NCBI GenBank assembly: GCA_032358255.1 | Contig: JAULBX010003333.1 | Location: 1-64,000 of the forward strand | Direction: 5' to 3' | Origin: Heterotrichella gracilis | Lineage: Eukaryota; Sar; Xanthophyceae; Tribonematales; Xanthonemataceae | DNA length: 64,000 nucleotides | Part shown: piece after piece, positions 1 to 64,000 of the stretch | Layout: the number at the start of each line of letters is the position of its first letter | How positions within the stretch are numbered: position 1 is the stretch's first letter | Notes under the pieces: generated by a model | What the model was told of the DNA's origin: nothing | The model's input: only the letters and a program-made list of their open reading frames with translations | The model's database searches: none | Position numbers and translations under genes: made by a program

Positions 1-210
1 GCCCTGACTGACGATGATGTAGTCAATCTGGTTGATGGTTTTGCCATCAGGGGACCTCCAGGTGCGAAGGTGTATGTAGGTGTATCTTGAAATGGTGAAT
101 TGGCAATATTGAGCCTTAAGCTCTAAGTTAGTCTGGCAGCCACTTCTATTTGTGACATTGAACCCAGTGCTGTCAGTGTTGATAGATGTCCACCCTGGGG
201 TCTGGCCATT
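1..210 (-). mobile_element. LINE endonuclease (EEP domain) fragment
   Basis: Read on the minus strand, bases 75 to 1 encode TWRSPDGKTINQIDYIIVS, which matches the end of the apurinic-type endonuclease (endonuclease/exonuclease/phosphatase, EEP) domain of non-LTR retrotransposons, where a TWxSPDGxTxNQIDYI block is typical. The frame is open back to about 210, but residues upstream of the block are not recognisable. The element runs off the left edge, so its reverse transcriptase, if present, lies outside. It could also be the same domain in a host protein, but that exact block is most familiar from LINEs. Confidence 0.6.
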
Positions 211-677
211 CTAGCATTTATTATTACATTACACACCAATACTGATCACAAGGCACGTATGCTGTGTACACCAAACGCAATACCCTATTGCATGCATGCC
301 CTGCATGCCGCATGCATGCAGCGCCTGGAATACAATCCAATTGGGATTAAGCCTCCATCCAGCTGGACAGAGGCTTGGTACCAGCTGACCTAGGTGACCA
401 GCTGACCAGCCTTTCCGAAGGCTGGCTGGTTACAACTGTGGTGCCCTAGGCCTAGTGCGAGGTAGTGGCCTCCTAACTCCGCCTTAAAGGCAATCCTCGT
501 TGTGGAAATTGAATGCAGCGCTGCCAGGCAGTGCCACAACATATGTTCATAGTAATAAACACTAATGCGCATCAGTCTGTGCGGCACCCTAAGATAAACA
601 CACTGTACCAGTCGCCAACTGTGCTAATAATAACTCAGACGAGTCCAAAATGGGGAAACCATGCTACATGGCACAGC
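211..677. other. Intergenic, no gene seen
   Basis: The stretch lies between the LINE fragment and the stop codon of the short-chain dehydrogenase. It holds a cluster of TGCATGCA-type palindromes at about 288-322 and an imperfect CAGCTGACC repeat at 383-411. No coding frame with recognisable content was found. It probably contains the 3' UTR of the dehydrogenase. Confidence 0.5.
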
Positions 678-3530
678 TCATGTCAGGCATGCTGGCGTTT
701 GTGTCCCCGTCAATGCGCAGCTCGCCTCCCACAGGCGCACCGCTGTTGCCTCGTCATCTGCTGCGCGCGCATGCGACCGCACCTGGCACTCTGACACGTA
801 GCGCCCTCGCACCTGCATTGCAGAGTGATCCTAAACTATCCAGCCAGAAGAAAGAAACAAAGAAACTGAGCGGTCACACAGGAGGCGGCACAACACTGGT
901 AGGACATTGCCTTTTGCTAAATTTTCCAGCATGCAGAGGTGCAGGGCCTTGGAATAGAGAGTTTTGCATTGCAATTCGCTGGCCATGAGGTATGCTGTCT
1001 ACTGTCCCATTCTGGTGGGATGATAGCTAGCTGAGTGTCAGTGATGACACACCATTGGCATGTGGACACCATGTCATTGCATACCTAGATTGTCATGCCA
1101 GCAGAGTACAAGAGCATGGCATGGGCAACTGCAGAACAGTGTGGAACGTGCATACCTGAAATTTCCAAGGCAGCATATGACCAGCACATGGCATGGGCAA
1201 CTGCAGCACAGTGTCCACAGCATGCGTGCTGGGATGCCCATCGTTTATCTATGCTTTTGACAGCCAATTCCAACACTTGTCACAGCCAGAGATGGGTGCA
1301 AAATTAAGAACATCATCCCATTCTGCTGAACATCATCCCTGGGATGCAGTCCCCATGCAGGCCGCATCCCATTCCACCCATGTGACCAGTGCACGTGTGC
1401 CCACCTTGTTTGCCGGCGCCAGGCATGCATACATCATGATATCCGCAGACTGCTCTGTACTCTTGAGGAAACGGGGAATCAGGTAGTCGAATGCGCGCGA
1501 TCCAAAACCCTGCGCCCACTTTGGGAGGTACTGCATTTTGAAGAAGCCTCGTGCTAAACCAGTGTCTACCATGCCGGGGTGGACTGCCACTGCCACATCC
1601 TGGAGGCCGCTAGGGTTCCTGAGCGCATATGCAGGGCAGCTGTCAGTACTACAGTTCATCAAAAGCAGGGCATTGTTGGTCGCAGTATGTCACAGACTGG
1701 TGGACTGTTGTGTAAAACAGCAATTCAGACGGCATTAAATTGCTATTGTGCACCGGAATTACCCAATGAGTTGGCAGCGGCATGCCTACACAAGCCTGGA
1801 GTTCCAATTGCATGCCTGAGCTGCACATATTACAACTTGCAAGCAAAGTTCTGAGTACCTTGACCAGAATAAATCTAAATACACATTTTTAAAGAAATTC
1901 AAAATATGTATTAAAGCCTGCAGGGAGGCTGCCTGTCCCCATTTCAGTACGGGGACCGATATGATGCGCAAGAAATCAATTCATGTAGTCGCACATCGTT
2001 GCTCACCTGTCCATCCGGCGCTGGAACTCCCTTGTGGCCACCACGTTCATGAGCTTGGTACAGCCATAGCTGAAGAAGGGGTGGTACTTGCGCTCGCACT
2101 GCAGGTTGTCCCACTGCACCTTGCCCCCCATGTGCACCAGGGAGGACACCATCACCAGCCGCACACCCTCCTCGGGCCCACCTCCACTCCTGCTGCTGCT
2201 GCTGCTGCTGCTGGTGGTGGTGGCGGTGGTGGCGGTGGAGGTGTGGGGTGGTGGTGGTGGTTGTCGGCGCTGCCGCTGTTCTGCAATGAGGTTGCTGGCA
2301 AGCAGCCAATGCCCTAGGTAGTTCACCTGGGAGCAGGTGGGGTGGAGCACATCAGACACTTCACACGAAAGTAAACCACCACACGTTGTTTGCAGCATTG
2401 GTACAAGTACCGAGCGTCTGTTGATGTTACATGGGGGAGGTCCTGTGTACGCTCAATGCGCAAGTAACTGTGTCACACCTCCGCAAGAACGCGTGATTTT
2501 TTACATATTAATATCAAGTGCGGCCCCGTGCGGCGCTTTTCTGCCATTGAGAGCTGGTTGCTGCTCAAAAAAGCTGCCCGGATGTACTGCTGTGCGTGGT
2601 GGCTGCATGACACATTTGACCACCTACTGCTCCCATTTTACTTCATGCCATTGACTTCCCACCTGAAATTGCTCCTCCAGCCCATCCTCTGTCTGCAACC
2701 TGGCTGGTGGCGCCATCACGCCAGCATTGCACACAAGCAAGCGCAGCGGCAAGCGCCGTGCATTGAAGGCCTTGGAAAAGCTTTTCACGCTGGCGAGGCT
2801 GGCCAGGTCTAGCGGCATCGCTTCCACTGAAGGGGGCTGGCATCCAGGAAGAGGTTTCAGCTGTCGCAGTGCCTGTGGGGACATAAAGGTCGACTGGCGC
2901 CAGCAAGCTGCAGAAGCAAGGTGCAGAAGGAGCAATGTATGCAAGCCTTTATTGCCAACATTTTTCCATAGGTGGTGGTGGTGGCGTCATTGTCGGAAAC
3001 GACCGCCACTTTAGTCACGTGGGTACCAGCAAATCTTCTAGTGTCTAAGCTGTGTGGGCAAAGGAAGTGACCCTTGGTATGTGCACTCCAGCATGTACAA
3101 GTACCTTTGCAGCGTTCTCGCCCCGCTCGTTGTTCCTGCAGGCTATGATGACGTGGCCCCCTCTGCGAGCCAGCCTCGCTGCGCAACACACTGGCCCGGG
3201 TTAGCGCACACACAAAACACTGTGCAGATGGAAAATTTACAATGCAAGGCAGGCAAGCCCACCTGCCGTGGCGTATCCAATGCCAGCATTGCCTCCTGTG
3301 ACCACGCATACCTGAGAGTGTTGCACACCAAGGTGAGCAAGTCGGACCCCATATGGTACTTGGCAGACCTGTATGGGCTTCAAAGTACCAACCTTTCCGT
3401 TGAGGTTCACGTCTGGCAACTCTGGGTGGTTGGGGAATGCCTTGTGGTACAGGTTTTCTGCGACCTCAACCACCCCTAGCACATTGAGGTATGTGAAGTT
3501 CAGGACATCCAGGAGCAGTTCGGTAGCCAT
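678..3530 (-). CDS. Short-chain dehydrogenase/reductase (retinol dehydrogenase / WWOX-like)
   Basis: This is an NAD(P)-dependent SDR oxidoreductase of the classical Rossmann type, resembling plant and animal retinol dehydrogenase/WWOX-like enzymes; the substrate is unknown. Seven exons (3530-3393, 3311-3263, 3178-3105, 2872-2663, 2326-2007, 1609-1405, 812-678) give 376 residues in one frame. Visible motifs are the cofactor-binding TGGNAGIG at 51-58, the CNAG motif in exon 4, catalytic VSS near 217-219 and YGCTK at 244-248, and HPGMVDTG after it. The N-terminal 45 residues precede the Rossmann fold and may be a targeting or membrane segment. A low-complexity Pro/Thr/Ser/Gly insertion (residues about 175-210) sits before the catalytic serine strand, where most relatives have a few residues. 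The exon 6 acceptor was chosen because it alone keeps the frame (reads DSGLQDVAV). Confidence 0.9.
1113..1213. repeat. Imperfect direct repeat, two copies
   Basis: About 30 bases around GCATGGCATGGGCAACTGCA recur at 1113-1142 and 1182-1213 with few differences. Both copies lie in intron 6 of the dehydrogenase gene. Confidence 0.75.
2170..2275. repeat. Trinucleotide microsatellite inside a coding exon
   Basis: A run of CTG triplets followed by GGT/GGC-like triplets sits inside exon 5 of the short-chain dehydrogenase. On the coding strand it encodes the Pro, Thr, Ser and Gly runs inserted before the active-site serine. The tract is therefore translated repeat DNA, likely variable in length between strains. 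Confidence 0.85.
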
Positions 3531-4271
3531 CTGACGTCCTTGCAGCTAGCTCTGGACTGTAGGAATGGGAAAAAAGCAATGTATATTGTACCCGAAACCG
3601 CAGGTTGTCTGACCAGTTGTCAAGGTGTCACCATCGAGCTGGCTGGGTCCTTCTGGGGAGGTCCGGCGTTGTGGTCCTGTACACGTATCCCTTGCACTAC
3701 TTCAACACCTGGGCACCTGATGAATACCGCAACGCTTGCAGCTACTTACAACTCAAGTGCCCAGCGCATAGAAACGAGCGAAAAACGTTGTGGGCGCATG
3801 CATGCATGTAATGGGCGATTGCATGCATCTGATGGGATGTGCGGACACGTTCACACTGGACAAACCACAGCCCACTAAATTTTATCTGTCTTCCTGTGGT
3901 TCTTCTGGACCACTACTAGTGGCACTAGAGCATAACGGAGCTTCACAAGTGGGATCTCTCTGCATGGGGGCCCCGTCGTCCCAATAGTATCACTCTCCTG
4001 CTTTCCACATGCATGCTCCGTGAGCTACAAAAAGCCTCTGAATATTCAGAGTAGCTTTAAGATCGTTGCAACGCCACATTTGAGTGGCAGAGAAATAGCT
4101 GCTGAAGGGAAACAACTAGGATATGCACTTGCCTGTACACAGCCAACCTACACCGTTGCGTTGACCAGGCTGTCAAAAGACCTGACTTGGCAGAGTGGAT
4201 TCTGGTATCGGCGGGGGTTCTTAAGTTCGCAGGGGACCATCGAATTGTCGCATGGTGTCGTTGCCGCGTAA
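3531..4271. promoter_or_regulatory. Shared upstream region of two divergent genes
   Basis: The region separates the start codons of the dehydrogenase (minus) and the unrecognised gene (plus), so it should hold both promoters and 5' UTRs. TGCATGCA palindromes cluster at 3797-3832. No clear TATA box or coding frame was found. Confidence 0.4.
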
Positions 4272-7200
4272 ATGAACGCGTTTGGTTCTCCCAACGGCAA
4301 ATTCCCCCCCCGGAAGCTCCGTACCATGCCCATGGCCCAAGGCCTTGGTGGCGGGGACAAGCTCAAAGCTCGCGCAAGGTATGGCAGGAGGTTTTTTCGT
4401 GTCACGAAGTATTACACTGTAGCTTAGAAATTATACCCTTCTGGCTCTGCTTCTGGCCACATACGTGGTACACACTGCTCTTGGAAACCAGCAGGCACTC
4501 CTTGATGGTCACTAGTTGCAGCCCCCTGCTGTTGATACCTGGCGTCTTCCTGTAACAAAGCAATAAGGGTACAGTGCTTTACAAGTTGTACACACAGACT
4601 ATGATAGCAGCCTGCCTGGGAGACCTCGTTGTTCTAACTTGTTGGTTTTGCTGTGCAGGAGAATGGCAACTGCTGTTGTTGACCGCCTCAAGCCGGTGGT
4701 ACCCTTTGCCGCCCAAACGGCAGCTGGGTCTGGTGCTTTCACAGTAGGGCTGATGGTAGCACAGGTAACAAGCCACTGCACTGCTGCGTCACTTGTCTAC
4801 ACAGCAGTTTGTCACCTGACCACCTGAATGCTGAACTGTGGGACCTGCGCTTCAGGCTGTTGGCATAGGGTTGCGGGTAAGCTGTGCTACTCCTATCCTG
4901 GGCCCATGCCTGGGCTTCATCGGTGTTGGCTTCGCCTCTGCGCTGGCTGGGCGCGCCTCCTACAAGGTGCGGGCGTGGATCAAGGAGGGCAGGCACCCGC
5001 TGAAGACACCCCTGTTCGAGGGGACCAATAGGGAGGAGCTGCTGATGGACGCGCTCATCGGCTGCGTTGCCTTCCGGGTAAGAGTTTGTGCCACACTGTG
5101 TCAAGGAGCTTATTGGGCGGAAGTGGCTGGGATGCTGTGTCCCACAATGCCTGCACAGAGTAGCCCCACACTTTGTGCCATGTTCTTGCCAAGCTGTCCC
5201 GCGAGTCCCAGGCCTCAGAGTCTCCCACCATCAGGAGCTAATTGAAGCATCTAGTAGCCTGTCTACATGGGCAGGGTTTGCACTTTGGTGGTTTTGTGCT
5301 TGCAGTGAAGGGTTCAGGGCAAACCCTAAAGCCCCTAACTAGGTACTTGCCCCGCTCGACCAACTAGCCAAGCGTGTCTGTGCAGGTGTTGGGAGGCAGG
5401 TTCAAGAACGTCATGCCAAGCAACTTGGTACACGTGGGCGCACTTGCTAACGGGTCAGTGCCAGCAGCCAGCAATGGATACATCACCGACGTACCAAAAT
5501 CAGAGCTGCTGCGATTCTACCGCCGGTAAGGATAGCATGGCAAATCTCTTAATTTAGCCTGTGCCCCGGATGGAGTACAATTCCTGCAACAGCCATTGCC
5601 CTTCTAGTAGTGGAGAGTTGGTCAGATTGTCTTGGTGACATCTGCTGCAAGAGTCACAACCTGCCCCTTCACCATGGCAGCAACAGACCAAATGCACCCT
5701 ATGACCACCCTAGATTTAATGCAGGGATGGCTGCCACCATTGCGGCAAGCGCAGCGGACCCGTGATTGGGGACCACATGCCCCCCAACAAAACGGTCCTG
5801 GAGGCGCAGGATGCCATGCTGTCACGCGCGCTGTCGAGCCCGCTGGTGCGCCGCCTGACCGCCACCCTGGGGGTGGACGTGCCCATCCTGCCTGGGCAGA
5901 AGCAGCGATTCTTCCCGCAGTGCCGCACATGCTCCAACAAGCAATCTGCAGCAGTGCGGAATCGGGTCCGTACCTTTGTCCGCCACAGGGTGCCAATGAT
6001 ATGGTCATGCGCAGGTGAGACATGGTGTGCAAAGCTGCACATGGGTTTTGGGCTTGCACCTGTGGCAAGGACCTGCACGATTTTCATGTCCTGCCTTCTC
6101 GTCCTTCTGTGCGCACATGACTTGGAATGCCCCTGTTGTGCCAAAATACAGCGGTTCAGCATGGAGCGTCGCCACATGTTGCATGGATCATACCTGAATG
6201 CCCGCGAAAGCACGCCGCTCGCTTCCATGCGTGCGCTACTGGCCATGGTTGTGTGTGCCTGCATATACTGGACTGGGGATCACGAATTTTTGAAATCGTG
6301 CTTACCTTCCTCCTGTGTGGCTCTATTTTATTATTCTATTTACAAGAAAACTGATACTTTAGAATCTTAATGTTAATTAGTATTGTGAAGTTCGATGCTT
6401 CTGCCTGCAGGCGTGCTGGTTGGGTTGCGGCACTACAGCGCGGAGCCTGTGAACCAGCCCCCTCCAAGGGCCCGGCGGGTGGGGCGCGGTGGTTTTGAGA
6501 TCTCGGCTGCATCCATCAAGGAGGCAAGCTCTGGGACGCAGGAGCGATCGGTGCCCATGTGGGAGCACATGCTGAACGAGGGTGCGGCAGGCGGCGACAG
6601 CGCAAGCTCAAGCACAGCAGCAGGTGTGGCACATGGCTGGGTAACATGCATGATCGATGACATCACATCCACTGGCTGTTTTAGAATGGGTGTACTAGAG
6701 GCATTGTGAGATTCCATGTTCTTGTGGCCAAGTCGTCCATTCAAGTGCAATCGCACCTCTTTCGTGTCAGCCGAAGCTGCAGTATTTTGCAAACACGTGT
6801 TGTTCATGCTGCTTGTATTGACATTGGGCGATGTTTGCCTGCAGGGGATGCGAAAATCGGTGCCGTCAAGCTAGACCCCAGGCACATCATGGGCGCCAGG
6901 ATCTACTCCCCCACAGCCCAGCCAGCTCTGCTTCTGGGAGCACCACCTGCCTTGGACCCACTGCGGCGCAAGCGTGCCAACGTTGTGCGCTCCTCTGATG
7001 ACGGCCAATCAAGATCAAAGGTACGGGGATGTTGTACATTATGAACAGAAGTTTACCGTATTTTCTCGGCAGTGTGGTAATTGCTGAGTTGGTGAGGATC
7101 TCAGAGTAGACAAGGGAGTACATGTTGGTTGCATATTCAGGGCGTAGAGCATGCCATAGTGGTTCCAGATAAATTGTGGGATTCCCAATACTGTAGTTAT

Positions 7201-7589
7201 TGATGCGGACCCTGCTGTGAATTGGGTCTTAATGCGTCGGAATTTTAGGCATTTTATGGCATATACATGTTGGGCGTACAAGCGAAGTAAAATGGTGTAA
7301 TTTGTGGGTGCATGCAACCCTGCAGGCGTCATCGCCGCTGCCCTACACCTACGCAGAGTTTGCGGCGCCTACTGCACCCCCTCTTCACCAGCGAGCCGCG
7401 CCAATTGCCCCGACCACACCCGCTGTCACCCCTCCTCCCGAACCCACCTTCATGTCAAAGCAAGTGGACAATTGGCAGCTGGATTCACAGCCAAACACGT
7501 TGCTGCCACCCACATTTTTTGGAGAGGAGGGAGGTGTACCCCTTCCATTTGTGTTTGGTGGACCCCGCCCACCCCGCATCAGGCGATAG
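4272..7589 (+). CDS. Unrecognised protein, possibly membrane-associated
   Basis: I do not recognise this protein. Eight exons (4272-4378, 4659-4764, 4856-5077, 5386-5525, 5755-6014, 6411-6623, 6845-7020, 7326-7589) join in frame to 495 residues. An N-terminal basic stretch is followed by an Ala/Gly/Val-rich hydrophobic region (about residues 45-105, with a glycine-rich LGPCLGFIGVGF core) that could hold one or two membrane spans. A region with two CxxC-like cysteines (PQCRTCSN) and a Pro/Ala-rich C-terminus ending in PRPPRIRR follow. The fit of splice phases across all eight exons is the main evidence that it is real. The exon 5 donor is the least certain border. A second in-frame ATG at 4662 in exon 2 (MATAVVDRLKP) could be the true start. 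Confidence 0.75.
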
Positions 7590-10847
<3,258 letters not shown>

Positions 10848-11859
10848 GCGCTGTCAGTGAGCAGGAGGTTATCTAGGGGCCATCCCGTGATGCAAAATTG
10901 AAGGCAGCTGCTGCAAACCTGCCATGCTCACAGCGGTGCTAGTCCAATTTACGCCATGTATCAACGCGCATGGAGGCAGAATGTCTTGCCCTGTTCTCAT
11001 CATGGGGCCAAATGCATGGTGTCAGATTGTGCTTGGTGGCAGGGGGTTTAACTACCATCTTTAGAAGTTGTTTTACAAAGGCTGTAGTGGCTGATCGTCA
11101 AAAGCCTTTGTTTCTAGCCATTATGTGGCACATGCCATTCAGCACAAGCTGTTGAGTTCCTTGGTTAGGTACAGGATCACTCTTACTTAATGACGGCCAT
11201 TAGAAAGCCGTGTATCCACGCAATGTAGCTGTAGTACCACAGTGACTGTGACACACCCAATTACCTTGATTCTGGATAGACAGCAACTCTGTTTCCTTGG
11301 ATTGTTCTCGCACTGCACTGCCCACTTACACTGCGCCTGGCGGTGGCCCACTGGTGTTCATCATCATAAAGTGCGCAAAAATGTACATAGTAGTATGTAC
11401 CATACGGTGGTGCATGCCTTTCTGACTCAGCTGAGATGCTTTGCACAGGATATCTGCCTCTGCGTAGTATTTCTCAACATAAACAGATCGTCAACAGCAC
11501 ATCATGTGTGACATCAATCTTTACACGATAATCATTCAATTGCGCGTGCTGCACTTGCATCTGACTCATCATGATCATCATACCGACAGACAAATTGTCA
11601 TGGGGAAACGAAAGAGCTAAACATTCCTAAAAATACTTGTTTTCCATACCATTCAGCCATGCATGACCTGCGAGGTCTTCATGGCCTGATGATCATGTCC
11701 ATTAATGGTACGATTATCTCAGATTAGTAATCAATTTTGCTATGGCTAGGGCCAGGCCACCTGTGGCATACCATTCCTGCGGCAGCCATGCCGTGCACTG
11801 CATCCCGTGCATTGCATTCTCAGACTGGGAAACGCCACGGTGGTCCAATGCATGCAACT
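10848..11859. other. Intergenic between convergent genes
   Basis: Adenosine kinase (plus) and the leucine-rich-repeat gene (minus) end here tail to tail, so the stretch should hold two 3' UTRs. It is AT-richer than its flanks. No coding frame, RNA gene or long repeat was seen. Confidence 0.5.
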
Positions 11860-13771
11860 TCATTGATTGCCAACGGTTGCAATTGCATTCCGCTCTGCTC
11901 TTTCTGCAAGCAGCTTTTGCAGAGCATCTAGCTGCTCCTCGGCCACACCTGCCGCCTCCATTGCCAGCCCCAGCACCCGCATATTTGTCTCGGCAGCGCT
12001 GCGCAGTGCAGCACCCCCTGGCGCACCCAGTGGATTGTGTGACAGGTCCATGGCACACAGGGACTTGCTCGCCTTCAGTCCTGTGTGGGCAGCATGCAGA
12101 TTCAACTTGGCCCACATCGTATAGCCGTCATAATTACTTGCAGTGCTGGGGGTTGCATGCAATGCCATTGCCATGAAGGAGCCTTGCATGGACTTTGAGT
12201 GTCCAGAGGCTGATGAAATTTTCATGTGTTTTTTTGACAACGTATTTGTGAGGTTTCAAACTAGGGTTTATTGTTCGGCCACCCTGATAATGGGGATCCA
12301 TTGCACTGTGACAATGGGAAAGTATGCATGAACTAAGTTGAAGTCTTCCAGTTGAATTTGACAGATATGCAAGCAAAAGGTAATTGGAATGGCATGCATA
12401 CTGACCTGCAGCCAAATCGTCAGCGCCCAGGGGGCCAATGCCATTGTGCTGTAGCACCAGCTCTACTAAGGAGCCTGGTGATCGCATCATGGCACCCAAG
12501 GCTTGTGCCCCCAAATCACCCACAGCGCACCATGATAGGTTGACAATCTGGCAAGAGGCACAGAAACAGATATGTCCATGCAATCTTGCACAGTCGCAAT
12601 TGTGCACAATGCCAATGTTACCAACGCATGCCTGCAATGTGCCACCATCTGATGTAATGACGAATAGGCAGCACATTAAGCATGGGACTAGCAAGGAACT
12701 TCCTGAGGTATTGCTATATTGTCAGGCTGCCATTCGCTTGTTTGTCATGCAATGCGGCGAACCTGAATCGCAAAATTGTTCACAATGCCCTCCGCAAGCA
12801 GCTTTGTGCCTTGAGGGCCCACCCTGTTCCAACCCAGATCTAGTTCCGCCAGCGACTTATTGACTTGCAACAGGTTGGACAGGGCTGTTGCCCCTTTTTC
12901 GCCAATCCCATTTTTGCTCAAATCCAGCTCCTTGAGCGTTGTGTTGTGGTACAGACCCTCTACCAACAGCTGCACTTGGTCATCGCCCAGCTTGTTGCTG
13001 CCCAGGCTGAGGTGACGCAGGGCACCGGCACCAGGGCGGAAGTGCTCAGCAATAATTGAACAGCCCTGCATGGATTTCAATTTAAATTTGACCTTCTTAT
13101 AACCCATGTCTCTAAGATCAGTACCGAGTAGATCAGTATCAGGCACGTCCCCCCCGCCCCAAATGAATCACCAGCAAAATTCTGCTCATTATCATTGGAT
13201 GCGTACTTGCATTTCGCACCGCACCTTGCTCTGTATGTGGTTCATTGCAAGGTTGAGTATGGCTAGCCGCTTGTTGTTGTGCAACGCTGGCCTGAGAATC
13301 TCCATGCTGTCATCTTGCAGGTTGTTGTCAGCCAGGTGCAGTGCAGTCACGCTGCTATTCACAACCAAGGCAGCCGAGAGGGCTTGCAGGCCTTTCTTGC
13401 TCAGTCCATAGTGGCTGAGCTGCATGTTATCAGCTTCAAGGTACTTCAAAATCTGCAAAGGTATGTGCTCTATTCACTGTCTGGGAGGACTGTCCAGTGC
13501 TCAGTGATAGCATTGACCCACTTGTTACGCAGCGTACCTGTGAAACAGGTGTAGCCTGCAGCTGCTCGCACTTGGAAAGATAAGTAAGTTTTCCATGGGT
13601 ATCTTCGGTAACTTCATCTGCAGGACCCATCACACGTTAATAATATGCTGGGTCATAACACAGTAAAAAAGCATTCTTTGGTCACTGTGGCATACCTTCT
13701 TCACTGAACTTTTTCAGTCCTTCTGCAATCGCAGCTCGTATCCTGTCTTGGTCGTTTGTGCCCTCCATCAT
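11860..13771 (-). CDS. Leucine-rich-repeat protein, ribonuclease-inhibitor type
   Basis: The protein is built of RNI-type leucine-rich repeats of about 28 residues with the LxxLDLSxNxIGxxGAxxLA pattern, as in NLRC3-like and T-complex-associated LRR proteins. Six exons (13771-13696, 13617-13538, 13452-13225, 13065-12763, 12547-12406, 12080-11860) close in frame at 349 residues. Clear repeats include LHLADNNLQDD, LNLAMNHI, LSLGSNKLGDD, LDLSKNGIGEKGA, LDLGWNRVGPQG, LVLQHNGIGPLGA and MDLSHNPLGAPGG. There is no signal peptide, membrane span, NACHT or kinase domain, so this is a free repeat scaffold, probably for protein binding. The last exon acceptor was set at 12080 because only that choice keeps the repeat in register. 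Two adjacent ATGs (13771 and 13768) could each start it. Partner and role are unknown. Confidence 0.9.
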
Positions 13772-14503
13772 GCAGGGTCTGGGGTCCCCCTGAATGTCTC
13801 TGGTTGTGCTACAAGCTGTGACACTCACTGTACAAGGATATCACAGTGCATGCATATGTTGGAACTATCTTTCAAGATGGGCTGCGATTCTATTTTCTTC
13901 GACGATTGCCCCGATATGTATAGGCAATTTTAAAGGTTTATGCAGCAATGCAGGGGCAGGAAAACACGCAATGACGCTGTATTCTGAACCGCTATTCCGT
14001 TCGGCATGGGGGTTCACATGACATGCCACAAAGGACCACATCAAGGATTGCGGGGCGTGGTAGCAAGGCAGTTACAGCAGTTGCACAAAAAGCGGTCGGC
14101 AAATTCGCAAAGTATAAGGGGCTAGTCAGGCGCCATATTCAACAGGCAGGCACTCACTGGCAGGCACTCACATTGCAGGCAGGCACTCACATTGCCACTC
14201 GTTTTTCCTTAACAAGGGGAGCGATGCTCAGTGGCCACAGTGGCCACTACGACGACGCATAGGTGTTTCTTTCAAGCACTCAGTCTCTTTGGATTCTTAT
14301 TTTTCGACCAGTAAGTGCTTGGGGCAAACTCAATCCCTCGCGAGTTGCCGTGGAGGTGGCCCATGCGTGGGCTATGGCCACTTTTATTAGTACTTGGTCA
14401 GACCTGTTTCGTCTGTGCGAGTCTTCAAGCTCTGGGGACCCAGTGAAGCGGTAGTGGCACACAAAGTGGTTGATGACACAGCCGTGCTTTTACAGGGCAG
14501 CTA
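13772..14503. promoter_or_regulatory. Shared upstream region of two divergent genes
   Basis: The region lies between the starts of the leucine-rich-repeat gene (minus) and the cyclotransferase-like gene (plus). It contains a short tandem repeat at 14143-14196. No recognisable coding sequence or TATA box was seen. Confidence 0.4.
14143..14196. repeat. Short tandem repeat of GGCAGGCACTCAC
   Basis: The unit GGCAGGCACTCACNTTGCA appears about three times with one shortened copy. Confidence 0.75.
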
Positions 14504-15468
14504 ATGCAAGTGGTGCACGCCCCCATATGCTGTTCATCCGTGGCCACCACCACACAAAGGGTACCCGCCTATGGAAGGCGCAGCCGCAGTTCATCCTACT
14601 GTTCTGCACTTCCTCAAAACGATGACAGCGTGTGGTACTTTGCATTTGGCGCCAATATGAACGCTTCAGTGTTGGCAAGAAGGGGCGTGAGGGTACACCA
14701 CCCAACGCCAGCTATGGTCAGCGATGGAGACCTATGCATCAGCTTTCAGCACAGAGGGGGGTTTGCAACCTTAGTACCAAAAGCATCAGTATCAAAAGGT
14801 GTGGTAGAGGACAGCTCTGAGGTTGCAGCCAGACCAAGCGTCCCAAACATGGGAAGTAGCACAGAGCTCACTTATTTCCAGCCTCACGGTATCCTGTACC
14901 GCCTACTCAAATCAGAACTGGCCAAGTTGGAAGGTTTTGAGGAGGGTTACAGTACCAAACCCGTGGTGGTGACAACGTATGACGGCTCCCAGATAGAGGC
15001 TTTAGCGTTCAAGTCCTCACCATTCGTGTTGCTCAGTCAACCTCTACCGCCAATGCCATACTATAAGGAGCTGATGATATCAGGTACAGGATAATAGTTT
15101 CCCATCAATACTTTCAGTATCCTGAAAAATTGCATCTGTTCTGCAGACATGGTGCGGTTGAAGTGTAGGGGTATAGATTTTGTGACAGGGATGCACCCCG
15201 GGATACCCCTATTACAGCTGTTCACGGTGATGGTAGTTCACGAAGTAAATAAATATTGTGTCCTACGGCTGTAGTGCTGCACCAACACCTGTTTTGTGTA
15301 TTTACAGGGGCAACAGGGGTCCTGCAGGATGACTACATACAGTGGCTGAAGCAGCTACCCACTGTCAGGCGACGAGACGATAGCTACTATCATACGCCTT
15401 CGCAAGCAGCGGCAATAGCATTTACTCTCGGGGTTGCAGCGGCCATGTCACTGCTTTTGCTTAAATAA
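14504..15468 (+). CDS. Gamma-glutamylcyclotransferase-like (GGCT/AIG2 fold) protein with C-terminal membrane anchor
   Basis: The GGCT/AIG2 family turns gamma-glutamyl amino acids or peptides into 5-oxoproline. Two exons (14504-15083, 15308-15468) give 246 residues. WYFAFGANMN at 44-53 is the substrate-cradle motif (YFAYGSNM in relatives), and Glu143 in KLEGFEEGY matches the catalytic glutamate of the family (DEQEGV in the human enzyme). The block PMPYYKELMISG followed by GVLQDDYIQWLKQL also matches GGCT relatives. The first 40 residues are rich in Ser, Arg and Thr and may be an organelle transit peptide. The last 20 residues are a hydrophobic helix (AAAIAFTLGVAAAMSLLLLK), unusual for soluble GGCT, suggesting a tail-anchored form. 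The enzyme activity itself is inferred from family. Confidence 0.85.
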
Positions 15469-16186
15469 ATACATTGGGGAGTCAGCTGTTACTGCACCTT
15501 TTCAGCCTGGACGCTAGTTCTTCAATTAACCAGCTTCTTACAATAATTCAAACCATTACAGACCCACAGAATGAACATAGCACTGAACTTATCAGCCACA
15601 TCTTCCCCAAAAATTGTATGTGGGCAACTCTGGAGTGGACACTAAACATGTAGGGGCAGTGTTTGTCCCAGGGGCACAGTTGACAGGTTAAAAGGGAAAT
15701 CTGAAAAGCGAAAAACAATAAAGCAAGCATGTCCATATTGTGACAGGGGGGGTCACTGTACCGGCTTTAATTCATGTACATGCACTAGCCAATATTTTTA
15801 CCTGACATTAACGATTCACGAAATTTTGCATACATGCAACCTGCGTTCACACTGCACTACCTGATCAGCATTGTTTCAATCTGGATCAGAATCTTTGCAA
15901 TGCGGATCCCCTCAGAGAGGATGACAGTGATCATTGCCAAACCTGTATCACAATCACAGTCTCGACGTGTTCATGAATTCCTAGGTGTAGATTTTGGTAC
16001 TACCTGTGACAGTACTGGTAAATGCCAGCTTGCAGATAATGGACGCGCCGGGCTGATGGCTGGCAGTCACTGTCACGGTTGCCTGACCCGCCCCATTGGC
16101 AAGCATCACGCCCCATTCACAGGATGCACGCATGCTTTGTGACGTCTGACCAGCCCATACGGTGGCAGCATGCCAGGCACTTGCCA
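15469..16186. other. Intergenic between convergent genes
   Basis: The stretch lies between the stop codons of the cyclotransferase-like gene (plus) and the sugar-dehydrogenase-like gene (minus). It should hold both 3' UTRs. No coding content or RNA gene was found. Confidence 0.5.
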
Positions 16187-19100
16187 TCAGCCAGGTGGTT
16201 TCTTGTAGGTGATGCGGTATACTGCTCCCGTCATATCATCAGTCAAGAGCAAAGAACCATCCTTTATCTGTTTGACATCAACTGGCCGACCTGCAACGCA
16301 ATTGTGCATCACTCACCATGGCATGCACAGCACCTCTTGCGCAGCTGGGGGGCAGATCCCTTGCAACCGCCCCCAGTTTGCATTTAAGGTCACACTTAGG
16401 TGAAGGCTGCCAGCCACGGTGTCACAGCATGTGAAAATTCACAGCATCATGCAGCCACGCATCATCCCATGTTGCCACAGGTGAAGGCTCATAGCTATGG
16501 TGTCACAGCATGCAGGATTCACAGCATGCTGCTGGCACGTATTGCCCCATGCTGCCAAGCATGCTGCATTACTCACCCCAAACATCCTGCGATGCCGCAT
16601 TCCCCTCCCCTTGAAGCCATCCTGATGCAAACGCCTTGTAGCTTGCTACCGACTTGCGATCAGCTGCCAGCGTCACAACAGCCAGGCGATATCCGATCTT
16701 GAGTGCTCGGTTCCAGGAACCGTGCTGTGCAATGAAGATTGCATTTCTGTACCCCTTTGGGAACATGGCGCCGGTGTAGAATGTGAGACCTATAGGTGCC
16801 ACATGTGGGCCCAGCGCTTGAGCCGCCAGGTAAAACTGCAGGGACAATACCACACTCAGCAAAGGAACAGAACCTGACCCCATTGGACTCAGCCAGTGGT
16901 AACTTCCTGGCGCTTGCGCATGGCTGGTTCCGTGCATCAAAAATGATATCATCACCATGCATGCAATCTCGTGATGCCTGAATAGTGATTTGACAGCATC
17001 CTGATAAGCTGCCTGTGTCAACTTTGCATCCGCATGCACAACCTGCGTGCCCAACTCAGGCAGTGGCAGGTTTTGTCTGGCATCAGCGTTGCATGCAGGC
17101 AACGTACCTAAACCCTAAACCCTAGACATACCTTGGCGGGTCCCAGGTAAAGCCGCTTAGTAGCCGTGCTAGCCTTGAGACCTGCAAAGATGTAGTGGCC
17201 TGAGTTCAAATTGTGGCCATGCATGTAATGTAAATGGCCTGCCTTTGAGTCAAATGGTCTTTTGTGATTTGGGCACTGGTTTAGCTCCAGGGCTTTGGTA
17301 TGCCCTGCAATGCCGCAGTGACGACAACAATGACTGTCTCATGGCGCAATTTTCACAGGGCAAAGGGATGGCAGTGATAAACTCCTAAATAATGACAGGT
17401 TCAATGCCTAGGTGGTTTCCCTTCTGACATACCTGAGCTACATCGGTAGGAATTACCACCAAAATTGTACTCTGGATCCTCAAATGCAGGCCCAGTCCCC
17501 GGGTCTCGCTGCTGCGGCGATCCAGTTCCTTGATTGTGGCAGTACGGAAACCCAGCGAAGGTGTGCGGCCTGGCAATCCTATGCAGCGTGTCGTCAGGCG
17601 AATCATCCCCAAGCTCATCCCTGCCCATGTTTGTAATCCACATGTCTTTGGTCATCGGGTGGAAGGCGATGCCCTCAGCATTGCGAAGCCCTGCAGTGGG
17701 ACGTGGAATGCTATCGAACGGGTTCAACAACACACTTTGGCACAAGAACATATCAGGTTGGTTACCTAATTATGAAAAATAGCTGACCCTGTGCACTACA
17801 CACACCATGGCGGCGGTTTGGTTGGCAATGGGACCCCAATGTACCAGTCATTTTTCGTCCGCTTTGCCTCTTACTTCACAACCATGTACCATGCACATCA
17901 CAGCACATTCACAGCACATCACAGCACAATCACGCATGTGTTGCACATCACAGCAGATCTGGGAAGTGGACTGCCAGCACCCCTCTCCCAGGCCTCCTTA
18001 TCCCCCAGCCTCACCTGAAGTGTATGTGGTCAGCCCCGTCCCATTGCGCTGTATGACGCTGATGGATCCAGTGGTCACGTTCCCCCTCTTCTCCAGCTGC
18101 AAAACAAATTTTTACTGCACATTTAATGATGCAAAATATGCTGCATCATTTTGATTCCTTGGTGAGGCATCAGAAAAGAAGCTAGATTACATAATAATAG
18201 AATACATCAGCATTCCCCTGTGAAATACGACTAAAAATTCATTGGATTTTCTTCTGACCAGTTTCCTTCATCTTTACCTGGCACACATTGCAGGGCGCAC
18301 CGATGTTGAAGTACAGGCGGCCGTCTGGGCCCATCGCCAGCCCTTTGAGGCCATGGTGGTCATCGCTGGGGAAGGCAGTCGAGACGACTTGAGAGGGGGC
18401 GCTGAACGCCTGCAGGTGGGAATTGGGAGGCTGGCACTTGTGCGGCATAGTGTGGGTCAGACCATGTAGAGCTCTGTGCACAACTGGTTGCTGCTGGAGG
18501 AGCTTGCAGTGGTACTCTTCCTGTTCAAGGTTTGTCTAAGGAAGAAGTGCTTCACGCGAGTGTTATTCTGTTGGAATCACTATACCACCCAACATTCATC
18601 CAGTATTTTTACGTCCTGCATTCCAAACACAGCACACTGGGCCACCTCAAACGAACTTGTAAGTTTGGCTCACACTGGCTTGCTATACAACTCTCAACTC
18701 CGCCCCGCCTTTCAGCCCTCACCTTCCCACTCAGCGCCATCTCATCTATGCCATCGTACCGCGCCAGCATTGCGATGCCGATGACGTACAGCGACTTTCT
18801 GTACCACACCATCCCTTGTGCTTTGCGCAAGTCGGTCACAACTGGCAGGACTCCCTCAGCCACGCCATCCCCATTGCGGTCGATGAGGGCATACACCTGG
18901 GGGGTCACATGTGAGAGAGCACAAGATTGTGGGTCTATCTTTTTGGCTCTTTTTAAGCACAAAATTAAGGGCTGTTGTCACTTGGAAAGGGTGGCACCAA
19001 GGTCTAGTCCACCAAGCACAGTTGTGAACTCAAGGCAACCCTGTGCTGGGTTTCGCCTACACCACCAGTAGATAAGCTGTGCACGCATACACGTGTATGG

Positions 19101-19382
19101 AGGGATACTATAAAACCCCGCAGGTGGCAAGAAACCCTGTCTGCTCACCGAGTCGTCCCCTGGGACTGAAGCATACACCACTCGCTTATCCCCTTGGCTG
19201 GGGCACAGGAACCGCACACCAGGGATGGCATTTGTGACGTACAAGCTGATGTGGAAGCCCTTCGGGAGGTTTACGTTCGACAAGGGCAGCTGAAGCTCTG
19301 CTGCCACGTTGGTAGAGCACCATATGGCAAGCGTAATCAGACAATATGTGCTGCACCAGGTGCGGTAGGTGAGTCCACGCAT
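16187..19382 (-). CDS. Glucose/sorbosone dehydrogenase-like beta-propeller, predicted secreted
   Basis: The protein belongs to the glucose/sorbosone dehydrogenase (soluble PQQ-dependent sugar dehydrogenase) superfamily, six-bladed propellers that oxidise sugars or sugar aldehydes. Seven exons (19382-19149, 18896-18723, 18409-18278, 18096-18015, 17690-17433, 16816-16577, 16290-16187) close in frame at 407 residues. Family blocks are HHGLKGLAMGPDGRLYFNIG followed by APCNVC, LRNAEGIAFHP, WITNMGRDELGDDSPDD, ALGPHVAPIGL, HGSWNR and GRPVDV with SLLLTDD and VYRITY. The start MRGLTYRTW leads into a hydrophobic stretch ending NVAAE, a likely signal peptide. The join of exons 5 and 6 is the weakest: an alternative acceptor at 16835 (FYLAAQALGP) would need an extra small exon. 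Whether PQQ is the cofactor in this alga is not shown. An upstream in-frame ATG at 19436 exists but would bury the signal peptide. Confidence 0.85.
16399..16557. repeat. Tandem duplication, unit about 80 bases
   Basis: Two imperfect copies, 16399-16479 and 16480-16557, each begin GGTGAAGGCT and contain GGTGTCACAGCATG, TTCACAGCAT and CCCCATG-like blocks. They lie in the last intron of the sugar-dehydrogenase-like gene. Similarity is roughly three quarters by eye. Confidence 0.8.
17107..17125. repeat. Telomere-like CCCTAAA words in an intron
   Basis: CTAAACCCTAAACCCTAG is two and a half units of the plant and algal telomere repeat TTTAGGG. It lies in intron 5 of the sugar-dehydrogenase-like gene. 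Confidence 0.8.
17893..17957. repeat. Degenerate CACATCACAG tandem repeat
   Basis: About five copies of a CACATCACAG / CACATTCACAG unit lie in intron 4 of the sugar-dehydrogenase-like gene. Confidence 0.7.
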
Positions 19383-20462
19383 GGTGAGCCTTGTCCAGTG
19401 ATTGTTGCAAGACTCAGGCAACAAGGCACCTATCATAAGTTGAGAAGAATCTTCGCATTAACGCTGCTGTGCAAGCAATCCCAGAAGAACCGCCGAGAGT
19501 CGTTGAGCCTGCTCTCAAAGGTTGCCCAATATGCATGCATGCATTGTGGCATAGGACAGCTGGCACTGCCGACTCAGTGCATGTCTGGTTTACAACAGAG
19601 GAAGCGACTTAGTTGCACGTTATCGCTGCCGACAGGTTGCAGCCCCACCCTGTATGTTCCACCTGGCCGTGCACTGCCACGTTTTGTTTAGCCACGTTTC
19701 GTTGACTCCGGAGGGTTTTGGACATGCACCAGAAACCCTATCGATGGCGGGATCCGAAACTGGGCGATGCCATCGATGTGATCACTGATGCTGACGCGGA
19801 GTGTTCACATACTCTGAAAGCATCGTCTGCAATCTGTATCTTTGGTTGGGGTGGGAAGAAGTTGACTCTGTGGGCTGTCCTTAAAGCCCTTGTAGTAGTG
19901 CTAACAGCTGCTCATTGGCGATTGAATTGCAGAGCCCACAATTGCAAGGTGTGAAAAACCTAGTGCTACCACCTCCGTGACCAAAATATTGCACCCTTGA
20001 AGCGCTTCACGGTCAACAGCGTCGTTCTTATCACCATGTACTTGATGCAACGCCATGCTTGCCGGGCCATCGGTCCCAAGGTTTCTTCTGGAGTCCCCGC
20101 TCGTGGTGGTGGTGCATGCACACATGTACAGCGACCGGCGACCATACGACTGCCAGGGCATGCCGCCAGCAACAGTCTCAGACCATGCGCAGCAAAGGGA
20201 GCGACGGTGCTCTGTGCCTTGCCAAAAAGGAGGGGCTTTAGCTATGACCCAACCGTGCCAGAAAAGCGCTGCGTGAAAGCAGGTGCAGCCAGTGCAGCTA
20301 CCTCCCACAGTGCCATTAGCCGGTACGAGGAAGTCGCATCGAGACTCTGCTTGCTTGTCTCTTCCCTGCGGATGGGTGCCTCCAACCACTGCTTGCATAT
20401 GTGTCGGTTTTGTATAGGAGCGGTTTTGCCTGTGTGTCCACTGTGTCGCGCCTGCAAGACAT
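19383..20462. promoter_or_regulatory. Shared upstream region of the sugar-dehydrogenase-like and AlkB-like genes
   Basis: The region separates the two start codons of a head-to-head pair and should carry both promoters. A missing 5' exon of the AlkB-like gene could lie here. TGCATGCA palindromes occur at about 19530-19545 and 20463-20475. No TATA box near either start is convincing. Confidence 0.4.
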
Positions 20463-23400
20463 GTGCATGCATGCATGTGCAGGTCCGAAACCTCCCCCCT
20501 TGCCGAGACGTGGCTGGGCAACGTATTTACGACACTCTTCCCTGGGCATTGGCGCTACCTTGCCAGCTACCTGCTGCCGTTTTCCGCTTTCCTGGCGGCA
20601 TTTGGCGCGGCGTATGGTCCACAGGTGGTGTGCAACGCAGCAACAGTTGTACAGCCCTGGCTTCCCCAGGTAAGCACCCTTATCCTCCCTTCGCCACTTT
20701 GGGCAAGGAGATTTCAGGGCATTTCTGCAACGCCAGCTCCAGCACCTGTCATTTGTGTGAATCCAATTGCCCTCATATTGAACCATGTCCGATGTATGCC
20801 CTGTGCATGTCAGTGTACCACGGGTGCCGCCACTCTCACCAGCATTGTTCCACGCCATACACCTGCCAATCCCTTGTCTTACCACTAGCATGCCGCTCCT
20901 CAGCTCATCACCAAGCAGTCCCACCAAAACCACCCGCCCCGCCACCCTCCCCTTCAACCTCCACACTAACGCGCCACCCTTTGGGACCCTCCCCCTCCCT
21001 CCAGGTATCCGCCAAGCTGCTGGCCACCTTCTCCCAGCCTGGCCCAGCAGCCACCATGCTGAGCGTGGCGCTGTCCTTCTCCGGTGCCTGGTTCTCGTTC
21101 ATAATACTCCCCCTGATGGACGTGCTGCTGGGGAGGGACCTGCAAAACCCCACCCAGGTGAGGAGGGTGGGCTGGGTGGGTGATGTAAAGCACATTTGTG
21201 GCTGTATGGTGGGGGCTGTTGGTCATGTGGTGGGGATTGTAGCCCATGTATGGGGATTCTGCGGGGCCGCGTGACATCTTAACCGTAAGGGTGTCACTCG
21301 CACTGTTACTCGCAATGTCTGCTCATAAGTGCATGAAAGAAAGAAAACTAGGAAGCGCGCAAATTTGGGTCTGTGCTGCGTATGATTTAATGCACAGGCA
21401 TCCAATAGTAAAACAAGATGCGCATATGTGTTGGGCATGAGTGCATTATGCAATGCAGAGTGCATTTAATGCGCTCTGCATTGCATTATGCATACATTGC
21501 GCCACTGATGTGCACATCATGGTTTAATATTGGACGCCTGCACAAGCAATTGCCCTAGATATAAACACACTGGGTCACAGCAATGCAATGTCCATCAACA
21601 CCTGTCCATCCAAGTTCAGCCCCCAAATGCGCCATCCATAGCCAGGGGTGCTGCCTCCCCTCCGTGCCATCCTCCACCCCCTCCCCACCTCCTGCAGGCC
21701 TCCACAGGTGGTGCGGGTGGCGTTGACCCGCACCGCTCCCTGCTCTACACCTACGTGGTGGTGCACTGGCTGGTGCTGGGGGCGGCGTGTCACCTGGTGG
21801 CCAGCACTGCGCTGCACCCACTGGCCTTCGTAGGTGGGTGTAGGGTTTATAATTACAGGGTTTATGTGAGACCCTAAACTCGAAAACCGTAAACCCTAAA
21901 CCACGCCTCTTTGCCTGTGGGTTGTCTATTCACATAGAAAGCTCGCACGAACATCATTTGTGAGTGCGCATACGCACATAAAATGAGGGGCTTTACACAT
22001 GGTTCTTGAAATAGCCATGTCCTATCTGGCATTGTGCCGTCAGAAAATGCTCGTATGCACATTTTGGTGATGGGTCATATGTACACCTTGTGAGGTACTG
22101 GTGTTCACGGGCATGCACCTGCATGCTACAGGCGTTGCCATCAGCCTGGGGTCAGAGGGCGGCCTCGTGTTCACCGCCGCTCACGAGCTGCTGCACTCGC
22201 GCAAGCCCCTGGAGGCCACGCTGTCCAGCTGCCTGCTTGCATCGGTGGGCAGCATGCACTGGGGCTACGCACACCTGGCGCACCACGTCAATGTGAGCAA
22301 CGTGGAACCCTAAACCTTGAACAACATAATTCCGTTTAGAGTCTAGGGTTTCAGGCCAGGCTGCACAAGTTCACATGGTGCTCGTAGCCCCAACGGGCTC
22401 ACAATATCGAGCCTGGCCCTCCATGTGACTTCATGTGATGTATGTGCAGTCTGAAATTCTCCCAGAGGGCGGCATGAATGCTGCCAACGCTTAATACATG
22501 TAAACACCATCCTGTTCTCCCCTGTATGCATGTGTCACACACTGTGATGGAAACTACCAGGCGTTTTGCTCACATCTTACATGGTGACAGATGGGTGCCT
22601 TTGCAGTCCTAAAACTCTCTCCATGTGGCACTGGCAGGTTGCGACGCATGGCGACCCGGCATCGGCTCGCTTGGGTGAGAGCCTGTACACTTTCATCCCC
22701 CGCAGCGTGTTTGGTGGTGTGGTGGATGCAGTGCGCATGGAGGCGGGGAGGGTGAGGGCGCGTGGCGAAGCGCTCCTGTCGCTGCACAACAGGTAATATG
22801 ACCGGGAATAATTACAAATTATTTAAAAAATGACAATCACCCAATAATAATTACAATCATAATTGCAGTTTTGATTACAAGGCTCATGGCGAGGTGCTAC
22901 TGTTGCTGCACAACGGGTAGACCATGTTTGCAGAAACAATGTATGTGTGCCACAGCTGGCTGTCAAGACACTGCCAGGTGTATTTGTTGGGTATTGGGAT
23001 ATCCTGCTCTTGGCAGAGAAACCATCAGGGGCCCTGCACCGCCACATCACACAGGACTGGGGTATATGTCCCGCCAGGTAGCAAGAGAATATGCGGATGT
23101 TTCACGTTCAGACAATTGGTACATACTTCACGAATCTTTCCGCCGGTCTGATGCGCCAGCCAGGTCCCTGCTGCTGCAGCCCCAGGTCCCTGCATCTGTT
23201 CCCACCGGATCCCCTTATTCCCTGCAGGATGATCCACTGGGTTGCCATCCCCTGCGCCCTGCTGGTGGTGGCCACAGGCCTGTGGGGCAAGGCTGTGGCT
23301 GCGTTGCTTGTGCTTCAGGCCATGGTGGCTGTGTTCATGCTGGAGGATGTCAACTACGTGGAGCACTATGGGTTGCTGCGCCGCCAGGGGGCCAATGGAA

Positions 23401-24339
23401 GGTAAGGGTGGGTCCCTAGGGGTTTGCAAGGGTGGACTATGGGCGTCTTGAAGGGTGGAGTCAAAGGCTTTCAGGTAGTATAGGGTTTAGGAGGATGTTA
23501 AGCTGCCCGGAGCTGCTGCAGGGACAGGGGTTGGATGGAAGGCAGGGGTTTCCTTCTGAAGGATGTGCTACAGTCTTAAGTGCACTGCCGTTCCAACATC
23601 AAATTCCCTCCCACAACACCACTGTTAATCTATAACGTGTGTGGGCCCCTTGCAGGCCCGAGCGCGTCGCCCCCCACCACTCTTGGAACGCCAACTGGCT
23701 GTTCACCAATGCAGTGGTGATGCGCCTGCAGCGACACTCGCACCACCACGAGAACGCAACGCTCCCCTACCATGTAAGTGGAACCCAAACCCCCTGGGGA
23801 TCAAATTGCAGGGGTGTCAGGTTCCAGCACTCTGAGGTTACCTTGACAATTGCTGTATGACGATGTGCTGTTTAGGGTCAGAGTTTTAGACTTCCATGAA
23901 GTTTGGGTTGTTGTATGACCATAGGTTTGACTCTCTGTAAGTCATGCATTGTCGCGTCCCCACTCAGCTGGCGTTGGCAATCCTTGTCGACCCAGCAGCA
24001 GATATGATCCCATGCACCAGTGGCCCTCTCAATCAAGCAGGTTGGTTCATACCAGCCTGAGAAAGTGGCGAATTGCCAAGGATGGCAGTTGACCAGTGCA
24101 TGAGGTCCTCTGTGCCAATGACGAGCATTTTTCCAACCGCACGCGCTGCCCAAACCTAACTCAAACCCTAATGTGTGCAGGAGCTGCGCGACCTTCCTGA
24201 GACAGTTGCCCCTCAGCTGCCCGCCTCCTACCCCGCCATGATGCTGCTGGCCACTGTCCCTCCCCTGTTCTTCACGGTGATGAACCCCCTGGCCAAGCAG
24301 GCGCGGCAGCGATACGCGTCAGTGGGGCTGACAGGCTGA
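20463..24339 (+). CDS. AlkB-type alkane 1-monooxygenase (integral-membrane diiron)
   Basis: AlkB enzymes hydroxylate the terminal carbon of alkanes or related chains using a non-haem diiron centre in the membrane, fed by rubredoxin. Eight exons (20463-20669, 21005-21157, 21698-21833, 22132-22292, 22638-22792, 23228-23401, 23656-23773, 24181-24339) give 420 residues, close to the roughly 400 of bacterial AlkB. All histidine boxes are kept: HELLH, HLAHH and LQRHSHHH, plus the family-specific NYVEHYGLLR and the stretch VATHGDPASARLGES. This block set marks AlkB rather than acyl-lipid desaturases. At least five hydrophobic stretches (WRYLASYLLPFSAFLAAFGA and others) fit the membrane topology. Side residues differ from bacteria: HELxHK ends in Ser, EHxxGHH is AHLAHH, and HSDHH is HSHHH. 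The N-terminus is provisional; ATG 20463 is the first in frame, but an upstream coding exon is possible. No rubredoxin gene is present nearby. Confidence 0.9.
21442..21492. repeat. Long imperfect inverted repeat in an intron
   Basis: Arms 21442-21460 and 21474-21492 pair over about 19 bases with one mismatch around a 13-base loop (GCATTATGCAATGCAGAG against CTCTGCATTGCATTATGC). It lies in intron 2 of the AlkB-like gene. It could be a MITE end pair or a simple hairpin. Confidence 0.8.
21841..21902. repeat. Telomere-like words in inverted orientation
   Basis: TAGGGTTTAT and CAGGGTTTAT are followed by ACCCTAAACTC and GTAAACCCTAAACC, so TTTAGGG-like words face each other just after the exon 3 donor of the AlkB-like gene. 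A similar facing pair lies at 22306-22351 in the next intron. Confidence 0.75.
22880..22918 (+). repeat. Echo of the AlkB-like exon 5 end within the following intron
   Basis: GGCGAGGTGCTACTGTTGCTGCACAACG-like sequence closely repeats the last 37 bases of exon 5 (22756-22792, GGCGAAGCGCTCCTGTCGCTGC then ACAACAG). It looks like a partial tandem duplication of an exon end that stayed in the intron. It is preceded by a TTGCAG acceptor-like site, so it may once have been spliced in. Confidence 0.75.
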
Positions 24340-26154
24340 GCAGGAGGGGGTGCTGTTGCAACACTAAGCGGGGTTGGCGCTTTCAAGGGGTACATGCCAT
24401 GCAAGGGAGGGGCCGTGGTGTTGAGGGAGCGCAGACAGAGGAAGGCCAGCTTTGGAGTTGCGCTATGTTGGTTCTGCATGTAAGACAATGTCTGAACCTT
24501 GAGGGCACTGGGCAAGGGAGGGAGCCTTGTGGAGTGCAGTGTACATGATGTACTATAGCATGATGCATACAATTGCATCAATCCAGCCCCGCTGGAGGTA
24601 CTATGTTCCAAGAACTCTGTGTACATTTGTGTGGACCAACTTTAAATTTACTAAACAGCGTCTGACGACGATGACGCATGGAAATAATATTATTAGTACA
24701 TCCGGACTTTATAGAAAGTAGTTGCGTTGCATACGATTATCTCAGCCAGCAGCCGCTCAATGATATACAGCATCGCTGGCGCACTTCATACCGTTGATAT
24801 GGTTATGTACTGCACACTTGGCTAGGCTAGGTCCTTCGAAGATCGGCATGATGGACCAGGTGATGTTCAGTACCTCAGTCTGAGTTACTGTGTGTAACTT
24901 ACAAACGTGGTTGCCGCAGCAACAATGTTATCTTATCAAGCTACTAGCGTGTCACTGACAAGAGTTGTCGTAGTCCACGGTGGCAAGCCTTTTTTCTAAG
25001 TCGGCTGCAGCAAATGGTCATGAGACTGCTGGCAGCTGCGTTGCTTGATGAAATCTTGCATGGCGGCGCCGCCGAACCGGGTGTAAGGTACTATTCATTT
25101 TGAAAGTTTCCAATGTAGACATCGTGTCACATGCGTGCTGTTGGGGCCGGGAAAGTGTGTGTTACAGGCCGCTCAGTATCCAGCCAGGTAGAAAGGCCTC
25201 TACTAGTTGTGTAGTGTCCCAGACCACATGTCTAGATCTCAATGACTGACAACACAAGCCTCCCCTGGAGGCAATAATTGAGGGCTGCAACAAAAGGTGA
25301 GCATTATGTGATCTATGTATTCCGCTGTGATAGCCCATTGAGGCCATGTCACAGAAAGGCTGATTGAAATTTGTGTAACAACAATAGAAAAAGAGGGGCA
25401 ATGCTGACATAACACACCCTTCGGCTTGCAATGCAGTCACACCTACTCGTCAATACTGCTTGATGTAAAGTCAAGATGCTGCCAAAAAACCCAACACATG
25501 TAGTCGTATGCGCGCTCACACCCCACACACAAGCCTTGTTGCCAATGTTCACCCCACAACTGGTGATGATACATGGAGCAACCACCGCCATTCCTACGGA
25601 GAACCTTGCGATTGCCAATTGCCTCAAGGCACAAGCAACCCCCAAGACACGTGCCCACATGCAAGTGCAGCAGGGGAATGAAACCGCGCCAACAGACCAG
25701 ACTACCAGTGCCGTGGCGGAGGCCGCAGGCTGTGCGGAGCTGAGTCGCTACTAAAAAGTGGGGGTAGGGATAGACCGGTCGCCTTGCAAGGCCCAATTGC
25801 AATGGCGCACCCAAAAGGTGCGCACATTGGGAGAGAAGGCAAGGGGAAGAATACTACGAATGCACAAGCTGCCTATGCCTCACTGTTCCACCCCACAGGG
25901 TTGAGGGCGGTGACAATGCGACAGGACATGGGATGCGCTGGCACCTGCCTGAGACCAGGGCGCCTCAGCAAAAAAAGAAGCAAGCAGAGAAAAAAACACG
26001 CTACCACCTGCGCCGCACGCAGCCTGTGTACAACACTGCCACTGCACCAACCCAGCGTGCACAACCCATGGTCGCACACGCGCGCTGGGAACGCCGACGC
26101 GCATGCAGCAACACCGCAGCCAGCCGCCGCAAGTGCCGCGCGCCTACACTACCC
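24340..26154. other. Long spacer between convergent genes, no gene recognised
   Basis: The 1.8 kb between the AlkB-like stop (plus) and the G3BP-like stop (minus) holds two 3' UTRs. Small open frames exist (for example 25476-25754, plus, 92 codons, and several long overlapping frames at 25784-26557) but none shows domains, splice logic or codon use like the neighbouring genes. I see no RNA gene or transposon. Confidence 0.45.
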
Positions 26155-29100
26155 TCACTCCATCATGGGGCGTGGCCCCCTGCCGCCGTCCCGTGGCGGC
26201 CCACCTCGCCCGCTGCTCCCGCCACGACCCCGGCCGTTCATGGGCCCCATGGGCCCACGCCCCATGGGGCCGCGCCCCATCCCCCCACGGCCTGGGTCCA
26301 TCTGCATCATCCTGTCCCCCTGGTACCCTGCGCCACAACCACAACAGGGCTGTTCAGTCAGCCGCTCGCCAATGCAGGCCTTGCCAATGCAGCAGTCGCG
26401 ACCCCTTGCCCCAAAATCAGCAACCGAAGCCATGCATACAAGCATCCGAGCTTGCCCAACAGGTACATTGGATGGCCATGTGCACACAGGTCACATGGCT
26501 TGCGCAAGGCAGGTAGCGCAGGCAGTTACGATGGCTTTACTGCTCTACCGCATGTAGGCAATAAAAGCAATTTATACACCTTGAATATAGATTAATCACA
26601 ACCTTGAAAATAACCAAATGTAATACAGGATTTAGTTTATTATTTGACAGTATGTATGTATTCAATAATATAAGAAAAATAAGCACTTTTCATCATCAAA
26701 GTACACGAAAGGAACTTAACTCAGACCGCAATGCTAACTCTGTTGCTCTACAGCATGTAATCAATGAAGCCAGCCATGCACTTTTGCCTTTCGCTCACCT
26801 CTGCCTGGCATCCTGCCTGGCCCGCGCCCCATATCCCCACGGCCGCGGTAAGGCATGGGCCGCCCTGCGCCGCGCATGCCCCCGCGGCCGCGCCCCCCCA
26901 GGAAGTGGGGCATGTACTCCCGAATCTCCAGGCGCCCGCCCTCCACGTCGACATACTGCACAGGCGCATTCCCACGCATTAGACCGCTGGCAAGGTTCCC
27001 ATCCTCACTTTGTGGACCTTCCTCAGGTCCACATTGGCATAACATATGGATGGCGGGGACAACAGGAATCCACTGGCTTTGCACTGGCAGCATCTCGTGC
27101 ATTATGCGCTGGTCCATGAACATCCACAAAGGGTACATCAACCAGCATATGTTGGTGCTGATCCATAGGAACCCGGCACACGCGCTATGTGCAGTAACCA
27201 TATTGCCATGCCACCCACCTCTGCCGCACGCGCTGCTGCCGCTCCCTCGCTGTTCTCAAAGTACACGTATGCGGAGGAGGGCCTGTCCTTGAACATCTTG
27301 AAGTTGACCCCCCTGTTCTTGATGGGGCCAAATGTGGACAGGGCCTCCTCAACCATCATGGGGGTGAACCCTGCAGCAGGAGGTACGATAGTATGAACAG
27401 GCTGGGGAGCAATAGCAAAAGACCTGTGATGCCAACACAAACCGCAGTGTGCATCGCCAGGGGTTAGGATACGGAAACGTTCCTCATGCTTCGGGGATTT
27501 GGGTCACGGGCTGACAACGCATGGTAGGTCAGCACTTTGGCACTGCAAACGGGTTGTAGTGGCGCTGGTGCGCTCTGCATTATGACCATGTGGGCGAGAA
27601 ATGACGACATTGCAGTTGCACCCATGATGGGTGCATGCATTTCCAGCAGATGCAGCTGGCCAGGTATGGGCAGCCACCACATCCTATACCCACGCCGAAA
27701 CTGGGCAACTCGTGTGGCCAAGCCCGCATAATGGGCAAATGCTGACAGTGCATGGCTCCCCCACCTAGCGGGATGTCTTTTACAAACACCGTGTTGTCGC
27801 GCTCCGCCCCCATCTCATCCGCGTCAATCACATTCGCGGTGAACACATCCGCCACGGGTGGCGCGGGCTGCGGCGCGGGGGCCGCCGGCGGGCTCGGCTC
27901 GCTGGGCTGCGCCTGTGATGGCACCTCTGCTGAGGACTCCTCTGCGGGTGGCGCTGGCATGGCGCTGGTGATGACTGAGGCGGGGGCGGAGGACGCCTTG
28001 GCGGTCCCGAGGGTGCCCAGCTTCAGCCTTTGCGCGTAGGTGAGCGGGGCGGACGAGGTGGTCTGGATGGCCTCCTCATCCTGGAGATGGAGAGGGTTGT
28101 GGCAGGGTGAGCGCGGGGCGGTGGTTGTGCATCTGGCTTATGTGGATGCACGTGCCTACCAGCACGGGTTGTGCATCTAGCTCATATGGATGCAATGGCG
28201 CCGCAGCCCGTGCATGCAAGTTATGCAAACGAAATCATGCTCCAACATCCACAATCGAATGGCAGGGGAGGATTGACCCACCATTCTGCTGCTTATGGGC
28301 CACTATGCAGTTCCTTGATATATGCATGCACATGCCAACTCGAATACTGTAATTAAGCCAGGTGGGGCTTTGGTGTGAACGCTGTGCTGTGCAGGATTGA
28401 CTGCACTTCCTCGCTGAGTACCCCTCCTCCACAGCGACTGACTAAGATTCTGCCTGCTGCTGTCGAGTCACCATGGACTTTGCATATGCATGCATATGAC
28501 CCCCTGCCATGAATGCCGTGCTGTGCAGTTTCCCCCACTCCCCCCGCGCTCATCGCCCCCCCTCACCGGGTACTCCTCCTCCCCAGCTTCTGCTGTGGGC
28601 TCCACCTCCTCCTCCTGTGCAGGTGCTGGCTCAGGCTCCGGAGCAGGCGCAGGCGCCGCGGGGGGCTGCTGCTGGTACACCGGCGCCTCCTTGGGGGGCT
28701 CAGCAGGCACCGGGGCGGCTGGTGGGGGGGTGGAGGCGGCTGGTGGAGGTGGCTGAGGGGCGGCTGGTGGTGGCATGGGCTGGCCGTACCCAGCGGCGAC
28801 CATTGCGGCTGCCATAGCCGGCGCCATCCCAGGCATCCCTGGCCCGTTGGCCTGAACGGGATGAGTGGGGCTTGAGTCCCCGTGCTGGAGCGTGCAAGGT
28901 GAGTGATATGGCAAGTGGCACTGCTGCAGAGTAGTGTGTGCATGTGTTTGAACACAGATGAGGTGTGCATCGCCCTTGGCGGTGGTGCTCAACAGGCATC
29001 CACCATTCAGTTGATGGTGGTCGCAATCGGAGTGCAGCTGGTGACCATCACGTGGTTCATACCGTCCCAAACCCAAATCAATGTGCCCTGGTCATCCCGC

Positions 29101-29995
29101 ACGTACCCGGTACTGTGGCGGGTACCCGTTCTCCGCCCCAGACCCCGGGGGCATCATCTTCGCTGGCTGGGGCTGTGGCAGGTACCTGAACACGTCGTTC
29201 AGCACATACCACACACCGTTTTGCTGCACTGCCAGGAACACAGTCTGGACAAAAGTCCTCTTCATCTTGCCCTGCAGGAGGTGTGCGGGTTCATCACGCC
29301 ATGGTTCAACATGCTTGCCCCAATGCACTCAGTTTTCTAGAGTCCCTGGGCGCTGAAACTCACACAGTGCAAACTGCCGTACCTTGCATTGCAGCGCCCC
29401 AGTGACTTGGACGATCACAGACCCGTTCAGGGAGTACTGGGAGTCTAGCGAGTAGATCTCAGTCATGGCCTCCTCAAATCCAAGGGACATTATCTTGTCA
29501 TGGATTTGCTGCAAGGTACAGAAGCAAGTCTCAGGCGCCATTTTGAACCCACACAACCACACCCGCAAAACCCATTAGCTTGCTATGTCAGTAGGGGTGT
29601 GATTTGCCACATTTGATGAGGCTGCACCATGCGTGCCATAACAAGATGACAGGAAACCAATACCCGGAAGGCCATCAGAGTGGGCGATACACGGCACAGC
29701 GCAACACAGTACTTACCGCCTGCCCCGTGACGGTGTCGACGTGGGGCTCCCCATTTGGACCGAAGTCCGCGTGGGTGAGGGTGCTTTGGTCTGTATAGAA
29801 GCGATGCACATGCTTGGGGTGCGAGTGGAGGACAGTGTAGAACTGGGACACGAACTGGTTGGCCACCTGCAGCGAGAGCATATTCGGTATCGATAGTACA
29901 TATTTCAGGTTCCCGCACAGGTGAAGAGCGCTTGCTGTACGTACCGTGGTGGCACTAGGACGCTGATTGATCCCAGGCTGCAGAGGTTGCGCCAT
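26155..29995 (-). CDS. G3BP-like stress-granule protein (NTF2 + RRM + RGG)
   Basis: The domain order is that of G3BP/Rasputin and plant NTF2-RRM proteins, which bind RNA and nucleate stress granules. Nine exons (29995-29945, 29866-29717, 29508-29383, 29271-29107, 28851-28567, 28080-27765, 27370-27219, 26955-26799, 26327-26155) give 524 residues. Residues 18-150 form the NTF2-like domain (VANQFVSQFYTVLHSHPKHV, then DVFRYLPQP). Residues 165-345 are Pro/Ala/Glu-rich and disordered. The RRM spans about 355-415, with VFVKDIPLG as RNP2 and SAYVYFENSEGAAAA as the RNP1 region. From about 416 the tail is rich in RGG, RGRG and GRGPMG and ends MME. The NTF2 part should dimerise; the RGG tail should bind RNA and be a methylation target. 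Start ATG 29995 was chosen because it gives the short leader MAQPLQPG before the domain. Confidence 0.92.
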
Positions 29996-30987
29996 GACTG
30001 ATGCGTTCAAGAGGCCTATTTGGGTAGGAGGGGGAAACAGCAACACCACCTGTGGCAATGCAACAGCATTTAAGAAGGGTATTGGGGCAGCTTTGGACGC
30101 CTGAAAGCCAGCCAGTAAAGGTGTTTCACCTGCTCCTATGCTGAAAGCAAGTCCAGTCGCCACCAGCCCCACGGGGTGAGCACCGCGCGAGCAAAGAGGG
30201 TTCTTCTATGCTGCGGCTTGTATAAGCGAGCACCTTACATGCCGAGGTTGCTAGTCGATGCCCAATCGCTCCCTTTTAGCAGCGACACAGCTAGCAGCCG
30301 GCCTGCTGCAGTTTTCAACGTAGGTAGGCCACCCCCGTATGGAGTTCATCCATCTCCACCCTTCCAAACCCTTAGAGAGGGTTCCAACGGCACTGACAGC
30401 TTGCACTGGGTGACCTACATATGGTGCAGATGGCTTGGGTGGTCCAGGTGGGTATGAAACTTGAGATGGACTTCAAGGCCTATTGTTGCGTGGCCCTGCT
30501 TCTGAATAGGGGGACTGAGCGAGTTCCAGGTGTCACTCAGCAATTGAACTAAGGCCGCCTCGCGGCGAGTGAATTCAGTGGGCCACATTGTTGCATTGAG
30601 GTTGTGCCACATACCCCAAGGTTTATGGGCAAATAGCTTTTCCATATATAGCATACATCAAGGGTTCGTATCGCTAGACAATATCCCTGTGATGAACTGG
30701 TGCCTAGGAGCCATCAGGTGAGATTCTCCCACGGCTGCTTCATGTGCTGCAATGAGCCATCCTTTGAACACCCTACTAAACTAATGTACCAGGCTATACT
30801 CCTGTAATAACATATACAGTCTGGTCACCATGGATTACAATCTGAGGCTAGTAGGCAATACCCGTAAAATCTGAAGCACCTGAATGCGTACGCGTGTGTG
30901 CACAGCACCACCGCCACCACTCCCAATGCCCATTCACTCTGCTGCTCCCCAGCAAAACCACATCCCATAGCGCTAGCTACCCCTGAA
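29996..30987. other. Spacer between two minus-strand genes
   Basis: The region should hold the G3BP-like promoter and the 3' UTR of the TMTC-like gene. An 80-codon open frame on the minus strand (30654-30415, with TEFTRREAALVQLLSDTWNS) looks somewhat protein-like but has no recognisable family and no splice partners. No RNA gene or long repeat was seen. Confidence 0.45.
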
Positions 30988-33900
30988 TCATCCCTCCCCA
31001 TCCCCATCTTCATCGTCACTCCCTTGCTCGCCATGCCACTGCGCCCCTCTCCCACTGCCACTCGAAGCGGCCGCCACACAGTCTGGCCTCGCACGCAGCT
31101 TCGCAACACAGCGCTGTGCTTCCTTGTGATACCGGGCAGCAGCCTCGCCCTGTGTGGCGGCTGCACCCAGCGACAACACATGGCATATAGTGTGCTGAAT
31201 TCTGCAGAACTGGCTGGGGTCCAATGGAAGCATCATGTGCAGGGCTGACAGCGCCCCTGCTGCCATCTCATCCGCGCCTGCAGGGCCCTTCTTGCGCATG
31301 CTCAGCACATTCTCCACCTGGGGATGGGGATGGCAGTGAATATGGCAGGAATCAATGGTCAGATAAAGACACAGCCATACTCCACACTGCAGTGCACTGG
31401 ACTGTACAAAGGCAAGCTGTAACCAGGCTTTGTAGCGACATTCGAAATTTCGAAATTTCGAAAACAATATTCAAAACGTTTTCCGCCAAACATATAGCGT
31501 GGTAGCAGGGACCTCACATTGCTCGCAAACTGCAACATGACCACTAATCCAAAGTTTGCCCCCCTCCTCGCCACCCTACCTTTTCCCCCTTGCTCAACTT
31601 GCCGAGCGCATCTGCCAGCATGACAGCAGCCACATATAAGTGCTTCATGGCGTCTGGCTCCCTCCCAGCAGCCAACAGCACCTGACCCCATTCCCGCTGA
31701 AGCCATGCATCCTCAGCATCGCCCCGCTGGACCGCATGGATCATGGCCTGGTGGGGCGTGGAGACATGGGAAGAGGTGGAGGGGGAGTCATCGGCCTCCG
31801 CTGCATGGCGGGAACACACAACCAGTCAGCGGAAGAGGGGAATCACTATACTACCTTGGGAATCACGAAAGTATCTCAATAGCGCGTCCACGACAGCATG
31901 AATGCAGGCTCAGTGAGGACATTTTGATAGGATTCCGGTGATGTGTACTGCACAAGCTCGGAGACAGTGGTCAATATTGCACAAATCCAAGGACCATGTC
32001 ATCAAATGTCCCCACCTTTTGTGGCATGCCGGCATGTGTCCCCAGCCTCCCCTATGTACTGGTACACAGCGTGCTTCGTTGCCGGGGCAGTTGGGCCATT
32101 CTCAGAAATGGCAACCAGCACCTGCCACCGCGCCTCAACACAAGTCCTAAGCACATTGATCTCCTCATCACTGAGCCTCAGCTGTTGATATGGTGTCGCA
32201 TTTTGGAGGGATGAGTTTCGCACTGCGCCGGGCCCCAAGGGGATGGGCGGTGGGTCAATGTGGGGATTTGACAGCCTGTCCAAGCAGCGCTGGGTAGCTG
32301 CAGCTGAAGCAGGCAGATCGAGTTTTCGGGGGCTTGTGGCATGCAGCATAGCTGCCTGCTCCAGGGTTGCGCACGCAGCGACGATGCGGTTAAGTTCTGG
32401 AAAGAGCAGCACCCGAGCCCAGCTTTCAAGCGCCAAGGCGTTCATCGGTTGCTCTTGCTGTTGGGCCTGGTATATCTTGTTGAGGGCGAGGATGGCATCT
32501 TTTGCAACATACTTGCAGCTGATGGCCTCCTCAAGCAGGCGAACACCTTCAGCCACCCTGCCCACAAGCCATTGTACCATGCATCAGGGCCAAGCATTGG
32601 TGGATAGTGGCAGCAAATAAATGAGTGCAGCCAATGGCGCACATGATGTGCTGATAACTAGGATTGATGGACGGGTCAAGAAAGTGACATTGTGGGGTAC
32701 AAGGCGCGGTGTACAAAGTTTAAATGCAATTCAGGGTGAGAAGAAGTGGAGGCCATGGCATGGTAAACAGCAACACCAATGAACAGTTGACAGAACTACT
32801 TGTGTGCCATCATGCATGTGTTACCTGCGGCCCTGGTTGACCAAACACAGTCCCCTCCAGTATGTGGGTTCACAGAAGCCTGGCTCAATCTCCTGTGCTC
32901 TCTCAAAGTGCTTCAGAGACGCCCCCCAGCGGCGGTAGCGGCGCTCCAGGATCCCCATGTTCAGGTGCACCTTGGCGCTCCCCTCACACACCTGATTGGG
33001 ACATGCACACCTTGACAGTGAGACTTACAAGCAGAGTGAACCGGCGTTTAAACCAGGCTATGGTGTGGTTCGGAAGCACCAAACGTGATGCGGTGATGCA
33101 AGATGCGATGCGACAGGTTCAGTAAATATTCCCACCGTGCGTTGAAGGAGTGGTTGCATCCTCGATGGATGTAAGCCTATCCCAGACTGCTCACCATGAA
33201 AAAAGCAAGATATAAGGGGTACACCAAAGCCACTGGGTATGGGGGTCATCTGCTCAGCACAAACACTGCACATGGCAGAACATCTATACAGCACTGAACA
33301 CCTGTACAGCCTGTGGCAGAGGGCTATGAGTATGCCATGGCTTCCACCTCCGCACCTGAAGCGCTGCCCTGAAAAGCTCCTCTTCATCCAGCCAATCCCA
33401 GTTGCGATCCCACGTCTTGCAGGTGTACAGGACCCCTAGCGCTGTCACCAGAATCAATCCCAAAAACGCCGACACCCCCCGTGCTCTCCCTTTTTGCCCC
33501 CTGCTGATGCCCCCTGCTATTTTGCCCCCTGCTGATTTGGCCCCTGCTGATGCCCCATTGGTAGGATTCTCCTGTGTTACAGATTCACAGCTAGCCCTCT
33601 TTTCGGATCCATTTTCTGCAGGAACTGCAGTGGGCGAGCTGGGTTTATGTGCCTGCATTTGCTTCTGGGTCAACCTCCGGAATAGGTACCCAAGCATGAG
33701 GCAGTACCCAATGGATGGGAAATACAGCAGGCGCTCCCCTATGAATGTGCCCACATAAAACAGCACATTTGAGGCGGGGAAGAAGGGTCCCACCAGTAGC
33801 CCAGCAGCCACAAACAGAAGCCAGCGTTGGTGCACCTGCAACATGCAAGCGCACAGGTCAGCAAGAGGCGCAAGCTGCCATGGGTACAGCTGACCAGTGC

Positions 33901-36900
33901 TGGTTGAAGAATGATTGGCAAACACATGCTCATCCATTTGTACAGATTTGCGTGATGTCGTGCATTTCTCGTACCCTGGGGTGCTTCTCTGTTCCTGTGG
34001 GACTCTCCAGCATCCCCAGCATCCCCATCACCACCTCCCAGGGCTTCGCTGCCAGGCCAATCCAGATCAAGCTAATGTACAAACCCAGCGTGAGCATGTT
34101 CCGAGGATCTGAAATGGACTCCACCAGGGGGATGCAGTTGAAAGACCAGTCTGCCGACAGGTTCAAGGGGGCAACAAGGAGCCCAAAGTAGCGGGCATGA
34201 AGGTGGCCCATGCTCAGCGTGCGGGTGAGGAAGCTGTCTGAAAAGGGGATGGGGTTTTCTACCTGCAGGGCACACGCAGGTCACCAGGGTTGAGCAACAC
34301 AGACTTGAGGGCATGACTGACAATGGGTGAATGAAAATAAAGGACCTAAGAGAGAGTACACAGGAATAAGAACATATCAACAAGGTAACCCAGACACACC
34401 CTCTGTACACACGAGCCACAAGAAGGTAAAGCAGGGAGACCAATAAACATATTATTTCAATTTTGGCAATCCATTTCTTTAAATGTTGCTTACTTACTCT
34501 TGCATTCGTATACTTACACAATCTAGCAATATAATTAGTTTGAAATTTCAGCCCACCTTCCGGTAGATTGACACCAGTTGGTGAACAGCCAGCCATGAGC
34601 GCACGCGCACGTAGCCAACCAGCACCGCTGCGCAGCACAAAGCCCTCAAGGGTTTCCGCGACTGCCATTTGTGGCCTGGGCGTGAGCGAGCTGCCCCTCC
34701 TTGCCTTCTGCTAATACCCCTCCCCCCTTGCAACATGATGTAAGCATCCCCAGCTGGCGCCAGCAGAATGTCGTACAGCATGAAAGTCCCTAGCTGCAAG
34801 ATCCACATCAACAGTTAGAACCACAGGAAATGAAGCAAACCAACTATTTTTGGGGAGTGCAATAGAGACCAAATCCACATCGGATGTTGCAGTGTCACTG
34901 TATAAAGCAGCAAATTTCAGCCGGCATTGCACATCATCCTGGAAAGGTTCGGCCCAGGCAGGAACAATTCTAGACTGATGCCACTCCATGCAGAACCCAC
35001 CAGGGTAATGCCGATTTCCTTGGCCAACGCTGCCGCAAGCGCCAGCCCAAGGGCAGCAGCAACCATTGTCCAATGCTGTAACCGTTCTCGAAATACCACC
35101 ACGTGCCGCTTGGCAGCCGATGGGGAGTCATCTTCAAGGAACCACGAGTACCTGAAAGGAAGTAAACGCCTCAACAAGCTGTGGTCAAATTGCAATGAAT
35201 AACGCGCTGACAACAAGCTGTGGTCAATTTGCAATGAATGCCCTGAGTTTTTAACTACAGAAACGTCACATGTCACACACATAAAAACGCCCCCAGAATC
35301 CCATCCCGTGTATGCACCACTTCAGTGGACCTGCAATGCAGCGTTTGTGGCTTCATCTGTGAGATGCCACACCCCCAGCCTCCCACCACTGGTGCACCTA
35401 TTGGCAACCTGCGCACGGGGACAGGCGAAACAGCTCTCACCTGTAGTGTGCCGCTGCCATGTACACGAGGAGCGCGGGGATGGACAGCAGCGCGCACAGC
35501 GTCTCAGCGTGGCCCACAATGCCAGCCACCGCCTCGGTGTGGACAGGGTGCAGTGCAAACAGAGCAGCTGTCACAAAGGCGTCCAGTGAAGTGTCGTGTG
35601 GCGGTAGGGCGGACAGCTCGCGCCATTTATGGACAACCTGATAGGAACAGGAGCGATTTGCGCGATTGGGCAAGATTTAACAGGGTGTATGTATTACGGT
35701 TAATTACTGTTGCAATGCTCATTTCCGAGAACAGAACAGGCCCGCAACGCGGGTTAGTCTAACAGGTACCGAATTCTGCACTTGAGTATCTAAATTTAAC
35801 ATGATAAGAATCATTTTAGGCAGGACGATTGGAACTGAGGGCTGCCCCACTGACAACAAGTATATAAATAGAGGTATCCCACATGATCACTCAAAAGCCA
35901 ACCTCTGTGCGCCAGCTACCCTCAGCCCCGCTTGGAGTACTGGCACCTGCGCCATGTGCAGCTGTACGCCCCTTGCGCCGCTGCCGCAGCCCGGCATTCC
36001 TGCCCCCGCTGCTGTCATCTGTCTTGCTGCCATCTGATCCAAAGCTGCCCGAATGCGGCAAGCCTGCGCCCACGCCAGCATTGAGTAACGAGGTATAGCA
36101 TAGTTCCTCACAACAACGGTACCATTGGAGTGCAGCAGCGCAACACCATCCTGGCATTGGTCTATGCACACCAACGTTCCTAAGTGGCACATTACATGCT
36201 GCGTGGTTGCATGCACGAGCTTGGAAACATGTACACGCAACTGCATCAGAATGATAATAATATATAATGGGTGCCCATCGATTTCTTGCCATATTTCCAC
36301 ATGCGCATTGGTGCCAGGCATAGCCTTTTCCTCACCTTGGTTGGTTTCCACCCCTTCCTTGCCTCCTTGCTCCCCTGAGTCCTCCAGCAGAGCAAACAGG
36401 TGGACCGCTAACCTGCACGAGACACAGTATGCATCCCTCACCATGGCCTTCGCCCATACTGCTGCTTATGATCAATCGCGACCATCAGGCCTCAGGCAAC
36501 TACTCAGCAATTAATCGCTATGTACTGCCCCAAAAATGCAGCATGGTTATTTGACGCAAGCTGCAATATAGATTAGCAGGTGACAAACAGCCTGTGAGCA
36601 GCAACACGGCGGCACACAGAGCCCACCCATATTCATGGCACCCCCATCCAACCCTTGATCCCACATGCGCACCGGTACACCAGCACTGTGGTCAGCGCAT
36701 GCGTCAGGATATTCACCACGTGGAACGGCAGAGGGTGCGGGGCTGATGCACTGTGCTCCCTCGCACGGACTTCATCCTCGTCCCGCTTGACAGACAACCT
36801 GCGATGGGAGCCTGCAGGAACAGACAGCCGATGCTTGCCTTGAATCCAGGACATGCATGTGCTTATCTATCCCAGCACTGAATGCACAACGCAAGACATC

Positions 36901-37957
36901 TGATGATAGGGAACATAGGAGTCGCAATATGACTTGGCACCAGCCCCAGGGCAGCGCATTGCCCATGCCCACGGCAAAATTGACCACGTGTAAGGAAGCG
37001 ACGGAGCCGTAGGCGTTGGCCCAAAGTTGCGCACTATGTACTTGAAACCCTTGACACTGCATGTGGAAATGGTGTAGTCTGTCCCCGTACAGTGGGTATT
37101 GGTGGGGGCTTACTAATCCACTCACCCAGCAGCAGTGCGCCCGCCTTGCGCTGAAGCCTGAAGGACAGGACTGTGAAGGGGCGGTACGACTTGTGGCTCT
37201 GGTCTGAGCTGATCCGCTGGCCCCTGCCAGACAAAGCAGTGCAAAAGGTTAGACTGCGTGGCTGGGCGTCAGGGTCCCTTAGTCAGGGGTTGTGCAGGAC
37301 AGGTGCTATCATGACAGTGCTTTGAACAAGACCTATACGAGCTGCAGTACAAAAATGCCCTGTGATTTTGCTTCCCCTAATATGTGGCAAAGCTTATGAG
37401 TGGCTGACCATTTGGGTGTCCTGTGTGGAGTTAAAGTCTCCCCAAACAGGCTAGAAGGAGGCCGCAATGTGCAGCCAGTGATAACGTATATTATAGTTTC
37501 CAGGCAACCCGCTAAAACTACGTGCTTTTATTGGTAGAGTTGCACAGGATCCCGCTTGCATGCACCCATCTTGCGTTTGGATGCAACTGCGTTTTTGCAT
37601 GCACTTTTGCATGCACTTATTTTTGCATGCATGGTGAACTGACCAGAAGTCACTGGTGAAAAGTGCGCTGATGGGCTTGGCGTCGTCGGTGACATCGCCG
37701 TTGTTGATCTGCGCACGCAACGCACTGTCAATACTGCTGCCAGTTGACCGGACGTGCCTATCAGCCTTGTGTGGGTGTTCTGTAGGTGCCCAATGCAAAC
37801 GTGGGCGCTACACCAACCACCGTACCACTGCGAAATTGTCGTCGAAGGTGAATCCCGCCTGCAAGGTGTTGCTGTACACGAGCACAGCTATGCCCGCTAG
37901 CACTATTTGCAGCCACTGCTGGGTAGTCACGCCAGCTGTCCAAGAGTGAGAATGCAT
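30988..37957 (-). CDS. TMTC-type protein: multi-pass membrane O-mannosyltransferase with TPR repeats
   Basis: TMTC proteins are ER membrane proteins that, in animals, O-mannosylate cadherin-type domains. Fifteen exons (37957-37826, 37708-37644, 37223-37126, 36811-36673, 36412-36336, 36063-35903, 35637-35441, 35151-35001, 34793-34557, 34262-33975, 33835-33356, 32991-32825, 32557-32016, 31800-31580, 31317-30988) close at 1094 residues. GT-C family marks are the luminal double Asp in FTFDDNFAV, SYRPFTVLSFRL, FHVVNILTHAL, FALHPVHTEAVAGIVGHAE and AKEIGITL. Residues 420-515 match the TMTC domain (DUF1736): NPIPFSDSFLTRTLS, HARYFGLL, CIPLVES. Later spans include ERLLYFPSIGYCLMLGYL. From about 676, TPR-like helices (VHLNMGILERRYRRWGASLK and others) lead to an acidic tail. 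Algal insertions occur at exons 4-6 and 11. The protein mannosylated here is unknown. Confidence 0.92.
35172..35239. repeat. Tandem duplication, unit 39 bases
   Basis: CAACAAGCTGTGGTCAAATT and following GCAATGAAT at 35172-35200 recur at 35211-35239 with one base changed. The repeat lies in intron 7 of the TMTC-like gene. Confidence 0.85.
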
Positions 37958-38758
37958 GCTTGGCCAGGCATCGCACACGCGAGTCTCGTGACACCTCGTA
38001 GGTACCAGTGGTATGAGCAAGCAACTAGGCTGGTATTAGCAAGCAACAAAAACAGCAGGACACATAAGGAGTGCCTTGATAGAGTGCGCAAAGCAGGTTG
38101 CCTTGGACTGGAGCGAACGCAAAGCCTGACTGCTGCAGTGACTACTGTGTGAGTAAGCAAGTGGGGCTAGGAAAGGGAAGAGGTGAAACCCACATGCTGT
38201 AGCAGTCAAACGTCGATCATGTGTGTCCTGGTTGTATCACTGAGAGTCCTTCAACAAACTAATCGTTGAACACATTTGAACACACCCTTCCTGAGAAATC
38301 GTTGGGGGCCTAAACGCCCATTTTGAAACCACTGAGCTTTGGCTGGAACCCCAAACAGAAGACACACCCCTTTCATGAAATTCCAACGCAAACGGGGATG
38401 GAGCGAGGTGTCTGCAACACGCTCATTGGCTTGATTGTTCACATGCGTGAATTTGTGACACTTGGCACCGCCACAACAGTCTGAGCAACTCGCCTGAACG
38501 CCTCTCGCGAGTTGGAGCTGGTGCAACACCGCAGTGCTTGGCTTTTTATCGAAGCCCAACTCTGTATCGATTGTGTAAGAGCTCATTACCACCCGCATCG
38601 CACTCGGGTGTCCGATCTGCCTGAGAACTTGTCACATCACTCGACACCTGCCCCACCAGAAACTTCTGGAAAACGTTTGAATCGCTGCCCGTCGAGTTTC
38701 ATCTGAGCAGGTGTTGGTCAGCGAGGGCGTGTGTTGCTGTCCCGGTTGGCCAGGCACT
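37958..38758. promoter_or_regulatory. Shared upstream region of TMTC-like gene and calnexin
   Basis: About 800 bases separate the start codons of this head-to-head pair. Both products work in the ER on secretory proteins, so shared unfolded-protein-response control is conceivable. I looked for an ERSE (CCAAT-N9-CCACG) and did not find a clean match. A TTG codon at 38020 opens a longer frame for the TMTC gene but ATG 37957 is the first ATG. Confidence 0.45.
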
Positions 38759-41700
38759 ATGGCGTTGGATAAACCTTTCGCCCTTTGCCTGCTGCTGGCA
38801 GTGGCTGCGAGCCACTTGCAGCAGGGCAATGGGGCGCTCTTCAAAGAGACGTTCGAGTCTGGCTGGGACAAACGTTGGGTCCACTCAACAGCAGACAAGT
38901 ACAATGGACGTTTCGTTGCTGAGAAAGCTGATATGGGGTTCGACGTGGGCTTGAAGGTAGGACGACTATCCATGCATGCACCCAGCCGGCGCATGGCTGA
39001 TCAAATATCCCGCTTGCCCCATCGTCTCGGCCTTTCTAATGGTGGATGGTAACCTGTGTATGCAGGTGCCTGAGAAAGCCAAGCACTACGGTATTGCGGC
39101 ACTCTTGGACTCTCCTGCAGATCCAAGCACCGATTTGGTGCTGCAATACGAAGTCAAGTATGCTGACAGCCACTCCTGTGCTGGTGGCTACCTCAAGTTC
39201 TTGACAGACAAAGAGGGCTTTGAGGCCTCTGAGCTGAAGGATGACTCCCCATACACCATCATGTTTGGTCCAGACAAGTGTGGCGCTACCAATAAGGTAA
39301 TGGTTTGAGGCGCGCAGTTTTGGGATGTCTGCAGGAAATCGCCCAAGTGGTAGCTCAACTGGTTTGCAAGCTCTCACCTGACACTTGCGCGCAGGTTCAC
39401 CTTATCATCAGGCATCAGAGCCCCAAGACTGGGAAGATTGAGGAGAAGCACCTCAAGCTCCCTCCAACTGTCCCCTCTGACAAGAAGACACACGTGTTCA
39501 CAGCAATCCTGCACTCCAACAACAGGTGTGTTGCGCGTGCTGTTAGCCATCTCCCACCGCGCTTGCACTGCTTGTGCAAGGCAGTGTTAGAAGCACACCC
39601 CTATGTCTGGGGTGAAGCAATGCGCTGTGACTTTTGGCGTCTTAACCTCACCTGATTGATCCATGAACTGGTTGCAGCTACGAGGTCTTGGTCGATGGCA
39701 AGTCAAAGAAGGCTGGCAGTTTGTTCGAGGACTTTGAGCCCCCCTTCAACCCCCCTGCCGAAATCGATGATCCGGAGGACTCCAAGCCAGAAGACTGGGT
39801 GGATGAGCCCAAGTGCGCGTGCTATATGCCTCACAGCACTGAACTTCCTGTGCTGTAAACGACAATTCCTGAAATGGACACCTGGCTTGCCACCAACCAC
39901 GATAGCTACATCGCGCTTGATTTTGAATGCAATTCAGGCTTACATCGAGCATCGCCAGGCAACACAGTAGCGTCGAGCATCGCCATGCCATTGCCATCAT
40001 GCTTGTGCTCATGCACCTCTCTCCCTGTCCCATGCAGGATGACCGATCCCGATGCGGAGAAGCCCGAGGACTGGGATGAGGATGCGCCTGTGGAGATCCC
40101 AGACGAGGATGCAGAGAAGCCCGGGGGCTGGCTGGATGACGAGCCACTTGAGGTGGACGATCCAGGTGCGCACCATGGAAGTAGTAGGAACCAGGTGTTG
40201 AGGGCGTAGGGTTTTAGGGTTTAGCCGCATGTGTGCATTGAGGGTGCCCTTCTTTGGCGAAAGTGTTTACGTGGCTGACATCGGGCAGCGTAGGTGTCAA
40301 GGACAGAGGGGCATGCCATGTGATTTCAATGACGGATACGTTCACTGTGTGCGCATGTATAGAAGGGGTTATTCAATGGGTACAAGCAGTTGCTGATTTT
40401 GAGGCAGAACAGGCAAAGCTCTTTGTGGCATCCAGAGCGTGCCATCTGCATGCACAGCAACGATTGGAAGCCATGTTGCTCTGCACAAAGCATTGGCAGG
40501 TGTATTTGGCAGCTGTGCTAGCCGAGCAGCATGCATCCCCATGGACTTATTCTGGCTCCCGCTCTCTCAGAGGCCTCCGAGCCCGAGGACTGGGATGAGG
40601 AGGAGGATGGCCAGTGGGAGGCACCCAAGGTCTCCAACCCCAAGTGCAAAGCTGCCCCCGGCTGCGGCGAGTGGAAGCGGCCCCTCAAGCCCAACCCAGC
40701 GTACAAGGGCAAGTGGACAGCGCCCCTGATCGACAACCCAGCCTACAAGGTGCGGGGTCTGCTTGGTGGGACAGGGGTGATCGCAGTTACATGGCTGAGG
40801 AATGATACACCCAGGCGCCTCACTAGAATGGAACACGCACGCAATCGTCACTGTGCAAGTTGCGCCGGCATTTTTTAAATTGTTAGAGCACGTATGATGT
40901 GGCATGGATCTCTGCCTAGGCTGAAGCAATCTTGGTTTTGGTATTAAGCGGTGTCTTGATCTGTACCACAGGGCCCCTGGGCACCCCGCAAGATCCCCAA
41001 CCCCGATTTCTACGAGGACCCCGCCCCCCTGAGCCACATCGGCAAGATCGGCGGTGTGGCTGTGGAGATCTGGACCATGGACCAGGACATCTTCTTCGAT
41101 GACATTCTCATCACCACCGACCCCGAGGAGGCTTACCAGCTGCGCGAGACCCTGTGGAGGAGGAAGTTTGACAACGAGGTGCGTGGAAGGGGTGCACATG
41201 GAGTATCGGTATCGGTGCAAAGGGAGTGAATTGGCAGAGATCCTGTACATTGGGGCAGATGGTTGCAAATGGGGGGGGATGTGGGACCATGCGCTACCTA
41301 CATGACCCCTACTTGGATCATTGTCGCATCAGAAAGCAGAGCCGGGTCAATTGGTAGAACAAGGGATGCCATGTTGCGGGGATCGCAGCTAGGATGCGTG
41401 TGGGCCTGTGGAGCATTTGCACCTCCCTCATCATCGCTGTGCTGGTTATTTGATTGCCGCTTGTTCCCCTGCATCAGGACGAGATCGCCCGCAGAGAGGC
41501 AAAGAAGGAGGATTTGAAGAAGGAAGCAGCAGGCAAGGCCGAGTACCACTCCTGGCTGACAGGCCACATCAAGAAGGTGCTGCGCCACCCTGCCCTGGCC
41601 TTTGCCAAGAAGGTCACCAAGCCCTTAGAGAAGGGTTTGGACACCTATGAGGTGCTGGCGTACGTGTACATCATCGCACCCGTGCTGGCGCTGCTGTTGA

Positions 41701-42219
41701 CGATTGGCCTCATGGTGAACAAGGTGGGTGGCAGTGGTTATATGCAAACGAATACTGGCGCTTGGATCGTGTGTTCATTCCATTCCTTCCAACTCAGCAG
41801 ACTGCATGTCTGGGGGGCCGCTGCTTGCCTGGGGTGCCGCATAGCACATGCCACCATGGCTTTGCACATTTCAAACTGCATTGATTTCGTTGTAGACTGT
41901 ACGTTGGAGGCGCTGGTTTGGTGTCTCGTGGCTGAAGCCACATGGCTAATGCAACAGCTGATTATGTTCCCTACAGTGGGCATGGCTCATATGTTTCCTT
42001 CCCATCCTTGTGCAGCGTGTTGCTGCCGCTGCCACCGTTGGCCAGGCCAAGAAGGAGGATATCACCGCTGCTGACGACGTGGTGGAGCAAGAAACTGAGG
42101 CTGACGGGGAGGGTGTTGCAGAGGAGGAGAAGGAAGAGGTGGAGGAGGACGAGGAAGAGGAGGAGGAGGAGCCTCCAGCCAAGCCAACCACCCGCAGGAG
42201 GACCCGACGGGACACCTAA
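38759..42219 (+). CDS. CNX: Calnexin
   Basis: Calnexin is the membrane-bound lectin chaperone of the ER that holds monoglucosylated glycoproteins for folding with a PDI-type oxidoreductase. Nine exons (38759-38956, 39066-39296, 39395-39525, 39678-39812, 40038-40165, 40571-40749, 40972-41178, 41478-41723, 42016-42219) give 552 residues. A signal peptide ([20 protein letters not shown]) precedes the lectin domain with [16 protein letters not shown] and CGATNK (the conserved cysteine pair), IRHQSPKTG, then the P-domain with [38 protein letters not shown], followed by [22 protein letters not shown] and [14 protein letters not shown] single span ([19 protein letters not shown], about 463-481) leads to an acidic cytosolic tail ending RRRTRRDT, a possible ER-retention arginine signal. 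All splice phases fit. Confidence 0.97.
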
Positions 42220-43528
42220 AGGGCCGTATATGAGGAGGGCTGTGGTATCTGAAGTCCTCCTGCCTATGCCCCAAACCCTGAGGGGTGGTGCCTGACTCGA
42301 GTTTGGAATCGAGCAGTTGACAGGTCATATGAGGGCATCCTGTTTTCTTTGCATATATCGTGCTGTGAGCCATAGTCTTCATCGTTTTTCTTTGCATGTG
42401 TGGGCATGCAGCAATTCACCTTTTCTTGGGCAGCAATGGTACGGGCATGATATCTTGAGGCTACAGGGAGCGTGAGGGAGGGCTCTGCTGGGGAAACGCT
42501 GCATGCCTGGTTTTGTTGCCCCAACACAGAAAGCTACGGTGACACTCATTCTTACGTGTCATCCGTTCTGGTGGTTGTGCAGTTGTGCGCTGCGGTGTTG
42601 TGTGCAGTGATTGATTATTGACACCCTCCACACCACTTCTCGTTCCTATCCCCTGGCATGCAATCCTGGCCTGCTTGTGCAGTTTTTGATGCCTTTAACT
42701 TAAAGTTTAAGGCATAGGTTGTCAAGACTGCTGCCCATTTTCACCCTGTGGTAGCATTCCGTTGAGAGCACCTGTTTCAAGACCTGATTATATTACGCTG
42801 GTCATGGCAATCGCGGATAGTAGTCGCAATTACTGTTCAGGTGGTCTATCATTATGCGCACAGCACTTTCTGTGATAAATTGACGCATGCACAGAGTTGT
42901 AGTTTGGTTGATTCCCCTCGCAAATTCCTGCGTGCTCTTGCAATGCTTCTTTTCAAGCGACACCCTTGTCTGGTGTCCCACTGGGAGTTGAATTCACTTC
43001 ACAACTCGCAGATGTCACTTTTCTATGACCCCAGACAACTTGCAACCAGTGAATAGCCGCACAGCTTTGCAACCACTGCAGCCTCAGCAAAAAAAGGCTT
43101 TGCAACCAGCGAATTGTTTGCCAAGTACCACCCCACCCACCACCCTGCAGGCACCAGAGTCTGGCTGAATCCCACAAAATTGTCCTTGTGCAAGCAGGGT
43201 AAATAGCCGTTATAACGAAACCTTGCCTGAGTAGCTAAGGGTCTCCACCATCTTCACAAGATATCGCAGTCGACGCACAGTGTGGGGACGAGCGTCTTGG
43301 AAGTTGCAACTGGCTGTTTGCTCAGCATTGCTTGCCACAGCACTGTAGCAGTTTGCGCTGCACGTCTATACGAAACGTCGCAAGGCACTAGTAACTTCTC
43401 GTATATTAGTGGTTTAACCACAGTGTGACAAGAGCCACTCGCAGCTTAGAGCATCAGCTAATAATAGCGCTCGTTGCCAAGGTCACTACAGGCGGCCGGT
43501 TCCGCAGTAACATAAGCAGCGACTCACC
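42220..43528. other. Intergenic, no gene seen
   Basis: The 1.3 kb after calnexin should carry its 3' UTR and the promoter of the zinc-finger gene. Short frames on both strands show no family features. TTTGCAACCAGYGAAT recurs at 43036-43051-like and 43099-43114-like positions as a small local repeat. No TATA box, RNA gene or transposon was recognised. Confidence 0.45.
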
Positions 43529-45739
43529 ATGTATAAGCGACGTGACTGGCTTATGTTCCACACGGCAGAGGGGGCAAGCTCATCCTCTGATGACGACGAC
43601 TCATCCTCTGGTAAGGTGCATGGCATGGCGGCACTATGCATGCATATAGATGCATGCATGCATGTGCATCTGGTTGGCGCGGGGTTTCTGTGGTCTAGAT
43701 ACCGTATTGCAACACACCTCGCACATTCCTTAAAACGAAGTTACTTGTTGGTCGTAAATACAAGACATTGCTTAGTACAACGGTGTGCTACGGCATTGCG
43801 CATGCCATGTCCTACAGCAGGTCAACTACGCTTTACAGGAAGCGACGCCACCGGTAGCAAGGACAGTGGCAGTGGGAGCGAATCAGACAGCAGCGAGGAA
43901 GAAAGTAGCGAGGCGCCCACCAGCCAGCAAGGGGCCGATGAAGGCAAGTTCTGGTGTCAACTAGTGGCAAAGTATTTGGCAGCGAACACTGCTGTCTGTC
44001 ACGGTAAAGCTAAGCTTAAATACCTAAAAAAAAATCTGCATGTATGTTGCTGTAAATCTTCCTTCTTTGTTGCTTCACTTTGGTGTATCATCTTTTCGCT
44101 AGCAACACTGGTTGTGCCACACCGCAGATGACGGTGTCGACCCTTTGAAGCGCATGGAGGACCTCTCAGAGGACGACTTTGAGGGGGGCGACGAGAGCGG
44201 GGACGAAGCTGAGGACCAGGAAGGTGCACGGCTCAGGCCAACGGCGGTTTTTGAGGCTGGGGCAGATAGTGAAGACAGTGATGTGGACCCCGAGGAGGAG
44301 GAGAGGCTGCGGGAGGAGCTGGCCAGCCAGATAAAGTGGGTGCCCAGTGCTAGTCGGTTGCATGCATTACAAAAGCACAGCCAGACAAGAAGTGGCATGG
44401 CAAAAGCTGGCGCCACCCAGCTTGCGGCACACAAAGCGCGTGTTGCTCTCGAACCACGGCGAGTCACTGCTACCCCGACTCGGGGCTGCGGAGACATTCT
44501 GCATTGTGCTTGTGGTGGCTTTGTCACCTGTACTCCTTGCTGAGAAGTGGATGCGTTCTCTACAGGAACTGGACGGAAGCACCAAAGGAGGACCTTATCA
44601 AGGTGCGCAAAGCAGGCTGTGCTCAGGAACAATGAATAAATAATAAAAGAATGTATCTTTGTCCCTATTCCTATTTCAGGCAACTACGGATACATCAGGT
44701 ATCATCTGGCAAAACCATGTAATGCATCTTGTGGAATTATAAAGCACATAATAATGCATACAAATACAAAAAAAATTACTACCCTGCCTGTCCTCAACAG
44801 GCGCAAAGGCGCTCCTCTCTTGGCGACAAGGAGGGCCGGTGCACTCCTGTCAACTATGTCACTTGATTGTCTCTGCCATTATCGTCACAACGCTGCAACC
44901 CCATGCTCACATCGGCTCTGCATTCCAGGGCCGCCCACTCAAGTGCCAGCTGTGCAAAGACGCGCTGTTGGTCAACGCACCCGCCCTGCGCAGCCATGTG
45001 GCGTCCAAGCGGCATTGCAAGCGCGCCGCTGCGCTCGCCGCAGCAGGGGTAGTGACTGAGGTCAACGAGCAGCTGTGCTTTGCGGACGACTATGGGTCTT
45101 CTGACGAGTCGGTGCGTGCCACACACAGGGAGGGCGCAACATGGATACACCCATGGCGCGCAAACAACAGCGCACGTGCACAGGCGCTAGATCACCCTGT
45201 GCCCTATGTAATTCATCATATGGACACAGTTACGGACTCAGGATCGAGAACCTCGCTTGGAGAGCCAAGTAGTGCATGATGTGCATTTTTAAAGCATGTT
45301 GTACTTGTGGATGATATAGGAGAACATTTTGTGCCTGCTTGTTAGGCGTACTGGTTGTGTGCTGTTGCCGATGCTGATTTCACTGCTGGCTTGGGCTGGA
45401 TAGCCCATGCTCTGTGTACGGTTTTTTAGACCGAGGGTTGCCAACGCCCTTTGTGTGCGTTTTCAGGAAGGGGAGACTCATGCTGAGCGGCTGGACCGTA
45501 TCCGCTTGCAAGCTGAAAAAGCCACTGCCAAGAAAGCAAAGGAGGAACAGATGAGGAGGCGGCCAGGGAAGCGGGAGAGGGCAGAGCTGAAGGCAGCTGT
45601 TTTTGCTGACGTTGAGCCAGTCCCAGAGGCGGGGAAGAAGAGGAAAGGGGAGGAGGAGGGCAATGGAGCAGCGCCAAACCGTAAGGCCAGGCGGGCTGCG
45701 CTACAGAAAGCGAAAGCGGAAGCTGAAGCTGCTGAATGA
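43529..45739 (+). CDS. Acidic protein with one C2H2 zinc finger and basic C-terminus
   Basis: Six exons (43529-43610, 43839-43943, 44128-44356, 44566-44602, 44929-45111, 45467-45739) join in frame to 302 residues. The first 140 residues are strongly acidic and Ser-rich (SSSSDDDDSSS, ESDSSEEESSE, DLSEDDFEGGDESGDEAED). One C2H2 finger of the U1/matrin-like spacing follows: CQLCKDALLVNAPALRSHVA then SKRH. The rest is a basic Lys/Arg/Glu helix with KKRKGEEEG and NRKARRAAL, a likely nuclear or nucleolar signal. This layout suggests a nucleolar or RNA-processing protein, but the family is not identified. Intron 2 begins GCAAGT, a GC-AG intron; no GT donor keeps the frame. The exon 3 donor was placed at 44356 because the GTGCCC at 44340 would shift the frame. 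Confidence 0.8.
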
Positions 45740-46625
45740 AACAGCGGACTGCCAGTGTTTACAACATGGGCATGTTGGGGGCTGACACGCGCTAAGCAGC
45801 AGGAAGACCAATAATTTTTTCCTTGTTGTACCTCAGGTTTATTGAGTTTATTTCTCAATCAGTGGGAGTCTCTCTTTTTCTAGAGGACAGGAGGTATGCA
45901 AATTGGGTGTTACCTCCTGTGACTGCCATAGGGCGGCGTGTGATGGGTAATCGCCGGCAAGGTGATGAGGGTGTCATAACCAATGGCTGTCCAGACCACC
46001 AGGCAATAGACAGTCAGATGCCGAACGGGGACCCTACACAACCAACTCAATACTGGAATTGCAGTTTTATATCCAAACCAGTAACATGGTTTGGCGTGTG
46101 AGGCATGGCTGCCCACTCGCTCAGATTCCAAGAGCCCTATGTGTTCCCGAGCCAGAAGCGATCTGAATGTTGTGACCACCCTCAGTCTCACAGCTACGCC
46201 TCTCGGCCAGGGCCAAGGCCCCTGCCATTCGCTCGCAGGGGAATTTGTTGCCAATGCCATTGGCAACGGCAGAGGGAATATACCACAGAAATAATTAAAA
46301 AATATGTGGCATCCAGAATATCTCAGCTTTTTTGCTTAAAGCAAGAACTCCGATGTCGTGACAAATCTGGTACTTGGGCAACTCTTTACACAGAGTCTGT
46401 GTAAAATACACTGCAAACTGTGCGAACCCATTGCTATGCATGTGCAAATTGCAGTGCTTTGGAATGTTGGGAACTGTTGACCATGGTCAGGCAAAGTTCG
46501 GGCTGAAATAGACGCCCAACCTCAGCCAACTTGGCTTTCAATAGCATGTATTAGACGTCTAATAAGCCTATCCAGTAAGTTACCCACAGCTCGTTGTCTC
46601 AACACGTTCATCTCTTGTAGCTGCA
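45740..46625. other. Intergenic, no gene seen
   Basis: The spacer runs from the stop of the zinc-finger gene to the ATG of the ASH2-like gene. It contains a perfect TTAGACGTCTAA palindrome at about 46550-46561, 65 bases before that ATG, which includes an ACGT core used by bZIP factors. No coding content was recognised. Confidence 0.45.
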
Positions 46626-49559
46626 ATGGCAGAAACCCAGACGGATGTTTGGGCCAATGGGAACGACGATGAGCGTAAACGTGGTCTGGATGAGTTGGTT
46701 GAAGCACCTGCCAAACGGTCAAAAAAGAACAAGAAGAAAGGCCGGCAAGGCGGTGATCCAGGTGCGGCCGGTGACATGGTCAGGATCGTGCCGTTTGCCC
46801 AGCTAGAGGAGGAGTGGAGGCCAGTGCAGCTGTCAAAGACGGATAAGGCAGCCCAAATGCAGCTAAACGAGGAGAAGGATGCAGTTACTTCGTGGAAAGG
46901 GTATCGCATGGTACGGAAACGCTGAAGTGGGTGGAGCGCGGGAACGTTCGCATATGCATGCATTGGTTCAAACACGAGATGGGCGACCGTTTGAAAAACA
47001 AATTGGCTGACCCACGCCCTGCCTCTATAGTTCAAGCAATTTGCAAGGTTGTGCTTCTTTTGGGATGTTAGCACCGGGGAGACATATGTGTGCCATGTAC
47101 CAACCCACAATGGCAGTGGGTTGACTTGGACATTGTACGCAAGTCAACCCTGCACCAACCCTGCACCAACCCTGGTCACATGCATAGACCCATGGTACAA
47201 GCAAGTCCCATAGTTTACACAATATCAAACCCTTTCAAATGAAATGTATCTATCCACGGCCACGCGTTGATAAGCCAGCCCGCATCTTGCAAGTTTTTTT
47301 GGTCACCCTGACTCGCTACTGCCCCCCCACTCCAACCTGATTGCCCTACTCCTACCAATCACATCCATACTCTCGCTTCTTGTAACAGGCACGAGCAACC
47401 CATGGGGCATCAGAGGGCAGCTGGTACTTTGAGGTGGTTGTGAACCATCTGGGTGAGAGTGGGCACTGCCGGGTGGGGTGGTCCAGCAAAAAGGGCGAGC
47501 TGCAAGCACCCGTGGGGTATGACCAGCACAGCTTTGGATACCGGGACATCGAGGGGAGCAAGGTAGGAGGAAATGAAGGAATGCTTGATGAATTTGCAGG
47601 TGCTGCAGGTTGACTGCTAGAATAGAACAGGGAATGAGCAGTGTTGCGCAGTCGGGTGTTTAATAGGGCAGTCCGCGGTATCTTCTGCATGGCATTGCAT
47701 TGAGTTAATTGGTGGTTTCTACACCCCTGCTAGGTACACAAGGCATTGCGGGAGGATTATGGCGAGGCGTACGGGGAGGGGGATGTGATCGGCTGCTGGA
47801 TACACCTGCCCCCAGGCGGAAGGAGCATGGAGCCCGAGAAAACGGTGAGGCAGCTTGGAATGTGGCTATGCACCAGCAATGCACCAAGGCATGTGTGCGC
47901 GTTATGCTCAGGTTCGGTGTGATTGTGCCCCTCCTGGCATGCACAAGGCCATGATGTCATGTAAGATTGTCAATCACTACCTGCCATGTTGTCAATCACT
48001 ACCTGCCATGTGCATCCCTACACACCGCACTTGCCGGTGCGCTGGCCAGCGGCTAGTTTTTGAGGTTGAGGCACAAGCCATGCACCTGTAATGGGTAGGC
48101 AGCGTGCAAACTTTTTTCGTGCATTCCTGTGTCGCGATTTATGCTGATTTATGCGCCCTTCCCCATTCCCAACAGGATGTGATGCGTTACAAGGGCGCAC
48201 CTGTGGTAGAGGTAAAAGAGGAAGAGGAGGGGCCACGTGTCATGGAGGGCAGTCGAGTGGCATTCTCGCTCAACGGCAAAATGCAGGGGGTGGCGTACAC
48301 GTGAGTCTGGCAGGGGAGGGAAGGGGCTAGGGCATGTACTGTAGCGCCATCCATCATTGGCGCCATCATCATGCATTTTCCCTGTGATCACCATGTGCCC
48401 AACAGATGCCTGTATGCACCTTCATGGCGGTGAGCTGCTACCAGTGTGTGCTTGTAGACCCCATGTGGGTTTGCAGCTGGTTTACCCTAGGCTGTGGTTC
48501 GCCAGGGACTTCCACGAGTCCCGCTACTACCCCGCACTGTCCATCTTCACACGGCCGGAGCAAGAGGAGGGGGCGACGCTCACAGTCAATTTTGGTACGT
48601 TTTAAATGCAGCATCGTGATGTATTGTGTACGGCGGTTAATGCCCGGGAATAAAATAAAGAATGACCTGTTGACGTGTAGGCTCGTTTTTTATTAATTTG
48701 CTTGCTTGAAATGATTGAATAATAGAATGACAGGGCACGTGGCTGGTGTGGCATGGAGCATGCAGGACATGATGCATATGGCCAGCAATTTGGTATGAAC
48801 TGCACATGCGCCATTACTGGCATGATGCATCCACACGGCAATGCAGCATGCATATTGCCTACGTCCACTCCTTTGCCTGCATCTGGTGCCCATCCCCCTT
48901 TCCTTCCTTCACAACGCTGTTGCCCACCCCATGCAGGCCCCAAATTCCGCTATCCTCCTCCGGAGGTGGAAGACTGCCCTGTGGCGCGGCCGGTCAGCGA
49001 ACTGGCGGGCAGCGCACCTGCGCCAGGAGATGGAGCACCAGGTACTGCTGTTTTAGGGTTTTAGTCTTGAACTTCAAACCCCAGTGCTTTGATCCTTGTC
49101 ATCTGGTGTAGCTTTAAGCGCAAGTTTGGTACCCTACAGACCCCATGAGACTGTCCAGTGGCACCTGTGAACTCTGCATGTCAGCAGGCAGCTGCAGGGA
49201 AGACAACTCATACTGCCAGGCTTATGGTGGCTGCGGTGGGTGGATGTGGTAGCCAGAACATTCACGATGCTACTATGATCAGTAGCGTGGCAAACCTGGC
49301 TGCTCCCTGCAAACGCTGACTATCCACTTTCTGACTCTCCCTATCCCCGAAAACTCTGAACACGTCCCTCCTGTATGCAGGCCCATCGGGTGCTTTCAAA
49401 GCGGAGCCACTTGTGGGCATGCCACTGGGGCTGTCCGGCAGCCAGGGTGCAATGGTGACTGTCCCAGGGGGTGGCGGTTTGGGGATGGGAGTGCATGGGG
49501 ATCTGCTGCCTCCCAGGGGGAGAATGCTGGATCGGTCTGGAGTGGAACAGATACACTGA
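46626..49559 (+). CDS. ASH2: ASH2/TRAUCO: SPRY subunit of COMPASS-type H3K4 methyltransferase complex
   Basis: ASH2 binds RbBP5 and stimulates SET1/MLL histone H3 lysine-4 methyltransferases in the nucleus. Seven exons (46626-46910, 47389-47562, 47734-47844, 48176-48300, 48506-48594, 48937-49041, 49381-49559) give 355 residues. An N-terminal basic stretch ([11 protein letters not shown]) looks like a nuclear signal. The SPRY domain starts near GYRMARATHG and has [89 protein letters not shown] and [13 protein letters not shown], all matching ASH2L. There is no PHD or winged-helix part, as in plant TRAUCO and yeast Bre2-like forms. A Gly/Pro-rich tail of 80 residues follows. ATG 46626 is well placed after an acceptor-free leader. 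Confidence 0.93.
47146..47175. repeat. Short tandem repeat CAACCCTGCAC
   Basis: Three near-identical copies of CAACCCTGCAC lie in intron 1 of the ASH2-like gene. Confidence 0.8.
47967..48010. repeat. Perfect tandem duplication of 22 bases
   Basis: TTGTCAATCACTACCTGCCA plus TG occurs twice without a gap in intron 3 of the ASH2-like gene. The identity suggests a recent slip or duplication. Confidence 0.9.
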
Positions 49560-50583
49560 CATATCGTTATAATCGCCTTGAACATCTCCCTTTCTTGCCA
49601 TGGCCTACGGCAATTCAATCGCTGCCCCGGACACCCTTCAGTTATTCTCTTTGTCCAACGTTGATCATTGTGCTGGCAGTAGGCACAGCTTGTGGATGGT
49701 CAACCCATGGCTGCAGTCTTGGAGGTTGGCTTTGGGTGCCTTAGGCCACCTGGATCACTCTGTATTGTCCACATTTACAATATTGCCAAACGGTATTGTC
49801 AACGCAAAAATAATTTGAGTTCACAGCAGTTGCTTGAAATCCTTTTGTTGACAACACAGCGTCGCTTTTGTGTTCAAATATCAGAGTAGTACTGCAAACC
49901 AGGTCTGGTGGCATAGAGTTAGCAAATATTGTTACATCGCATTTCAATTGATTGCAAACGCACACGGGCCATAGGAGACGCTTTCCAAAATTTGCCAATC
50001 CATTTCCAAACACCCATCCTCAGGCTGAGGATATGAATGGCTAGTAGCCTAAGGCATTAATTCATGGTGAAGAAGCCACGTGGCGACTGGAGATGCACCA
50101 CACATTTGCAGCAAAGCCCTGCAATTGCTGCTACTGCAGGCAGGCTGCTCTGGCAAAACAGCAGAAAATCAAGAGCTCATGAGCAAATTTTCCGGTGAAC
50201 CACGTGGCCAGTGATAATCATGGCCCGGGCAATGGCATATTTACATTTTTGCCAAAGGGATTCCCCAAAATTGACAAGATACATATACCGGTAAATGCAC
50301 TCTTGTGGTTTACCGATAGCTATAGATACGGGCAATGGCATTCATTCTACTGTAGAATGAATGCCATTGTGGCAATCATTTCATCGTCAGGTAGCACAGC
50401 GTTGCATGACGCGGTAAACAATACCTGGCAGCAACAAGGAACCAAAATTTCCAACCTCTCTACAATTGTGACAGTCTTGGTACAAGCTACAGCAGCCCAA
50501 AATTCCGTGCAGGGAAAACAACGAGGCCAGAGTCACCCATTCCTCTCCCCCAAAATCGTGAACCCTACAGAAACCCTCTGGCC
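49560..50583. other. Intergenic between convergent genes
   Basis: ASH2-like (plus) and citrate synthase (minus) converge here. The spacer holds two 3' UTRs and the 37-base hairpin described separately. No coding content was recognised. Confidence 0.5.
50333..50369. repeat. Perfect 18-base inverted repeat with one-base loop
   Basis: CAATGGCATTCATTCTAC at 50333-50350 is followed by one base and then its exact reverse complement at 50352-50369. It would form a perfect hairpin if transcribed in either direction. It lies between the ends of two convergent genes, 214 bases beyond the citrate synthase stop. It could be a MITE remnant or a 3'-end hairpin. Confidence 0.95.
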
Positions 50584-53500
50584 TCAGGTGTGGCCGCGGG
50601 TGTTTGCATGGGCAATAAGGTTGTCTGTGGGCCCACCCACCCACTTCTTACCATTACCTCCGCTGAAGAAGTTCACATGGCCATTCCCGTTGCCGTTGCC
50701 GTTGTACCCGAGCGTGGGGGAGCACGCACATGTGGGACAGGGGGACACCTCGCCATTTTCCCTCGCCAGCTTGGCCACCGCCCGCTCCCGCTCCTCCTCA
50801 CTGCCGCGCTCCTCAAGGGGGGCATACACGCGGTGCAAGTGGCCCATGTACATCTGAAAGAGGTGGTTGCGGTGTGAGTTCATTGAGCAAACGCCATTTA
50901 GGTTTCAGGGGCCCTGGAGAAGTGCAAAGGCTGTGCGGGTGGCCCATTCACAGCTGCACGTGGCGGGGAGGGTATGAACAGAATGAGCAAATCCGTAAAG
51001 CATGTCCCTAAACGTGGCTTCAGGCAATCGGCAGCTTGGCGTCAGCAGATGCGCTTCAAACAAGTGGACGCAGGAGTCACATATGAGTATCATGTGATTA
51101 TACAAGAATGCATCCAACCATTGCCCTGGCCGGACCTATTAGGCCGCCTGCCTCCTTACCTGTCTGGGACGGGAGATGCGGGGCATTGGGTCGGAGGCCA
51201 TCTCTTTCCACTGGCTGACCCACCCCACGGTTCGCGCCACCGCAAACAGCACCGTGTACATGGATAGGGGGAAGCCCAGCGCCCGCAGCACAATGCCGGA
51301 GTAGAAGTCCACGTTGGGGTAGAGGTGGCGCTTGACAAAATACTCGTCTGAGACCGCCACCCGCTCCAGCTCAACAGCCACCGCCAGCAAAGGGTCGTTG
51401 CTGCGCAAGGAGGGGCAGGGGTTGGGTCACTTTTGGGGTTTGTGATTGCTGTGTGAGCGGACATAAGGGGGTTTTGATGGCAGGGGGAGGGATCAATTGC
51501 AGGTGCGCGTCGTTGCCATGGAGTGGAACTAAGGGGAGCTATTGCAGGGATGGGTGAAGCACGGGTCATGCGCAACCAATCATTCAGCACTGCCATGACT
51601 GAGGTCAACAGGGAAAGCAGCAGTTGAGAAGGCCCCAGCAGGGCCATGAAGCCCTACTGGGCTCAGGGTTAAAACAGGGTTTCTCCTCACATGTGCATCT
51701 TGGACAGCACCTTGCGGCACACACCCTGCATGATGCGCGCGCGTGGGTCGTAAGTCTTGTACACTCTGCAAAGCACAGAGAGATTCGGCTTTCCCTTTTG
51801 CAAGGACCATAAGCCTTGCCAGCATTCTGCGCGCCAATTGTGCCATGATTGCCAGCTAGACTTTACTATCCAAACAATGCCTCCACCACTTCCAACATGG
51901 CGGTCTACAAGTTTTCTCGGCAGTTTGCTATAAATCATGGTGGAATCAGGATATCTAATATAATCCGATCAAAATACCAGCCACAATAGCAGGGTCTGCC
52001 CACCACCCCCTACCTGTAGGCCAAGACCCTCAATCCTAGATTAAACCCTAATCCCTCCACCCCCTACCTGTGGCCAAAGCCCATGAGGCGGAAGGAGTCG
52101 CTCTTGTCCTTGGCCTTGGCCACAAATGCGGGAATGTTCTCCACGGTGCCAATCTCCATCAGCATGCGCAGCACAGCCTCGTTGGCGCCGCCGTGCGCCG
52201 GTCCCCACAGGGCGGCGATGCCGGAGGCCACGCAGGCAAAGGGGTTGGCCTGGGATGAGCCTGTAAATCAAGAGTGGATCCCAGTCGGTCACCGGACCAT
52301 GGCGCAAGATTGTTGCGTGCTGAATCACGCATGCACCTATTCTGCGAGGGGTTAGTAGATGTACTTGTAGACATTGGGGTGCAAGTTTCGAGATTCAGAA
52401 TTTATACTAAACCATGTGCCCTAAAGCAGAGGCATACATGGGCCGGCAATTGGCAGCTGCTAGTGATCCACTGGAGTACATGGCGCGTGGTATCTGATAC
52501 TGAAGCATACAAGCAAAATTCCTGCCTGCCTATTGGCCTTCAATGGACCCCTAACAACCTTTAAATGTCGTTATATTGAGCCTGTAGGGTACAGTGCCAG
52601 CAGCACCATGCCAGTCTTGTGTTCCCTAATACCCGAGCCACCTTCTCCTCCATTGGCAGGAGGATTCTTACAATTCACGCACCCCACCCCGCCCCGTACC
52701 AGCTGTGCGCACGGTGGAGGTGGACGCGTTCTGTTCGTGGTCCATGTGCAGGATGATGATGGTCTCAAGGGCCTTGGCCAGGTCATCGTCCACCTCGTAG
52801 GGCTGAGCTGGCACCGCAAACAGCATGTGCAGCCAGTTGGCGGCGTAGGACAGGTCGTTGCGTGGGTACACGATGGGCTGGCCTGGGGGAGAAGCGGGGA
52901 AGGGGGGGATGTTAGCAGGGGGAGTGGGGAAAGGGGGTGGGCTGTTGGGGAGCGGGGAAGAGGGAGAAATGGCAGGATGAAGTCAGGCTTTAAAGAATGA
53001 ATGATTTGCACGAGTGCTGAGTGGGTAACACTACAATGAACGCAGGAGGGCAACCCAACATCACAAAGGTTGTTCACCAGGAACCCCAGATGGGCAGGGA
53101 GGGGGGGCTTGTAAAATCAATATCTTTGGCGCTCACCAATGGCAGTCTTGTAGGCGTAGGCGGCTAGAGTGGGCATTTTGGAGATAAGCCGCATGCAGGC
53201 CCGCTCACGCTGCTTGGGGTCCCTGTAAGGCGGGACACAGCCAGGGGATTGTCAGAAAGTGGTGAGCCCAAAACCACAACATACTCAACACCACCGTCAC
53301 CAAATAGCATACGCGTAAACACCTTCCAAAGCCCAGAACCCTCCCTAGGGAATGGCCACTTCCCTCCCCTGCTCACCTGATCTCCTGTGCCTCCTTGTAG
53401 AACGCAGACAGCGCGCCCACCACCCCCGTCATGATGGCCATGGGGTGCGCGTCGTGCCTGAACCCCCGGTAGAAGTGCACCAGCTGCTCGTTGACCATGG

Positions 53501-54881
53501 TGTGGCCCTTGATCTCCTTCTCGAAGGCTTCTTTCTCGCTCAGGGTGGGCAGCTCCCCGTGCAGCAGCAGGAAGCAGGTGTCCGTGAAGTCGGAGCGCTC
53601 AGCCAGCTCCTCGATGGAGTACCTGGAGGCGGGGGACAAGGGTTTGGTAGCAGGGTGGGAGGGTTTTGGTGGTATGCATACATGTAGCAAGGGTCTCTTT
53701 CTATATACCCCTTGCATGTAGGGAGAGGTTCTCCCTAACCTAGGAGGGTATGTGTTGAGGAACCATGTGAAGTTTGGCACAAGCAAGGGAAGAGCAGTGG
53801 CGCATCCACTCCTGCAGACCGCCATCCACCCAGGCTGCAACTGACAGGACAGGCAGGAAGCCAAGAGAAGATTGCAAAGACTAGGGTTGCGCAAGGGTTT
53901 TTTGTCTGGGTGGTGTTTCCGAAAGTGACTCACCCTCGGTACTCTAGCACGCCCTTGTGGCCATCAATGTAGGTAATTGCAGACTCGCAGGAGCCTGCGA
54001 AGGGGATCAAGGATGGTAAGAAACCTTACAGGAAGAAAAAATTGTCTGACGGTGCGCAACGCTGAACCAGTGCGACAAGACACGGCCCTAAGAGCACCAA
54101 CACTTCACACCACGGTTTGTTGCGCGCCATAGTATTATAGTGGGCCACTGGGAGGCCTGGCAACAAAGAGCATCGCCCAAGTGAGTTGCACAGCAGGGAT
54201 GCGACTATATCTGTCGCCCGGTGGGTGCAAGCATCAGAGCGTGTCACAGGCCACAGGCCCGTCCACAATACCATCCCACGGCATCTTACCAGTGCTGGTG
54301 AAGCCCGGGTCGAAGGTGCAGACACCAGTCCTGTGGGCAGGGCATGAACGCATGTTGGGCAATGTGTCGGAGGCATCGCACGTGCATCAGTGCTGCAACG
54401 ACGTACATGCCGAGGTGGCATGTCTAGACATCACAGAAAGGCGAATCGTGGCCACCTTCCAAACCCTCATGGGCAGGGCGTCCCGGCAATCTAATCGCAG
54501 GGTTGAGAGGTTTTGGGACGATGGGACAGGTGGGACACAAGACAAGGCCCTAATACCTTTGCATTTGTGACCACGAGACCTGGGCACTAGATGTAAGCCT
54601 GAACCCCAGTGCGCGATAGTCAGGACTGGAAAGCAAATGACGAGAGCAAGCATGAGCTTACGTTGGCTGCAGCCTTCTGACGTCCACAAAGAGGGCGCCA
54701 GCTGCGTCCTGCAGTCACAAGGACTCGTGTGAGCAGGCTCCGTGGACATGTATAGGAGCAGGCAGCAGTGGAACGAGAGGCTTGTGCAGGAACTGCTTAC
54801 CCTCAGCACAGGGAGGTCAATTGACTCCCCTGATGGCATCACCAGGTTGGCGATGCCCTCCGGCTGAGCGTAAAATTCCAT
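50584..54881 (-). CDS. Citrate synthase, plant peroxisomal / bacterial-like type
   Basis: Citrate synthase condenses oxaloacetate and acetyl-CoA; this sequence is closest to plant glyoxysomal and bacterial GltA-like enzymes rather than the mitochondrial type. Eleven exons (54881-54801, 54708-54662, 54330-54290, 53994-53934, 53622-53377, 53222-53137, 52882-52700, 52260-52068, 51765-51691, 51400-51160, 50853-50584) close at 507 residues. The catalytic triad is visible: His236 in [10 protein letters not shown], His312 in [12 protein letters not shown] and Asp369 in PNVDFYSG. Other blocks are [21 protein letters not shown], here cut short of the loop, PHGGAN-like [11 protein letters not shown] and [12 protein letters not shown]. 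The N-terminus lacks a clear PTS2 and the C-terminus (Asn-Gly repeats, then NTRGHT) lacks a PTS1, so location is unclear. A donor-like GTAAGA inside the last exon leaves room for a different C-terminus. Confidence 0.93.
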
Positions 54882-55595
54882 CGTTCTGGTTCCGGAACTG
54901 CGTAGAAGACTAGTGGAAAGCGATGAGAGCAGAGGTGCCCCTCACTTTGAATAGGGAAGCAACCAGGTAGCCACGTCCAAACGCAGGCACCAGCAGCAGC
55001 ACCAGCGTCCTCCTCTCAAACAGAACGAAGATGCTCCCAGCAAACTTCCAACAACGAAAGCTAAAGCAGAGGCCGCTTACTAACCGATCAAGTCACTAGC
55101 AGACACCCACACTGAAACTATGCAACGGGCGCCCAAGTAAAACTGCTTTCCGAAACAAGCAGCGTGCCTTATAGAGAGGCACGAGCTTTGCACTTGACTG
55201 CCGGTTGTGTGTGCTTGCGTGTGAGGTATGTGGCCAGGCCCTGTAAGGGGCTACGCAACAGGGCGTGGGTTTTGCCCTCGTGGCAGGTCACCCTCGCCGG
55301 TCGGACCGCCGATCCGCCTCGATACGGCGGGGCCACCGTCGATGCATGCCAAAGCCCACTGCCCACGTCGTTTTGAAGCCGAAAGGGGAAGCCACTTTCG
55401 CCAGTTCGTTGACCACTGCAGGCCCTATCGCAGAGTATTGCAGCAACCCATCCAGTTGCCGGAAACATCTCGCATGCCGTTCTTCTGTCCATCCCACCAG
55501 GTTCAGCTGCTCGCTATTTTTCCAGCACGCTTATCGATACTATAAATAAATAGAGTTTCAAGTATAGCGCGTTTTTACCTGTGGAGACGGACAGA
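54882..55595. promoter_or_regulatory. Shared upstream region of citrate synthase and elongin C
   Basis: The region lies between the starts of a divergent pair. Open frames overlap on both strands at 55169-55549, but none shows family features. A separate 5' exon of citrate synthase carrying a targeting signal could be hidden here. Confidence 0.4.
55541..55550 (+). promoter_or_regulatory. Candidate TATA box of elongin C
   Basis: TATAAATAAA lies 46 bases before the ATG at 55596, leaving a short 5' UTR if transcription starts about 30 bases downstream. It is the cleanest TATA-like site in front of any gene in the window. Confidence 0.5.
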
Positions 55596-56151
55596 ATGCC
55601 GAAGGACGTGGTAAAGCTGATCAGTGCTGAAGGGTTCGAGTTCATAGTCGACTATCAAGCGGCCTGCGTATCCAATACAATAAAAAACATGCTCAGTTCA
55701 CAAGGTAGGCTGGATGCAGCTTTGGGTTGGATACAACCTGTCGCTAACCGTTCTCTTTTACATATGCATGCATTACAAACGTGACATCTGCCACAATTGA
55801 CATTGCCTCCTTGTTGCTGAACAGGTAGCTTCATAGAAACAGAGCTGGGGCAGGTCACATTCTCCAACATATCCACGCCTGTTTTGGAGCTCGTCTGCAA
55901 GTACTTTTACCACCACCTCAAGTACAAAAACACGTAAGGGAGCACAGTACCATACAGGCTCCAGAATGTTGCTGGCTCCCTCATGTTGCTGGTGTGTGTT
56001 CATGGCGTGAACCCACACTATATGTATGTTATGGGCTTGCACCCACACTGCATGCATGTTACACAGGCCTCACAAGAACATCCCCGAGTTCAAGATTGCA
56101 CCAGAGATGGCGTTGGAGCTGCTCATGGCGTCCAACTATTTGGACACGTGA
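55596..56151 (+). CDS. ELC: Elongin C (SKP1/BTB fold ubiquitin-ligase adaptor)
   Basis: Elongin C links substrate receptors carrying a BC-box to cullin ubiquitin ligases and, in animals and yeast, belongs to the elongin complex. Three exons (55596-55704, 55825-55933, 56067-56151) give 100 residues, slightly shorter than the 112 of animals. Family blocks are VKLISAEGFEFIVDY, SNTIKNMLSS, GSFIETELGQVTFSNIS, VLELVCKYFYHHLKYKN, IPEFKIAPEMALELLMASNY and the terminal LDT, close to the usual YLDC end. The start was placed at ATG 55596 (MPKDVVKLIS); an upstream GTG at 55581 is in frame but is not a eukaryotic start. No signal or membrane segment is present; the protein should be cytosolic and nuclear. 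Confidence 0.95.
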
Positions 56152-57321
56152 GCCAATAGTTGCACCATAGCAGATGAAGAAGCACTGCAGAAAAGCGCTG
56201 TACCAGCTATGGGCCAGCCCCTGTAGCAATCAGCCAGAAAATGTTCAATATGGGTGGCGGGACGTCATGTGCAGTTTGAGCTTACGCCACAGCGCCGGCA
56301 TGGGCAGATGCTATCGTGAGTACAAGCAACTGGTGTTAGCAGGCACTTAATGGGCATGGCGATCCTTTCTCACACCCTTGCCTCAGGCCAATTGGTTTCA
56401 GTGTGACAAGTGTTATTGTTTTGTTTACAATCTCAGCGGCATGCGAGGCGCACTGGGCTTCAGTTTGGTTGCTTAAACCATTGCCATCGCCAGGCTCAGT
56501 ATGGCACTAGCAGAGAGTTAAGTGCCCAGTCGTGAGGATTGCTACGCACGTGCATTGATGTGCTGCAATGTCATCATTCTGCCACTCCTTCCCAACCCTG
56601 GATGACAACTTTGACGCCTGGCTTAGGCGAGTGGAAAGTCTGTCTGGAGACATCAAACATAGGGGGGTCTATGAATTGGGATTTCCTACTGGGAGTGGCA
56701 GAACAGATGACAGTAGGAAGGGCGCAGATGCGGCACGTCCTTCTGAATCCCATCATTGATCATTGGGGGGTGTAACTGGTTCGGGAGGTGGGGGTGGAGG
56801 GCACTTGAAGAGGGCAGAGTAAGGGAAGGACCAATGCACTGGGAAATGGTCCGATGTTCCAGAAATAGGCGTGTCACAAATGACAGTGATGGAGGACTGA
56901 TAGCGTAAGGGTGGGAGGGTTTTCATTGCGGAACAAATGATGGGGAGTCTAGGATAGGGTTGTTGGCATTCCCAGGGTTCAAGCCCTTGCCAAGGGCCTT
57001 GAAAGGGGCGCAAGGTTGGAATTCTGGACACTGTTGGGGATCCAAGCATAATGCATATAGCATTTCAATTAGTAAGCACTCTTTTGCCGCCAAAATCACT
57101 GATCGTGGGCATCTTGGAAGCCACGCCTCATAACGATAGTGGTAGCAAACCGTGCTGGATACCTTGTCTTGGCTGCTGTGGGCCTCGCATATATTGATCT
57201 TGCACTCAAGCGGTGCACCAGCCCCCCGAATTCCGCCCTGTCGAATGCATGCCACACAGCTATAGCCAAGTCACGCTGGCTCGCTTCGTGCCCAGCTTCT
57301 GGCAACGGCTTTGTCACAGTC
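56152..57321. other. Intergenic with a probable LINE remnant
   Basis: The spacer between elongin C and G6PD holds the decayed endonuclease-like sequence described separately and the G6PD promoter. An in-frame open stretch upstream of the G6PD ATG (from 57139) lacks an ATG before 57322, so it is likely leader. Confidence 0.45.
56580..57040 (-). mobile_element. Probable decayed LINE endonuclease remnant
   Basis: On the minus strand the translated sequence includes VICDTPISGTSDHFPVHWSF, resembling the SDHxPV end of the EEP endonuclease domain, then PPPEPVTPPND and, after an in-frame stop, WDSEGRAA as in the linker after that domain in some LINEs. Upstream, NPGNANNPILDS lies in another frame. 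At least two stops and one frame change interrupt it, so it is a relic. The match is short, and chance similarity cannot be excluded. Confidence 0.4.
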
Positions 57322-60300
57322 ATGGCTACCTTGACGGCAGAACCGTCTCTGATACACAGGACGTCCACCACCAGTGGCGAGTGCCACGGCGAGTGCACCA
57401 CGGCCTCTGACAGAGACAACCTCGACACCAAAATACCCCCAACCCTGTGCCTGAGCATCGTGGTGTTTGGAGCATCTGGTGATTTGGCGAAGAAAAAGAC
57501 GTTTCCGGCCATCTTCGCGCTTTACAAGGAAGGGTACGGCGCCAAGTTGCAAACGGGCAATATGCATGCATATGAACCTGTACTGACCTTGTGTGTTCAG
57601 CTTGCGAAACGTATGCCGTTTCGGGCCCAGTGAATTACTACAAATCTATTTCCTAGGCAATTTGATCCAATACATGTATAAAAGGCGTAGCTTGGACCTT
57701 CTTGTTGCACTTAAGGGTTTGTGCTAGGTTGCTGGAGAGAGGAAGGGCGTGGTCAAGATCCCAGCCTGGTTCAACGACGCCTTAACAATCCTGCACACTA
57801 GTCTTGGATCCACTTAATTCACCCAGTTGTAACATAACTCCACGGCCATACAAGCGTTACCGTGCAACGCAGCCGGCCTAGGGCTTACTGTTACACCCTA
57901 CTACAACCCTAGCATGGCGCTGCACCCGCCCCCCCCCATTCACCACCTCCTGCGTCCATGAACGCAGCTACCTCCCCAAAAACACTGCGATCATCGGCTA
58001 TGCACGCACCAGCCTCACCAACGAGGCTCTGCGGGAGGAGCACCTGAGACCCTACCTCAAGGGTTTGGGCACCGAGAAGCAAGTGTCGGCCTACCTGGCA
58101 AAGGTGTCGTATGTGTCAGGGACGTACGACGGCGCGCAGGGGTTTGAGGAGGTTGACAAGGTGGGGAAAGAGGCACAGACATAGAGCGCAGTGCGGTCAT
58201 GGGCTATTTCATGCACTATATCATGTTTAGAGACTCTTGTGCACACTCACCACATGCAGAAGGATGCCAGCACCTATGGAAAGCTTTGTGTGGGGGGTTG
58301 GGGGTAGTCCAAACGCAGTCCACCTCGTTGGCACCTTGATCGCCCCTGTCGTGCACCATCATGGTGCACCATTTTCCACACCAAACTCCAACGTATATGC
58401 CCTACATGAACCCCACAAAATCCTGCCCAGGTGATCTCCGGGCGGGAGCAGGCCCACGACGTGCCCTGCGGCCGCATCTTCTACCTGGCCCTGCCCTCCT
58501 TCCTCTACCCCTCGGTGGCCACCAAGCTGCGCGCACATGTGACTGAGGGCGCCTGCGGCTGGGTGCGCCTGGTGTGTGAGAAGCCCTTTGGGATGGACCT
58601 GGCCTCGAGTGAGAGTTTGGCGGGGGCGCTCAATGACCTGTTCCCCGAGGACCAGCTGTACAGGATCGACCACTACCTAGGTAAGTGCACATAAGAATCC
58701 TACCCCTGAATCCAGAGGGGCATGTCTGAATGGGTCTCTTCACCTGGCGTACACACTCCTGCCACATGTTCCCACCTCAACTGCCTCGCTGCCTCATGTT
58801 ACTCCGCCCCCGGTCCCCATCTCCTCTACCTCCTCCCCATTTTATATCACGCCAACCTCATTACACTCATCATGCCACCCTTCCTTGTGCCCCAGGCAAG
58901 GAGCTTGCCCAGAACATGCTGGTCATGCGCTTTGCCAACCCGCTGTTCTCGCCCATGTGGAACCGCTTCTACGTCAGCAACGTGCAGGTCAGGATCATGC
59001 TTGGAAACCCTAAATCTGACGTGCCAAGACTCTTATCCTGATGGTGCCTTTGGGTTCCTTAATGGACCTGACCGCGTGTACGTAAGCAATGTGCAGGTGA
59101 CAAACATGGTTGGAAATATAAATTAATGTGGATTGATTAAATAAATAAACCTAAATTAATAATAAGGTTTAACGGGGTTCTTGATGGAAAGAGGTAGACA
59201 GTCTTCCTGGCAGCGGCTTGTGAAGGAGAGGAATACATTTCATGTGGCCACTCTTGGGGATGTGGCTCTTTAGGGGCACGCTTGCCAAAATGTGAATGTA
59301 ATGTGCAGGTCACATTCAAGGAGCCATTTGGGACCTGGGGCAGGGGGGGCTACTTTGACGAGTTTGGTATCGTGAGGGACGTGATGCAGAACCACCTGCT
59401 GCAGCTGCTGGCGCTGCTGGCTATGGAGCCTCCGGTGTCCCTGCATCCGGATGACATCAGGTGGGGATGTGCTAGGGTTTGGCAGGGTATATTGGGGAGG
59501 AATGCTGCACCCAGAGACACCCAAGGTTGTGGGGAGTAGGGTTCCGCTAGGAGTTTGGAAGAAATTGCAGAAGAAGAATACATCCCTTAGGGTCTTAGGC
59601 GTAGGGTTTGGGGTTCAAGTACAGAGACTGAGTAGTATCTTTTTCCTAGTCAGCACGTGTGAGATGGCATACAGTGTTGGTATAGGAAGAGTAATCCGTG
59701 AGGGGACGGCACTGCCCTCCTGTCCCCTGTTTCCCCTACCATCTGGCGATCCAACGCGTGCACCATCCCCCTTGTCCCAGGGATGAGAAGGTCAAGGTGC
59801 TGCGCAGCATCCCCCCCGTCACCATGGAGAACACGGTCCTGGGCCAGTACACCGCGGGCGGCAAGGAGAAGGGGTACCTGGAGGACCCCAGCGTGCCCCC
59901 GGGCTCCCGCACCCCCACCTTTGCCTCGTGCGTGATGTACGTGAACAACGAGCGCTGGTACGGGGTGCCCTTCATCATGAAGGCCGGCAAGGCGCTGGAC
60001 AAGCACATCTGCGAGCTGCGCATGCAGCTGCGGCCGGCGCCCGGCCACCTGTTCCCAAGTACGTGGAAACCATAGGGTGGCTCCCCGCCAATCAAGGAAA
60101 AATGAGCTGTTTTCAAAGGGATGTTGTCGGAGTGTAAAAAACCCAAAATGGCTGTTTCTCAAAGGGATCGCAGATGTTCACCGCAGAAACCCTGTGGCAA
60201 CCGCTGCCAATTGCGGCCCCTTGGTTGCCACTGCTTTCCCAAGCAGATGTGCTGAATTGTGGCTTGGCCCTGTGCTCGGTGGGCTGTTGCAGGGGTGTTT

Positions 60301-61682
60301 AGCATACACGTGCGGCAGACAAGACCAACTGAACCCTGAGACCCCTCTTCAACACCCCAAAACTCCCTTTCCCCCCAGGCAACGTGGATGAGCAGCGCAA
60401 TGAGCTTGTCATCCGCATCCAGCCCCAGCAGGCTATTTATGCCAAGGTGGTGGTCAAATCCCCGGGATTGGACATGGACACAGCCATTTCGGAGCTGGAT
60501 CTGACGTACCAGGTGGGGTTTAGGGTTTAGAGGCAGGGTTTTGAAATGACATGGGTGGATGCGGCAGTGGCTACCGGCATAGCTAGATTGATGAGATGGC
60601 AAGGCTTTGGTGCTGTTAGTGCAAGGGCAAGCCACCGGGAAGTGAGGTTATAATGGTGGTCCTGCAGGCTCAGTGTTTCGTCATTGTTATGGCGGTGGCG
60701 GTGGCGGTGGGGTGGGGTGTCCCCAGTGACCAGTGGGGGTTATAACTTGTGGTGGGGTCATGTTGGCAAAGCAATGCCCCTGCCATTGGAGGTTACTCTC
60801 ATAGCATAGTAAAGGTTCTCTGTAATATGTCCGATAGTATCACGGAGGTTGATAGCAACGGAAAGAGCTAACCTTTGTGACATAATGTTTTTGGTACTGT
60901 CCCAACCCCCATGTCTGGCATGACAGGGGCTGTATGACCTCATTGTACTAATGCCTCGCGAATAACATGGCCCCCATTTCCCCCCCTTGATATTGATGTT
61001 GATTTCCCCCTGTCCCAACAGGACCGATACGCCAATGTGCACATCCCTGATGCATACGAGCGCCTCATCCTGGATGTCATTCGGGGGGACCAGCAGCATT
61101 TTGTGCGGAGGGACGAACTGCGGGCTGCGTGGGCTGTTTTTACCCCCTTGCTGGAGGAAATTGCCAAGGGGGGTGCTGCGCCGATACCCTACCCGGCAGG
61201 TGGGTTAGTGCTGGTGGTGGTGGTGAAAAGGGTGCTTTGCTATTTGAACAGGAATGGCTTGCATGAAAAAAGTCTGGGTATTAGTCTCAGACACTGTGTT
61301 GGCAAGTGCATACTTCAAGGCGTCCGACTGATATGCCAGTATCCACTCTTTTGCATCTTCAATCTGCATCAGCCCCAAGCTATTTGGCCAGACGCCCTGT
61401 GTTCCCCTTGCTCGCGAGCTGTATTGAACCTGACGGCACAGATGTGGTATAAGCATTGCACATATAGGGCTGGCACAAGGTATGCAGGGCAGACTGTCAA
61501 TTTGCTGCATTGCTTGAAAGTATGTGATTAGTTAATCAACAACTGAAGATACCCCCTGTGCGCCCATCGCAGGGTCCCGGGGGCCAGAGGAGGCGCAGGA
61601 GCTGGCCAGGCGAGTGGGGTTTGTGCGCAACAAGGGCTACGCGTGGACGCCTGGGGGAACCACAGACAGTGCCAAGCTGTAG
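57322..61682 (+). CDS. G6PD: Glucose-6-phosphate 1-dehydrogenase
   Basis: G6PD oxidises glucose 6-phosphate to 6-phosphogluconolactone and is the first, NADPH-making step of the oxidative pentose phosphate pathway. Nine exons (57322-57533, 57968-58160, 58431-58680, 58896-58987, 59309-59460, 59781-60058, 60379-60512, 61022-61199, 61573-61682) give 532 residues. Motifs are the dinucleotide-binding [10 protein letters not shown] from residue 50, EKPFGMD, the active-site RIDHYLGK at 213-220, [15 protein letters not shown]-like [27 protein letters not shown], and MKAGKALDK for substrate binding. The 45-residue leader is short and lacks the cysteine pair region of redox-regulated plastid P1/P2 forms, so a cytosolic enzyme is most likely. 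All phases fit. The sequence around exon 4 is echoed in the next intron. Confidence 0.96.
59079..59116 (+). repeat. Echo of the G6PD exon 4 end in the following intron
   Basis: TACGTAAGCAATGTGCAGGT and what follows to TTGGAAA repeat the exon 4 end plus donor at 58970-59007 (TACGTCAGCAACGTGCAGGT...TTGGAAA) with few changes. The copy still encodes YVSNVQ and a GT donor. It is a partial duplicate of an exon-intron border. Confidence 0.8.
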
Positions 61683-62525
61683 GGCAAGGCTTGGGGAAGG
61701 GTGTGGTTGGTGCGCCCACAGCCAGGTGCTGGCCAACAGGGGTGGAGTTTATGTGTTCGACGAAGGAAAGGAGGGGAATGTGCAGCGGATGGCTAGGGAG
61801 CAAGACTCTTGCCAAATACTACAACAGCTGTATTAGCATTTTGCTAAAACGTGTAGACTGGAGATTTTTGTTGTTCAAGTGGTTTAGTGCTAACTTTTGG
61901 TGGGGCGTTTTTTGCTTTCTGCCGTATTGTTGGATGACTGTGGGTGTGTTATGTGTTTGTGGCGATGGGATGCACACAAAACCTGGCGTTGGCACGACAC
62001 GGGGTTGCATGAACTTGGTCCTCACATCGAAACGTGTGGACTCGATACTTTAAGACCGTTTCCGGGAAAAAGTATTAAAAGTATCAAGCGGCACCCGGTG
62101 CCACCTGGTCGCCTGGTCACGGTGACCAGGCGAAACCCCAAAACCCTTGGCAAGGGTACAAGGGGTGTATTTGATTGAAACACTCGTATCACAATTGCAT
62201 GCATAAGTGCAGTTGCAGCCAGTAACCCCAAAGCTTGGCTCTGGGGAGCTTCAAAACTCCCAGAACTTTCTCCTGACCGTCACACGACACAGGTCACCTA
62301 CGGGTAGCGACTGTTTACTTTTGCCCGGGTTGTGGGTTTGCCAACGTGTGACACATATACTTCTCCCTGGGAGCAATCTAGCTGCTGCTCCTCGCGCTGG
62401 GAGCAATCAGCTGTTGACGTTACCTCGCTTTGGGTACTTGTTTATCCTGACACACTCCGTAGCCTCTGTCAGGTTAAAGAACACGTTTCTTTTCCACTGC
62501 AAGGCTCATGTTCCTCTGCAGCACC
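61683..62525. other. Intergenic, no gene seen
   Basis: The spacer follows G6PD and precedes the partial gene at the right edge. It includes CCACCTGGTCGCCTGGTCACGG-like short palindromic words at 62101-62130. No coding content was recognised; an upstream exon of the next gene could lie here. Confidence 0.45.
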
Positions 62526-63838
62526 ATGAAGGCCTTTGCTCAGGCTGACCACGAGCTCAACGACAGCTGCAGCACCCCTCGCAGGACCCCCACTTTCGTT
62601 TCATATATAGGTGCTTGGGCGCCTCAAATCTTCTACCCAGATTACTTGATTCCTCCTGAGCCTCGACCCCTCCAGCCCACAGTGTTCACATCCAAGCCAG
62701 CAAGGAGTTCTTCTGATTGAAGGTACCTCATTGCCACCCAGGCGGCAATCCAGGACCTTTGGTCACTCATCAGAAGCCGAGGAACAGAGGGCAACCCCTT
62801 CAACAGAGATGGTTTTTCCAGGTGAGCGTTCCATGGCATGCTGGTGATCATATGGGGTCCTCCTGCCTGCGCTCCAAGTTACCACCAGCCCCAAACTGTT
62901 GGTCAACTGCTGGTATGCCAGTGCCATACATGTCAACTCCAAACCTTGAAAAAGGCATCTTTTGTGCTGCAGGTCTGGATGCCATCCTCTCAACAGTCCC
63001 GGAGTTCACAGTCCTTGCTAACAGTGAATCATCGACCAACCGGCCATATGGTCAAGGCTTGCAAGTTGTGGACCTCGATCTCGATCCACTGCTGCCTAAG
63101 ATGCGCAGCTGCGTGGAGGAGTCCCTCGAGGGTGTGGAATTCGACACTGACCCGTGCCCTCGTAAGTATTGGTATTTGACATTGAATACTGGGCATTTTG
63201 CAGCAGCTGGTGGCTGTTGCTTGCTGGTACAGTTCTAAGTGTACTGCGTGCACAAGGTTGCTGCTCATTCTTTCCATTCAACTCCGGCCCGGATGCCGTT
63301 GTGGTGTTCCAACAACTGACGTTGTTTTGGTGTCCAGGATATAATGTGAACAAAATCTACAGGAACGAGTCGAACCTGAACGCAGGGTACGTTTGGCGTC
63401 AAACTATACTCTTTTAACTTGTCACATCCTTTGTCACATCCTGTTGGATGCCATCTTTGAACAGCATGCTTCAGTCATGTTGCTTGGCTGGTTGTGTTTG
63501 CAGGTTTAAGTGTGTAATCTTCTGCGAATAGCAGTAGATGCACATACTGTTAGAGCTTGTGTGATTGCTCTTTCCAAAGATGCTTTTTTGACAATCTGAT
63601 ATACCACTGTTTTGGGCCTGCACGCGGCAGGAATGAGTGATCTTTTCAAGTGCTGTGCAGATTTGCATCCCATGTTGGTGAAGTTGTGGTCACGGTCCTG
63701 CACGAGAAAAACAGGGATGTACAATTTGACCTAGAACCCAATGATGGTATCACGGAAACAGGAAAGCCGGACTTTGGTGTGTTTCACAAGCACACGCCAG
63801 ATGCTGGCTGGACAGTGCTGTTTGGTGGCGAGGGAAAG
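62526..63838 (+). CDS. Unrecognised protein, 5' part (continues past the right edge)
   Basis: I do not recognise this protein. Five exons join in frame (62526-62610, 62723-62821, 62973-63161, 63338-63386, 63661-63838), giving 200 residues up to a GTGAGT donor; the rest lies outside. An ATG at 62508 is also in frame. The intron 62611-62722 is needed because the straight reading meets a TGA at 62718. The N-terminus is polar and Ser/Arg-rich. Later parts, LDAILSTVPEFTVLANSES, YNVNKIYRNESNLNAGFAS and GEVVVTVLHEKNRDVQFDLE, look like a soluble alpha/beta or all-beta fold. No signal peptide or membrane span is seen. Confidence 0.6.
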
Positions 63839-64000
63839 GTGAGTTTGCAACTGGAAAGCTCCTATGTTTTCATGGTAGTGCCAAGGCATTGTGCAATTTC
63901 AAGGGAACCACTTGCATGTGGTGCTAACGTTTATGCAAGTATTGTAACCACAATACTAGGTTTGCAATCACGTTATCAAAATTTGATGTCGTGACTTACC

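Follow-up and report, generated by a model that had tools for sequence, protein, structure and literature searches.

The metal site of the alkane monooxygenase AlkB is described, in the available text of PMC10113152, as consisting of nine histidines and one glutamate. According to the same partial text, Trp55 of the Pseudomonas enzyme (PoAlkB) limits the chain length, and when it was replaced with Ser or Cys, the substrates accepted extended from C10 up to C13 (PMC10113152). In the accessible part of the FtAlkB paper, three conserved leucines of the vestibule are reported; tryptophan at two of these positions abolished the activity, while tryptophan at the third had little effect (PMC10110569).

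An AlkB has also been ascribed to a green alga, Ulva lactuca, where it is known from the published description of a transcript. As reported in 2022 in the available text, the best match of the transcript was from Chryseobacterium (44%), its level was increased 36-fold with anthracene, and a gene transfer from bacteria was proposed (PMC9530894). The general idea of an algal AlkB is therefore not new, and the suggestion of an overlooked algal family, made in a sequence-only reading of the DNA studied here, has to be softened in the light of that transcript (PMC9530894, available in part). In the literature surveyed, no other AlkB was found to be ascribed to algae. A hydrocarbon-consuming enzyme inside an alga was likewise met only as the Ulva lactuca proposal, in a survey that covered hydrocarbon turnover narrowly. 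The available portion of a paper on the amoeba Willaertia mentions K00496 once.

Compared with the two solved structures of alkane monooxygenases, 8f6t (the Fontimonas thermophila AlkB-rubredoxin fusion) and 8sbb, the algal protein described here likewise has the nine histidines and the glutamate, the NYxEHYG motif, the DPASA..GE stretch, the spacing of histidine box 3 and two substrate leucines. It differs from them by a box 2 that is one residue shorter, by the substitutions E205A, G208A, D351H and G377S together with S181, and by an insert of 27 residues close to the first and second hydrophobic stretches. In addition, the algal gene is nuclear and has introns, and no rubredoxin domain was found within its 413 residues.

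Gene structure and genomic setting

The gene lies on the plus strand at 20483-24339 of the window, which is the whole stretch of 64,000 nucleotides that was analysed. Its eight exons, when joined, give 413 codons and a stop codon without a frame break. All seven introns are of the GT-AG type, 254-540 bases long, with the phases 0, 0, 1, 0, 2, 2 and 0. The codon scores, determined for each exon with a model derived from the remaining seven (leave-one-out), were between +0.27 and +0.74 per codon. The eight-exon spliced gene proposed in the sequence-only reading was thus borne out by one intact frame and seven GT-AG introns, and the NYVEHYGLLR and ATHGDPASARLGES motifs were both found as claimed.

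The first confirmed exon (20483..20669) encodes residues 1-62 with GT-AG boundaries, an open frame and a codon score of +0.27; according to the hydropathy, it includes the first hydrophobic stretch of the protein, residues 25-44. The second hydrophobic stretch and the gate residue S93 (21095-21097) are encoded by the exon 21005..21157 (residues 63-113), which is followed by the exon 21698..21833 for residues 114-159, with the last codon split. Box 1, HELLH (22182-22196), and the shortened box 2, HLAHH (22272-22286), both lie in the exon 22132..22292, and the ATHGDPASARLGES motif is carried by the exon 22638..22792. The NYVEHYGLLR motif (NYVEHYG at 23352-23372), including Glu309 and His310, was located in the exon 23228..23401. 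Box 3, HSHHH (23735-23749), with the D to H change at residue 351, is encoded by the exon 23656..23773. The last exon (24181..24339), identified by its GT-AG joins and codon score, includes the stop codon. At least two introns of the gene contain short telomere-like stretches (window 21841-21905 and 22310-22350), which we take to resemble the plant telomere repeat CCCTAAA.

The 5' end of the gene is less simple. The earlier reading began at 20463; there is no ATG at that base, and the exon probably starts 20 bases further downstream, at 20483. The first methionine within the 413 confirmed residues is residue 80. The sole in-frame ATG after the preceding upstream stop, at 20475, shortly precedes the likely acceptor, and the stretch 20418-20483 had a non-coding-like codon score of -0.29 per codon. 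Either the translation starts at the ATG at 20475, adding three residues, or else a further upstream exon exists. A weak candidate for such an exon was detected on the plus strand at 20036..20322, with an open frame from an ATG and a phase-2 GT donor. The frame from the ATG at 20036 is rich in Arg, Ala and Ser and reads like a targeting peptide. Its codon score of -0.27, determined over 20036-20320, resembled that of non-coding DNA, and its GC3 was 0.53 compared with 0.79. Due to this codon usage, the open reading frame at 20036 was not accepted and its interpretation as a plastid-targeting exon was dropped.

No second copy of the gene was detected in a search of its own genome (68.5-Mb assembly, 903 contigs), the matches being restricted to the contig of the window. 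With a codon model trained on the AlkB-like gene, 133 segments were picked, including exons of neighbouring genes and many clearly non-gene segments. Ten of the picked segments were scanned with Pfam. Six resulted in matches above the family cut-off (PfkB kinase, calreticulin, citrate synthase, glucose-6-phosphate dehydrogenase, RRM and NTF2), two in matches below it (short-chain dehydrogenase and leucine-rich repeat), and two had no match. The weak short-chain dehydrogenase match, below the cut-off, is 18 kb away from the AlkB-like gene. On the minus strand, at 33725-37201 of the window, exon-like segments of a membrane protein resembling TMTC-type proteins were observed; the one segment scanned there, 35443-35625, had no Pfam match.

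Because of its introns and eukaryotic neighbours, the AlkB-like gene is located on a eukaryotic nuclear contig. A contaminant contig of bacterial origin could be suspected from the relatives found, every one of which was bacterial or came from contigs of a viral collection, and from some desaturase-family open reading frames elsewhere in the assembly that have no interruptions. However, the seven GT-AG introns contradict a bacterial origin, the calreticulin, RRM and NTF2 exons lie within the same window, and contamination is considered next to impossible.

Similarity to AlkB and tree placement

At E ≤ 1, the only solved structures matched by the algal protein were 8f6t (E 1.5e-59) and 8sbb (E 4.1e-55). 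These values are far beyond chance and uphold the earlier assignment to the AlkB type. Over the 413 residues, the only family match was FA_desaturase (PF00487; E 2e-26), and NCBIfam gave no family for the protein. With an AlkB profile built from 146 bacterial rows, the alga being left out, the algal protein scored 345.4 bits, and the lowest of the 146 rows 405.6 bits. The scores of the rows outside the 146 were 276.6 (L180), 253.6 (L026), 176.8 and 165.7 (XylM-type) and 153.5 bits (a Massilia desaturase, L025). By the profile score, the algal protein is thus nearest to AlkB, between the AlkB rows and the next ones.

The sequence-only reading had named an acyl-lipid desaturase as the alternative, and the counter-check ran against it. 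Such a desaturase was ruled out, as the AlkB structures were the sole matches at E ≤ 1 and the open reading frames of at least 150 residues in the desaturase loci of the same genome (L001-L008) scored 20.8 bits or less against the algal protein, compared with up to 226 bits for bacterial AlkBs. The acyl desaturases share the Pfam family PF00487 with the algal protein, but the AlkB profile found none of the open reading frames of L001-L008. In the case of the xylene monooxygenase XylM, the superfamily and the set of histidine boxes are common with the algal protein; however, the identity was 28% and the score 120 bits, against the 226 bits of the best AlkB, and XylM has NYFQHYG in place of NYxEHYG. 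As a separate observation, the loci L001-L007 (contigs C83, C570, C589, C674 and C111) carry uninterrupted desaturase-family open reading frames of 358-374 residues, which may represent bacterial contigs or intronless genes; the genes of the window, in contrast, have introns.

The best 80 bacterial loci kept from the genome scan were 33-43% identical to the algal protein. In draws over three phyla (labelled by the source organisms of the seed loci, with the seed genomes counted), matches at E ≤ 0.001 were obtained in 43 of 296 genomes of Bacteroidota, 63 of 398 of Pseudomonadota and 8 of 294 of Planctomycetota. Among the matches listed in these draws, the highest identity over a long stretch was 44% (259 residues). 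Scanning for close relatives with the algal protein alone yielded two stretches and no relatives in viral_contigs, and 23 stretches and no relatives in genome_contigs. The nine loci obtained from viral_contigs with the alignment all had H-x3-HH in box 2, and no eukaryotic-type copy was seen among them. Algal relatives may well be present in databases already without having been remarked upon.

In a tree of 62 rows, the branch of the alga was long, at 2.31 changes per column, and lay outside a clade of 30 rows, mostly Proteobacteria and Actinobacteria. Nearest to the alga by path were two rows without a name, both of the Bacteroidota-seeded draw, together with Marivirga and Legionella rubrilucens. 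When rooted on XylM, the alga was drawn among the AlkB lineages, but the placement is not firm: in the AU test on the 62-row set, the joining of the alga with XylM was not rejected (p 0.238 with two XylM rows, 0.094 with four), and in a second tree, made without L025, the corresponding values were 0.155 and 0.102. The assignment to AlkB is therefore based on the similarity scores and not on the tree. No donor was named, since the joining of the alga with the 30-row clade was not rejected either (p 0.503). The Massilia protein L025, tried as the sister of the alga on account of its similarly spaced box 2, was set aside: its branch is very long (4.93), and the pairing was neither rejected nor supported (p 0.372).

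Diiron site and substrate path

All ten metal-site residues are kept in the alga (His176, 180, 206, 209, 210, 310, 349, 352, 353 and Glu309), each aligning with a column that is invariant in 146 of the 146 bacterial rows, near-duplicates included. The eight diiron histidines reported earlier are present, but the count has to be raised to nine histidine ligands and the glutamate. NYVEHYG, residues 306-312, fits the NYxEHYG motif.

The main departure was detected in box 2. In AlkB this motif is worded EHNxGHH, whereas H-x2-HH is the box 2 spacing of the acyl desaturases. The alga has AHLAHH, i.e. H-x2-HH, which is one residue short between His206 and His209. The survey of this box started from 180 loci, of which 21 were excluded (the exons of the window itself and the rubredoxin and GMC loci); 158 proteins from the remaining 159 loci were covered, and the box was readable in 151, the other seven being desaturase-family loci of the same genome. 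H-x3-HH, typically EHNxGHH, was found in 150 of the 151 readable relatives. The conservation counts are in part biased, as some of the loci had been selected by their NYxEHYG and box 3 patterns, though not by box 2, and the rows contain near-duplicates. The sole readable relative with H-x2-HH was the Massilia protein. This protein, annotated as 'fatty acid desaturase', is encoded beside mnmH on a Massilia putida plasmid (1390-2499) and has AlkB-like boxes; further plasmid matches are also annotated as fatty acid desaturases.

Further substitutions were found at near-invariant positions. Residue 181 is S in the alga and K, R or Q in all 146 bacterial rows; residue 205 is A instead of the E of 145 rows; and A208, H351 and S377 replace G, D and G, respectively, each conserved in 146/146. 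The histidines and the spacing of box 3 (RHSDHH in AlkB) are kept. The second-shell changes noted earlier, K to S, E/G to A/A and D to H, are thus real (S181, A205, A208, H351). The insert of 27 residues relative to the bacterial AlkB rows occupies positions 45-71. The hydropathy blocks broadly resemble those in three of the bacterial rows, AlkB having six transmembrane helices; an extra C-terminal block at 374-399 was observed in the alga and, at that threshold, in none of the three.

From the shortened box 2, a local re-shaping of the iron site is predicted. Since box 2 and residues 205, 208, 351 and 377 depart from what is found in 145-146 of the 146 AlkB rows, the chemistry could differ. 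A desaturation, or a decarboxylation to an alkene, would agree with the acyl desaturase spacing of the box and with the 'fatty acid desaturase' annotation of its only other holder among the 151. In contrast, the NYxEHYG motif, Glu309 and the box 3 spacing are as in AlkB, and the score of the Massilia protein against the alga was much lower (107 bits). Moreover, the authors of the AlkB structure state, in the available text, that the shape of the helices makes up for varying histidine spacing in the superfamily (PMC10110569); an active metal site is therefore plausible despite the shortened box 2, and a different chemistry of the re-spaced site appears unlikely. The lost residues, invariant in the bacterial rows, and the long branch could also be due to decay of the gene, or the shortened box to an assembly error. 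However, no stop or frameshift was detected, GT-AG borders are kept at all seven introns, a coding bias is present in every exon, the ten ligands are retained, and the loss in box 2 is exactly one codon; a non-functional gene or an error of this kind is considered very unlikely. Because one of the defining AlkB motifs, box 2, fails, the algal protein was filed as a divergent AlkB-like variant, which probably works like AlkB.

By structure alignment, the equivalents of the two activity-critical leucines described in the available FtAlkB text are Leu302 and Leu346, both kept; in AlkB, these two leucines position the terminus of the substrate. Val343 takes the place of the third vestibule leucine, the one at which tryptophan had little effect. 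At position 93, six bacterial rows have an aligned tryptophan and FtAlkB has Ile54, the equivalent of Trp55; the alga has a serine. Judged from this alignment, Ser93 at the chain-length gate points to longer-chain substrates. The shifted substrate hinted at in the sequence-only reading is reasonable, but the stronger clues for it are the shortened box 2 and the gate serine, neither of which had been named there.

Proposed function and possible partners

Candidate partners were detected elsewhere in the assembly; on the contig of the window, the family search gave no rubredoxin or GMC match. GMC-family oxidoreductase genes are present on the contigs C38 and C168 (L123-L127, L129) and C81 (L122, L128). 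Two exon fragments from C168, joined by X letters, matched the fatty acid photodecarboxylase with E 4.4e-37 and 130 bits, the next-best type of protein reaching 57 bits, and the C38 gene reads like that of C168 by inspection. The products of fatty acid photodecarboxylase have chain lengths of C15-C17. Two rubredoxin candidates above the family cut-off were found as exons on C223 and C96; presumably they are of photosynthetic types, which could serve other tasks. Such rubredoxins and the photodecarboxylase homologue make it likely that the DNA is from a green alga, as stated in the sequence-only reading.

The function we propose, with middling confidence, is that of a terminal hydroxylase of long-chain hydrocarbons, of the AlkB diiron type and perhaps acting on photodecarboxylase products. 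In such an enzyme, the two irons would activate O2 and hydroxylate a long-chain aliphatic substrate, bound in a membrane tunnel, at its terminal carbon, with a rubredoxin as the putative electron donor. The likeliest substrates would be the C15-C17 alkanes and alkenes from fatty acid photodecarboxylase, and the reaction would turn the hydrocarbons back into fatty alcohols and acids.

As a possible but doubtful alternative, the protein could hydroxylate fatty acids or lipids at the terminal (omega) position, e.g. to make monomers of wall polymers, instead of oxidising hydrocarbons. The second-shell changes and the insert at 45-71 suggest another substrate, and aliphatic esters are also hydroxylated by AlkB according to the available text of PMC13140642. 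On the other hand, the alga retains both substrate leucines on which the activity depends and has a small residue at the gate, and the genome holds a homologue of a hydrocarbon-making enzyme.

In a wider sense, the hydrocarbon hydroxylase proposed here may mean that some algae oxidise hydrocarbons, for example those they make themselves. Only tentatively, the gene could represent a distinct eukaryotic AlkB-type lineage with a re-spaced diiron box, closing an internal alkane cycle in green algae, in which alkanes made in the light by the photodecarboxylase would be re-oxidised by a rubredoxin-fed monooxygenase. With a nuclear AlkB-like gene and a photodecarboxylase homologue in one genome, hydrocarbon consumption becomes testable in a single organism. 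The natural deletion of one residue, in a site whose nine histidines are all present, is a ready-made test of ligand spacing versus chemistry in the superfamily.
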